Assembly: GCA_023701135.1 (NCBI GenBank)
Contig: JAMPXP010000029.1
Location: forward strand, 1-45,100
DNA from: Desulfobacula sp.
GTDB taxonomy: Bacteria > Desulfobacterota > Desulfobacteria > Desulfobacterales > Desulfobacteraceae
Length of the DNA: 45,100 nucleotides
Direction: 5' to 3'
Of this stretch, positions 1 to 45,100 are shown piece after piece. Every line of letters starts with the position of its first letter. The stretch's first letter is position 1. A program made the translations under genes and the position numbers. The notes beneath the pieces were generated by a model that was not told the origin of the DNA, made no database searches, and saw only the letters and a list, made by a program, of their open reading frames with translations.

Positions 1-359
1 GGAAGGAATATAGAATCGGCCAGGTCAACAATGCCTTTGTATTCCCGGGTGTGGGGCTGGGCATCATCGCCTCCGGGGCCACCGAAGTCCTGCCGACCTT
101 TTTTTCTGCCGCCGCCCATGCCGTTGCGGAATTTGTCAGCGAAGAGGATCTGATGAACGGCATTCTCTGCCCGCCCCTGGATCAGCTTAAAAATGTGTCC
201 TTTGAGGTCGCCAAACGCGTCGGCGCAGAAGCCATAAAAGCCGGGGTTATCGAAAAAGGCTGCGCCTTTTCAAGATACAAGCACAACAACGACCCGGACC
301 GGCTGAACCTGTTGATCGAAAAAATGCGCTGGGAGCCGAAATATTTCGATCAGATTTAA
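1..359 (+). CDS. NAD-dependent malic enzyme, C-terminal fragment (cut by window edge)
   Basis: The reading frame is open from base 3 and ends at TAA 357-359. It encodes about 118 residues of the C-terminal NAD-binding domain of a malic enzyme, which oxidatively decarboxylates malate to pyruvate in the cytoplasm. The visible IGQVNNAFVFPGVGLG segment matches the family's conserved IGQANN-FPG block. The later PPLDQLKNVSFEVAKRV segment is the usual helix of malic enzymes. The GTG at 51 is internal and is not a start. The 5' part lies outside the window, so cofactor preference (NAD or NADP) cannot be judged here. Confidence 0.85.
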   Translation, partial: KEYRIGQVNNAFVFPGVGLGIIASGATEVLPTFFSAAAHAVAEFVSEEDLMNGILCPPLDQLKNVSFEVAKRVGAEAIKAGVIEKGCAFSRYKHNNDPDRLNLLIEKMRWEPKYFDQI

Positions 360-426
360 TTCTTTCACATCATTTTCCGCCGGTTACCGGATTAGGCGGA
401 ACCGGCGAATTCTTTGTCCATATCTC

Positions 427-1980
427 TCATTGGAGATAAACGGAAACCGCATCGGCGGCGGCCTCCCCGTCCATGGCAGAAGAAACGATTCCCCCGGCAT
501 AGCCGGCCCCTTCTCCTGCAGGAAATAACCCCCGGACCTGCGGATGCATCCGGGTATCCGGATTCCGGGGAATTCTCACCGGCGAACTTGTCCGGCTCTC
601 CACTGCCAGAAGCTTGGCCTCACGGCTCACATATCCTTTCATTTTTTGTCCGAAAGTCCGGAAGGCTTGTTTTAAGGCCCCGGTGACATAAGGCCCCAGG
701 ATTTCTTTCAAAGGATGGCTGACCATCCCCGGAATATAGGACGTGGCCGGCAGGGTTTGGGATATCCTGTCCTCCAGAAAATCCGTCAACACCTGGGTCG
801 GGGCGGCCTGGGTCTTGCCGCCGGCAAGAAAGGCCCTTTGTTCCATCTGTTTTTGAAACTCAAGCCCGGCAAAATGTTTGAATTTGTCCTCCAGGGGGCC
901 ATACTGGTGTGCATCAATGGTGACCACCACCCCGGCATTGGCATGGACCAGGTTGCGAAGGGAATTGGACATGCCGTTCAACACCAGTTCGCCGGGGGCC
1001 GTGGAAGCCGGGATCAGCATGCCGCCGGGGCACATGCAAAAGGAATAGACCCCTGCCCTTCCCACCTGGCAGGCCAAAGAATAAGCGGCTGCGGGTAAAA
1101 ACGGATCGTTCTTGAACCCTTTGTACTGGATCTGATTGATCAGTTCCTGGGGATGCTCCACGCGAACGCCCATGGCATAGGGTTTGGCTTCCAGAAGGAG
1201 CTGATGCCTGTCAAGCAGTTCATAGATATCCCGGGCCGAATGGCCCGTGGCGAGGATGACCACATCGGCTCTAAACTCCTGATCATCCGTTCTGACCCCC
1301 AGAATCCGCCCTTCCTTTAAGATAAGACCGGTCACCCGTGAATTGAAATGGATTTGGCCGTTGCAGTTCAAAATGGTTTCCCGCACGGCCTGGATAATCC
1401 CGGGCAATTTGTTGGAACCGATATGGGGATGGGCATTGACCAGGATATCCGGAATGGCCCCATGATGAACCAGAATGGAAAGGATTTTTTTCACATCCCC
1501 CCGCTTGGTGGATCGGGTATAGAGTTTTCCGTCGCTGTAAGTCCCTGCCCCGCCTTCGCCAAAGCAGTAATTGGAATCCGGGTTCACCTTCCCCTCGGTT
1601 TGAAGGGATTTCAGATCGAACCGCCTTTCCCTGACATCCTTTCCCCGCTCCAGGAGGATGGGAAGAATGCCTTTTTCGATGAGCCTCAAGGCGGCAAAAA
1701 GCCCGGCCGGACCGCTGCCCACGATGAGGGCTGTTTTGCCGGGCTTGACCGGTTCATAGGTGACTGGCAGCAAAAGTTCTTCCAAGGGCTCCCCTGAATA
1801 CACCCTTGCCTGGATCTGGAACACCGGAGACCGCCCCCTGGCATCCACGGACCGCCGGGTGATCTGCACGGCATCAACGGCATCTACGTCTATTTTCAAG
1901 GCAATGGCCGCAGCTTCTTTAATATGGTCGGGATTATTTAGCTTATCCGGCCGGATACGAAGCATTATGTCTTTGATCAT
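427..1980 (-). CDS. FAD-dependent dehydrogenase, COG2509-like
   Basis: A 517-residue cytoplasmic flavoprotein of the uncharacterised FAD-dependent dehydrogenase group (COG2509 type). An N-terminal region of about 80 residues precedes the Rossmann dinucleotide motif GSGPAG at residues 88-93. A second conserved block, CFGEGGAGTYSDGKLYTR, is typical of this group. The C-terminal segment GLFPAGEGAGYAGGIVSSAMDG closes the FAD site. Length is normal. Start is ATG at 1980. It is transcribed divergently from the IclR regulator and convergently with the malic enzyme. Family membership is firm; the substrate is unknown for the whole family. Confidence 0.85.
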   Translation of the reverse strand: MIKDIMLRIRPDKLNNPDHIKEAAAIALKIDVDAVDAVQITRRSVDARGRSPVFQIQARVYSGEPLEELLLPVTYEPVKPGKTALIVGSGPAGLFAALRLIEKGILPILLERGKDVRERRFDLKSLQTEGKVNPDSNYCFGEGGAGTYSDGKLYTRSTKRGDVKKILSILVHHGAIPDILVNAHPHIGSNKLPGIIQAVRETILNCNGQIHFNSRVTGLILKEGRILGVRTDDQEFRADVVILATGHSARDIYELLDRHQLLLEAKPYAMGVRVEHPQELINQIQYKGFKNDPFLPAAAYSLACQVGRAGVYSFCMCPGGMLIPASTAPGELVLNGMSNSLRNLVHANAGVVVTIDAHQYGPLEDKFKHFAGLEFQKQMEQRAFLAGGKTQAAPTQVLTDFLEDRISQTLPATSYIPGMVSHPLKEILGPYVTGALKQAFRTFGQKMKGYVSREAKLLAVESRTSSPVRIPRNPDTRMHPQVRGLFPAGEGAGYAGGIVSSAMDGEAAADAVSVYLQ

Positions 1981-2092
1981 CCCTGTCCCCTTTTTATGGA
2001 GAAAGTCCTTCTATACCATGAACCCCTATTAATCTCAATCCTCAGCCCAAGATCGTTTTTCAGGTCTTCAAAATTTTCCCATCATTTTTTTC

Positions 2093-2121
2093 TTGACATG
2101 GATTTTTCTGTTTGTTCTAAT
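2093..2121 (+). promoter_or_regulatory. Sigma-70 promoter of the iclR-molybdoenzyme operon
   Basis: TTGACA at 2093-2098 is a perfect -35 box. A 17-base spacer leads to TCTAAT at 2116-2121, five of six matches to the -10 consensus. It lies 45 bases upstream of the IclR start at 2167. No other comparably good promoter is visible before the operon, so it probably drives regulator, molybdoenzyme and ferredoxin together. Confidence 0.75.
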
Positions 2122-2143
2122 ATACAGAATTGTATTCTATATA
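2121..2143 (+). promoter_or_regulatory. Palindromic operator, probable IclR autoregulatory site
   Basis: A 23-base near-perfect inverted repeat centred on G2132. The arms AGAAT (2126-2130) and ATTCT (2134-2138) flank TGT, and TATA (2121-2124) pairs with TATA (2140-2143). Only the 2125/2139 pair is mismatched. It begins at the last base of the -10 box and covers the transcription start. Binding there would block the promoter, which suits an autorepressing IclR protein. The link to this regulator is inferred from position. Confidence 0.6.
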
Positions 2144-2166
2144 CAGAACATTCAGGAGCAATGCTT

Positions 2167-2958
2167 ATGACTTTCCCTGTTCCGGAAAAACCAAAATCAG
2201 CATACAACCCCACGGCCCCGGCCGTGGAGCAGGCGGCCCAACTGCTTTTCTGCCTGGGGAAAAACAAAGGCCATGATATGGGACTCACCGCTATCTGCAA
2301 AGAAATCGGCATCCACAAAAGTAAGGGATATTCCATTTTAAACGCCCTGGCCAAATACGATCTCGTCACCCGGGACCATGCATCCAAAACCTATTCCCTG
2401 GGACCGGCCCTCATGCCCCTGGCCCAGAAAGCCAAGGAAAAATTCGATATCACCGCCGTTGCCAGGGACCATCTTCAGCAACTGGCCGAAGCCACAAAAA
2501 CCAGCGTGCTGCTGGGGATCATCTGCAATGATCAGGTGTTTATCACCGGGAAATATGACGGCAACGAATCGGTATCGGTCACCGTCAATCTCTACCAGTC
2601 CCTGCCCATCACCCACGGGTCCCACGGAAAAGCCGTTTTCGGATATCTTCCCCTAGAGGAACAGGAAAGGCTTCTCTCTTCAGGACAGGTCTTTTTTCAC
2701 GGCAGTCCTGAAGATTTCGATCCAAAGCGCCTGAAAAGCGAACTGAGCTTCTGCCGGGAAAAGGGATATGCCGTGGATCAGGGCAGGATGTCGGCGGGCA
2801 TCAATGCCGTCAGCGCTCCCATTTTTGACCATAATGACGAAGTAGCGGCCTGCGTGATCATCCTGGGCACCTTTCAGGAGGACCGGTTTGAGGGTATAGG
2901 AAAAATGATTGCCGAAACCGGCCGGGTGATCTCCCGGCAGTTGGGAGCAAGAATATAA
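2167..2958 (+). CDS. IclR-family transcriptional regulator
   Basis: A 263-residue IclR-family regulator. The N-terminal winged helix-turn-helix (about residues 15-75) contains GLTAICKEIGIHKSKGYSIL. The C-terminal effector domain follows, with the family's SLPITHGSHGKAVFGYLP-type segment and INAVSAPIFDH. The start is chosen at ATG 2167 because AGGAG at 2154-2158 sits 8 bases upstream. The longer open frame from 1996 would run through the promoter and operator. Ten bases separate it from the molybdoenzyme, so they form one operon. IclR proteins often sense aromatic or small organic acids; the effector here is unknown. Confidence 0.88.
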   Translation: MTFPVPEKPKSAYNPTAPAVEQAAQLLFCLGKNKGHDMGLTAICKEIGIHKSKGYSILNALAKYDLVTRDHASKTYSLGPALMPLAQKAKEKFDITAVARDHLQQLAEATKTSVLLGIICNDQVFITGKYDGNESVSVTVNLYQSLPITHGSHGKAVFGYLPLEEQERLLSSGQVFFHGSPEDFDPKRLKSELSFCREKGYAVDQGRMSAGINAVSAPIFDHNDEVAACVIILGTFQEDRFEGIGKMIAETGRVISRQLGARI

Positions 2959-2968
2959 AGGAGACACG

Positions 2969-5404
2969 ATGAAAAAGGATGGGGTAAAAATTATCAAAAC
3001 AACGACATGGTCCCCCGGCCCCGGTTGCCACGGCGGTTGCGGAATCCTGGTCCATGTCAAAGACAACAAGGTGATCAAGGTGGAAGGGGACCCGGACCAC
3101 CCCTGGAACCAGGGGCGGCTCTGCTCGCGGTGTCTTTCCATGACCCAGTACATGTACCATAAAGACAGGCTCAGAAAACCCCTGAAACGGATCGGTGAAC
3201 GGGGGGAAGGCAAATTTGAGGAAATTTCCTGGGATGAGGCCTTTGACCTGATTGAAGAAAAAATGAAAAAAATCCGGGAGGATTTCGGTCCCGAGTCCGT
3301 GATTTTCCACCAGGGCACCGGCCGGGACATCGGCGGCTGGATATCCATGCTGGCCTATGCCTACGGCAGCCCCAACTGGATGTTCGGGCTTTCCGGCATT
3401 TCCTGTTACACGCCCCGGCTCATGATGATGTCCATCACCCAGGGGGACTTTGCCGTGGTGGATGCCTCCCAGTGGCTTGAAAAAAGGTATGACGACCCTG
3501 AATACAAGATCCCCGAAACCGTCATCATCTGGGGCCAGAACCTGCCTGCCACCTGCCCGGACGGCTTTTTCGGCCACTGGTATGTGGATCTCATGAAACG
3601 GGGAACGGAACTCATCGTCATTGACCCGAGATGCACCTGGATCGCCTCCCGGGCCAAAATCTGGCTCCAGCTCCGGCCCGGGACCGATGCAGCCCTGGCC
3701 CTGGGGTTCATCCATGTCATGATCAAGGAAAATCTCATCAACATGGATTTTGTCGAGAAATGGACCAATTCTCCCTTCCTGGTCAGGACAGACGGCAAGA
3801 TCCCGGTTTTCTTGAAAGAAAAAGATATCAAAAAAGACGGGTCTGATTTGAATTTTGTGGCCCATGACGCGGTTTCCGGGGACTTCATGGTCTGGGATAC
3901 CACGGCCCAGGCCTATGACAAGGCCGGGGCCAAACCTTCCATGGACGGGGCTTTCACCCTCACCCTGGTGGACGGATCAAAGGCGGCCGTCAAGACTGTG
4001 TGGACCCTGTACAAAGAGAATGCCGAACAGTATACCCCGGAAAAAGTTCAGGACATCACCTGGGTACCGGCCGAAAAAATCCGCCAGGCGGCCCGCATGT
4101 ATGCCAAGGCCAAGCCCGGCGCCCTGCACTGGGGGCTTCCCATTGACACCATCCCGTCCACCGTACCCACCTCCCAGGCCCTCAACCATCTCTGGTGCCT
4201 TACCGGCAACCTCGACATCCCCGGCGGCAATGCCATTGCACGTTACGCCTTTGATGTCGTGACCTATCCCTATCATTCCGGCGGGGCCATCCTGAGTCTG
4301 CCGCCGGAGGTCATGAACAAGCGCATCGGCATCCATGACTATGGCTGCATCAAGGATTTCAGGGCCTGGGCCCAGCCCGACAAGGTCCTGGAACAGATTT
4401 TTTCCGGCAGCCCCTATCCCATCAAGGGCATGTGGATCCAGACGGCCAACCCCATTGCCTGCACGGGCATGGAGCCCCAAAAATGGCACAAAGCCATCAA
4501 ACAACTGGATTTCACGGTCTGTGTGGATCTGTTCATGACCCCCACGGCCATGCTCTGCGATGTGATCCTTCCGGCCGCCACCTTTCTGGAAAAAGATTCG
4601 CTCAAGGCCTGGTGGGTTCCTCTGAATGCCATCAAAAAAGTCGTGGATGTGGAAGAATGCAAATCCGACATTGAAATCAATCTTGAACTCTGCAAACGGT
4701 TCATGAAAGACTTCCCTTTCCCCAATACCCGGGTGCTGTTTGATTCCCTGCTCAAATCCGCCGGCATCACCTACCAGGAACTCTGTGACAACACCTGGAT
4801 GCTGCCGCCCAAGGGCCATCCCAGCAAACCCTATCACCGGTATGAAAGAAGCCTGCTGAGACCCGACAAAAAACCGGGATTCCGGACCCCTTCCGGAAAA
4901 ATCGAACTTTTTTCCTCCTGGCTGGAGAAATGGGGCCTCGACCCCCTGCCCTACCATGAAGAGCCACCCTACAGCCCCGTTAGCACCCCGGACCTGTTCA
5001 AGGACTATCCGCTGATTCTGGCCACTGGCCGGAGAATGGGACCTTTTTTCCATTCCGAACACCGGCAGATCCCCTGGCTCCGGGAACAGCAGAAGGAGCC
5101 GGTCCTGGAAATCCACCCGGATACGGCCAGGAAATACGGGGTCGAGCACGGTGAAAAGGTCTGTGTCGAAAACTGGCTGGGAAAAATAACCGTCAAGGCC
5201 CTGGTGACCCCGGTCATCCACCCCGAAGTGGTCATGGCGGAACACGGCTGGTGGTTCCCGGAAAAAGAAGGCAAAGAACCAAGTCTCTTCGGCGTCTGGG
5301 ACGTCAATGTCAATCAGCTCATCCCCATGGGCCATGAAGGAAAAGCCGGTCTGGGGTCTCCCATCAAGAGCATGCTCTGCAAAGTATACAAGGCGAAAGG
5401 ATAA
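2969..5404 (+). CDS. Molybdopterin oxidoreductase large subunit, DMSO reductase superfamily
   Basis: An 811-residue catalytic subunit that should bind Mo or W bis-molybdopterin. The order is an Fe-S N-terminal domain (about 12-65), a molybdopterin core (about 70-560) and a C-terminal dinucleotide-binding domain (about 690-805, containing LATGRRMGPFFHSEHRQIPW). The iron-sulfur motif is odd: Cys20, Cys24, Cys52 and Cys55 are present, but residue 17, where the usual first Cys of C-x2-C-x3-C-x27-C falls, is Gly. Cys146 in GLSGISCYTPR is a plausible metal ligand. No twin-arginine signal is seen, so it is likely cytoplasmic. SD AAAGGAG precedes ATG 2969. Substrate is unknown; acetylene hydratase-like or hydroxylase-like roles are possible but not shown. 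Confidence 0.87.
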   Translation: MKKDGVKIIKTTTWSPGPGCHGGCGILVHVKDNKVIKVEGDPDHPWNQGRLCSRCLSMTQYMYHKDRLRKPLKRIGERGEGKFEEISWDEAFDLIEEKMKKIREDFGPESVIFHQGTGRDIGGWISMLAYAYGSPNWMFGLSGISCYTPRLMMMSITQGDFAVVDASQWLEKRYDDPEYKIPETVIIWGQNLPATCPDGFFGHWYVDLMKRGTELIVIDPRCTWIASRAKIWLQLRPGTDAALALGFIHVMIKENLINMDFVEKWTNSPFLVRTDGKIPVFLKEKDIKKDGSDLNFVAHDAVSGDFMVWDTTAQAYDKAGAKPSMDGAFTLTLVDGSKAAVKTVWTLYKENAEQYTPEKVQDITWVPAEKIRQAARMYAKAKPGALHWGLPIDTIPSTVPTSQALNHLWCLTGNLDIPGGNAIARYAFDVVTYPYHSGGAILSLPPEVMNKRIGIHDYGCIKDFRAWAQPDKVLEQIFSGSPYPIKGMWIQTANPIACTGMEPQKWHKAIKQLDFTVCVDLFMTPTAMLCDVILPAATFLEKDSLKAWWVPLNAIKKVVDVEECKSDIEINLELCKRFMKDFPFPNTRVLFDSLLKSAGITYQELCDNTWMLPPKGHPSKPYHRYERSLLRPDKKPGFRTPSGKIELFSSWLEKWGLDPLPYHEEPPYSPVSTPDLFKDYPLILATGRRMGPFFHSEHRQIPWLREQQKEPVLEIHPDTARKYGVEHGEKVCVENWLGKITVKALVTPVIHPEVVMAEHGWWFPEKEGKEPSLFGVWDVNVNQLIPMGHEGKAGLGSPIKSMLCKVYKAKG

Positions 5405-5409
5405 CCCTC

Positions 5410-5742
5410 ATGACATATGGAATGCTCATCGATTATGAATACTGCACCGGCTGCAAGACCTGTGAAATCGCTTGCAAACAGGAATATGAAAGGCCTGCCG
5501 GAAAGGTCGGGGGAGTGGAAGTCCTGGAATTCGTCCACACCCTTCCCAATGACAAATTGTTTATCACCCATATCCCGCATTTTACCCGGGCCTGCGTGTT
5601 CTGCGCCGGCCGGGTCAAGCAGGGCCTGGCCCCTGCCTGCGCCCAGCACTGCATGGCAAGGGTCCTGACCTTTGGGAAAATCGAGGATCTGGTCAAGCTT
5701 ATCCCGGAAAAACGGAAGGCCATCCTCTGGACCCAGGGGTGA
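5410..5742 (+). CDS. Short ferredoxin subunit (two 4Fe-4S clusters) of the molybdoenzyme
   Basis: A 110-residue iron-sulfur protein that should pass electrons to or from the preceding molybdoenzyme. The first cluster motif is CTGCKTCEIAC (C-x2-C-x2-C-x3-C). The second is CVFC, then eleven residues, then CAQHC. This is half the size of usual DmsB/PsrB-type subunits, which carry four clusters. It starts five bases after the large-subunit stop, so the two are probably translated together. No membrane anchor gene follows, which suggests a soluble enzyme with a soluble electron partner. Confidence 0.85.
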   Translation: MTYGMLIDYEYCTGCKTCEIACKQEYERPAGKVGGVEVLEFVHTLPNDKLFITHIPHFTRACVFCAGRVKQGLAPACAQHCMARVLTFGKIEDLVKLIPEKRKAILWTQG

Positions 5743-5770
5743 TGATTCAAGGGGTTTTGCCGGGCGCGTT

Positions 5771-6769
5771 CTAAGGCGTCTGTTGGCCCTTGTTGAACAC
5801 ATGGATATTCCGGTCTTTTTCCCTGTCGATTTCCGGATCAGGCCGTTTTTCCCCATCCCAGGGCATCAGGGCCTTGGGGTCCGTGATCACGGCCACGGGA
5901 CAGGCAGCCCGGAAGCTCGTGCGTTCCACCACGCTCCCGGCATACCATTTGCCCTGGCTTTCCTTGGTGTGGGACCCCAGGACAATGAGATCCGACTGGG
6001 TTTTGGCGGCACAGGAAAGAATTTCCTGATGGGGCAGGCCCCCTCCCCAGATGGCGTATTCATGGGGCAGCCCATCGAAAAAAGGCTCGCAGAATTCCGT
6101 CAGCCGCTGCCGGGTCGCGGCCAGGTCCGCTTCGTAATTTTCCCGGGAATATTTGGGCCAGGGCGGCACCGGGATCATGTGGAAGACCACAATCCGGCCC
6201 TGGAATCTCCGGGCCAGTTGAACGGCAAAAGACAGGGCGCACTCACAGGACACGGAAAAATCCACGCCCACCAGGATGCACCGGAATTCGGCAGCCTCAA
6301 GCTGAACCAGGGGGTTAACAATGACCACCGGGCAATTTTCCCGGGTAACGACCCCTTCCACGGTGGATCCGATTTTCCCTGCCACCCGGATGACGCCTTT
6401 TTCAGCAGCCCTTGCAGAATGCGGACCCATGACGATGAGGCCTGACGCCAGAAGCCGTGACCAGGACAGGATCTCCTCCCAGGGGAATCCCGGAACCACC
6501 CGGATGTCGCCGCCCACAGAGGAATGGACAATGGGGCTGTAAACGGCGCGGATTTCATCGGCCACCTGTTTTTCATAGGCCTCATTGGTTTCCATGTCTT
6601 GACCGGTGATATAATGACGCACCTTTCGCCGGTTTTGTGTATCACCGGACTCCAGGACATGCAGAATATGCAGTTTGACCCGGAACTGTTCGGCCAGCCG
6701 GGCGGCGGCGGCCACTACGGGATCGGCAACCTGAACCAGATCCGTTGCTGCCAGAATATCAGAAAACAT
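5771..6769 (-). CDS. Tandem universal stress protein (UspA-UspA)
   Basis: A 332-residue cytoplasmic protein with two UspA domains, about residues 1-150 and 160-300. Each ends in the nucleotide-binding stretch: VMGPHSARAAEKG in the first, and VLGSHTKESQG with a later GSVVERT in the second. ATP binding is therefore likely, at least in the second domain. The start is placed at ATG 6769 (ATG 6772 is equally close) because a strong AAAGGAGG lies just upstream. A GTG at 6787 would put that ribosome site inside the gene. It follows the APH/AAA kinase gene with almost no gap. Confidence 0.85.
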   Translation of the reverse strand: MFSDILAATDLVQVADPVVAAAARLAEQFRVKLHILHVLESGDTQNRRKVRHYITGQDMETNEAYEKQVADEIRAVYSPIVHSSVGGDIRVVPGFPWEEILSWSRLLASGLIVMGPHSARAAEKGVIRVAGKIGSTVEGVVTRENCPVVIVNPLVQLEAAEFRCILVGVDFSVSCECALSFAVQLARRFQGRIVVFHMIPVPPWPKYSRENYEADLAATRQRLTEFCEPFFDGLPHEYAIWGGGLPHQEILSCAAKTQSDLIVLGSHTKESQGKWYAGSVVERTSFRAACPVAVITDPKALMPWDGEKRPDPEIDREKDRNIHVFNKGQQTP

Positions 6770-6783
6770 CATTCCTCCTTTTT

Positions 6784-8388
6784 TCACGGCGCCGGGGGAG
6801 ACAGCCCGTCCGGCGGCACGATATATTCATTGAGAAGAATCCGGTTCATGCATTCTTCAACGGGATTTTCCGTGTCCACCAGAATGCGCTGTTCCGGCCC
6901 GATCTCGGTTAAGGCCTCAAATCCTTTGCGAAAATCATCAAAATGAACCAGCCGGGCATCGGACAGGGACGGCCGGCTTTCCCGGCGGGCCAGGCGTTTT
7001 TTCAACACCTTGTCCGGGGCCGTGCATTCAACAAAAAAAATGGTCGCATCCATGTCCGCTGCCAGCCGCAGGGCTTCTTTCCTAAAATGCCGGGTACCGA
7101 AGGTGGCATCCAGAACCACGGAATTGCCTTTTTCGATTTCTTCCTGAGCCCTGAGAAACATACGGCCGTAAGTCAGGGCCGTGGCCCCCCGGGTGTAGAT
7201 ACCGCTCTCAAATGCCTGGCGGGAAGGGTCCGTGGATGGTGCTGCGAACAGTTCTTTGCGGATGACGTCGGACCGGAGCACCGAAATACCGAAGGCCCGG
7301 CCGATTTGCCCGGCAATGGTGCTTTTACCCGAAGCCGGTATCCCGCATACCACCCACAGAACCGGCCGGGTGAATCCCACGGCATAGCTGTAGGCAAGAT
7401 TCAGATATGTTTCAATTTCGGCTTGCAGACGGGAAGTCTCCGGTTCCGTCACATCCGTTTCCCGGACCCGGATGCAGGCCACCTTTAATCTGACCATGGC
7501 CCGATAACATTTGTAAAAACCCAGGAGGACAAAGAGGTCTGCATCCCCGGTTTGACGGGCAATTTCGGCAAGCAGGTCCTGTGCGGTGTCCGAATGTCCC
7601 CGGGCATCCAGGTCCATGGCCAGGAATGCCAGATCCGAGGCCATGTCCTCATACCGGAACCGGTGGTTGAATTCGATGCAATCAATAATCCGGACCTGGT
7701 CATCCATGAAATAGATATGTTCGGCCCGCAAATCACCGTGGCAGTCCAGAACCTTTCCGGATCGGACCCGCTTGTCAAAAAGGGGCCGGTGCCGCTTGAG
7801 AAAAGCCAGGCAGGCGCTGCGGACGATGTTGAACAGACGCTCGTCAAACAATTGTCCGGCAAAATCCGCTGTCTGGGTGAAATTTTCCATACAATTTTTG
7901 GAAACCGTGGCCCAAGTTCCCAGGTCCGCCTCGGGGGCCGGTTCGGGGGGCCGGTCGTAGAACCGGGCCAGCAAACCGGCCAGGGCATGAATCTGCCTTT
8001 TATCTATCCCGCCGATTTCCAGTCGATGGGACAGGGTAGAGCGTTCAGGCAGACGCCGCATTTTCACTGCATATTCCACGACCTCTCCAGGTCCTTCCAG
8101 ATGATAGGTCTCATTTTCAAGGCAGATGGGGACCACGCCCAGATACACATCCGGGGTAAGCCGGCGGTTCAGTTCTATTTCCTGCCGGCAGAAATGAAGG
8201 CGTTTTTCCAGGGTCGTGAAATTCAGAAATCCAAGGTCCAGAGGCTTTTTGAGCTTATAGGCCAGATCGCCGGCCAGGAAAATTTTTGAGATATGGGTTT
8301 CCCGGATCTCGACATCGACGGCCGGATGGGGGTAGAAAGCCGGACTCGCCATGGCTTGAACCAGTTTTTCAAAAGTATGGAAACCCAT
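6784..8388 (-). CDS. Fusion of aminoglycoside-phosphotransferase-like and AAA/P-loop kinase domains
   Basis: A 534-residue two-domain protein. The N-terminal part (about 1-330) is phosphotransferase-like, with the catalytic block LDCHGDLRAEHIYF and IIDCIEFNHRFRYEDMASDLA. The C-terminal part is a P-loop kinase with Walker A GIPASGKST and DATFGTRHFRKEA. This matches the COG2187-COG0645 fusion known in many bacteria, whose substrate is unknown. The start is set at ATG 8388 (MGFHTFEKL), with AGGG five bases upstream. The frame extends 25 codons further with no similarity. It is operonic with the universal stress protein. Confidence 0.8.
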   Translation of the reverse strand: MGFHTFEKLVQAMASPAFYPHPAVDVEIRETHISKIFLAGDLAYKLKKPLDLGFLNFTTLEKRLHFCRQEIELNRRLTPDVYLGVVPICLENETYHLEGPGEVVEYAVKMRRLPERSTLSHRLEIGGIDKRQIHALAGLLARFYDRPPEPAPEADLGTWATVSKNCMENFTQTADFAGQLFDERLFNIVRSACLAFLKRHRPLFDKRVRSGKVLDCHGDLRAEHIYFMDDQVRIIDCIEFNHRFRYEDMASDLAFLAMDLDARGHSDTAQDLLAEIARQTGDADLFVLLGFYKCYRAMVRLKVACIRVRETDVTEPETSRLQAEIETYLNLAYSYAVGFTRPVLWVVCGIPASGKSTIAGQIGRAFGISVLRSDVIRKELFAAPSTDPSRQAFESGIYTRGATALTYGRMFLRAQEEIEKGNSVVLDATFGTRHFRKEALRLAADMDATIFFVECTAPDKVLKKRLARRESRPSLSDARLVHFDDFRKGFEALTEIGPEQRILVDTENPVEECMNRILLNEYIVPPDGLSPPAP

Positions 8389-8487
8389 GCTGACCCTGCC
8401 GTTTCTTTTATATTGAATCCTTCCGTTCCATTTAAAAATAGCATGACCCCGCGCGAAAAGCAAACAGGGCGCCCTGGGATTTTTTGA

Positions 8488-8503
8488 TGGCGCGGCTATT
8501 GCT
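8488..8503 (+). promoter_or_regulatory. Sigma-54 (-24/-12) promoter for the PAS activator gene
   Basis: TGGCGC-N5-TTGCT, with the obligatory GG-N10-GC spacing. It matches the TGGCAC-N5-TTGCW consensus at ten of eleven positions. It lies 75 bases upstream of the sigma-54 activator start at 8578. The start of transcription would be near 8514. Confidence 0.6.
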
Positions 8504-8529
8504 GTCCGGCCAAAAAGGTTTTATGATGA

Positions 8530-8543
8530 TTGCAATATTGCAA
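8530..8543. promoter_or_regulatory. Perfect palindrome TTGCAATATTGCAA
   Basis: A 14-base perfect inverted repeat in the leader of the PAS-type sigma-54 activator, just after its -24/-12 promoter. With flanks it matches 14 of 17 positions of the palindrome at 42767-42783 upstream of the HdrD-like gene. It is a probable binding site for a Fis-type activator. Lying downstream of the promoter, it might act in negative autoregulation. Confidence 0.5.
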
Positions 8544-8577
8544 CCATATTAATTTTTTTACCATAAGAGAAATTTAA

Positions 8578-9924
8578 ATGATCAATCCAAAAAAAATATT
8601 CGGCCCCCTGACCGAAGATACCACCAAGGTTATCCTTGAAAGCATATCCGACGGTGTGTTTACCATAGACTACAACTGGGAGATCACCTCCTTTAACCGG
8701 GCCGCGGAAGAAATTACGGGCATCTCGCGCAGGGAGGCCATGGGCCGCCACTGCTGGGAAGTCTTTCGCTCCAATATGTGTGAAGAAGACTGCGCCCTGA
8801 AAAAAACCATGGAACAAGGGAAACCCTTTATAAATTCATCGGGCTATATTATCAGCAGTGAAAAGAAAAAAATTCCGGTCACGGTTTCCACATCCCTGTT
8901 AATCGATAAAAAAGGGGATGTTATCGGCGGAGTGGAAACCTTCAGGGACCACTCCCTTGTGGAACAGCTCAGAAAAGAACTCACCACGGCCTTCAGGGTG
9001 GAGGACATCATCAGCAACAGCGATGCGATGAAAAAAATATTCAGCATTCTGCCCCAGGTGGCCGACAGTGATTCCTCTGTTCTGATTGAAGGCGAGACCG
9101 GCACGGGAAAAGAACTCCTGGCAAGGGCCATTCACAATATGAGCCCGAGAAAGAACAAACCCTTCATCGCCATTAATTGCGGTGCCCTTCCCGACACCCT
9201 CCTGGAAAGCGAATTGTTCGGCTATAAAAAGGGGGCCTTCACCCATGCTGTAAAGGATAAACCCGGGCAGTTCAGCCTGGCTGACGGCGGCACCCTGTTG
9301 CTCGATGAAATCGGAGACACCAGTCCGGCCTTCCAGGTAAGCCTTCTTCGAGTACTCCAGGAACATGAATTCACCCCCCTGGGGGGCCTGGAAAAGGAAA
9401 AAACCAATGTCCGCATTATTGCCGCCACCAATACGGATCTCAGCAAACTTGTGGCCCGGCAGACTTTCCGTCAGGATCTCTACTACCGGATCAATGTGAT
9501 CCGGATATTTCTGCCGCCTCTTCGCCAACGAATGGAAGATATCCCCCTTCTTGTGGAGCAGTTTGTTCAAAAACTCAATATGCGCCAGGGAAAATCCATT
9601 CATGGGGTTGAGGCCCCGGTTCTTCAGACGCTCATGTCCCAGAATTTTCCCGGAAATATCAGGGAGCTTGAAAACATTATCGAGCATGCCTTTGTGCTTT
9701 GCTCCGAAGGGCATATAAAAATGAGCCATTTGCCGGGGTGGCTCACGCCGGATTCCGGCCCGAATGACGACGGAGGCAATGATCCTGTAAAGGCGGCACA
9801 GATCAAACGCATCAATGACGCCCTCTCCCGCCATAATTTCAGCCGGAGCGCTGCGGCAAAGGATCTGGGTATCCATAAGAGCACCCTTTTCAGGCAGATC
9901 AAAAAACTGGGAATGACCCTTTAA
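8578..9924 (+). CDS. PAS-domain sigma-54-dependent transcriptional activator
   Basis: A 448-residue enhancer-binding protein. Residues 15-125 form a PAS sensor with three cysteines (Cys59, Cys68, Cys72) that could be redox or metal sensing. The AAA+ domain (about 145-380) has Walker A GETGTGKE (172-179), a Walker B near 238-245 and the arginine segment FRQDLYYRINVI. The Fis-type helix-turn-helix is at the C-terminus (SRSAAAKDLGIHKSTLFRQI). The sigma-54 contact loop reads GAFTHA (219-224) where the family has GAFTGA. No receiver domain is present, so it senses directly. It probably activates the NifX-like gene behind the promoter at 10069. Confidence 0.88.
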   Translation: MINPKKIFGPLTEDTTKVILESISDGVFTIDYNWEITSFNRAAEEITGISRREAMGRHCWEVFRSNMCEEDCALKKTMEQGKPFINSSGYIISSEKKKIPVTVSTSLLIDKKGDVIGGVETFRDHSLVEQLRKELTTAFRVEDIISNSDAMKKIFSILPQVADSDSSVLIEGETGTGKELLARAIHNMSPRKNKPFIAINCGALPDTLLESELFGYKKGAFTHAVKDKPGQFSLADGGTLLLDEIGDTSPAFQVSLLRVLQEHEFTPLGGLEKEKTNVRIIAATNTDLSKLVARQTFRQDLYYRINVIRIFLPPLRQRMEDIPLLVEQFVQKLNMRQGKSIHGVEAPVLQTLMSQNFPGNIRELENIIEHAFVLCSEGHIKMSHLPGWLTPDSGPNDDGGNDPVKAAQIKRINDALSRHNFSRSAAAKDLGIHKSTLFRQIKKLGMTL

Positions 9925-10068
9925 AAAAAGGATCTGCAACAACTGCAATCCATATGGTCTCATTTTTGCGACATTGCCTCCCCCGGTGTATGGATTTTTG
10001 TTTGAATTTTCTGTTGAAAGCCTTATATTTCTTAGGGCCTGACTTCATCCGGATAAAATTTTATAGCC

Positions 10069-10084
10069 CGGCACATGCCTTGCA
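10069..10084 (+). promoter_or_regulatory. Sigma-54 (-24/-12) promoter for the NifX-like gene
   Basis: CGGCAC-N5-TTGCA with exact GG-N10-GC spacing, ten of eleven consensus positions. It sits 34 bases before the TTG start at 10118, and the neighbour upstream is a sigma-54 activator. A TGCA-N5-TGCA pair at 9935-9947 lies about 120 bases upstream, a usual distance for an activator site. Confidence 0.7.
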
Positions 10085-10117
10085 ATATTCCTTTGTCAGA
10101 CAATTCGGAGGATACCG

Positions 10118-10495
10118 TTGAAAATAGCTGTCACCATCTGGGGAAACCGTGTATCACCTGTTTTTGATGCTGCAAAAACACTTTTAACGGCAGATATCGA
10201 AAACAGGATGATCATAAAAAAAGAGTATATGTCCTTTGACCCCGGCTCGCCTGAAGGCCTGATCAAACTATTAAAAAGAATGAAGGCTTCCATCCTGATC
10301 TGCGGGGCCATTTCCACCGGCCCTGCCGACCTCTTTATTGAAAACAACATCAAACTGATCTCCTTTGTGACCGGCAATGCCATTGAGTTTATCGAAACCT
10401 TTGCCCGAAAACAGGTGATTGAAAAATCCTATATGATGCCCGGATGCAGCAAACAATATTCCTGGCATCACAAATTCAAAAATTTCTCATCCTAA
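10118..10495 (+). CDS. NifX/NifB-type dinitrogenase cofactor domain protein
   Basis: A 125-residue protein of the dinitrogenase iron-molybdenum cofactor family (NifX, NifY, NifB C-terminus). These are small cytoplasmic carriers of Fe-S or Mo-Fe-S clusters. The fold's start MKIAVTIWGNRVSPVFDAA and the centre ASILICGAISTGPADLF are typical. The start is TTG at 10118 with GGAGG six bases upstream. No nitrogenase genes are near, and related orphan proteins in sulfate reducers are mostly of unknown role. Its own sigma-54 promoter and a terminator make it a single-gene unit. Confidence 0.8.
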   Translation: MKIAVTIWGNRVSPVFDAAKTLLTADIENRMIIKKEYMSFDPGSPEGLIKLLKRMKASILICGAISTGPADLFIENNIKLISFVTGNAIEFIETFARKQVIEKSYMMPGCSKQYSWHHKFKNFSS

Positions 10496-10504
10496 AGACC
10501 CTTT

Positions 10505-10535
10505 CCCATAATTTTAACAATTATGTGGGCTTTTT
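10505..10535 (+). terminator. Rho-independent terminator after the NifX-like gene
   Basis: CCCATAATT at 10505-10513 pairs with AATTATGTGGG at 10519-10529, with one bulged base and a five-base loop. CTTTTT follows. It starts nine bases after the stop codon and isolates the NifX-like gene from the kinase downstream. Confidence 0.75.
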
Positions 10536-10617
10536 ACTTTACAGCTTCTGCAGCAATTGCTAATCATGAATATTCAAAATGGTTACCCTATATGTTTAAT
10601 ATTATTCCGGTTTTGAC

Positions 10618-12531
10618 ATGGCCCCCACATATGAAGAACTGATCCTCAGGATAAAAGAGCTTGAAAAGCTCAGCCAAAGAACAAAAGAAGCTTTTCAGAT
10701 AACCCGGACCGCCAGAAGAAATTACAAACGGTTCCTTCAATTTCTGCCCTATCCCGTGATGGTCCGGGACCCGGCCGGTCTCGTGACCTATCTCAATCCT
10801 GCCTTTACAGATACCTTTGGCTGGACCCTCAAAGAATTAAAGGGGAAAAAAGGAGATCAGTATGTTCCAAAATCCCTTTCCGATGAATTGAAAAACAGGA
10901 TAAAACTCCTGCCCATCAAAAAAGACACCCTGCAATTTTATACCAAAAGGCTGACAAAAGACGGAAAGGTTCTGGATGTTTTGCTCAGGGTGGGGATTGA
11001 AAGAAGCAAATCCAGCAATCCAGGAGGAATGATTATCGTTATCCGGGATGTGACCATGGAAAAACGGTTCAATCGGAACCGGGAGACCATGACCCGTATC
11101 AGCCAGATGCTGCCCCAGTACCCGGATTTAAGGAAGCTTCTTTTTTTCATCAATACCGAAATCAAAAACCTTCTGGAGACGGAAAGCGCCAATACCATCC
11201 TTCTGGATGAAGCCCAGAAGGAATTTTATTTTTTAAGTGCTGCCCACGATGACCCGGCAACCCGGGAACGGATCGACAGCACCCGGTTTTCCGTGGATGA
11301 ACTCCTGTCGGGCCAGGTGGTCAAAACCGGCAAGCCCCTTATTATCAATGATCTTTCAGAAAAGCAGGGCCAGTATGAATCAAGGGACCGGAAAATCGGA
11401 TATAAAGTTAAAAATGTCCTCCTTGTGCCCTTGCGCACCAAAGACCGGATTATCGGAATTCTGGCCGCCGACAATAAAAAAACAGGGGATTTTGACGACA
11501 CTGATCTGGAAACCATGAACACCATTTCGTCAACCGTGGCCCTTTCCATAGAAAACGCCAGGGTAACCAGAGAATTAAGAAAAGCCTATGAAGAAGTAAA
11601 GGGATTGAACAGTGCAAAGGATAAAATGATCAGCCATTTGTCCCACGAGCTTAAAACGCCTGTTGCCATCCTGCTGAGTTCCTTTAAAATCCTTTCAAAA
11701 AAAATGTCGGAATTGCCCGAGGAAACCTGGAAACCAACCATGGACAGGATCAGAAGAAACCTGGACCGCATTATCGGGATTGAGAATGAGGTCTATGATA
11801 TTGTTGAAGACAAAGAGGTCCTTCATCACCAGCTCTTTTCCCTTATCCTGGAACAATGCCGGGATGAATTTGAATCCCTGATTGCCGAAGAAATCGGCGA
11901 GCAAGGGGTGGTTGCAAAAATCGGACAGAAAATAGATGAAATTTTCAATACCCCTGACCTTGTTTTTGAAAATATTTTCCTCAGCCAATTTGTTGAAAAA
12001 AGGATTGAGGCCATTAAACCCCAAATTATCCGTCGGGATATCCATCTGATCACCCGGATGAAATCCGCTTCCCCCATCCGGATTCCTTCCGAGCCCCTGA
12101 GAAAGACCGTGGACGGGCTGATTCGAAACGCCATTGAAAACACACCCGACGGCGGAAAGATTGAGGTCCTGGTCCATCAAAAAGGCAAAGGCATGCAATT
12201 CATTGTCAAAGACCATGGCATTGGATTGACCGAAGAGGCCCGGAAAAGAATTTTTGAAGGTTTTTTTTCCACCCGGGACATCATGAATTATTCCTCAAAA
12301 CGGCCCTATGATTTTCATGCCGGTGGAAAAGGGGCTGATCTGCTCCGGATGAAAATATTTTCGGAAAGATTTAATTTCAAGATTTCCATGACTTCCACCC
12401 GGTGCCAAAGAATCCCGGACAACGAAGATGCCTGCCCCGGTTCCATAGAAGACTGCAGAAAAAGACCTGGCCCCGGATGTAATGGGACCACCGTTGTGAC
12501 CTGTTTTTTTCCTTTTCCTGAAACTGCCTGA
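10618..12531 (+). CDS. PAS-GAF sensor histidine kinase with cysteine-rich tail
   Basis: A 637-residue kinase without obvious membrane segments, so cytoplasmic. The order is a short coiled coil (1-35), PAS (about 36-150), GAF (about 165-320), HisKA with SHLSHELKTP (phospho-acceptor His343), and a HATPase domain (about 495-630) with N-box IRNAIENTPDGG. The last 45 residues hold Cys at CQRIP, DACPG, DCRK, GCNG and TCFF, five cysteines in the ATPase C-terminal edge, which may bind metal. No response regulator is adjacent; the sigma-54 activator nearby has no receiver. The start ATG 10618 has a poor ribosome site, so the start is likely but not certain. Confidence 0.85.
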   Translation: MAPTYEELILRIKELEKLSQRTKEAFQITRTARRNYKRFLQFLPYPVMVRDPAGLVTYLNPAFTDTFGWTLKELKGKKGDQYVPKSLSDELKNRIKLLPIKKDTLQFYTKRLTKDGKVLDVLLRVGIERSKSSNPGGMIIVIRDVTMEKRFNRNRETMTRISQMLPQYPDLRKLLFFINTEIKNLLETESANTILLDEAQKEFYFLSAAHDDPATRERIDSTRFSVDELLSGQVVKTGKPLIINDLSEKQGQYESRDRKIGYKVKNVLLVPLRTKDRIIGILAADNKKTGDFDDTDLETMNTISSTVALSIENARVTRELRKAYEEVKGLNSAKDKMISHLSHELKTPVAILLSSFKILSKKMSELPEETWKPTMDRIRRNLDRIIGIENEVYDIVEDKEVLHHQLFSLILEQCRDEFESLIAEEIGEQGVVAKIGQKIDEIFNTPDLVFENIFLSQFVEKRIEAIKPQIIRRDIHLITRMKSASPIRIPSEPLRKTVDGLIRNAIENTPDGGKIEVLVHQKGKGMQFIVKDHGIGLTEEARKRIFEGFFSTRDIMNYSSKRPYDFHAGGKGADLLRMKIFSERFNFKISMTSTRCQRIPDNEDACPGSIEDCRKRPGPGCNGTTVVTCFFPFPETA

Positions 12532-12555
12532 AATATCCTCTGTTGCTGATCCGGC

Positions 12556-13446
12556 CTAGGATGATTTTCTTTTCCCGGTCATGCCGAGATAAATGGCCAG
12601 TAATACAATGCTCACACCAATCCATCCGCTTATCCCTGTCTGCCTGTCAAAAAAGGCCACATCCCAGACAAAGGAAAGTGCCGGCTGCATGAGAAGAATC
12701 AGCCCGGCATGGGAAGCCCTGACCTTGGGCAAAGAATTGGAAATCACCACCCAGGCGATGGTCTGGATAAACAAGCCAAGACAGAGCAGGGATATCAGGG
12801 TTGAAAGATCCGGGATCGCAAAGGAGGCGCCGGACAGATAAATTTCACCGCCCAGGAACAGGCTGCAGGACACCGATAGGAGCATCAGATAATAAAACAG
12901 GGAAAAATCGTCTTTATCAGACTGGATTTTTCTCAACAGCAGGAGGAACATGCTGTAAAAAACAGCCGTGGCAAACCCGAGAAAAATCCCTGTACGGTAC
13001 TGCGGACTCAATTTTTCAAAATCCAGCCCGATAATCAGGAAGAGGCCGATAAAGGCCATGGGCAGAGATAAAAAGAATTTGAGGCTGATTTTTTCCTTGA
13101 ACACAAAGGCCCCGGCAATGGAAAGAACAAATACCTGGCAGTTTGCCAATAGGGTGGCAAGCCCTGGCCCCACGTACTGAATGCTCGAATGCCAGGCCCA
13201 AAGGTCAAGGGCAAATAATAGTCCGCACAAAATGGCCAGGAGATTGTTTTTCAAAGACCTTTTTTTAAATTCTTTTCCGGCGAGACAAGCGCAGATCAAA
13301 AAAAAACTGCCGAAACACACCCTGTAAAAGGCAGAGACCGTGGAAGGGACATGGGAAATTTTTACGAGCACGCTGGAGAAACTGATGATTACCGCACTGA
13401 TGGTGAGTGAAATAATGGGTTTTAAATCCTTTTCCCTATCCGGCAC
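12556..13446 (-). CDS. EamA/DMT-family transporter
   Basis: A 296-residue inner-membrane protein with ten hydrophobic segments arranged as two EamA repeats, the usual size and layout of drug/metabolite transporters. The substrate cannot be predicted and is often an amino acid or nucleotide derivative. The start is GTG at 13446, preceded by a purine-rich AAAGGAGGAGGGAAGG. It is convergent with the PAS-GAF kinase and divergent from the DUF2889 gene. Confidence 0.82.
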   Translation of the reverse strand: MPDREKDLKPIISLTISAVIISFSSVLVKISHVPSTVSAFYRVCFGSFFLICACLAGKEFKKRSLKNNLLAILCGLLFALDLWAWHSSIQYVGPGLATLLANCQVFVLSIAGAFVFKEKISLKFFLSLPMAFIGLFLIIGLDFEKLSPQYRTGIFLGFATAVFYSMFLLLLRKIQSDKDDFSLFYYLMLLSVSCSLFLGGEIYLSGASFAIPDLSTLISLLCLGLFIQTIAWVVISNSLPKVRASHAGLILLMQPALSFVWDVAFFDRQTGISGWIGVSIVLLAIYLGMTGKRKSS

Positions 13447-13561
13447 CCTTCCCTCCTCCTTTGATAAATGAAGGACGGTAATCGTTCAAAGAAAGGCTGT
13501 CAAGAAAAATTTCCGTATTACGGGTTTGCATTCAAGGGAAAAAAAGATTACATAAAAAACC

Positions 13562-14131
13562 ATGTTAAAATCCCTCATCCAAAATACGACGGCCATCCAC
13601 ACCCGGGATATAAACCTCGCCACCCATCCCCTCCCGGATTCAAAAATCTTGGTCCACGGAGTCTTAAAAGACCGGAGAACCATCAGGATCTTTGATGTCA
13701 CCGGGGCGACCTTGGAACCCGGCACTATCCACCATATGGAAGTCATCCTTCTGATTCAATCAGACCCCCTCATGATAGAAGATGCCGAATCAGACATGAT
13801 CAAGGTTCCCATGCCCGAATGCCGCACCACCCTCGATACCCTTAAAAAGCTGAAGGGCTTGAAAATCAAGTCCGGATTTTCAAAAAACATCCGCGCGATC
13901 ATGGGGGGAACCAGGGGATGTACCCATCTTTGCGGTTTGATCCTGGCCATGGGCCAGGAGATTGTCCATGGGCAACTGACCTGGAAAAGAAAAGAATATG
14001 TCCCGCCACCCAAGGATTTTGAAAATTTTGATGAAAAGCAGTTCCTCATTGATTCCTGCAGGATGTGGACAAAGGACGGCCCCAAGATGAAACACCTTGA
14101 AAGCGCCATAAAAAACAGAACGCCCGATTAA
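13562..14131 (+). CDS. DUF2889 family protein
   Basis: A 189-residue protein matching the DUF2889 family, recognised from the N-terminal RTIRIFDVTG-type segment and the conserved GGTRGCTHLCGLI block. The function of the family is unknown. There is no signal peptide or membrane segment. The last four bases overlap the last four of the convergent alkyltransferase-like gene. The ribosome site before ATG 13562 is weak. Confidence 0.75.
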   Translation: MLKSLIQNTTAIHTRDINLATHPLPDSKILVHGVLKDRRTIRIFDVTGATLEPGTIHHMEVILLIQSDPLMIEDAESDMIKVPMPECRTTLDTLKKLKGLKIKSGFSKNIRAIMGGTRGCTHLCGLILAMGQEIVHGQLTWKRKEYVPPPKDFENFDEKQFLIDSCRMWTKDGPKMKHLESAIKNRTPD

Positions 14132-14472
14132 AAAAAATCATGGGCCGGCCAAACTTCGCAGTCAGGACCCTGCCACATATAGATTTTCAGGTCAAGGCTG
14201 CCGTTCGCTGAAAACTCGATTCCTTCCGATTCAAGAAGTGCTTGTTGAAGTTCCCGGCCCCGGGAAGGTCCAAGGGAAATCCTGCCCTTGGAATTGATGA
14301 CCCGGTGCCAGGGAAGCTCATATTTCCTTGACATGGCATGCAGAATCCGGGAGACCTGCCTGGCTCCGCCGGGCCTTCCGGCAAGCGCTGCCACACGGCC
14401 ATAGGTCAGCACCCTTCCATGGGGGATACGCTTAATGATATGCAAGGCGTCCTGGGTGAATCGGGTCAGCAT
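14128..14472 (-). CDS. Alkyltransferase-like (ATL) DNA-binding protein
   Basis: A 114-residue protein of the O6-alkylguanine-DNA alkyltransferase fold. The catalytic block reads PWHRVIN, so Trp55 replaces the reactive Cys of true methyltransferases (PCHRV). This marks it as an ATL, which binds O6-alkylguanine lesions and flags them for nucleotide excision repair without repairing them itself. The helix-turn-helix RPGGARQVSRIL supplies the DNA-binding arginine finger. Length suits the family. It overlaps the DUF2889 gene tail to tail. Confidence 0.88.
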   Translation of the reverse strand: MLTRFTQDALHIIKRIPHGRVLTYGRVAALAGRPGGARQVSRILHAMSRKYELPWHRVINSKGRISLGPSRGRELQQALLESEGIEFSANGSLDLKIYMWQGPDCEVWPAHDFF

Positions 14473-14606
14473 CCTCTAAGTCCTTTCATTTTTTTTCATC
14501 AAACACTGGCATCTTATGGAAAAAAAAGGTATGAAATTTATTTTTATTCTGAAACTGAGTTTTAAAATTGTCAATCCATAACGGATTGGGAAAGGAGAGG
14601 ACAATA

Positions 14607-15713
14607 ATGAAAAAAGTCGGAATGATCGGTTGGCGGGGTATGGTTGGATCTGTTCTCATGGAGCGGATGATCACCGAAAAAGATTTCAAAGGATTCACAC
14701 CGGTTTTTTTCACCACCTCCCAGGTGGGGCAAAAGGCCCCGGATGTGGGAGCGAAAACCTCTCCACTGATCGATGCCTATGATATCGACAGCCTCATGGA
14801 CATGGATATCATCCTGACCTGCCAGGGCGGCGCTTACACAGAAGCCGTCCGGCCCAAACTGGCGGCAAGGAATTGGCCAGGATACTGGATTGATGCAGCT
14901 TCTACCCTGAGAATGAACGATCAGAGCATCATCGTCCTTGACCCCGTAAACCGCAAGGTCATCGACAATGCCCTGTCCGACGGCATTAAAAATTATATCG
15001 GCGGCAATTGCACCGTATCCCTCATGCTCATGGCCCTTGGCGGCCTGTTCCGGAATGATCTAGTGGAATGGCTGACCTCCATGACTTATCAGGCGGCTTC
15101 CGGAGCAGGGGCCAAAAACATGGAAGAACTGGTGAGACAGATGAAGGTCATCGGCAGGGCCGCCTCTCCTGTTCTCGATAGCCCGGCCTTTGCCATTCTT
15201 GATCTGGACAGGACCGTCATCGAGACGGTAAGATCAGATGCCATGCCCGTATCCAATTTTGGGGCGCCCCTAGCCGCAAGTCTCATCCCCTGGATTGACC
15301 GGGCCATGGAAAACGGGCAGACAAGAGAAGAATGGAAGGGCCTTGTTGAAACCAATAAAATTATCGGCAGATCCGGCTCCCCCATTCCAATTGACGGGCA
15401 ATGCGTCCGGATCGGTGCCATGCGATGTCACAGCCAGGCCTTTACCATCAAACTGAAAAAAAATGTACCCTTGAATGAAATCGAATCCATGCTGGCCGAA
15501 AACAACGACTGGGTCAAAGTGATTCCCAATACCAAAGCGGATACGCTCCGGGATCTGACGCCTGCTGCCGTCACCGGCACACTGACGGTTCCCGTGGGCC
15601 GTATACGGAAAATGATCCTGGGGGATGATTATCTCACAGCTTTTTCCGTGGGGGATCAATTGCTCTGGGGCGCGGCCGAGCCCCTTCGCAGGATTTTAAA
15701 CATCATCCTTTAG
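14607..15713 (+). CDS. asd: Aspartate-semialdehyde dehydrogenase
   Basis: A 368-residue enzyme that reduces aspartyl phosphate to aspartate semialdehyde for lysine, diaminopimelate, threonine and methionine synthesis. The N-terminal Rossmann motif is [10 protein letters not shown]. The catalytic Cys135 lies in GGNCTVSLM, the same number as in the E. coli enzyme. The C-terminal part has the [10 protein letters not shown] segment. Length equals the proteobacterial form. The start ATG 14607 is chosen over an upstream frame because AGGAG at 14593-14597 lies nine bases before it. No other lysine or threonine genes adjoin it. Confidence 0.95.
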
Positions 15714-15717
15714 GCGG

Positions 15718-16626
15718 TTATTGTTTTAAGGCGTATTTTTTTTCAAGAAAGGACACCGTTCTTGAAAGGGGAAAGGTCAGGATAAAATACAGAACCGCCA
15801 CCGTGATCCAGATCTCAAAGGTCAGAAAGGTGGTATTCATCAATTCCATGCCCTGAAAGGTCAATTCCTGGATTGAAATGACGGATACAATGGAGGAGTC
15901 CTTTATGGCGGAGATGAGCTGACCTGCAAGGGGAAAGGCTACCTTTCTGAAGGTTTGGGGCAAAACGATGAGCCGGAAAATGTTCTTTCCGGATAATCCA
16001 ATGGCTCTGCCGGCTTCCCACTGTCCTTTGGAGATGGAATTAATTCCCCCCCGGACGATTTCCGATATATACGCCCCCTCATAAAGGCCCAGGGCAATCC
16101 CGGCAGACATAAAGGCATTGATCCGGTCCGGTCCCGTCAAAAAGAACCCGCAGACCTGCCGGATCCATGCCGGGGCCTCCCTCAGATATTGGTCCAGGCC
16201 CAGGGCATCCAGAAACCGGCTGGATACAAAATAATAAAAAATGATCAGCAGCACCAGCGAGGGGATATTCCGGATGGTTTCAACATAAATTCTGCTGACC
16301 AGCCGCTGCCCCCATGATCCCCTGGCCCCCATGACCCCGGAAACGGTTCCCAGCAGAAACCCGAAACCCATGGCCCAGATGCTGAGTTTCACAGTTGTGG
16401 CAAAGCCTTTTGCCAGGATATTGGCCTTGAGTTCTCCGGTGATCTTGTCCCAGAAAAAAAAATAGGAGGGAATCCGCCCCCATTCCCAATGGTAGTATAG
16501 GATACGGCCCATCCGTGAGAAAAAAACAGATATGGCGGCAATCATAAGGATGACAACCACCATATCAACCAGGGTAAATTTTAAGGGCCTTTTATTGGAC
16601 AAGGGCTTCCCATTGATCGGATTCAA
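15718..16626 (-). CDS. Polar amino acid ABC transporter permease
   Basis: An inner-membrane permease of the HisM/GlnP type, about 300 residues, with the EAA loop EAGRAIGLSGKNIFRLIVLPQ that contacts the ATPase. The frame begins upstream with TTG 16626, overlapping the binding-protein gene by 35 bases. A second TTG at 16602 with GGGAAG just before it is an alternative, so the start is uncertain. It is the last of three genes in a periplasmic binding-protein importer. No ATPase gene is present. Confidence 0.88.
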   Translation of the reverse strand: MNPINGKPLSNKRPLKFTLVDMVVVILMIAAISVFFSRMGRILYYHWEWGRIPSYFFFWDKITGELKANILAKGFATTVKLSIWAMGFGFLLGTVSGVMGARGSWGQRLVSRIYVETIRNIPSLVLLIIFYYFVSSRFLDALGLDQYLREAPAWIRQVCGFFLTGPDRINAFMSAGIALGLYEGAYISEIVRGGINSISKGQWEAGRAIGLSGKNIFRLIVLPQTFRKVAFPLAGQLISAIKDSSIVSVISIQELTFQGMELMNTTFLTFEIWITVAVLYFILTFPLSRTVSFLEKKYALKQ

Positions 16627-17386
16627 ACCAATACTCGGTTCTCTCTTTTAAAAATCCCTGGGCTTCCATGCTCAGAATCCAATTGTTAAAAAAATTCAAA
16701 GCGTCATGATCACCCTTTCTCAAAGCAAACCCGATGGGCTCCCGGGTAAAATTCTCCTTCAGGGGGATAAATAGTTTTTCCGGATATTTCAGGGCATGGA
16801 AAACAGGCATGGGTGCAGAAGAAACAACAGCATGAACCCGGCCCAGGTTTAATTCCTGGAGGGCCTGGGTTTCGTTTTCAAATAGTTTCAGTTCGGCATT
16901 GGGGATGTATTTCCGGGTAGCCTGCTCGGCCGTGGTGCCCATGCGGACGGCAATGGCCACCTCTTTTTTGTCAAAATCCGCCAGAGATGAAAATCCTTTT
17001 GCTTTTTCCTTGTGGGCCACCATGGACATACCCGAATATTCATAGGGAATGGTAAAATTCACTTTCAGATTGCGCTCCGGCGTAATGCCCATACCGCCGA
17101 TGATGACATCAAATTTACCCGTCAAAAGGGCCGGGATAATGCCGGACCAGGCCGTGGGCACAAATTCGATTTTGACTCCCATGTCCTGGGCCAGTTTTTT
17201 GGCCACATCGATTTCAAATCCAATGAGATTGTCCTGCTTGTCTTTCATGGCCCAGGGAACAAAGGTGGACATTCCCACCCGGATGACCCCCTCCTTTTGG
17301 ATTTTTTCAATGATACTCTCCTGGGCCGATAAACCCTGGCCCATCAACAGGAACAGCAGAACACCCAGACTTAAGATTTTTTTCAT
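16592..17386 (-). CDS. Amino acid ABC transporter substrate-binding protein
   Basis: A 264-residue periplasmic solute-binding protein of family 3. Residues 1-21 are a signal peptide with hydrophobic core LGVLLFLLMG and an AQE cleavage region. The mature part has IRVGMSTFVPWAMKD and the GFEIDVAKKLAQDMG block typical of polar amino acid binders. Residues of the substrate arginine site (VRMGTTAEQA) are present. AAGGAGA precedes ATG 17386. It sits between two permease genes. Confidence 0.9.
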   Translation of the reverse strand: MKKILSLGVLLFLLMGQGLSAQESIIEKIQKEGVIRVGMSTFVPWAMKDKQDNLIGFEIDVAKKLAQDMGVKIEFVPTAWSGIIPALLTGKFDVIIGGMGITPERNLKVNFTIPYEYSGMSMVAHKEKAKGFSSLADFDKKEVAIAVRMGTTAEQATRKYIPNAELKLFENETQALQELNLGRVHAVVSSAPMPVFHALKYPEKLFIPLKENFTREPIGFALRKGDHDALNFFNNWILSMEAQGFLKERTEYWFESDQWEALVQ

Positions 17387-17419
17387 TTTTTTCTCCTTAG
17401 AATAGGGCTCGTAGCCACT

Positions 17420-18193
17420 CTAGGGGTTAATAAATTTGTATCTATTTTCCAACCACCGGATAATGAAAGAAAGACCGGCGGTAATGACCAGGTAACAGAA
17501 TGCTACGGTAAACCAGATTTCAAAACTTAAAAAGGTTTCGGAAACGATTTTTTGCCCCTGCAGGGTCAGGTCGGCAATGGCGATGGTGCTGACCAGGGAC
17601 GAGTCTTTAATCAAGGAGACGCTTTGGCCTGCCAGCATGGGCAGGGTCTGCCGGAGCATCTGGGGAAGGATAACCTTGATATAAGTGGCAAAAACAGACA
17701 GACCGAGACTTTGAGCGGCTTCATATTGTCCCTTTGGAATATTCACCACCCCGGACCGGATGATCTCCGATGAATAGGCCCCTTCAAACAGGCTCAATGC
17801 AACGACTGCCGACAGGAAGGCGGATATATCCAATACCGGTGAAATGACAAAATACATGATAAAAATCTGTGTCAGCAGCGGTGTATTTCTGATGGTTTCA
17901 ACATAGATCCAGGCCATAAGCCTGAGTACCGGAGAGGTGGATAACCTGGCCAAAGCAGATAAAAGCCCCAGGAAAAGAGAAAGAAACAACCCCAGGAAGG
18001 AGATTTTGAGCGTGACCCAAAGGCCTTCCAGTAAAGCTCCCTTTATAAACAGGCCGTTTTCAACGACAAACAGATAGGGTTTGACCCTGTACCACTGCCA
18101 GTTATACTCAAGATTCCGATAACCGATAATCAGGATCAACGCCATTGCAAAAATAAAAAGAAAAGGCTTGACACCCTTTTTCACACGCTTCAT
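17420..18193 (-). CDS. Polar amino acid ABC transporter permease (first gene of the set)
   Basis: A 257-residue HisQ/HisM-like permease with about five membrane segments and the EAA loop EAAQSLGLSVFATYIKVILPQ. It pairs with the second permease at 15718 to form the membrane pore. The start ATG 18193 has AGGG eight bases upstream; the frame's TTG at 18220 lies further out without one. A 33-base gap separates it from the binding protein. Confidence 0.88.
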   Translation of the reverse strand: MKRVKKGVKPFLFIFAMALILIIGYRNLEYNWQWYRVKPYLFVVENGLFIKGALLEGLWVTLKISFLGLFLSLFLGLLSALARLSTSPVLRLMAWIYVETIRNTPLLTQIFIMYFVISPVLDISAFLSAVVALSLFEGAYSSEIIRSGVVNIPKGQYEAAQSLGLSVFATYIKVILPQMLRQTLPMLAGQSVSLIKDSSLVSTIAIADLTLQGQKIVSETFLSFEIWFTVAFCYLVITAGLSFIIRWLENRYKFINP

Positions 18194-18240
18194 GAATGAG
18201 CCCTTATGATTTAAGGGCAAAGATTACCATGAAAAAAGAA

Positions 18241-18280
18241 AACCCGCCACTTCAAATATATGATGTGGCAGGTTTTTAAA
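18241..18280 (-). terminator. Rho-independent terminator after amt (bidirectional shape)
   Basis: Arms 18241-18254 and 18261-18274 pair around AATATA, with a GCCAC/GTGGC core, AACC/GGTT outer pairs and two mismatches. On the minus strand the stem is followed by TTTTCTTTTTTC. It lies between the end of amt and the first permease gene, so amt-glnK transcripts should mostly stop here. Confidence 0.75.
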
Positions 18281-18303
18281 TCTCCTTTCCTTCTTTTAAG
18301 GGT

Positions 18304-19734
18304 TTAGGTCATCTCCACCTTATTGACCAGCTTCCCGGAAGCAAAGGCTGGATCAGTATCATATTTTTTATTGCCGGGGCCTCCGGCAAAACCCATGGTG
18401 CCATGGTTAATGGTGGTAAAATCCGGGTAGGCATTTCCGCCGTGCTCAATGCTATCAAGGCCTTCGAGTTCTTCCTCCCGGGACACCCGCAAGCCGATGG
18501 TGGCGTCAATGGTTTTGAAAAGAAGATAGGCCAAAGGAAAGGTCCAGACAAAACAGGATACCATCCCGGTCACCTGAACCGCTACAATCTTGAACGACAG
18601 GCCGCTCATGTTGAAAAGTCCGGCTGCAAGGGTCCCCCAGGCGCCGCAGACCCCATGAACGGAGATGGCGCCCACGGGATCATCAATCTTAACCTTGTCA
18701 AAAAATAAGACTGAAAAAACAACCAGAACCCCTGCCAGAGCGCCGATTATAATTGAACTGGTAGGGGTTACATTGGCGCATCCGGCCGTAATCCCCACAA
18801 GTCCTGCCAGGGCACCGTTCAAACTCATACCGGCTTCGGGTTTGCCAAACTTGAACCAGGTTACCATCATGGCCACGATGGCCCCGGCAGCAGCGGCCAG
18901 GTTCGTATTCACAAAGATCATGGCCGTATCCTTATTGGCTGCCGTTGTTGATCCCGGATTAAATCCGAACCAGCCCAGCCAGAGGATAAACACTCCGATA
19001 AAAACCAAGGGAATATTATGACCCAGGATGGGTTTTACCTTTCCTTCTTTTGTATACCTTCCCAAACGGGGGCCCAGAACCATGGATCCTGCCAACGCGC
19101 ACCAGCCGCCCACGGAATGGACCACCGTGGAGCCTGCGAAATCAATAAAACCCAATTTTTCAAGCCATCCGCCCCCATTAAAAAGGCCTCCCCATGCCCA
19201 GCTTCCGAAAACCGGATAAATCAGAGCGGAAATAAACACGGAATATATCAGATATCCGGAAAACTTTGTTCTTTCGGCCATGGCGCCGGAAACAATGGTA
19301 GCGGAAGTGGCGGCAAAAACCACCTGAAACATCCAGAATGCCAGAACCCATGGGTCCCCTCCAACTTTGAAATCGCTTAAAAAGAATCCAGTTGTTCCAA
19401 AAAAGCCGGTTTTTGAAGCCCCAAACATCAGTCCAAATCCAACAGCCCAATAGGCAATGGATCCCATGGAAAAATCCATGAAATTTTTCATCATGATATT
19501 GACTGCATTTTTTGCCCGGGTGAGCCCTGTCTCAACCATGGCAAAGCCAGCTTGCATAAAGAACACCAAAGCAGCGCAAACCAATGTCCAGACATAATCT
19601 GCATGGGTCTGAACCAATTCAATGGCTGCCTTATTGGATTCCGGAGTCGGAATTTCAGTAGGGGCTTCGTCTCCTGCAAAAGCAAGAGAAAGGGAAAATA
19701 CCAAACACACGATCATCATAGTTATTTTTCTCAT
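18304..19734 (-). CDS. amt: Ammonium transporter
   Basis: A 476-residue Amt/Rh-family ammonium channel. A cleavable signal peptide (about 1-20, ending AFAGDEA) is followed by eleven membrane segments. The family motifs DFSMGSIAYWAVGFG and STVVHSVGGWCALAGS (first pore His) are present, as is GAISVHGVCGAWGTLAAGLF (second pore His). The cytoplasmic C-terminus of about 60 residues is the usual docking site for P-II. It follows glnK by 20 bases, the standard pairing, and shares its sigma-54 promoter. Confidence 0.95.
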   Translation of the reverse strand: MRKITMMIVCLVFSLSLAFAGDEAPTEIPTPESNKAAIELVQTHADYVWTLVCAALVFFMQAGFAMVETGLTRAKNAVNIMMKNFMDFSMGSIAYWAVGFGLMFGASKTGFFGTTGFFLSDFKVGGDPWVLAFWMFQVVFAATSATIVSGAMAERTKFSGYLIYSVFISALIYPVFGSWAWGGLFNGGGWLEKLGFIDFAGSTVVHSVGGWCALAGSMVLGPRLGRYTKEGKVKPILGHNIPLVFIGVFILWLGWFGFNPGSTTAANKDTAMIFVNTNLAAAAGAIVAMMVTWFKFGKPEAGMSLNGALAGLVGITAGCANVTPTSSIIIGALAGVLVVFSVLFFDKVKIDDPVGAISVHGVCGAWGTLAAGLFNMSGLSFKIVAVQVTGMVSCFVWTFPLAYLLFKTIDATIGLRVSREEELEGLDSIEHGGNAYPDFTTINHGTMGFAGGPGNKKYDTDPAFASGKLVNKVEMT

Positions 19735-19754
19735 TTTATTCTTCTCCTTTAAGG

Positions 19755-20093
<339 letters not shown>

Positions 20094-20147
20094 TCAGTTC
20101 TCCTTGTTAAATATTAAAGCTTTGTTTGCCTTGCTGAACAGGATAAG

Positions 20148-20163
20148 AGCAAAACCAGTGCCA
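20148..20163 (-). promoter_or_regulatory. Consensus sigma-54 promoter of glnK-amt
   Basis: On the minus strand the bases read TGGCACTGGTTTTGCT, a full match to TGGCAC-N5-TTGCW with GG-N10-GC spacing. It lies 55 bases upstream of glnK. Nitrogen-controlled glnK-amt operons commonly use sigma-54. Confidence 0.9.
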
Positions 20164-20281
20164 GGACGGAATTATGCAAGTTATTTCATGATAACATACC
20201 GTTATATAATGATATTTTTCGATACAGGCAGATGAGAAGCAGAGGATTATAGTAACACTTTTGAAATTTAAAAATTACTAT

Positions 20282-20332
20282 TATGTAATTAATTATTAAT
20301 TACATATAATTCAATCGTAAATTTAATTACAT
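20282..20332. promoter_or_regulatory. AT-rich palindrome, candidate activator site for glnK
   Basis: ATGTAATTAAT (20283-20293) and ATTAATTACAT (20295-20305) form a perfect inverted repeat around T20294. A third half-site, TTAATTACAT, lies at 20323-20332. The array is about 150-190 bases upstream of the expected glnK transcript start. The rest of this 258-base gap is AT-rich without other clear signals. The binder is unknown and the site does not resemble the enteric NtrC box. Confidence 0.4.
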
Positions 20333-20351
20333 TTTTGCAGTTATTGTGAAT

Positions 20352-21452
20352 TTATGGATTATTTTTACCAAACATATTTCCGGTCAAAATCCGGTTCAAG
20401 GGCTTTCCTTGAGCATATCCTCTGGCAAAAGGATCATGAATATAGGGAAAGGACAAAAGTTTCAATGAAACCCGGGGAAAGCGGTATAAGAATCCGGCGC
20501 CGGCCCGGTACAATCTTAAATCCGTCTGAATTTCTTTAAGTTTTTTCATATACATCCGTCTTGCCGAAGGAGGACCGGTTTCTGCTGCCTCAAGAATGGC
20601 AAAAGCGGCCTCCCGGCCGCTTTTGACCGCAAAATAGATCCCTTCCCCCAACAGGGGTTCGGCAAACCCGGCCGCATCTCCGCAAAGCAGTATTCTGCTT
20701 GATTCAGGTCTGTAATGAACCCCTCCCGTACAGATGGGATATCCCCTGACCGATTCAAGTCGATGGGAAGACAGTTTCTTCCCGGCATATTCAATCAATT
20801 GCCGCGTCTGAAGACCTGCCCGTGACCCATAAGAATAGATCCCGATATTCACATGATCGTCCTTGGGAAAAATCCAGAAATACCCATTTTTCAATCTGGA
20901 AAAATCAAATTCCATGGGATGGTTTTCCGGCCGGTCCAGCCTGACATCCGCCTCAATGGCCGTCTGTTTCTGCCAGAACCGGCCCTTTGCGGCGAAACGC
21001 CGGACAATGCTGTTGGCTCCGTCGGCACCGATGAGATAAGAAGCCTTGAAAAGATCACTGCCCGCATCAATTTCAACAAAATGATTCTTTTCGCAAATGG
21101 AATGTATCCTTTTGATGACCTTGAAATGCGCCCCCTTTCCCATGACCCGTTCCAGGGAAAAAAGATCCAGTTCCTCCCGCCGGGTCATATGACAGAGTAT
21201 GTTTTGATCCTGGATATGGAAGGGGGTGCTGCCCGGCGGAGTTATTCTTATGGTCCGGCATTCTCTTTTGATCACCGGTGAAATATCATAGGGGAAAAGA
21301 TGATATCCTTTGGGGGTAATGCCCCCGGCGCAGGCCTTCTTCCTTGGGAATTCGTATTTGTCCAGAAGCAGGACCTTTAAGCCTTTTTCCAGAAGAACAA
21401 AGGCGGCGGCGGTTCCTGCCGGTCCAGCCCCCATGACAGCAGCATCAAACAT
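20352..21452 (-). CDS. Geranylgeranyl reductase family FAD protein
   Basis: A 366-residue flavoprotein of the geranylgeranyl reductase family, which saturates isoprenoid chains of lipids or quinones. The N-terminal FAD motif is GAGPAGTAAAFVLLEKG, followed by KKACAGGITPKG, the family's Cys-Gly-Gly block. The segments YLIGADGANSIVRR and RILLCGDAAGFAEPLLGEGIYFA are the second and third FAD contacts. In sulfate reducers a menaquinone or lipid substrate is possible but not shown. It stands alone between flagellin and glnK. Confidence 0.85.
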   Translation of the reverse strand: MFDAAVMGAGPAGTAAAFVLLEKGLKVLLLDKYEFPRKKACAGGITPKGYHLFPYDISPVIKRECRTIRITPPGSTPFHIQDQNILCHMTRREELDLFSLERVMGKGAHFKVIKRIHSICEKNHFVEIDAGSDLFKASYLIGADGANSIVRRFAAKGRFWQKQTAIEADVRLDRPENHPMEFDFSRLKNGYFWIFPKDDHVNIGIYSYGSRAGLQTRQLIEYAGKKLSSHRLESVRGYPICTGGVHYRPESSRILLCGDAAGFAEPLLGEGIYFAVKSGREAAFAILEAAETGPPSARRMYMKKLKEIQTDLRLYRAGAGFLYRFPRVSLKLLSFPYIHDPFARGYAQGKPLNRILTGNMFGKNNP

Positions 21453-21477
21453 GAATTGATCTTATCCCGGCCGGGTC

Positions 21478-22314
21478 CTATCCGAAAAGATCAACCATAT
21501 GCTTTGCCACGTCGCCGGCCTTTGCCTGGGCAAAGGCCCGGGCCTGGGACAAGAGTTTGATCCGGTTTATTTCCATGGATTCTTCGGCATAATCGAGGTC
21601 CTCGATTTCAGAGGCGGAGGCAAGGGTGCTGATCTGTGAATGGGTAAGATTCTGAATGGCCGATTCGAGCTGGTTTTGAGTTGAGCCTGCCTGGGATTGC
21701 TGCCTGCCGATATATTCCAGTGCGGCATCTGAAATCCCGATGGCGGCCTGGGCGCCTTCCGGGGTGGTTACATCAATGCCTGCCAGGGTTTCTGACGAAT
21801 CATCAGAGATCATAGCAGGATCAAGGGAGCCCAGGGAAATTTCCGTCACCTCCCCGGAAGATGCTCCCACCTGGAATTCCTTGCCTGTAAAGGTACCGGA
21901 CAATAATGCCTGTCCGTTAAAAGAAGTGCTGTCGGCAATGCTTTTCAAGGATTCAAGGTTTTTTGAAATGTCTGCCTGAATGGCCTGCCGGCTTTCCGGG
22001 GATTGGGCTGCGGAAGCGGCCTGGACAGCCTTGGCCCGGATATCCTGGATGATATTCGCGGCCTGCCCCAGGGCGCCGTCAGCCACCTGGGCAATGGAGG
22101 CGGCATCCTTTGCATTCTGAATGGCCTGGCCAAACCCCATGGCCTGGCTTTCCAGGGTATGGGCGATGACCATGCCTGCGGCATCGTCCGCTGCCTTAGT
22201 GATTCTTTTTCCGATAGAAAGACGGGTAAGGGACTCCGACAGGGCCCGGTCTGTTTTCTGTAAATGATAAGCGGAAAAAGCGCTACCCGAGTTGTCGTTG
22301 ATTCTTAAACTCAT
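21478..22314 (-). CDS. Short flagellin (orphan)
   Basis: A 278-residue flagellin with conserved N-terminal D0/D1 (SLTRLSIGKRITKAADDAAG) and a C-terminal D0 helix ending in LLSQARAFAQAKAG. The variable middle is small, so the filament surface domain is minimal. The start ATG 22314 has AAGGAGGT four bases upstream. No chaperone, hook or motor gene is nearby. The start of the protein is slightly unusual in having SLRINDNSGSAFSAYHL. Export would be by the flagellar type III system, without a signal peptide. Confidence 0.9.
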   Translation of the reverse strand: MSLRINDNSGSAFSAYHLQKTDRALSESLTRLSIGKRITKAADDAAGMVIAHTLESQAMGFGQAIQNAKDAASIAQVADGALGQAANIIQDIRAKAVQAASAAQSPESRQAIQADISKNLESLKSIADSTSFNGQALLSGTFTGKEFQVGASSGEVTEISLGSLDPAMISDDSSETLAGIDVTTPEGAQAAIGISDAALEYIGRQQSQAGSTQNQLESAIQNLTHSQISTLASASEIEDLDYAEESMEINRIKLLSQARAFAQAKAGDVAKHMVDLFG

Positions 22315-22349
22315 GGCACCTCCTTCAAATATTTCCCATGCCTTTTCCA

Positions 22350-22377
22350 AGTATAAGGAATTTTTTGAAAAAATCAA
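22350..22377 (-). promoter_or_regulatory. Candidate sigma-70 promoter of flagellin
   Basis: On the minus strand TTGATT (22372-22377) and TATACT (22350-22355) are 16 bases apart, 35 bases before the start codon. No sigma-28 or sigma-54 element, the usual flagellin promoters, is seen in this gap. Confidence 0.4.
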
Positions 22378-22389
22378 ACAAATGATGAA

Positions 22390-23022
22390 TTATTCCGGTT
22401 CCGATGATTTCTGTTTTTCAATATAGGTTTTCATCATGGCTTCAATCCGGGTGCTGATTTTTTTCATATGAGCGATACACTCGTGTTCAGCCCTTCCGGG
22501 ATAATTCCGGAAGGCGATGAGGACACCGGACAGACAAGAAAAAAGGGTATGGGCCAGAAGCCGGGTCTCTGTTCTGCACCCAGCACGGACAAATACCATT
22601 TCAAATGCATCCATGAGACCCCGGCCGATTTCATTGAGCTTATCCACGGATTCCATATTCTTATTACCGTGAAGGGCAAAATGGGTGATCATTCTCCACT
22701 GGGACTGCTTTTCAATATAATAATCCAGAAAATAATCAATGGTGATCTTGACGGGATCTCCATCCTTTTCTTGGACCTTAAGATTCAGTTCCCGGATAAA
22801 GGCGCAGGCATCCTGGTAGACAATCCGTGCATAGAGTTCTTCCTGGCTGCTGAAATAGGTATAAATGGAAGATTTGGCGATTCCGGCAGCCTTTGCAATT
22901 TCGGCCATGCTGACCTGGTCATAGGTTTTCTCGCCAAATACATTTCTGGCTGCTTCTATAATAAGGGTCTGGCGCAGTTCCCGCTCCTGTTCCTTTAATT
23001 TGCTCAATGTATCTTTTATCAT
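22390..23022 (-). CDS. TetR-family transcriptional regulator
   Basis: A 210-residue repressor-type regulator. The helix-turn-helix is at about residues 20-65, with SMAEIAKAAGIAKSSIYTYFSSQEELYARI. The C-terminal ligand domain has no recognisable signature. ATG 23022, preceded by GAGGG, is chosen; an open frame runs 59 codons further upstream but crosses the divergent promoter. It faces the acyl-CoA ligase operon, so it probably controls it in response to an acid or its CoA ester. Confidence 0.88.
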   Translation of the reverse strand: MIKDTLSKLKEQERELRQTLIIEAARNVFGEKTYDQVSMAEIAKAAGIAKSSIYTYFSSQEELYARIVYQDACAFIRELNLKVQEKDGDPVKITIDYFLDYYIEKQSQWRMITHFALHGNKNMESVDKLNEIGRGLMDAFEMVFVRAGCRTETRLLAHTLFSCLSGVLIAFRNYPGRAEHECIAHMKKISTRIEAMMKTYIEKQKSSEPE

Positions 23023-23086
23023 GTCCCTCTTCCTTGTTTGTATTTCTCCCAAAATACCATAGTGTAAAAATTCAATCAAGCAGTGG

Positions 23087-23115
23087 TTGACATCACGACC
23101 GACGTTCGATATAAG
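23087..23115 (+). promoter_or_regulatory. Sigma-70 promoter of the acyl-CoA ligase operon with overlapping operator
   Basis: TTGACA (23087-23092), a 17-base spacer and TATAAG (23110-23115) make a strong promoter 66 bases before the ligase gene. The inverted repeat GTTC-N7-GAAC at 23104-23118 covers the -10 box. Two ACCGAC copies at 23098-23103 and 23117-23122 also flank it. This is the likely TetR operator. Confidence 0.7.
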
Positions 23116-23180
23116 AACCGACAGACATAAGAAAGCCTGACAAGGGCCGTACCGAATCATTTCCAGGAGGAAAGAAAACC

Positions 23181-24902
23181 ATGCTGCCGGAAAAACCATG
23201 GCATAAATTCTACTCAGATGTTCCCCGTTCCATCGATTATCCCGATGTCACCATGTATGAATCCCTTTTGCGGTCCGTCAACCGGGTGCCGGACAAGATT
23301 GCCTGGGATTTCATGGGAACCCTTTGCACCTATCAGGCCTTTGGAGATCAGATTTCAAAATGCGCCGATGCCCTGTCCCATCTCGGTTTAAAAAAAGGGG
23401 ACGCCATCACCATTTCCATGCCCACCACTCCCCAGGGTATTATCTGTTTTTACGCCGCCAACAAAATCGGTGCCGTGGCGTCCATGATCCACCCTTTGTC
23501 AACGGAAGCGGAGATCGCCTTCTATCTCGAAATTTCCAATTCCACCATGGCCCTGACCCTGGACGCCTTTTACGGAAAATTCAAGCAGGCCATGGAAAAA
23601 ACAGCCTGCAAGACCCTCATCCTGGCAAAGATCGGTGATTACCTGTCCCCGGTGAAAAAATTCGGGTTCTGGCTTACCAAGGGCAGAAAAATTCTCAGGG
23701 TCCCGGAGGATAGCGCCGTTCATTTCTGGGATCAGTTGATGAACGGTTCTTTTCCAAAGGCTCCCCAGGCCTCCATGTCAACGGACGATACCGCCGTCAT
23801 CCTTTACTCCGGGGGAACCACGGGCAAACCCAAGGGAATCATGCTGTCCAATATGAATTTTATTTCAGAGGGCATGATGGTGGCGGCCTGGGGCAATCTT
23901 GGCGAAAATGACGCCATCCTGGCCATTCTGCCCATATTCCACGGCTTCGGGCTCGGGGTCTGCATCAATGCCGCCTTCATGGGCGGCGGGAAAAGCATCC
24001 TGGTGCCGCAGTTCACCCCGGAACTCGTGGCAAAACTCATCAAAACCAAAAAGCCCAATTTCATTATCGGCGTCCCCACCCTTTATGCGGCTTTAAACAA
24101 GAACAGGGATTTCCAGCAGGCCGACCTGTCCTGCATCAAGGCCGCCTTTTGCGGGGCCGATACCCTACCGACCACGGTAAAGAATGAATTTGAACGGCTT
24201 GTCAAAAAAAGGGGCGGCAATGTCAAGCTGCTTGAAGGCTATGGCCTCACCGAAGCCGTCACCGCCATCATGGCCACCCCCCTGGACCATTACAGGGAAG
24301 GCAGCATCGGTATTCCTTTTCCGGACATGGACGCCAAGATTGTCCTTGAGAAGACCCTGACCGAAGCCCAGCCGGGAGAAGACGGTGAAATCTGCCTGTC
24401 CGGCCCGGCCGTCATGAAAGGATACCTGAACCGGAAAGAAGAAACCGATGCTGTATTGAAAATTCATGAAGACGGGAAATTGTGGCTCCATACCGGAGAT
24501 ATCGGGACCCGGGATGAGGACGGATTTTTTTATTTCAGGCTCCGCCAGAAACGCATGATCAAATCTTCGGGCATGAATGTCTACCCAGCCCAGGTGGAAG
24601 AGGTGCTCCACAATCACCCGGATGTTTCGGATGCCTGCGTCATCGGGGTGCCGGATATGGACCAGGTGGAGCGGGTCAAGGCCTTTGTGGTCTTGAAACC
24701 CGGCATCAGCGCCAGCCCGGATAAGGAAAAGGAACTCATTGCCCACTGCCGGAAGGACCTCATCAAATGGAGCTGCCCCAGAAGCATCGAATTCAGGGAA
24801 ACCCTCCCCCTTACCCTGGTGGGAAAGGTTGCCTATAAGGTGCTTCAGGACCAGGAGATCAAAACCCTCCGCCAACAGGGTGAATACACAGGAGACAAAT
24901 AA
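23181..24902 (+). CDS. AMP-forming acyl-CoA ligase
   Basis: A 573-residue acyl-adenylate-forming enzyme that would activate a carboxylic acid to its CoA thioester. The ATP motif VILYSGGTTGKPKG is at about 207-219. EGYGLTEAV and GDIGTRDEDGFFYF are the second and third core motifs, and the C-terminal catalytic Lys lies in VGKVAYK. AGGAGG at 23165-23170 serves ATG 23181. It is the first gene of the operon with the dehydratase. Substrate class (fatty or aromatic) cannot be fixed from sequence alone. Confidence 0.9.
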   Translation: MLPEKPWHKFYSDVPRSIDYPDVTMYESLLRSVNRVPDKIAWDFMGTLCTYQAFGDQISKCADALSHLGLKKGDAITISMPTTPQGIICFYAANKIGAVASMIHPLSTEAEIAFYLEISNSTMALTLDAFYGKFKQAMEKTACKTLILAKIGDYLSPVKKFGFWLTKGRKILRVPEDSAVHFWDQLMNGSFPKAPQASMSTDDTAVILYSGGTTGKPKGIMLSNMNFISEGMMVAAWGNLGENDAILAILPIFHGFGLGVCINAAFMGGGKSILVPQFTPELVAKLIKTKKPNFIIGVPTLYAALNKNRDFQQADLSCIKAAFCGADTLPTTVKNEFERLVKKRGGNVKLLEGYGLTEAVTAIMATPLDHYREGSIGIPFPDMDAKIVLEKTLTEAQPGEDGEICLSGPAVMKGYLNRKEETDAVLKIHEDGKLWLHTGDIGTRDEDGFFYFRLRQKRMIKSSGMNVYPAQVEEVLHNHPDVSDACVIGVPDMDQVERVKAFVVLKPGISASPDKEKELIAHCRKDLIKWSCPRSIEFRETLPLTLVGKVAYKVLQDQEIKTLRQQGEYTGDK

Positions 24903-24903
24903 G

Positions 24904-26016
24904 ATGAAGGATATTGAATGTTTTCATGATGCCGTCAGCCATATCCCTGAAACGGCTTCGCAAATCAAAAAGCAGGGCCGGAAAATCATGGGATATCTCT
25001 GCTCCTATGCACCGGAAGAACTCATCCATGCGGCTGGGTTTCACCCCATGCGGCTGTTCTCCTCCAAATCCGACATTGTTCTGGCCGAGAATCATCTCCA
25101 GTCCTATTGCTGCTCCCTGGTCCGGGGGATTCTGGAAGACAGTCTGAACGGGCGGCTGGATTTCCTTGACGGGGCCGTGTTTCCTCATACCTGTGATTCC
25201 ATGCAGCGCCTGAGCGATATCTGGCGCATGAACAACCGGTATGCCTTTTTTGCCGACGTGGTGCTTCCGGCCAAATTGAATACAGAGAGCGCCGGCATCT
25301 ATATGACGGAGGTGCTGGCCCGGTTTAAAAAAGATCTTGAAGCCGCCATTGGAAAGGACATCCCGGACACGGAGATCAAGGCCTCCATTTCCCTGTTCAA
25401 TCGGATCCGCAAAAACCTGTCGGCCCTCTATGATCTGAATTCCCGGCATCCCGGCCTCATCAGCGGCCGGGATCTTTACGCCCTTGTCAAAGGGTCCATG
25501 ATCATGGACCGGAAAGAGGCGGCGGACCGCCTGGCAAATATTGTTTCACACCTTGAAAAAATGAGCCCCCCGGTCAAACCTGGCAAACGGCTCATTCTTT
25601 CCGGCTCCGTCTGTGACACCCCGGACATTTTTGACGCCATTGAAACGGCGGGCGGTGTCCTGGTGGGGGATGATCTCTGCACGGGTCAGCGCTGGTTTGA
25701 AGGGCCGGTGATGGAAGACACCCCTCCCCTGTCCGCCATGGCCCAACGATACCGGGACCGGGTGACCTGTCCGGCAAAGCATTCGGGCCTCACCACCCGG
25801 GCCGAGAACCTGGTTTCCCTGGTGCAAAAAACCCGGGCCGACGGGGTGGTGTTTCTTATGCTGAAATTCTGTGATCCCCATACCTTTGACTACCCCTATC
25901 TTAAGGAACGTCTCGACGGGGCGGGGATCAAAAGCATGATCTTCGAAATGGATGACCAGCAGCAGAGCCTGGCCCAGTTCTCTACCCGTATTGAAACCTT
26001 TATTCATATGATTTAG
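24904..26016 (+). CDS. 2-hydroxyacyl-CoA dehydratase / benzoyl-CoA reductase-type subunit (first)
   Basis: A 370-residue subunit of the HgdB/BcrC/FldC superfamily, which carries a 4Fe-4S cluster and performs ketyl-radical dehydration or reductive dearomatisation. The family's LIHAAGFHPMRLF start and the segment PHTCDSMQRLSDIW (cluster Cys) are visible, as is FLMLKFCDPHTFDYPYLK near the C-terminus. The start ATG 24904 follows the ligase stop by one base, with GGAGA upstream. It forms a dimer with the next gene product in known enzymes. Confidence 0.88.
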   Translation: MKDIECFHDAVSHIPETASQIKKQGRKIMGYLCSYAPEELIHAAGFHPMRLFSSKSDIVLAENHLQSYCCSLVRGILEDSLNGRLDFLDGAVFPHTCDSMQRLSDIWRMNNRYAFFADVVLPAKLNTESAGIYMTEVLARFKKDLEAAIGKDIPDTEIKASISLFNRIRKNLSALYDLNSRHPGLISGRDLYALVKGSMIMDRKEAADRLANIVSHLEKMSPPVKPGKRLILSGSVCDTPDIFDAIETAGGVLVGDDLCTGQRWFEGPVMEDTPPLSAMAQRYRDRVTCPAKHSGLTTRAENLVSLVQKTRADGVVFLMLKFCDPHTFDYPYLKERLDGAGIKSMIFEMDDQQQSLAQFSTRIETFIHMI

Positions 26017-26031
26017 ATAAGGACACGCGAT

Positions 26032-27261
26032 ATGCCGGAAAAACCCAATGAAACCGTAAAAATAAAATCCGCCAAAAAAATGCGGGATCTCATGACCGCC
26101 TATTATCTTGAGGCCCTGAGCGCGGGACAGAACCATAAACCAGTGGCCTGGATCACCTCGGGCGGTCCTGTGGAGCCCCTGGTGGCCATGGACATCATCC
26201 CGGTCTACCCTGAAAATCACGGGGCCATGATCGGGTCCGCCAAAATGGGGGAAGACCTTTGTGCCAAAGCCGAGGATATGGGCTACAGTTCCGATCTGTG
26301 TTCCTACGCCAGGGCCGATATCGCCTGTTCCGTGGTCAAGGGCGGTCCCATCGGCGGGCTGCCCAAGCCGGACATGCTCATCTGCTGCAATAATATCTGC
26401 GGCACGGTCCTAAAATGGTATGAGGTCCAGGCAAGGTTTTACAATGTTCCCCTGTTCATTTTTGACACGCCCATCTGCCATGGGGCCTATACCCCGGAGA
26501 TCGCCAGATATGTCAGGACCCAGATTGATGAATATATTGCCTTTCTTGAAACCGTGACCCAAAGAAAATTGGACCATGACCGCATGAACGAGGTGGGCAA
26601 ACTGTCCCTTGAAGGGCAGCGCCTGTGGCAGAAGGTTCTCAATACCACGGCCCACAAGCCCTCACCCATGTCCGCCTTTGATGCCTTTTTCTTTCTGGCC
26701 CTCATCGTGACCCTGAGGGGCACAAGGATAGCCGTGGATTTTTACAAGGAACTGATAGAAGAAATGGAGCAGCGGATCAGGGACGGGGTCAGCAGCGTCC
26801 CCAATGAACGATACCGGCTGCTCTGGGACAACCTGCCGGTCTGGCACCGGCTCAAATGGCTGTCTTCCAAATTTTCAGATCACCATGCCTGTCTTGTGGC
26901 CGACACCTATACCTCGGCCTGGTGTGGAACCATCAAATATATTGATGAGAATCGTTTTCTGGATTCCATGGCTGAAGCCTATACCCGGATTTATCTGAAT
27001 ATCGGCGTGGACCAAATGGCCGAGGAAGTGTTGAACATGATCCGGTTTTATGATATTGACGGGTTTGTCATGCATTCCAACCGGTCCTGCAAGCCCTATT
27101 CCTTCGGCCAGATGGACATCATGAGGATCGTCCGGGAAAAAACCGGGATCCCGGTTCTCATGATCGAGGCGGACATGACGGATCCCCGGAGTTTTTCAGA
27201 ATCCCAGGTGGAGACAAGGATCGATGCGTTCATGGAAATCATCAAACAAAGGAGGGGGTAA
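26032..27261 (+). CDS. 2-hydroxyacyl-CoA dehydratase / benzoyl-CoA reductase-type subunit (second)
   Basis: A 409-residue partner subunit of the HgdA/BcrB/FldB type. The segment AWITSGGPVEPLVAMDIIPVYPEN is the conserved opening block. Cysteines at DLCSYARAD and LICCNNICG are candidate cluster ligands. It lies 15 bases after the first subunit. Its pairing with a single activase gene favours the dehydratase type over the four-subunit class I benzoyl-CoA reductase. Confidence 0.88.
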   Translation: MPEKPNETVKIKSAKKMRDLMTAYYLEALSAGQNHKPVAWITSGGPVEPLVAMDIIPVYPENHGAMIGSAKMGEDLCAKAEDMGYSSDLCSYARADIACSVVKGGPIGGLPKPDMLICCNNICGTVLKWYEVQARFYNVPLFIFDTPICHGAYTPEIARYVRTQIDEYIAFLETVTQRKLDHDRMNEVGKLSLEGQRLWQKVLNTTAHKPSPMSAFDAFFFLALIVTLRGTRIAVDFYKELIEEMEQRIRDGVSSVPNERYRLLWDNLPVWHRLKWLSSKFSDHHACLVADTYTSAWCGTIKYIDENRFLDSMAEAYTRIYLNIGVDQMAEEVLNMIRFYDIDGFVMHSNRSCKPYSFGQMDIMRIVREKTGIPVLMIEADMTDPRSFSESQVETRIDAFMEIIKQRRG

Positions 27262-27262
27262 T

Positions 27263-28018
27263 ATGAAATTTGATCTTGAAGGAAAAGTCTGTCTGGTGAC
27301 CGGCGGCAGCCGGGGCATCGGCTTTGAGATTGCCCGATCACTCCTGGCTGAAAAGGCCCGGGTCATCATCTGCGGACGGAAGGCAGACTCCCTTGAAAAG
27401 GCGAAAGAGGCCCTTTCAGCCCCGGAAAACCTCATGACGGTCCAGGCCCATATCGGCAAACCCGAAGACGTGGATAGGCTTTTTGAAACCATTGGCAAGA
27501 CCTATGGAAGGCTGGATATCCTGATCAACAATGTGGGCATGAACCTGATCACACCGGGCATTGCCGACCTTGATCCGGGCCTGTGGCAGAAAATCATGGA
27601 TACCAATCTGGGCGGCACCTTCCTGGTTTCCCGGAAAGCCGCCTTTATGATGCGGGCCCAAAACCAGGGAAAAATCGTCACTATTTCCTCTGTCGCCGCC
27701 ACCAAAGCCTCGCCCGGCATGGGAATCTATGGAATTGCCAAGGCCGGGATCGAAATGATGACCAAGGTTCTGGCCTCGGAACTGGCCGCCTTCAACATCC
27801 AGGTCAATGCCGTGGCACCGGCCATGGTCAGGACCAAATTTTCAGAGCCCTTCTGGTCCAATGCAGAATTGCTGGCCCATATCACCAAAACCATTCCCAT
27901 GGGACGGATCGCCGAAATTGAGGATGTGGTAAAACCGGTTTTATTCCTTGCTTCCGAAGGATCTTCCTATATCACCGGCCAGACCCTCATGGTGGACGGA
28001 GGATCAACCGCCATATGA
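27263..28018 (+). CDS. Short-chain dehydrogenase/reductase
   Basis: A 251-residue classical SDR. The NAD(P) motif TGGSRGIG is at 13-20 and NNVG at 89-92. The catalytic residues are Ser142 or Ser143, Tyr156 and Lys160. It probably oxidises or reduces a hydroxyacyl-CoA or oxoacyl-CoA intermediate of this pathway. ATG 27263 starts one base after the previous stop with GGAGGGGG upstream, and its stop overlaps the activase start (ATGA). Confidence 0.9.
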   Translation: MKFDLEGKVCLVTGGSRGIGFEIARSLLAEKARVIICGRKADSLEKAKEALSAPENLMTVQAHIGKPEDVDRLFETIGKTYGRLDILINNVGMNLITPGIADLDPGLWQKIMDTNLGGTFLVSRKAAFMMRAQNQGKIVTISSVAATKASPGMGIYGIAKAGIEMMTKVLASELAAFNIQVNAVAPAMVRTKFSEPFWSNAELLAHITKTIPMGRIAEIEDVVKPVLFLASEGSSYITGQTLMVDGGSTAI

Positions 28019-28782
28019 TCTGCGCCGGCATTGACATCGGTTCCATCACGGCCAAGGCGGCCCTGATAAAAGACAAAACGCTTCTGGGCACCCTGGTCAT
28101 CCCCACGGGATACCATCACCTCAACGCCGGCATCCGGGTCTTTGATGCCCTTCTGGAAAAAACCGGCCTTTCCCGGGCCGACATCCATGCCATCGTGTCC
28201 ACGGGCTATGGCCGATCCAGCATTGATTTTGCAGACAAGGCCATGACGGAAATCATCTGCCACGGCACCGGCGCCCATTTTTTAAATCCCGGCATCCGGG
28301 GCATCATTGATGTGGGCGGCCAGGACAGCAAGGCCATTCTTCTGGACAACCAGGGCCGGGTGGAGAATTTTGCCATGAATGACAAATGCGCGGCCGGCAC
28401 GGGAAGATTTCTGGAGGTCATGGCCCGGGCCCTGGAGGTGGACCTGGACCGGATGGGGGAATTCAGCAGGAGGGCCGATCACCCTTCAAAAATCAGCAGT
28501 ATCTGCACGGTATTTGCGGAGTCCGAAGTCATTTCCATGATTGCCCGCCAGGAAAAAAGAGAAAATATTATTGCCGGTATCCATGATGCCGCCGCAGCCC
28601 GGGTGGCCATCCTGGCCACAAAAATCAAAATGAAGGAACCTGTTATGATGACCGGCGGTGTGGCAAAAAACACCGGCATGGTGACGGCCCTTGAAAAACG
28701 TCTGGGCATGCCCCTCATTATTGGAACTTTTGCCCAGGAAAACGGAGCCATCGGCGCTGCCGTGCTGGCATCCGGGCTTTGA
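28015..28782 (+). CDS. 2-hydroxyacyl-CoA dehydratase activase (HgdC-like ATPase)
   Basis: A 255-residue BadF/BadG/BcrA/BcrD-type ATPase. It is a homodimer with one 4Fe-4S cluster and feeds low-potential electrons to the dehydratase at the cost of ATP. Cys125 in NDKCAAGTGRFLE and Cys164 in SSICTVFAESEV match the two cluster ligands of the HgdC family. The ASKHA-fold motifs GIDIGSITAK and IIDVGGQDSKAI are intact. It overlaps the SDR by four bases and ends the operon. Confidence 0.93.
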   Translation: MICAGIDIGSITAKAALIKDKTLLGTLVIPTGYHHLNAGIRVFDALLEKTGLSRADIHAIVSTGYGRSSIDFADKAMTEIICHGTGAHFLNPGIRGIIDVGGQDSKAILLDNQGRVENFAMNDKCAAGTGRFLEVMARALEVDLDRMGEFSRRADHPSKISSICTVFAESEVISMIARQEKRENIIAGIHDAAAARVAILATKIKMKEPVMMTGGVAKNTGMVTALEKRLGMPLIIGTFAQENGAIGAAVLASGL

Positions 28783-28804
28783 TGGAAGGGAATATCTCAA
28801 TACC

Positions 28805-29845
28805 ATGAACCGTTTATCTATATCCTGTATCCTATTTTTCCTTCTGGTTCCGGTTTTATTCTTCCCGGACCGGGCCTTTTCCAAAAACCCTTCCGAACTT
28901 CAGACCTTCCAAATTTTCTTTGAAAACGACCTGTTCGGTGATACGGACAAATACTATACCAATGCTGTCCAATTGAGCTGGCTCTCCAAAGACCTGAAAC
29001 AATACAAGGATGATGTGCGGCTTCCGGAATGGGCCTTTCCCATTATCCAGGCCATTCCTTTTTCCGGTGATCCCGACAGCACCCATAATATCGGCATCGT
29101 TCTGGGCCAGCAGATTTTTACACCCAGTGATATCCAGGTGACCACCCTTATCGAAAACGACCGGCCCTATGCCGGATTTTTATATGGCGGCCTTGCCCTG
29201 CACAGCAAAACAAATACGGTTCTCGACACCCTTGAAATCCTCATGGGCGTTGTCGGGCCTGCGGCCAAGGCTGAGTTCTCACAGAATAAGGTCCATGAAC
29301 TCCGGGACATCCCCACGGCCAAAGGCTGGGAGAATCAACTGCACAATGAACCGGCCCTGAGTCTTTCCTGGCAGCGCAAATGGCGGCTCCACCGGCAGGA
29401 ATTTTTTGATTTCCTGGAATATGACCTCATTTCCCATTCCGGGATGACTCTGGGGAATGTGAGAATATCCGGGTTTGCCGGGGCAGAAATCCGCCTGGGC
29501 CATAATATCCCCCTGGATTTCGGGTCGGATATCATCCATGCCGGCGCCGGCATCAGCGCTCCGATCATTGAAAATTCGGCTCCAGGATGGAAAAACGTCG
29601 GCTCCCATATATTTTTAAGTTCCCAGGTGGAAGCTGTGGGCCGGGACATCTTCCTGGACGGCAACACCTTTGAATCCGGCCCTGATGTGGATAAAAAACC
29701 CCTGGTAGCAGATCTTTCGGCCGGTTATGCCTTCAGCTTTGATACCATCAAAATCACCTACCGCCATCTTTTCAGGACCAAGCAATTTGACAGCCAGGAA
29801 AAGGGCCAGGTCATCGGGTCACTGACCCTGACGGTCTCCTTCTAA
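28805..29845 (+). CDS. LpxR-like lipid A 3'-O-deacylase (DUF2219)
   Basis: A 346-residue outer-membrane beta-barrel of the LpxR family, which removes the 3' acyloxyacyl chain of lipid A. A signal peptide covers about residues 1-26. The motif ENDLFGDTDKYYTNAVQLSW carries Asn41, Asp42 and Ser58, positions important in LpxR. NDRPYAGFLYGGLAL and GWENQLHNEPAL are family blocks, and His in KVHELRD is probably the catalytic one. It ends in Phe, as beta-barrel proteins do. It is 23 bases after the activase, perhaps cotranscribed by chance. Confidence 0.85.
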   Translation: MNRLSISCILFFLLVPVLFFPDRAFSKNPSELQTFQIFFENDLFGDTDKYYTNAVQLSWLSKDLKQYKDDVRLPEWAFPIIQAIPFSGDPDSTHNIGIVLGQQIFTPSDIQVTTLIENDRPYAGFLYGGLALHSKTNTVLDTLEILMGVVGPAAKAEFSQNKVHELRDIPTAKGWENQLHNEPALSLSWQRKWRLHRQEFFDFLEYDLISHSGMTLGNVRISGFAGAEIRLGHNIPLDFGSDIIHAGAGISAPIIENSAPGWKNVGSHIFLSSQVEAVGRDIFLDGNTFESGPDVDKKPLVADLSAGYAFSFDTIKITYRHLFRTKQFDSQEKGQVIGSLTLTVSF

Positions 29846-29871
29846 CCGGCGGTCTCCGTGTCAAAACGGTA

Positions 29872-30573
29872 TTAAAGGTTGAATCTCCCCAGTTCTTTTT
29901 TAAGATCGCGCCAATCCGGTATAAACCGGTCCATAAATCCTTTAAACCTTGCATTATGGCCTCTTTCCAGAAGATGAACCATTTCATGGACGGTTACATA
30001 TTCAAGAAACCGGGGGGGGAAATGGATCAGGCTCAGGTTCAGCCATATCCGGGCCGCAGTGATATTACAGCTTCCCCAGCGGGTTTTCATTTTTCGGACG
30101 CCGAACTGACGAATTTTAACCCCTATCAGGGGCTCCCATTTTTCAAGGAATAAGAAGACGGATTGCCGCATTTCTTTCCGGCACCAGCCGTCAATGAGGC
30201 TTTGCCGGTCCAAAAGAGTGGAGCCGGGCTTTACGGTCAGTTGAATATGATCCTGACTGAAAATACAGGCGGGCTTCCCCTGTTCCTGCTCCAACACGCT
30301 CAGGTGGTAAGCCTTTCCCTGAAACAAAAAACCTTCCCCCGTGGTATAGGTTTTTTCAGGAGAAGGCTGCCTTGCCGTCCGTTTATTCACCTGCCGGAGA
30401 ATCCAGTCTCTTTTTGACAGGATGGCCTGGTTCAAGGTTTCAGGATCAAGTTGTGCCGGAGCGGATACAAGAATGGTTTTCTTTAATGGATAAACCCTGA
30501 AATAAATATTTTTGATTCTCTTTTGAACGATTTCAACATGAAAACTGCCAAAATCGAAAAATGGGACTTTCAA
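29872..30573 (-). CDS. YgjP/SprT-like metallopeptidase-fold protein (DUF45)
   Basis: A 233-residue protein with the zinc motif HEMVH at 196-200 and His206. The preceding RWGSCNITAARIWLNLSLIHFP stretch is typical of the YgjP/DUF45 family. The role of the family is poorly known. The frame opens with TTG 30573, one base after the TPR gene's stop, without a clear ribosome site, so it may be read by coupling. Confidence 0.8.
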   Translation of the reverse strand: MKVPFFDFGSFHVEIVQKRIKNIYFRVYPLKKTILVSAPAQLDPETLNQAILSKRDWILRQVNKRTARQPSPEKTYTTGEGFLFQGKAYHLSVLEQEQGKPACIFSQDHIQLTVKPGSTLLDRQSLIDGWCRKEMRQSVFLFLEKWEPLIGVKIRQFGVRKMKTRWGSCNITAARIWLNLSLIHFPPRFLEYVTVHEMVHLLERGHNARFKGFMDRFIPDWRDLKKELGRFNL

Positions 30574-30574
30574 T

Positions 30575-31231
30575 TTAAGGTGTTTTTTCTTTCTCGGATG
30601 CCGGTTTCCGGGTTTTCATTCTCTGAACCAGGGCATCCACGGAATCCCCGTTGGGGGCCATGGCCATGGGGTTGATCTCGATAATGGCTTCCCATTCTTT
30701 GATACAGCCCTCCAGATCATTCAGGTCATGGAGCAGCACCACCCCCTTGTTAAACCGGGCCGTTTCAAAGGACGGGTCAATGGCAATGGCTTTATCAAAA
30801 CTCTCAATGGCTTTTTGCGGCTGATTATTCCTGCGGTACATGGTCCCAAGATCCGTGATCACGCCTGTTCTTCCGGGTTCAATGGCCAGGGACCGTTCAT
30901 AGGCGTCAATGGCATTTTGGGCCTGATCCGAATCATAGAACAGATTCCCGAGATTGGTCCAGGCTTCGGCATCATCGGGATGGGTTTTAAGGTATTCCTG
31001 AATCTCGGATATTTTGGCCGACAATTCCATGGAAAGGTCAGGATGCTCATCGGAAGCAGCCTTTTGCACCGATGCCTTATCCTGCTCTTTGACGGAATTC
31101 CCCGGCGTCAGCTTAAAGGATGAATACAGGGTGCCGCCCACGAATCCAATCGCCAGGCACGATACAATCGCAACGATCAGGGTCTGTTTTTTCACGTAAC
31201 CTTCAGGATTTATGTCTTTAGCGTTTGCCAT
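30575..31231 (-). CDS. Membrane-anchored TPR protein
   Basis: A 218-residue protein with one N-terminal membrane segment (about 18-37) and two to three tetratricopeptide repeats (about 75-190, for example PDDAEAWTNLGNLFYDSDQAQNA). The repeats should face the periplasm and bind another protein. Three ATG codons stand in a row at 31237, 31234 and 31231; the last has AAAGGA at the best spacing. The partner is unknown. Confidence 0.8.
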   Translation of the reverse strand: MANAKDINPEGYVKKQTLIVAIVSCLAIGFVGGTLYSSFKLTPGNSVKEQDKASVQKAASDEHPDLSMELSAKISEIQEYLKTHPDDAEAWTNLGNLFYDSDQAQNAIDAYERSLAIEPGRTGVITDLGTMYRRNNQPQKAIESFDKAIAIDPSFETARFNKGVVLLHDLNDLEGCIKEWEAIIEINPMAMAPNGDSVDALVQRMKTRKPASEKEKTP

Positions 31232-31269
31232 CATCATTCCTTTTTCCTATCCGTTTTAATCTACGAATC

Positions 31270-31310
31270 AAAAAGCCCTTAACCAATTATGGAAAAGGGC
31301 TTTTTTTACA
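31270..31310 (-). terminator. Rho-independent terminator after the cold-shock gene
   Basis: AAAAAGCCCTT (31270-31280) pairs with AAGGGCTTTTT (31295-31305) around a 14-base loop. On the minus strand it closes cspA transcripts with a T run, and it is symmetric enough to work on both strands. Confidence 0.8.
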
Positions 31311-31348
31311 GTCAATAAATGACGTATTCAGTCGAATAAAGTGGTTAA

Positions 31349-31549
31349 CTACTCAACCGTTACATTTTTTGCAGCCGGGCCTTTTTTACCTTCTTCAATT
31401 TCAAATGTAACGTGATCGCCTTCTTTCAAAGACTTAAAACCCGCTGCATTTATGCTCGTGTGATGCACAAACAAATCTTTTCCGTTTTCCTGCTCAATGA
31501 ATCCAAACCCTTTTGAGTCGTTAAACCACTTTACGATACCTTTAGCCAT
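31349..31549 (-). CDS. cspA: Cold-shock domain protein
   Basis: A 66-residue single cold-shock domain RNA chaperone. RNP1 is KGFGFI (13-18) and RNP2 is LFVHH. Length is standard. It probably melts mRNA structure and may or may not be cold-induced. The 195 bases upstream of it are AT-rich, as in csp leaders, and end at the ktrA stop; no clear promoter or RNA switch was resolved there. Confidence 0.95.
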
Positions 31550-31744
31550 GCCGGCAATCTCCTATAAAAAATAAAATAATCATACTGTTCCCGTCTTGAT
31601 GGTGATATCCCTTATTTTGACTGAAAAGCACCATGGAAAGGAACCTGTGCGCTTTACATAAACCAGCGCAAGCTGGACCATAATATAGCCTCAGGGGAAA
31701 AAGTCAAGGCCTTTTTAGGGCATATCGTTCATTATTAGTCCGTT

Positions 31745-32404
31745 TCAAGATTTCAAGACCTTTATTTTTCGTATATCTTCGGATTTTCCCAGAATCATCA
31801 GAATATCACTGTCCTTAATAACAAAATCCGCATGGGGAACCAGAATGAAATTTTCCGGAACCAGTTCCTTGATGGCGATAATATGGATATTATACCGGGC
31901 TCTCAGGTTAAGGGTTTTCAAGCTCTTACCGATGAACTCCTTGGGGGGGTCCACCTGGACAAGATCATAATCATCCGATAACGGAATGAAATCCATGACA
32001 TTGGGTTGAGAAAGGCTTCTGGATACTCGCACCGCCATATCCCGTTCCGGGTGGATGATTTCGGTTGCACCGACTTTTTTTAAAATTTTCCCATGGTCTT
32101 CATCCTGGGCCTTGACCAGTATCTTTTTCACTCCAATTTCCTGTAAATAATTGCAGATCAATATGCTGGTGCTGATTTTTGTTCCGGTTGAAACGATGAC
32201 CCCATCCATATTTTCCAACCCCAGTACCTTTAATTTCTCCTTGTCGGTGGCCTGTAGGACAATGGCTTCGGTGCAATAGGCATCAATGGCCTGAACCTTG
32301 GATTTATCCAGATCAATGGCAATGACTTCATTGCCGTCCTCATATAAGGCCTTGGTTGCAAAAAAACCGAAATTGCCAAGCCCTATGACTGCAAATTTTT
32401 TCAT
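31745..32404 (-). CDS. KtrA/TrkA potassium channel RCK regulator
   Basis: A 219-residue cytoplasmic RCK subunit. The N-terminal nucleotide-binding fold has VIGLGNFG and the acidic end of strand 2 (IAIDLDKSK). A TrkA-C ligand domain covers about 135-219. It gates the KtrB-like pore encoded ten bases upstream and completes the ktrBA pair. Confidence 0.9.
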   Translation of the reverse strand: MKKFAVIGLGNFGFFATKALYEDGNEVIAIDLDKSKVQAIDAYCTEAIVLQATDKEKLKVLGLENMDGVIVSTGTKISTSILICNYLQEIGVKKILVKAQDEDHGKILKKVGATEIIHPERDMAVRVSRSLSQPNVMDFIPLSDDYDLVQVDPPKEFIGKSLKTLNLRARYNIHIIAIKELVPENFILVPHADFVIKDSDILMILGKSEDIRKIKVLKS

Positions 32405-32414
32405 TCTACTCCTT

Positions 32415-33785
32415 TCATCCGATCATCATATTTTCTTCAGACCGTTCAATTCCGTTGGTGGGGCCTGTGCCGACAATGATATAGGAAAAGGTCAGCACGC
32501 CCACCCTGCCGATGACCATCATGATAATGATCATGGACTTGCCCCACATGCTGAGCTCCGGGGTTACGCCCATGGATAACCCCACGGTGCCGAAGGCCGA
32601 AACCGTTTCAAAAAAATACAAGAGAAAAGAACCCCTTGGCTGGTGAATCTCATGGCCGGTGATGGAGTCTCCCACCAGCATCATGAAAATGACCAGACCG
32701 ATAATCCCTATGGAGACCAGAACCAGGGTGATGCTCCGGTCAACGGTCTCGGCCGGAATACTCTTCTTAAAGAGGTTGACCCGGGTTTTTCTCCGGATAC
32801 CGCTCAGGGTAAACCCCGTCAGCAAGGCCAAGGTCGTGGTTTTCACCCCCCCTCCGCAGGAACCGGGGGATGCCCCGAAAAACATCAGAAAAATCATAAT
32901 GATCAGGGTTGCATCTTTCAATGCGCTGATGTCCACCGTATTAAATCCCGCCGTCCGGCAGGTAATGGATTGAAACAGGCAAGTCAGTATCCTGAAACCG
33001 ATGGGTTTCCCATCCAAAAATCCCTGCCGTTCGGTTATGTAAATAAACAATGCTCCCAGGAGGATCAGCATCAGGGTCGTTACCAGAACGGTCTTGGTTT
33101 GGACCGAGAACCTGAACCGTTTGATCTTGTGGAGCTTAAACCAGCATTGCAGATCGTAAAGCACAGGGAATCCGATCCCCCCGATGATGATGAGGCAGCA
33201 GATGACCGCATTCAAAAGATAACTGTTGCTGTATTTCATCATATTGTCCGGAAACAAGGCAAATCCTGCATTGCAGAAAGCTGAAACAGAATGGAAAATT
33301 CCTTGAAAAGCAGCCCGGCCAAAAGTGAATTCTTGGCTCCAGTGAAGGGTTAAAAAAACAGCGCCCAGAAATTCCACGCCTAAGGTCATCAAAACAATGC
33401 TCCGGACCAGGTTGAAAATATCTTCCCTGGGCTTGGATGAAAACAGATCCTGCATGGCCATTCGCTGATGAAAGGAGATTCTCCTGCCCATCCAGTGAAA
33501 CAGGGCGACAGAGATCGTCATCAGGCCAAGCCCGCCGACCTGGATCAGGGCCAGGATGACACACTGGCCGAAACCCGTAAAACAGGTTCCCGTGTCAACA
33601 ACGGTCAATCCCGTCACGCAGACTGCGGAGGTTGCCGTAAACAACGCGTCTATCCAAGGAATGTCACGGGCCGTGGTGGAAACCGGTATTTTCAGCAGAA
33701 GCGTACCCGAGAGAATCACCAGGAGAAAGCTGAGCAGAATAAGCGTGGCCGGGTTCATTTTCAGGATGTGACTGCGAAAATTCAT
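32415..33785 (-). CDS. KtrB/TrkH-family potassium transporter
   Basis: A 456-residue inner-membrane K+ pore with four pseudo-repeats. The filter segments are visible as SAVCVTGLTVVD, SAFCNAGFALF, CRTAGFNTVD and SAFGTVGLSMGV. Each has the central glycine that forms the selectivity ring. Length fits KtrB. Its ATG overlaps the stop of the degenerate receiver gene (ATGA), so they are translationally coupled. Confidence 0.92.
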   Translation of the reverse strand: MNFRSHILKMNPATLILLSFLLVILSGTLLLKIPVSTTARDIPWIDALFTATSAVCVTGLTVVDTGTCFTGFGQCVILALIQVGGLGLMTISVALFHWMGRRISFHQRMAMQDLFSSKPREDIFNLVRSIVLMTLGVEFLGAVFLTLHWSQEFTFGRAAFQGIFHSVSAFCNAGFALFPDNMMKYSNSYLLNAVICCLIIIGGIGFPVLYDLQCWFKLHKIKRFRFSVQTKTVLVTTLMLILLGALFIYITERQGFLDGKPIGFRILTCLFQSITCRTAGFNTVDISALKDATLIIMIFLMFFGASPGSCGGGVKTTTLALLTGFTLSGIRRKTRVNLFKKSIPAETVDRSITLVLVSIGIIGLVIFMMLVGDSITGHEIHQPRGSFLLYFFETVSAFGTVGLSMGVTPELSMWGKSMIIIMMVIGRVGVLTFSYIIVGTGPTNGIERSEENMMIG

Positions 33786-34351
33786 ATGCTTATCCCCGAA
33801 TTGATAAAATATTCACAGTGAAGATGATTCAGGGTTTCACAAACTTCATGCAACCTTTTCCCTCCCAATACCATCCGGTTCATATATGCGCCGCAAACCG
33901 TCAACTCCTCTTGATCATCACTCCCGACGCGATTGAGGGCCGGGCATAATTTTTTAATCGTTTCCCGGATAACCATGGAAGGGTCTTCCCTCTTGACAAG
34001 GTCTTTTATCCGGTTCAGGTCCATGATTATATCCGCTTTATAGCTTTTAAACAAGGCTACGCCGCTTTCCTGAAGTTTTACCATCATTTCACGGTGAACC
34101 GTTTCCATAAGAACAACCACCGGGATTTCCCGGGTTAAAGGATTATTTTTAAGACACCGGCACAATTCGAGAACCCAATCCCGGGCAGAGATATTTCGGG
34201 CGGAAAAAATAATTGCAACGAGTTCCGGCCGGCCCGACACGGCTCTGTTGAAGCATTCCATGGGATTTCGGACGATTTGTGCGTCTTCACAATGGATCAT
34301 TTCCGGGGTCTGCCCCAGCCTGCAAACCAGCATCGGCTTTTCCTTTATCAT
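33782..34351 (-). CDS. Degenerate CheY-like receiver with C-terminal four-cysteine domain
   Basis: A 189-residue protein without a close known family to me. The middle (about 40-115) looks like a response-regulator fold (LVAIIFSARN, REIPVVVLMET, GVALFKSYKAD). The phospho-acceptor position is not Asp, so it is unlikely to be phosphorylated. The C-terminus holds Cys136, Cys153, Cys171 and Cys179, spaced like a metal or Fe-S site, within KLCPALNR, TVCGAYMN, HEVCETL and HCEYF. It is coupled to ktrB by ATGA overlap and may sense redox or metal state for potassium uptake. Confidence 0.6.
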   Translation of the reverse strand: MIKEKPMLVCRLGQTPEMIHCEDAQIVRNPMECFNRAVSGRPELVAIIFSARNISARDWVLELCRCLKNNPLTREIPVVVLMETVHREMMVKLQESGVALFKSYKADIIMDLNRIKDLVKREDPSMVIRETIKKLCPALNRVGSDDQEELTVCGAYMNRMVLGGKRLHEVCETLNHLHCEYFINSGISI

Positions 34352-34376
34352 ATCTTTTCACTCCAAACAACGTGTC

Positions 34377-34389
34377 TTGCATTCTGCAA
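34377..34389. promoter_or_regulatory. TTGCA-N3-TGCAA palindrome
   Basis: A perfect inverted repeat, extended by C34376 and G34390. It lies 25 bases upstream of the degenerate-receiver gene, in the 77-base gap after the TrkH gene. It has the same arms and spacing as the site at 39767-39779. It is probably a regulator site within the potassium island, though as RNA it could also form a small hairpin. Confidence 0.5.
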
Positions 34390-34428
34390 GATGCAAATAG
34401 TATCCAAAAAACCGGCCTTTCGGATCGA

Positions 34429-35928
34429 TCATATCCGCCCCTGTTTTTTGTGCAGACCCGGCGCCATGCAACGGACATCCTTACTCAGTTTGATCAGGCT
34501 CACGATCAGGACAATGATCTCAAACCGGCCGACGAACATGGCCAGAATTTCTGCCCAGAGAGCGACATCGGGCATGCCCACGGCGGTTACCCCAACGGAA
34601 AGCCCGACGGTTCCGAGAGAGGAGGCAAATTCAAACAGAGAATCACTAAGATTGTAACCGCAAGCGCACAGGACCATGACGCCCAAACCATAGATGATCA
34701 AATATAAAAAAACAAAAACAGCCACTTGGCGCACCCTTGCGTCATCCACAAAAACCCTCCGGCTGCCTTCCCAGATGTGGCGCTCCACAACCGCGGTCCT
34801 TGGCATGAAATACCGTCCCAGGTCCCATAAAAGCAATTTATACAATAAATAAATACGGAACTGCTTGATACCACCGGCTGTTGAACAGGTTCCCCCGCCG
34901 ATGAGCATCAGGCAGATCATCAGACATATCCCGAATGAATTCCAGTTCCCATAGCCCACAGTGGAAAAGCCGGTGGTCGTCAGGGCGGATACGGTTTCAA
35001 ACACAGCTACGCGCAAGGATTTGCCAAGCTGGGGATAAAGGGCCTGACACGTCAATAGAAAAGCTGCCGCAGCAGACAGGGGAATGAGAAAGGCCTGCAA
35101 ACGGACTTCACCATTTTTTAGGACAAGCCCGAATTTGCCGCGCCACAGAAACCAGGCGGTGACGAAACTCAGATTTCCAAGCACCATGAGAGTCAGGGTC
35201 ACCGCCTCAACCGCAGCGGAATTCCAATACCCGATGCTTTCAGGCTGTGTTGAAAAGCCTCCGGTGGACACGGCGGCAAAGGAATGGTTGATTGCATCAA
35301 AAAATGACATGCCGGCCGCCCAATAGGCCAATGACCCGGCTGCGGCATAGCAGGTATAAATGATCAGAACCAGGCGTGCCGACTGGCGGACATGGGGGAC
35401 AAGCTGGTCGCTCCTCCCCTCTGCGCTGGAAATGCCCACTCCCGTCGGACCGGCAATGGCCGACATCATAATAATGGCCAGACCTGCCCCGCCTGCCAAT
35501 GAAATGATACTGCGCCAGAGCAGAACCATGTGCCCTGCGACGGATACATCCACCACTGAAAGTCCGGTGGTGGTCCACCCGCTCACGGATTCGAACACAG
35601 CCCGGGAATACGGCAGACCTGAAATTGGAACAAAGGGCCAGGCAGAAAAGAGAATCACCGTGACCCAACTGATGAGAACGATGACACCCCCTTCCTGAAC
35701 CGACAATGTGATATCGGACGAGGGCTTGAGCCGCCGCAGGACAATCCCCAAAAGGGCAAGGCAACCCGCAGGAAGACAGAAGGCCCATGCACTGGAGAGT
35801 TCTTCCGGGTTTGAAAAAAGAACAAGGAGAGGGGTCATCATCAACCCGCCGGCAAGGATGAAAATGATGCCCATGGATGAAAAAATCGCTGCATACCGTA
35901 TTTTCAGATCGTCTTTTTCCCGTATCAT
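34429..35928 (-). CDS. TrkH-family potassium transporter
   Basis: A 499-residue K+ pore of the TrkH/TrkG type with four filter motifs: SGWTTTGLSVVD, AAVSTGGFSTQ, SALTTTGFSTVG and SSLGTVGLSVGV. The length and motifs differ from the nearby KtrB, so the region encodes two different potassium systems. The start ATG 35928 has GGAG five bases upstream and lies after the preceding gene's stop; the further upstream ATG 35952 would overlap it. Confidence 0.9.
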   Translation of the reverse strand: MIREKDDLKIRYAAIFSSMGIIFILAGGLMMTPLLVLFSNPEELSSAWAFCLPAGCLALLGIVLRRLKPSSDITLSVQEGGVIVLISWVTVILFSAWPFVPISGLPYSRAVFESVSGWTTTGLSVVDVSVAGHMVLLWRSIISLAGGAGLAIIMMSAIAGPTGVGISSAEGRSDQLVPHVRQSARLVLIIYTCYAAAGSLAYWAAGMSFFDAINHSFAAVSTGGFSTQPESIGYWNSAAVEAVTLTLMVLGNLSFVTAWFLWRGKFGLVLKNGEVRLQAFLIPLSAAAAFLLTCQALYPQLGKSLRVAVFETVSALTTTGFSTVGYGNWNSFGICLMICLMLIGGGTCSTAGGIKQFRIYLLYKLLLWDLGRYFMPRTAVVERHIWEGSRRVFVDDARVRQVAVFVFLYLIIYGLGVMVLCACGYNLSDSLFEFASSLGTVGLSVGVTAVGMPDVALWAEILAMFVGRFEIIVLIVSLIKLSKDVRCMAPGLHKKQGRI

Positions 35929-35938
35929 TGCTGCTCCG

Positions 35939-36601
35939 CTATTGTTTTTCACCCGTAAACACCTTCAGCACGGGACCATGGTTTTCCGGTAGGGTGATCA
36001 GCACCACCCGGTCTCCTGCCTGGAGATCGTTCGCACCCCTGGGGACAATGGGGTGGTTGTCACGGATCACCACGGCTATCAACGCATTTTTGGGAAGATG
36101 AATATCCTTCAGGAATTTTCCGGCAACGGGAGAATCGGCATCCAGGACAATCTCCGTCACATTCACCCGCCCCTCTCCCACGGGCAGCAGATTCAGAACC
36201 TGTTCCAGGGAAGCCCGCTGCTCAATCAGACTGCCGACAATATGGGTGGTTGAGAATGCGGACACACCGAGCTTCTCGAACACTTCTGCATTGTCCGGAT
36301 CATTGGCCAGGGCTATGGCTCGCGGCACACCGAATTTAAGAGAAGCCAATTGGCAGATCACCAGATTGTCCTGGTCATTGGGCGTAATGGCCAGGACCGC
36401 GTCAGCCCCCATGGCTCCGGCTTCTTTTAAAATTCCGGCATCACTGCCGTCCCCATGGACCACGACGGCGGTAAGCTGACGGGCCAATTGAACGCATTCC
36501 TCCCGGTTCCGGTTGATAATGACAACCTCATAGCCTTTGGATGTGAAATTGCGGCAAAGAAAATACAGGGGTTTTCCCCCGCCAACAATAAGAACCTTCA
36601 T
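35939..36601 (-). CDS. TrkA-type RCK regulatory protein
   Basis: A 220-residue RCK protein with a TrkA-N fold (VGGGKPLYFLCR; IINRNREE) and a TrkA-C domain at about 135-215. The glycine motif is GGGKP, not the usual GxGxxG, which may alter nucleotide binding. It overlaps the preceding TrkA-N gene by four bases and precedes the TrkH gene by ten, so it is the likely gate of that pore. Confidence 0.85.
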   Translation of the reverse strand: MKVLIVGGGKPLYFLCRNFTSKGYEVVIINRNREECVQLARQLTAVVVHGDGSDAGILKEAGAMGADAVLAITPNDQDNLVICQLASLKFGVPRAIALANDPDNAEVFEKLGVSAFSTTHIVGSLIEQRASLEQVLNLLPVGEGRVNVTEIVLDADSPVAGKFLKDIHLPKNALIAVVIRDNHPIVPRGANDLQAGDRVVLITLPENHGPVLKVFTGEKQ

Positions 36602-37038
36602 GATTCCACCCTTTCATTTCGCCCGGCATTGTTGGAAACGGCCTGCAAAAACATGTCGGCGGCCACGGATGTGGGACAGATGGTGTCGATGCCCAATTGG
36701 GTATAAACCGCTTCTCTTTTGGGGTCGAAGACCCTGGCCAGGACATGGGGAACATTAAACATTTTTTGGGCAACCTGGGCCACCATGACATTGACATTGT
36801 CCTCATGGGTTGTGGCAATCAGGACATCGGCCTTTTTCAGTTTAGCCTCCTTCAGCACCGCAATATGGGTGGCGTCGCCTTCTATACGGAACCCGCTGAA
36901 ATCCGGTGACAGATCATTGAATTTAGTCCCGTCACTGTCAATCACCACCACCGAATTTCCATCCCGGCTCAATTGATTGGCCACATGCGCGCCCACCCGC
37001 CCGCATCCGACGACCACGATGTATTGATTAGTCTTCAT
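36598..37038 (-). CDS. Stand-alone TrkA-N domain protein
   Basis: A 146-residue protein with only the nucleotide-binding half of an RCK subunit (GCGRVGAHVANQLSRDG and the acidic VIDSDGTKF). It lacks the TrkA-C domain. It may form the gating ring with the next gene product. The start ATG 37038 overlaps the end of the response-regulator gene by 11 bases, with GGAG upstream. Confidence 0.8.
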   Translation of the reverse strand: MKTNQYIVVVGCGRVGAHVANQLSRDGNSVVVIDSDGTKFNDLSPDFSGFRIEGDATHIAVLKEAKLKKADVLIATTHEDNVNVMVAQVAQKMFNVPHVLARVFDPKREAVYTQLGIDTICPTSVAADMFLQAVSNNAGRNERVES

Positions 37039-37753
37039 CTTTATTTTCTCCGAGACCTTCATCCCCGGCAGGGTTATCCTTTTCATCCGGACCCATGTCG
37101 ATCTTACCGAATTTGTTCCAGGACGTGGCCCGGTCCAGGTTCGCCCCGGCCGGTTTAAACGTGGGATCGATATCCAGGGCCGCCCTGTAGAATTTCAGGG
37201 CTTCCAGGCGATGATGATCCATTTCCAGCAAGGCCCCGAGAAGGTTGTATGCCTCAGGCTGGGCCGGATCTGCGGCAATGGCTCTTCGAGCCGTTTCCCG
37301 GGCTGTAGCGAAATTCTGGTCTGAAATATACCGTTTGGCCAATTCGATCAAAGAGGGGTAATCCGCCACGGTTTCTTCATCAATCCCCTCACGGTCCAGC
37401 ACCAGGGTGGCCAAGTCCCGGATTTCACCGGGGCTGAAGGGCTTCTGGATAAAATCCACAGCCCCGAGTTTCATGGCTTCCACCGCAGACTCGATGGTCC
37501 CGTGGGCCGTGATGATGATCACCCGGATCTTGGGCCATTGATGTTTAATCCGGCGCAACACCTCCATTCCATCCATCCCCGGCATCTTCAAATCCAGGAA
37601 CACGAGTCCGAAGGGAGTTTCATCGAGCATTTGCAGGGCTTCTTCGCCATTCACGGCCGCCCGGATGGGGATTCCCAGCGTTTCCAGTGAATGGGACATG
37701 GTTAACCGGATGTTTTTTTCATCATCCACAATCAATATGTTCTTTTTTTCCAT
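37028..37753 (-). CDS. Response regulator with C-terminal TPR region
   Basis: A 241-residue protein. Residues 1-120 are a CheY-like receiver with acidic pocket DDE (10-12), phospho-acceptor Asp54 and Lys in FIQKPF. A TPR-like helical part (about 135-205) follows, then an acidic tail. There is no DNA-binding or enzyme domain, so output is likely by protein contact. GGAGG precedes ATG 37753. The next gene upstream is its probable kinase. Confidence 0.85.
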   Translation of the reverse strand: MEKKNILIVDDEKNIRLTMSHSLETLGIPIRAAVNGEEALQMLDETPFGLVFLDLKMPGMDGMEVLRRIKHQWPKIRVIIITAHGTIESAVEAMKLGAVDFIQKPFSPGEIRDLATLVLDREGIDEETVADYPSLIELAKRYISDQNFATARETARRAIAADPAQPEAYNLLGALLEMDHHRLEALKFYRAALDIDPTFKPAGANLDRATSWNKFGKIDMGPDEKDNPAGDEGLGENKDED

Positions 37754-37762
37754 GGGACCTCC

Positions 37763-39595
37763 TTATTGGCCTATCGGTAGTGTAAAGGTAAAGGTGCTGC
37801 CCAGGCCCTGGGAGGATTCCACCCAGATGGCGCCGCCATGGGCTCGGACAATTTCTTTGCAGATGGCGAGTCCGAGGCCTGTTCCTCCGGTCTCCCGGCC
37901 TTTGACCTGGACAAATTTCTGAAAAACCCGGGTATGATACTCCGGCGGAATCCCCGGTCCGTCATCCTGGACGGACAGGTGGATATGCGGGTCGATTCTC
38001 CGGGCCCTGAGTTTGATATGGCCGCCCCTTTGTACATATCTTAATGCATTGGAAATCAGATTGGTCAACACCCAGGTGATCTTGTTGGCATCGGCCCGGA
38101 CTCCGGGCAGACCAGCGGCCATCTCCCGGCTCAGCTCAACCCCTTTCATATCGGTCTGGTTTTTAAAAACCGTCTGAGCATGGTCAAAAAGAGTAGAAAC
38201 CTGAACGTTTTCAAACTCCATTTCAATCCTGCCCCCTTCAATCCCGGACATATCTAGGAGATCACTCACCAGGGCCTTCATCCGATGGACCTCCTCATGG
38301 GCGGCCTGAAGAAGATCGCGGTTCTTTTCAGAGAGTGAAGGGGCGGCATGTTCCAACAGAAGGTCCACACTCATACCGAGACCGGTCAAAGGGGTCCGAA
38401 GCTCGTGGGAAGCCGCCATGATGAATTCATTTTTAAGCTGCTCCACCTCCTTCATCCGGGTGACGTCCCTGAGCAACAGCACGATGCCGGTGAGATCATG
38501 GCTGCTGCCCCGGATGGCCCGAACGGAAAAAAGATAGTGATGGGACTGATCCTTTTCAGAAAACACCATCATCCGCTGCTCATCGGGAAGATCGGGATGA
38601 ACCCCGGTTTCCACGGTTTTTCGGATCATATCGCAGACTTTTGGATCCGGAAGGATATCCACACATTCCGGGAGGGCGGTTTCAACCGTTGTCAGACCCA
38701 GCATCCGCCGTGCCGCCGGGTTGATTCCCGTCGCTTTCAGGCGGGTGTCAAAAACCAGCAACCCATCCTCAATGCTGGAAAGAATGGCATCTCCCTTGTT
38801 TTTTTCGGAAATGATCTGTTCGATGTTCATCTCGTGGTATTGGCGGATCTGATCAGCCATCCGGTTGAATTCGCCGGCCAGAAGCCCCAGCTCATCTCCG
38901 GTTTCCATAGGAACCCGGGCCGTATAATCCCCGGACGAAATCCTGCGGGATGCGCTCATGAAATGCTGAAGCGGCCTGACAATCCGGTTTGCGAGAACCA
39001 GACAGAAAACCAGGGCCACAGCCAGGGCAGATACGGCCACGACCACCGTGGACCCAATGGCCTGTTTTGACACCATACCTGCTTGAATACTGGCCTTATA
39101 CATGGTTTCTTCATTCAGATACCTCAGATCGATGCATTTTTTCCGGACCTGGATAAAAAGCGGATAAACCGTTTCCTGATAAATGGATAGGCCGTTAAGC
39201 GGTTTTGACCTGTCCCGGAGATCGGTCAATTCGGAAAACCTGTGCCGGTAGGCCGTATAATCCGACTCAAGGGCCTTGACAAGCGCTGCCTCACCCGGAA
39301 TGGTGATATTGTCCTTGGCCCGGGCCAGCCATTCCAGAAAAACAGCCTCGTTTTCCCGAAACTGGGCGATTCCCTGGTGCAGGTCTTCCATAAAAAAAAG
39401 CAGAATGGCGCTGTCCTGGCGTTCCAGGGCATCCACCATGTTCTCGGCGGCCAGAATACTCCGGTAATTCTCCTTCAGGATGGCGTCGCCAGCCTTTCCC
39501 AGCATGACGAGATGGATGACGGCCCAGGCCACCACAAGCCCCATCAATATAAAAATAATGCCGTATCCGATGAGTATTTTCTTTTTAAAGGCCAT
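37763..39595 (-). CDS. Membrane sensor histidine kinase (HAMP-PAS)
   Basis: A 610-residue kinase. Membrane helices at about 5-30 and 170-192 enclose a periplasmic helical sensor. HAMP, PAS, HisKA (ASHELRTPLTG, phospho-acceptor His397) and HATPase with GTGLGLAICKEIV follow. The start is ATG 39595, with AAGGA eight bases upstream. The longer frame from 39676 would run into the -24/-12 promoter at 39665. It heads the operon that runs through the RCK and TrkH genes. Confidence 0.88.
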   Translation of the reverse strand: MAFKKKILIGYGIIFILMGLVVAWAVIHLVMLGKAGDAILKENYRSILAAENMVDALERQDSAILLFFMEDLHQGIAQFRENEAVFLEWLARAKDNITIPGEAALVKALESDYTAYRHRFSELTDLRDRSKPLNGLSIYQETVYPLFIQVRKKCIDLRYLNEETMYKASIQAGMVSKQAIGSTVVVAVSALAVALVFCLVLANRIVRPLQHFMSASRRISSGDYTARVPMETGDELGLLAGEFNRMADQIRQYHEMNIEQIISEKNKGDAILSSIEDGLLVFDTRLKATGINPAARRMLGLTTVETALPECVDILPDPKVCDMIRKTVETGVHPDLPDEQRMMVFSEKDQSHHYLFSVRAIRGSSHDLTGIVLLLRDVTRMKEVEQLKNEFIMAASHELRTPLTGLGMSVDLLLEHAAPSLSEKNRDLLQAAHEEVHRMKALVSDLLDMSGIEGGRIEMEFENVQVSTLFDHAQTVFKNQTDMKGVELSREMAAGLPGVRADANKITWVLTNLISNALRYVQRGGHIKLRARRIDPHIHLSVQDDGPGIPPEYHTRVFQKFVQVKGRETGGTGLGLAICKEIVRAHGGAIWVESSQGLGSTFTFTLPIGQ

Positions 39596-39664
39596 GGGCC
39601 CCATCCTTTGCTTTGCAATAAAATCCTGTACAGCCCTCATCTCAATGGAGGGCCGTTTATTCAG

Positions 39665-39680
39665 AGCAAAGAGCATACCA
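39665..39680 (-). promoter_or_regulatory. Candidate sigma-54 promoter of the kinase-potassium operon
   Basis: On the minus strand TGGTAT-N5-TTGCT with GG-N10-GC spacing, nine of eleven consensus positions. It lies 70 bases upstream of ATG 39595. The palindrome at 39767-39779 is about 100 bases further upstream, the normal distance for a sigma-54 activator site. The sigma-54 response regulator is the next gene. Confidence 0.6.
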
Positions 39681-39766
39681 AAAGGATAAAGCTTTAAATA
39701 TCAATGAATTATAAAACAGACGGGAAAACCGGCCTTGAAATATGAAAGATCCGGAGCGGGTTATCT

Positions 39767-39779
39767 TTGCAAAATGCAA
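39767..39779. promoter_or_regulatory. TTGCA-N3-TGCAA palindrome, probable activator site
   Basis: Perfect inverted repeat TTGCA-AAA-TGCAA just beyond the stop of the sigma-54 response regulator gene and upstream of the kinase operon promoter. The same arms and spacing recur at 34377-34389. Confidence 0.55.
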
Positions 39780-39782
39780 GAT

Positions 39783-41108
39783 CTATTCAAGCTGATATTT
39801 CTTTCGCTTGCGCCATAGTGTGGCCGGGTCGATCCCCAGCACCCGGGCGGCCTCTTCCAGGGAAGCGGTATGGAGAAGAACGTTCTGGATATGCTGCTTT
39901 TCTATCTCATCCAGATTTTGAAAACCCGGGCCCGAAGACGCAGAGGGGTTGAAATGCGCAACGGCGGGAGATAAATCCGCCAGTTTGAGGCTGTCGTCAT
40001 GGGTGACGATAACGGAACGCTCCATGGTATTGATGAGTTCCCGGATATTGCCGGGCCAGGGGTAATTCTGCAGCAGATGAAGTGCTTCAGGGGTAATACG
40101 GCTGACCGGTTTCCGGTTTAGCCGGGCCGATCGCTTCAAAAACATATCCGCAAGCAATTCAATATCTTCCGGCCTTTCCCGCAGGGGGGGTAGAAACAGT
40201 TCCAGTACATTCAGACGGAAATACAGATCCTTTCTAAAGGTTTCATCCCGGACCATGGCTTCCAGGTCACGGTTGGTGGCGGCCAGAATCCGGACATCCA
40301 CCCTGTGGGGCTTCGGGTCCCCCACCCGTTCGTATTCGTGGTGCTGAATGAACCGGAGCAGTTTCCCCTGGACGCTCCTGGGCACCTCCGACACCTCATC
40401 CAGGAAGACCGTACCCTTGTCCGCCAGCTTCAATTTCCCGGTTTTATCCTGCAAGGCCCCGGTAAAGGCCCCCTTGACATGACCGAAAAGATCCGTCTCC
40501 AGAAGATTTTCCTGAATGGCGGCGCAATCCACCGTAACAAAGGGCCGGGAGGCTCTCGGGCTCCAGTCATGAATTAATTTTGCCAGTAAACTCTTGCCGG
40601 TGCCGCTTTCCCCGCAGATGAGGATAATGGCTTCGGAATCCGCTGCCTGCCGCGCCGTCTGTAAAATTTTACGCATCCGGCGGTTCCGGGTCAGAAATCC
40701 GCCTTCGGAGAAAATCCCTTTTAAGGCGGCGATCTCCACTTCCATCCGATTGAAGCGTTTGGCCCTCTCTAAAAGCAGATCCAACTGCCCCGGCACAAAG
40801 GGTTTGGGAAGATAATCAAAGGCTCCCATCTTCACGGCCTTTACCGCCGTTTCAATGGTGGCATGGGCCGTGATCATCAAGACCTGGGTTTTGATACCGC
40901 TTTCAACAATTTTTTCTAAGACCTCCAGTCCGCTCTCATCCGGCAGTTTCAGATCCAGGAGAACCAGCTCCGGCATTTCGGCATGAAAGCATTGAAGCCC
41001 CTTTTGGGCCGACCCGGCCGTAAAGACCTTAAATTCTTTATCTTCAAGGTACATTTCAAGTGTGGTTAAGATATTGGAATCATCATCAATAATCAGGGCT
41101 TTTTTCAT
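39783..41108 (-). CDS. NtrC-family sigma-54 response regulator
   Basis: A 441-residue activator. Receiver (1-120) with acidic Asp8-10 and phospho-acceptor Asp52; AAA+ domain (about 138-365) with Walker A GESGTGKS (166-173), intact GAFTGA (213-218) and FRKDLYFRLNVL; Fis helix-turn-helix at the C-terminus (LEEAARVLGIDPATLWRKRK). Its start overlaps its kinase by 23 bases. It probably turns on the potassium operon and the divergent HdrD-like gene; both have -24/-12 promoters with TGCA palindromes. Confidence 0.93.
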   Translation of the reverse strand: MKKALIIDDDSNILTTLEMYLEDKEFKVFTAGSAQKGLQCFHAEMPELVLLDLKLPDESGLEVLEKIVESGIKTQVLMITAHATIETAVKAVKMGAFDYLPKPFVPGQLDLLLERAKRFNRMEVEIAALKGIFSEGGFLTRNRRMRKILQTARQAADSEAIILICGESGTGKSLLAKLIHDWSPRASRPFVTVDCAAIQENLLETDLFGHVKGAFTGALQDKTGKLKLADKGTVFLDEVSEVPRSVQGKLLRFIQHHEYERVGDPKPHRVDVRILAATNRDLEAMVRDETFRKDLYFRLNVLELFLPPLRERPEDIELLADMFLKRSARLNRKPVSRITPEALHLLQNYPWPGNIRELINTMERSVIVTHDDSLKLADLSPAVAHFNPSASSGPGFQNLDEIEKQHIQNVLLHTASLEEAARVLGIDPATLWRKRKKYQLE

Positions 41109-42648
41109 CTATTGCCTCCTTTTCGGCCGGTATCCAGAAAATAAAAGAGGTTCCTTTTCCCAGCTCGCTCTGAACCTTGATATCCCCTCCGTGCTGTTCG
41201 ATGACATCTTTCACAATGGCAAGACCCAGGCCGATGGTGCCGCTTTTCCCACGGTCGGAAAACTGGGTGAAGCGGTCAAAAATATGGGGCAGGACCTTTG
41301 GATCAATCCCGTCTCCCGTATCGGAACATTGAAAATAGTACCGGGACCCTTGCGCATACACCTTTAATGAAATTTTCCCCCCGGCTCCGGTATAGCGCAG
41401 GGCATTTCCCACAAGATTCGTGATCACCCAGGGGAACCGGAAAGAATCAATGGTCATCCGGGGCAGATCGCCGGGAATGTCCAGTTCAATGCTAATTCCC
41501 TTGTTCTCGGCTTCCTTGTAAAGCGGGGGAAGACATTCTTTTATCACCATGGCCATATCCAGGGTTTCCTTGGGCCGCGGCAGGGCCAGGGCTTCAAGAC
41601 GGGAAAGGTCAACCAGTTCATTCATCAGGGCCGTCAACCGCATACAGTCATCATAGGCTGTGGCGTAGAGTTTCTTTTTTTTCTCCTCACTGAGCCTGTC
41701 TCCCCGGTTGTAGAGCATCCCGATACCCATACCCAGAGAAGTCACGGGCGTTTTGAGCTGATGGGAGATATCGGCAATAAAAGTTCCCTTGGCTTCCTCG
41801 TTGCGCCTGAGTTTTTGTCTTTCAGCAAAGATAATATCATCCCGATGGGTATCGTATTGTTCCAGCCGGTTGAACAACTGATTAAAGGACTCTGCCAGAA
41901 GCCCGATCTCATCCCTGCTTTTCGAACTGATCCGCGGATAAACCCCACTGCCTTCCCTTGCATCCGAGAGTTCCCGGGCAAGTTTCATGAGGGGCATGGC
42001 CACCCGGTAGGATAAACCATAGCTCAATATCAGGATGGCCGTGGTGATCACCCCGAACAGCACGGCAGCATTTCTCTGGGCCTGGTCCGCCAATATTCGC
42101 GTCTGCTTTTCCGCATTCTCCATGGCATCTTCGTTAATGGCCACCAGATCATCCGTCAGAACAATCATTTCGGCGGTCAGCCCCAGAAAATCGGCAAAAG
42201 AAGGACTGTACAAACCATCAGCAACGGTTTGTTCTAATGAAATAAGGACGGTTTCATAGGAACGGTGCCGGTCCAGGAGTTTTTCGATCTGCTCGGCTTC
42301 CCCTGTTTCCGTAATATTTTTTTTACATACCGTCAGATTAAAGGACAGATTTTCCGTTATCTTCAGAGGGATGACAACCCTGCTGTTTTGCTTGGATACC
42401 TGCTCCAGGATCAGATTCCGTATCTCTTCCAATGCCTTTCGGACTTCCTGGGCGGCCCGGATGCTCTTATAATTTTTCGACAGGATGTGTTCGGCGCTGT
42501 CACCCAGATCACCGAGATATTGATTGTTGAGAAATGCGGCATACAAAAGGGCCATGGTCGGCAGCAGGCTGACCAGAAATATCTTAAACCGTATGGATTG
42601 ATAAAAAAATGGCCGGCCTTTGGGCTCTTCTTTTGTGACACTCATCAT
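41086..42648 (-). CDS. Membrane sensor histidine kinase, partner of the sigma-54 regulator
   Basis: A 520-residue kinase with membrane helices near 25-45 and 190-210 around a helical periplasmic sensor of about 145 residues. A HAMP segment, HisKA (ISHQLKTPVTSLG, phospho-acceptor His296) and HATPase (GTIGLGLAIVKDV) follow. There is no PAS domain. ATG 42648 has AAAGGCGG upstream; a second ATG follows directly. It is divergent from the HdrD-like gene across a 320-base gap that holds a palindrome and a -24/-12 promoter. Confidence 0.88.
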   Translation of the reverse strand: MMSVTKEEPKGRPFFYQSIRFKIFLVSLLPTMALLYAAFLNNQYLGDLGDSAEHILSKNYKSIRAAQEVRKALEEIRNLILEQVSKQNSRVVIPLKITENLSFNLTVCKKNITETGEAEQIEKLLDRHRSYETVLISLEQTVADGLYSPSFADFLGLTAEMIVLTDDLVAINEDAMENAEKQTRILADQAQRNAAVLFGVITTAILILSYGLSYRVAMPLMKLARELSDAREGSGVYPRISSKSRDEIGLLAESFNQLFNRLEQYDTHRDDIIFAERQKLRRNEEAKGTFIADISHQLKTPVTSLGMGIGMLYNRGDRLSEEKKKKLYATAYDDCMRLTALMNELVDLSRLEALALPRPKETLDMAMVIKECLPPLYKEAENKGISIELDIPGDLPRMTIDSFRFPWVITNLVGNALRYTGAGGKISLKVYAQGSRYYFQCSDTGDGIDPKVLPHIFDRFTQFSDRGKSGTIGLGLAIVKDVIEQHGGDIKVQSELGKGTSFIFWIPAEKEAIDEKSPDY

Positions 42649-42765
42649 CTATACCGCCTTTATCCCTGCCTTGTGGTCCTCTCTTGTATCATAGGGACAG
42701 GCTGTTTCACAACACAGAATAATTTTGAATCAGAGTCGCTCTTTTAAAACGTCGCGGGCATAAAT

Positions 42766-42783
42766 GGTCGCAAATTTGCAACC
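42766..42783. promoter_or_regulatory. Palindrome GGTCGCAAATTTGCAACC upstream of the HdrD-like gene
   Basis: An 18-base inverted repeat with one mismatched pair, centred about 115 bases upstream of the expected start of the HdrD-like transcript. It is nearly the same as the site at 8530-8543. It is a probable site for a sigma-54 activator, possibly the adjacent response regulator. Confidence 0.6.
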
Positions 42784-42864
42784 AAAAAAATTATCAAAAA
42801 TTTATTAGCCCATTAACCCATTAAAATAATTAATGATTTTAAAAATTTGAAAAGCATAATGGCC

Positions 42865-42880
42865 TGGTACGCATTATGCT
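42865..42880 (+). promoter_or_regulatory. Sigma-54 promoter of the HdrD-like selenoprotein gene
   Basis: TGGTAC-N5-ATGCT with GG-N10-GC spacing, nine of eleven positions of the consensus. The start of transcription would be near 42891, leaving a leader of about 80 bases that contains a small hairpin TCCGGC-AAAG-GCCGGA at 42903-42918. Elsewhere this 320-base gap is AT-rich with nothing else clear. Confidence 0.65.
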
Positions 42881-42968
42881 CCACACATCAGGAATTTTGG
42901 ATTCCGGCAAAGGCCGGATTCCCATAACCAGAAGCAATCCAAAAGGACCATAAAAGAAAGGAAGTCCC

Positions 42969-44291
42969 ATGACGAAAGCTGTCATCAAGCTTGGAAACAA
43001 AAAACGGAAAAATATTTTTTTGGAAAAGGTAAAAGCTCTGCTGCCCGAAGGCGGCAATCTGAATGCCTGCCTGACCTGCGGGGCCTGCGCCTCCGGGTGC
43101 CCTGCCACAGGCCTGAATAACATGGACCCCAGAAAATTTCTTCGAATGGCGGCCCTGGGCATGGATGAGGAAATCATCAAATCCGACTGGCCCTGGATGT
43201 GCACCATGTGCCAGCGTTGTATCTATGTATGTCCCATGAAGATAGATATTCCGCAGTTGGTTTTTAATGCAAGAACCCTTCGCCCCAGGGAGGAAAGACC
43301 CAAAGGCATCCTCGGGTCCTGCGACATGGCCTTGAGAAACGAGAGCACCAGCGCCATGGGAACATCCCCGGAAGATTTTGAATTTGTTGTCCAGGATATT
43401 CTGGAAGAATACCGGGAAGCCCAGCCTGAATTTGAAGACATGGAAGCCCCCATTGACAAGGAAGGGGCGGAATTCTTCCTAAACCAGAATTCAAGGGAAC
43501 CGGTCACGGAGCCGGATGAGCTGATCCCTTTATGGAAAATCCTTCACCTTGCCGGAGTGAACTGGACTTACGGCAGCCGGGGATGGGCCGGGGAAAACTA
43601 TTGCATGTTCCTGGCCGACAACGAGGCCTGGAAAAAAATCACCTCCACAACCGTGGACCAGGCCAACAAGCTCGGGTGCAAGACCTTTCTCAATACCGAG
43701 TGAGGCCACGTCACCTTCTCAGTCCGGGCCGGAGTGAAAAAATTTAATCTTGAACACAATTTTGAAATCAAAAATTTATATGAATATTATGCCAAATGGA
43801 TCCGTGAAGGCAAATTAAAGGTCAATTCCGACTGGAACAAAGACCTTAAAATCAAATTCACGGTTCAGGACCCCTGCCAGATCGTCCGGAAAAGCTATGG
43901 TGACCCCATTGCCGAGGACCTGAGATTTGTCGTCAAATCTGTTGTGGGCGAAGAAAATTTCGTGGACATGCAGCCCAACCGGTCCAACAATTATTGTTGC
44001 GGCGGCGGCGGCGGATTCCTGCAGTCCGGGTTCAAAGAGCAGCGCCTTGAATACGGAAAAATCAAAGACGCCCAGATCAAGGCCACAGGGGCTGACTATT
44101 GCATTGCAGGCTGTCACAACTGCCATGCACAGATCCACGAACTCAGCGAGCATTACGGGGGTAATTACCCGGTGGTGCATCTGTGGACTTTGATCTGCCT
44201 GTCGTTGGGAATACTGGGCCCCAACGAGCGGGAATACCTGGGGGACGACCTGAAAGAGGTCAATGTATTCCACCCCGAAACCGCCCATTAA
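42969..44291 (+). CDS. HdrD/DsrK-like iron-sulfur protein with in-frame TGA (probable selenocysteine 245)
   Basis: One frame of 440 codons interrupted only by TGA at 43701-43703. The N-terminus has two ferredoxin motifs (Cys34, 37, 40, 44 and Cys78, 81, 84, 88). Two CCG-type halves follow, as in HdrB/HdrD: the second has Cys303, Cys343-Cys344-Gly and Cys382-x2-Cys385. The TGA falls in NTE-U-GHV, where I expect related CCG proteins to have ECGH, so it replaces a conserved Cys. A SECIS-like hairpin follows. The protein should carry electrons or reduce a disulfide-like substrate. SD AAAGGAAG precedes ATG 42969. Reading it as two genes or a pseudogene is possible but less likely, since the frame stays conserved. 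Confidence 0.85.
43716..43740 (+). promoter_or_regulatory. Candidate bacterial SECIS element
   Basis: The arms 43716-43725 and 43731-43740 form a ten-pair stem with two mismatches (G-G and C-A) and a five-base apical loop GGGCC. The loop begins 22 bases after the TGA, within the spacing of known bacterial SECIS hairpins, and has the GG that SelB contacts in others. Folding was done by eye. Confidence 0.6.
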
Positions 44292-44303
44292 CCTCCATAT
44301 AAA

Positions 44304-44330
44304 GGCCGGAGGATGCCTCATCCTCCGGCC
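44304..44330 (+). terminator. Strong GC hairpin after the selenoprotein gene
   Basis: GGCCGGAGGATG (44304-44315) and CATCCTCCGGCC (44319-44330) form a perfect 12-pair stem around CCT. No T run follows, so it may be a terminator without a U tract or a 3'-end stabiliser. Confidence 0.55.
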
Positions 44331-44484
44331 GGTCTCCCAATCTTTGCCGCAATTTAATGTATAAACCTGATTTTGAGTTTGCAGATTGAAGTCATGGGTG
44401 ATATGAAATCTTTCAATCCGCCGTTCTTTTTTTGGCCGGATATCGATCAGATTGCGAGGAGATAAAAATCAATACAATTGCTTA

Positions 44485-44514
44485 TTCGGTCCTGCGCTTG
44501 CGCGCCGGACTGAA
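44485..44514. repeat. Inverted repeat in the intergenic stretch before the truncated gene
   Basis: TTCGGTCC (44485-44492) pairs with GGACTGAA (44507-44514), with one G-T pair and an inner GCGC/GCGC stem. It stands in AT-rich DNA 30 bases before the cyclase-like gene. It could mark a boundary of acquired DNA; no family is recognised. The rest of 44331-44546 shows no gene. Confidence 0.4.
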
Positions 44515-44546
44515 TCGAAGATTAGCTTTCTAATAGGCTCAATAAA

Positions 44547-44960
44547 ATGAATAGTCAAAAAGAAACAAAAAATGATTCTCTGCTATTTCAAAATTACCTG
44601 ATTATTTTCTTTGATATTTTGGGACAACGACAAGAACTAAGAAAAATCAAAGGCATACCGATGATCGAAGAGGAGAAACCCATTTTTTTACAAAAAATCA
44701 AAAAAACAATTGGTACTATAGATTTCCTCAGAAACTCATTCGAAGATTATTTCAAAGCATCCAATTCTTACGAAACGGACACGAACTTAGTCCCTCCTGA
44801 ATTCGCTCAAGAATTTAAAGCATGTCAAAAGTCAGAAGTCTATTTTTATGGTTTTTCTGATTCGATTATTATAGCAGTCCCATTAATGAGCAATGACGAA
44901 AACTGTACTGCCATGAATGGAATCTATACTGCATTATTGGCAACTGGAGGCATGAACTGA
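44547..44960 (+). CDS. Cyclase-like palm-domain protein, apparently truncated
   Basis: A 137-residue product with IIFFDILGQRQEL near the start and YGFSDSIIIAVPL near residue 110. The pair FDxxG and FSDS resembles the two metal-binding strands of the class III nucleotide cyclase or GGDEF palm fold. Relatives that I would expect are about 250 residues or longer. The frame ends shortly after the second motif (GGMN, TGA 44958-44960), just before DNA of different character. It is likely a gene cut by an insertion. Its AT-rich, lysine-rich coding and weak ribosome site differ from neighbours, suggesting transfer. Function is not known. Confidence 0.5.
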   Translation: MNSQKETKNDSLLFQNYLIIFFDILGQRQELRKIKGIPMIEEEKPIFLQKIKKTIGTIDFLRNSFEDYFKASNSYETDTNLVPPEFAQEFKACQKSEVYFYGFSDSIIIAVPLMSNDENCTAMNGIYTALLATGGMN

Positions 44961-45033
44961 ACCGCTTCGCGGAAGTGGCACAATCCCCAGTATTAATCCA
45001 TCTATCAATTCCCATTTACTCTCAATAAATTTA

Positions 45034-45091
45034 CAATACCTCCTAAGGCCTGTCGGTCTGTTTACCATCAATTTATTTCAAGGAGGTATTG
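45034..45091 (+). promoter_or_regulatory. Inverted repeat that can mask the ribosome site of the last gene
   Basis: CAATACCTCCT (45034-45044) is the exact complement of AGGAGGTATTG (45081-45091), which includes the Shine-Dalgarno site AGGAGG. The RNA could fold to hide it and repress translation. AATAAATT (45024-45031) and AATTTATT (45070-45077) offer a competing pairing. Confidence 0.45.
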
Positions 45092-45093
45092 CA

Positions 45094-45100
45094 ATGAAGA
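45094..45100 (+). CDS. Start of an unidentified gene, cut by window edge
   Basis: ATG 45094 follows AAGGAGG at 45080-45086 at normal distance. Only the first two codons (Met-Lys) are within the window, so the product cannot be named. A transposase is possible given the context. Confidence 0.4.

Follow-up and report, generated by a model that had tools for sequence, protein, structure and literature searches.

What does a gene produce when its reading frame runs through a TGA codon? The window, as we call the whole 45,100-nt stretch analysed here, is the entire contig C27 of a 4.8-Mb draft genome, and on its plus strand positions 42969-44291 hold a single 440-codon frame with the TGA at 43701-43703 as its sole interruption (Table 1). 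Standard gene callers are expected to break each TGA gene of this kind in two. From sequence comparison, we conclude that this gene of a probable sulfate reducer almost certainly encodes one full-length iron-sulfur protein, the TGA being read as selenocysteine (Sec). The nearest matches found among named loci come from Desulfobacula MAGs, whose protein is 98% identical.

Table 1. Coordinates of the gene, its protein domains and its RNA element in the window.
Feature	Position	Strand	Remarks
Predicted selenoprotein gene, HdrC-HdrB fusion (HdrD/TmcB/HmcF/DsrK-like)	42969..44291	+	440 residues including Sec245, TAA stop
Likely ribosome-binding site AAGGAAG	42958..42964	+	Upstream of ATG 42969; sequence inspection
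HdrC-like two-[4Fe-4S] ferredoxin domain, residues 31-93	43059..43247	+	C34 C37 C40 C44; C78 C81 C84 C88
TGA codon 245, predicted to be read as selenocysteine	43701..43703	+	Cys in relatives (ECGH motif)
His247	43707..43709	+	Aligns with EtfD His583, given as a noncubane cluster ligand in the accessible text of PMC13083937
SECIS-like hairpin	43719..43737	+	Arms 43719-43726 / 43730-43737, loop GGC 43727-43729
In-frame GTG	43734..43736	+	Inside the hairpin 3' arm
Complete CCG domain	43875..44123	+	C303, C343-C344, C382, C385; noncubane cluster ligands by homology

An HdrC-HdrB fusion in one frame

The original prediction had described the 440-codon frame and its coordinates, the NTE-TGA-GHVTFSVRAG context of the TGA and the in-frame GTG at 43734, all of which we confirmed on the sequence. 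Because this GTG lies within the 3' arm of a hairpin, it is implausible as a second start. Taken separately, the part before the TGA matches Fer4 dicluster families and the part after it CCG (PF02754); the read-through protein has both matches. The HdrD-like character that had been proposed agrees with this architecture and with fold matches to HdrB and HdrC. The claim that the downstream part keeps all CCG cysteines holds for CCG domain 2 (C303, C343, C344, C382, C385) but not for CCG domain 1, which is degenerate and has the TGA-encoded residue 245 as its sole Cys-equivalent. Consistent with this, a domain search of the read-through protein gave a single CCG match, at residues 298-389; the two complete CCG domains, with two noncubane clusters, that define HdrD and HdrB are not found in the window protein. 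The predicted product is an HdrD-type fusion of HdrC and HdrB in which one CCG domain is complete and the other degenerate.

Selenocysteine machinery and recurrence of the TGA

Profile searches of the genome found all four genes for selenocysteine use named in the original prediction, selA (612.9 bits), selB (352.9), selC (tRNA-Sec, 76.8) and selD (369.8), each above its family cut-off. The co-occurrence of selB carries little weight here, as selB is matched at E <= 1e-40 in 278 of the 297 genomes of a phylum sample. The genome's own selD (L029, C39:8198-9124) itself has one in-frame TGA (G-U-A context), and the hairpin after it, GTCC-GGG-GGAC, resembles the element of the HdrD-type gene.

Two further copies of the gene are present in the same genome, 70% and 61% identical to the window copy, each with one in-frame TGA at E-U-G-H, and three more distant paralogues have E-C-G-H, with a Cys codon instead of the TGA. 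The expected Cys at residue 245 is thus present in homologues, and the ECGH motif is otherwise invariant. A survey of 145 related genomes at E <= 1e-60 gave a match in 133; among the matches listed (150 rows), 148 contain a TGA, two of them with a TAG as well, and the two without a stop are second copies in genomes G042 and G133. At 80 named GTDB loci, codon 245 is TGA in 82 of 83 matches and TGC in the other. The phylum sample of 297 genomes, searched at E <= 1e-100, gave 55 matching rows from 38 genomes; 43 of the rows contain a TGA, 10 are free of stops, and the other two contain a TAA and a TAG, respectively. The TAA and TAG copies have TGC and TGT at codon 245, respectively, and the four no-stop copies that were read there have TGC in each case. 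Pooled codon by codon, 118 of 127 copies have TGA and nine have TGC or TGT; four genes had been fetched twice, and merging them leaves TGA in 114 of 123 distinct copies and Cys in nine. The counts are not independent, since the samples overlap and were selected for their similarity to the window protein. Tandem TGA copies occur in two Desulfamplus contigs (L140:6001-7314 and 7779-9092; L153:1102-2415 and 2837-4147).

Comparison with L081, the nearest relative, gives a dN/dS of about 0.014 upstream of the TGA and about 0.005 downstream. Among the five relatives compared, three have a lower value after the TGA, one (L082) has about 0.025 after versus about 0.021 before, and one (L087) gave no value. 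Purifying selection therefore acts as strongly after the TGA as before it.

A covarying SECIS-like hairpin

Bacterial SECIS elements are hairpins placed shortly after the UGA, with a G in the apical loop. In the window gene, an 8-bp hairpin with a three-base loop begins 15 nt downstream of the TGA. Seven of its eight pairs form; the fourth is a G.G mismatch, which recurs in five others of the 80 elements compared, a set obtained by thinning the 118 TGA copies to at least five differences apart. Across these elements 95.0% of cells are paired and five of the eight pairs have two-sided changes; the covariation score is 0.284, against 0.121 when shuffled and at most 0.044 when slid. Four of five covariation measures beat all or nearly all shuffles, and for the fifth, based on further standard pair types, shuffles were as high in 432 of 500. 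RNAalifold unaided predicts seven of the eight pairs. Individual exchanges can be followed in the copies: a pair that is G-C in most copies is A-U in the third copy of the same genome, and one that is otherwise U-A is C-G in three distant copies. TGA copies form six to eight of the eight pairs (all eight in 78/118), the nine Cys copies one to five.

The nucleotide sequence is also constrained at this place. Among 113 TGA copies more than 60% identical, which include four duplicates, a single third base within the commonest codon box is seen only at codons 252, 253, 255 and 256, four of the 186 fourfold sites; codon 251 comes next. Folding of the single element is weak: the window hairpin alone is only moderately better than shuffles (z -1.71), a 63-nt stretch of the window folded alone gave z 0.02, and an Rfam scan of the window at gathering thresholds returned zero matches. 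The case for the hairpin thus rests on comparison, and the covariation adds what we regard as positive evidence for selenocysteine.

Exchange between selenocysteine and cysteine

A FastTree phylogeny of 75 copies was built with column 245 excluded; the set was thinned from 130 copies, 118 with Sec and 12 with Cys, and retains every Cys copy. Rooted on L005/L006, the tree requires at least seven Sec/Cys changes, and suggests that Sec was gained early and then reverted to Cys several times, though single regains may also have occurred. Eight genomes of the phylum sample (G129, G180, G214, G223, G274, G312, G414 and G432) have TGA and non-TGA copies together, and four (G210, G297, G347 and G390) have non-TGA copies only. 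This distribution would fit selenium-dependent isozymes. One homologue, L064 (G138 C1:3598151-3599449), 81% identical, has a TAG at codon 230 in addition to the TGA at 245. Pyrrolysine was considered for this TAG and rejected, the PylS match being 20.4 bits against a cut-off of 178.15 in a genome rated 79% complete; the TAG is perhaps a sequence error or marks a broken copy.

Alternative readings of the TGA

An in-frame TGA within a draft genome naturally raises the possibility of a pseudogene or of a sequencing error. We give this reading next to no chance: the same codon is TGA in so many distinct copies, the hairpin covaries, and selection does not slacken after the TGA. Recurrence in many other genomes makes the sequencing error that could have undone the original prediction very unlikely, and a change of genetic code was rejected along with pseudogene and error. 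An open frame by itself cannot reveal which residue is inserted, and the TGA could in principle be decoded as a different amino acid or be read through non-specifically. This too is very improbable, since all nine non-TGA copies have Cys codons, the sel set is complete and the hairpin accompanies the TGA. Somewhat less remote, yet still improbable, is a gene with two products, in which the UGA would act as a stop when selenium is short, giving a 244-residue HdrC-like ferredoxin, and read-through would give the full protein. The N-terminal part is indeed a complete two-cluster domain, but the ferredoxin domain ends about 150 residues before the stop, which in the model comes after a strand and ahead of a helix, and the eight genomes with mixed copies already have a second copy without TGA. 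This gene and its genome show three sequence marks of a bacterial selenoprotein: a UGA aligned with the Cys of homologues, a hairpin after the UGA and a complete selA/selB/selC/selD set. We are thus highly confident that the TGA at codon 245 specifies selenocysteine and that the gene encodes a selenoprotein.

Fold and place of Sec245

An AlphaFold2 model of the full-length protein (32-row alignment) has a pLDDT of 86.0 and a pTM of 0.87. Its best matches among PDB structures are HdrB chains (the first at E 1.3e-6, target TM 0.65), followed by a LutA-LutB model and HdrC. The best NCBIfam scores are to HmcF (177.9 bits, cut-off 750), TmcB (177.5, cut-off 735) and DsrK (126.5, cut-off 400), all three significant and all far below the equivalog cut-offs. 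TIGR03379 (GlpC, of the anaerobic glycerol-3-phosphate dehydrogenase) scored 30.4 bits and did not reach its cut-off of 279.9.

The nearest full-length profile match in the PDB is 9ojn, EtfD of Mycobacterium smegmatis, which aligns over nearly the whole length of the protein. With hand-counted numbering, residues 245 to 248 align with EtfD Cys581, Pro582, His583 and Cys584, and Ala167 and Trp199 take the places of EtfD Cys503 and Cys538. According to the accessible text of PMC13083937, Cys503, 538, 581 and 584 are the ligands of a linear cluster, D1, and His583 with five Cys those of the noncubane cluster D2. Among the D1 ligand positions, residue 245 alone is retained in the window protein; FadF and DgcB are described as lacking the D1 cysteines (PMC13083937, in the same text). 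Sec245 stands two residues ahead of His247, the counterpart of the cluster-binding His of EtfD. In the model, residue 245 directly precedes helix 246-258, as C382 directly precedes helix 383-395, in agreement with the EtfD alignment. A MAFFT alignment that includes paralogue L007 speaks against it, with Sec245 at the second rather than the first Cys of the CxxC in CCG domain 1. Under this placement its counterpart would be HdrB Cys81, a bridging ligand displaced by substrate in the account of PMC13083937, as far as it is accessible.

Relation to known systems

The selenoprotein family is already in print, functionally uncharacterised in the text available, as "Fe-S oxidoreductase-like" with a UGH motif, or "GlpC". 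PMC13188914 includes an "Fe-S oxidoreductase-like protein, PTHR43551, UGH" among its high-confidence predicted selenoproteins, citing Kryukov and Gladyshev 2004. Like the window protein, the members of that family are Fe-S proteins in which Sec is the U of a UGH motif, and the family is reported from Deltaproteobacteria beside hdrA and frhD (PMC13188914, PMC1794560, in the accessible parts). In those parts it is listed as predicted, without function and with FrhA and FrhG as operon partners, whereas many relatives here lie with metV/metF; we place the window protein with that family (listed example WP_174406253.1) by motif and description. A Sec-containing hdrD4 is also mentioned for Desulfobacterium autotrophicum HRM2 (PMC2702500, accessible text), likewise an HdrD-group protein of a Desulfobacteraceae sulfate reducer, and by this likeness in description the window family probably includes it. 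What we add is the covariation of the SECIS-like element, the Sec/Cys history, the placement in the CCG fold and the metVF link; neither this link nor the Sec placement was found in the literature searched, with most subscription papers outside it.

TmcB, HmcF and DsrK are part of membrane complexes and use Cys. The Cys paralogues of the same genome resemble the Sec protein in having an ECGH-type motif and one complete CCG domain. Both parts of the protein share the fold of HdrB and HdrC of HdrABC-MvhAGD, and relatives of the window gene have HdrA and MvhD neighbours; HdrB has two noncubane clusters (PMC13083937, accessible text), while one CCG domain of the window protein lacks its ligands. 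Mycobacterial EtfD differs in its membrane domain, its linear [3Fe-4S] cluster and its Cys at the position of Sec245 (PMC13083937, in part). The gene set of the relatives' clusters is like that of the Hdr-type methylene-THF reductase of Moorella and Sporomusa (MetVF-HdrCBA-MvhD), and the Moorella HdrA has a GltD-type part, as does the one beside the third copy of our genome; in the accessible description HdrB and HdrC are separate, whereas here they are fused and contain Sec (PMC9430772).

Gene neighbourhood and possible role

Read by eye, the ORFs of the window include no HdrA, MvhD, Met or other redox-partner gene adjoining the Sec gene. In the same genome, the second copy adjoins a ParA-like gene, and the third is preceded by metF and followed by an HdrA/GltD fusion (1475 aa) and then a MetV-like gene, all on one strand, the MetV label coming from similarity to a PF12225 protein where NCBIfam gave no match. 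A search for a second Sec found none in the fusion protein (L062) or in a molybdopterin protein of L063. Within 6 kb at the 80 named loci we detected HdrA-like proteins at 32, FlpD/MvhD-like at 32 (some of the HdrA- and FlpD-like matches being weak or on the opposite strand), MetV-like at 25, CGGC-domain proteins at 15 and, with the genome's own MetF as query, MetF-like at six; flanks exceed 3 kb upstream in 64 and downstream in 63 of the 80. In a looser clustering of neighbours, a family whose tested member is a PF02219 MTHFR occurs at 24 of the 80. The Desulfonema magnum locus (L133) reads HdrA-like, MvhD-like, Sec gene, MetV-like.

Published sets offer a parallel: MetVF reductases with HdrCBA and MvhD in Moorella and Sporomusa (PMC9430772), a fused HdrBC with hdrA, mvhD and metVF in marine Chloroflexi (PMC5736913) and metF-HdrABC in Seep-SRB1g (PMC10553843), each as given in the accessible text. 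Together with the neighbours of the third copy and of the relatives, they lead us to read the Sec protein as an HdrBC-like arm of HdrA-type modules, which we consider rather probable, the partner of the window copy being inferred. For the joint proposal, a selenoprotein with HdrC-HdrB architecture and a role in an HdrA module, our confidence stays at a comparable, moderate level because that role is unsupported by the window copy's own neighbourhood.

The chief competitor is a real selenoprotein that serves another system, either as a DsrK-like reductase of DsrC-type trisulfides or disulfides, or as a quinone-linked arm of the TmcB, HmcF or EtfD kind. The top NCBIfam scores go to HmcF, TmcB and DsrK, albeit far below cut-off, EtfD is the nearest full-length profile match, and no hdrA neighbour was seen at the window copy; the third copy and many relatives, on the other hand, sit with hdrA, mvhD and met genes in the above tally of HdrA-, FlpD/MvhD-, MetV-, MetF- and CGGC-type neighbours. 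We regard this alternative as a serious one, with a substantial chance of being right that falls short of even.

On the sequence evidence above, SelB and tRNA-Sec insert Sec at UGA245, guided by the hairpin. As an HdrBC arm, the protein would probably work as follows. Electrons would enter the two cubane clusters of the N-terminal part and, by homology, pass to the noncubane [4Fe-4S] cluster of CCG domain 2; the cluster of CCG domain 1 would have been lost, leaving one chalcogen, Sec245, near its former site. Acting jointly, Sec245 and the noncubane cluster would most likely make a disulfide-type bond or break it by reduction, either in a partner or in a small thiol. The protein probably serves as the HdrBC arm of HdrA-MvhD modules, tied in many relatives to the methylene-tetrahydrofolate reductase MetVF; the window copy, with no such neighbour, would probably pair with an HdrA encoded elsewhere or act alone. 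In its most specific form the proposal is speculative and, taken whole, rather unlikely: a selenolate would replace an entire lost noncubane cluster, Sec245 facing the His-ligated noncubane [4Fe-4S] cluster would make a mixed selenium/iron-sulfur disulfide centre, and this would be the arm of an HdrA-MvhD-MetVF complex in methyl-THF oxidation by sulfate reducers. Frequent Sec use in the sampled nearby genomes, the hdrA-metVF link and the likely Sec site by the noncubane cluster together give a testable role, proposed to lie in the energy metabolism of sulfate reducers, to a family listed for years as a predicted selenoprotein without function.

Two further features of the neighbourhoods were observed. 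A CGGC-domain protein (PF08821) is encoded directly upstream of the Sec gene at 14 of the 80 named loci, between L084 and L115, on several Desulfobacula and Desulfotignum contigs; none was seen in the window. Upstream of the Sec gene, window positions 23181-28782 and L070:1459-6464 have a similar run of genes which, named by eye from translations, with the L099 ATPase alone domain-scanned, looks like a CoA ligase, two 2-hydroxyacyl-CoA dehydratase-like subunits and a BadF-type ATPase, to which the window adds a short-chain dehydrogenase-like gene.
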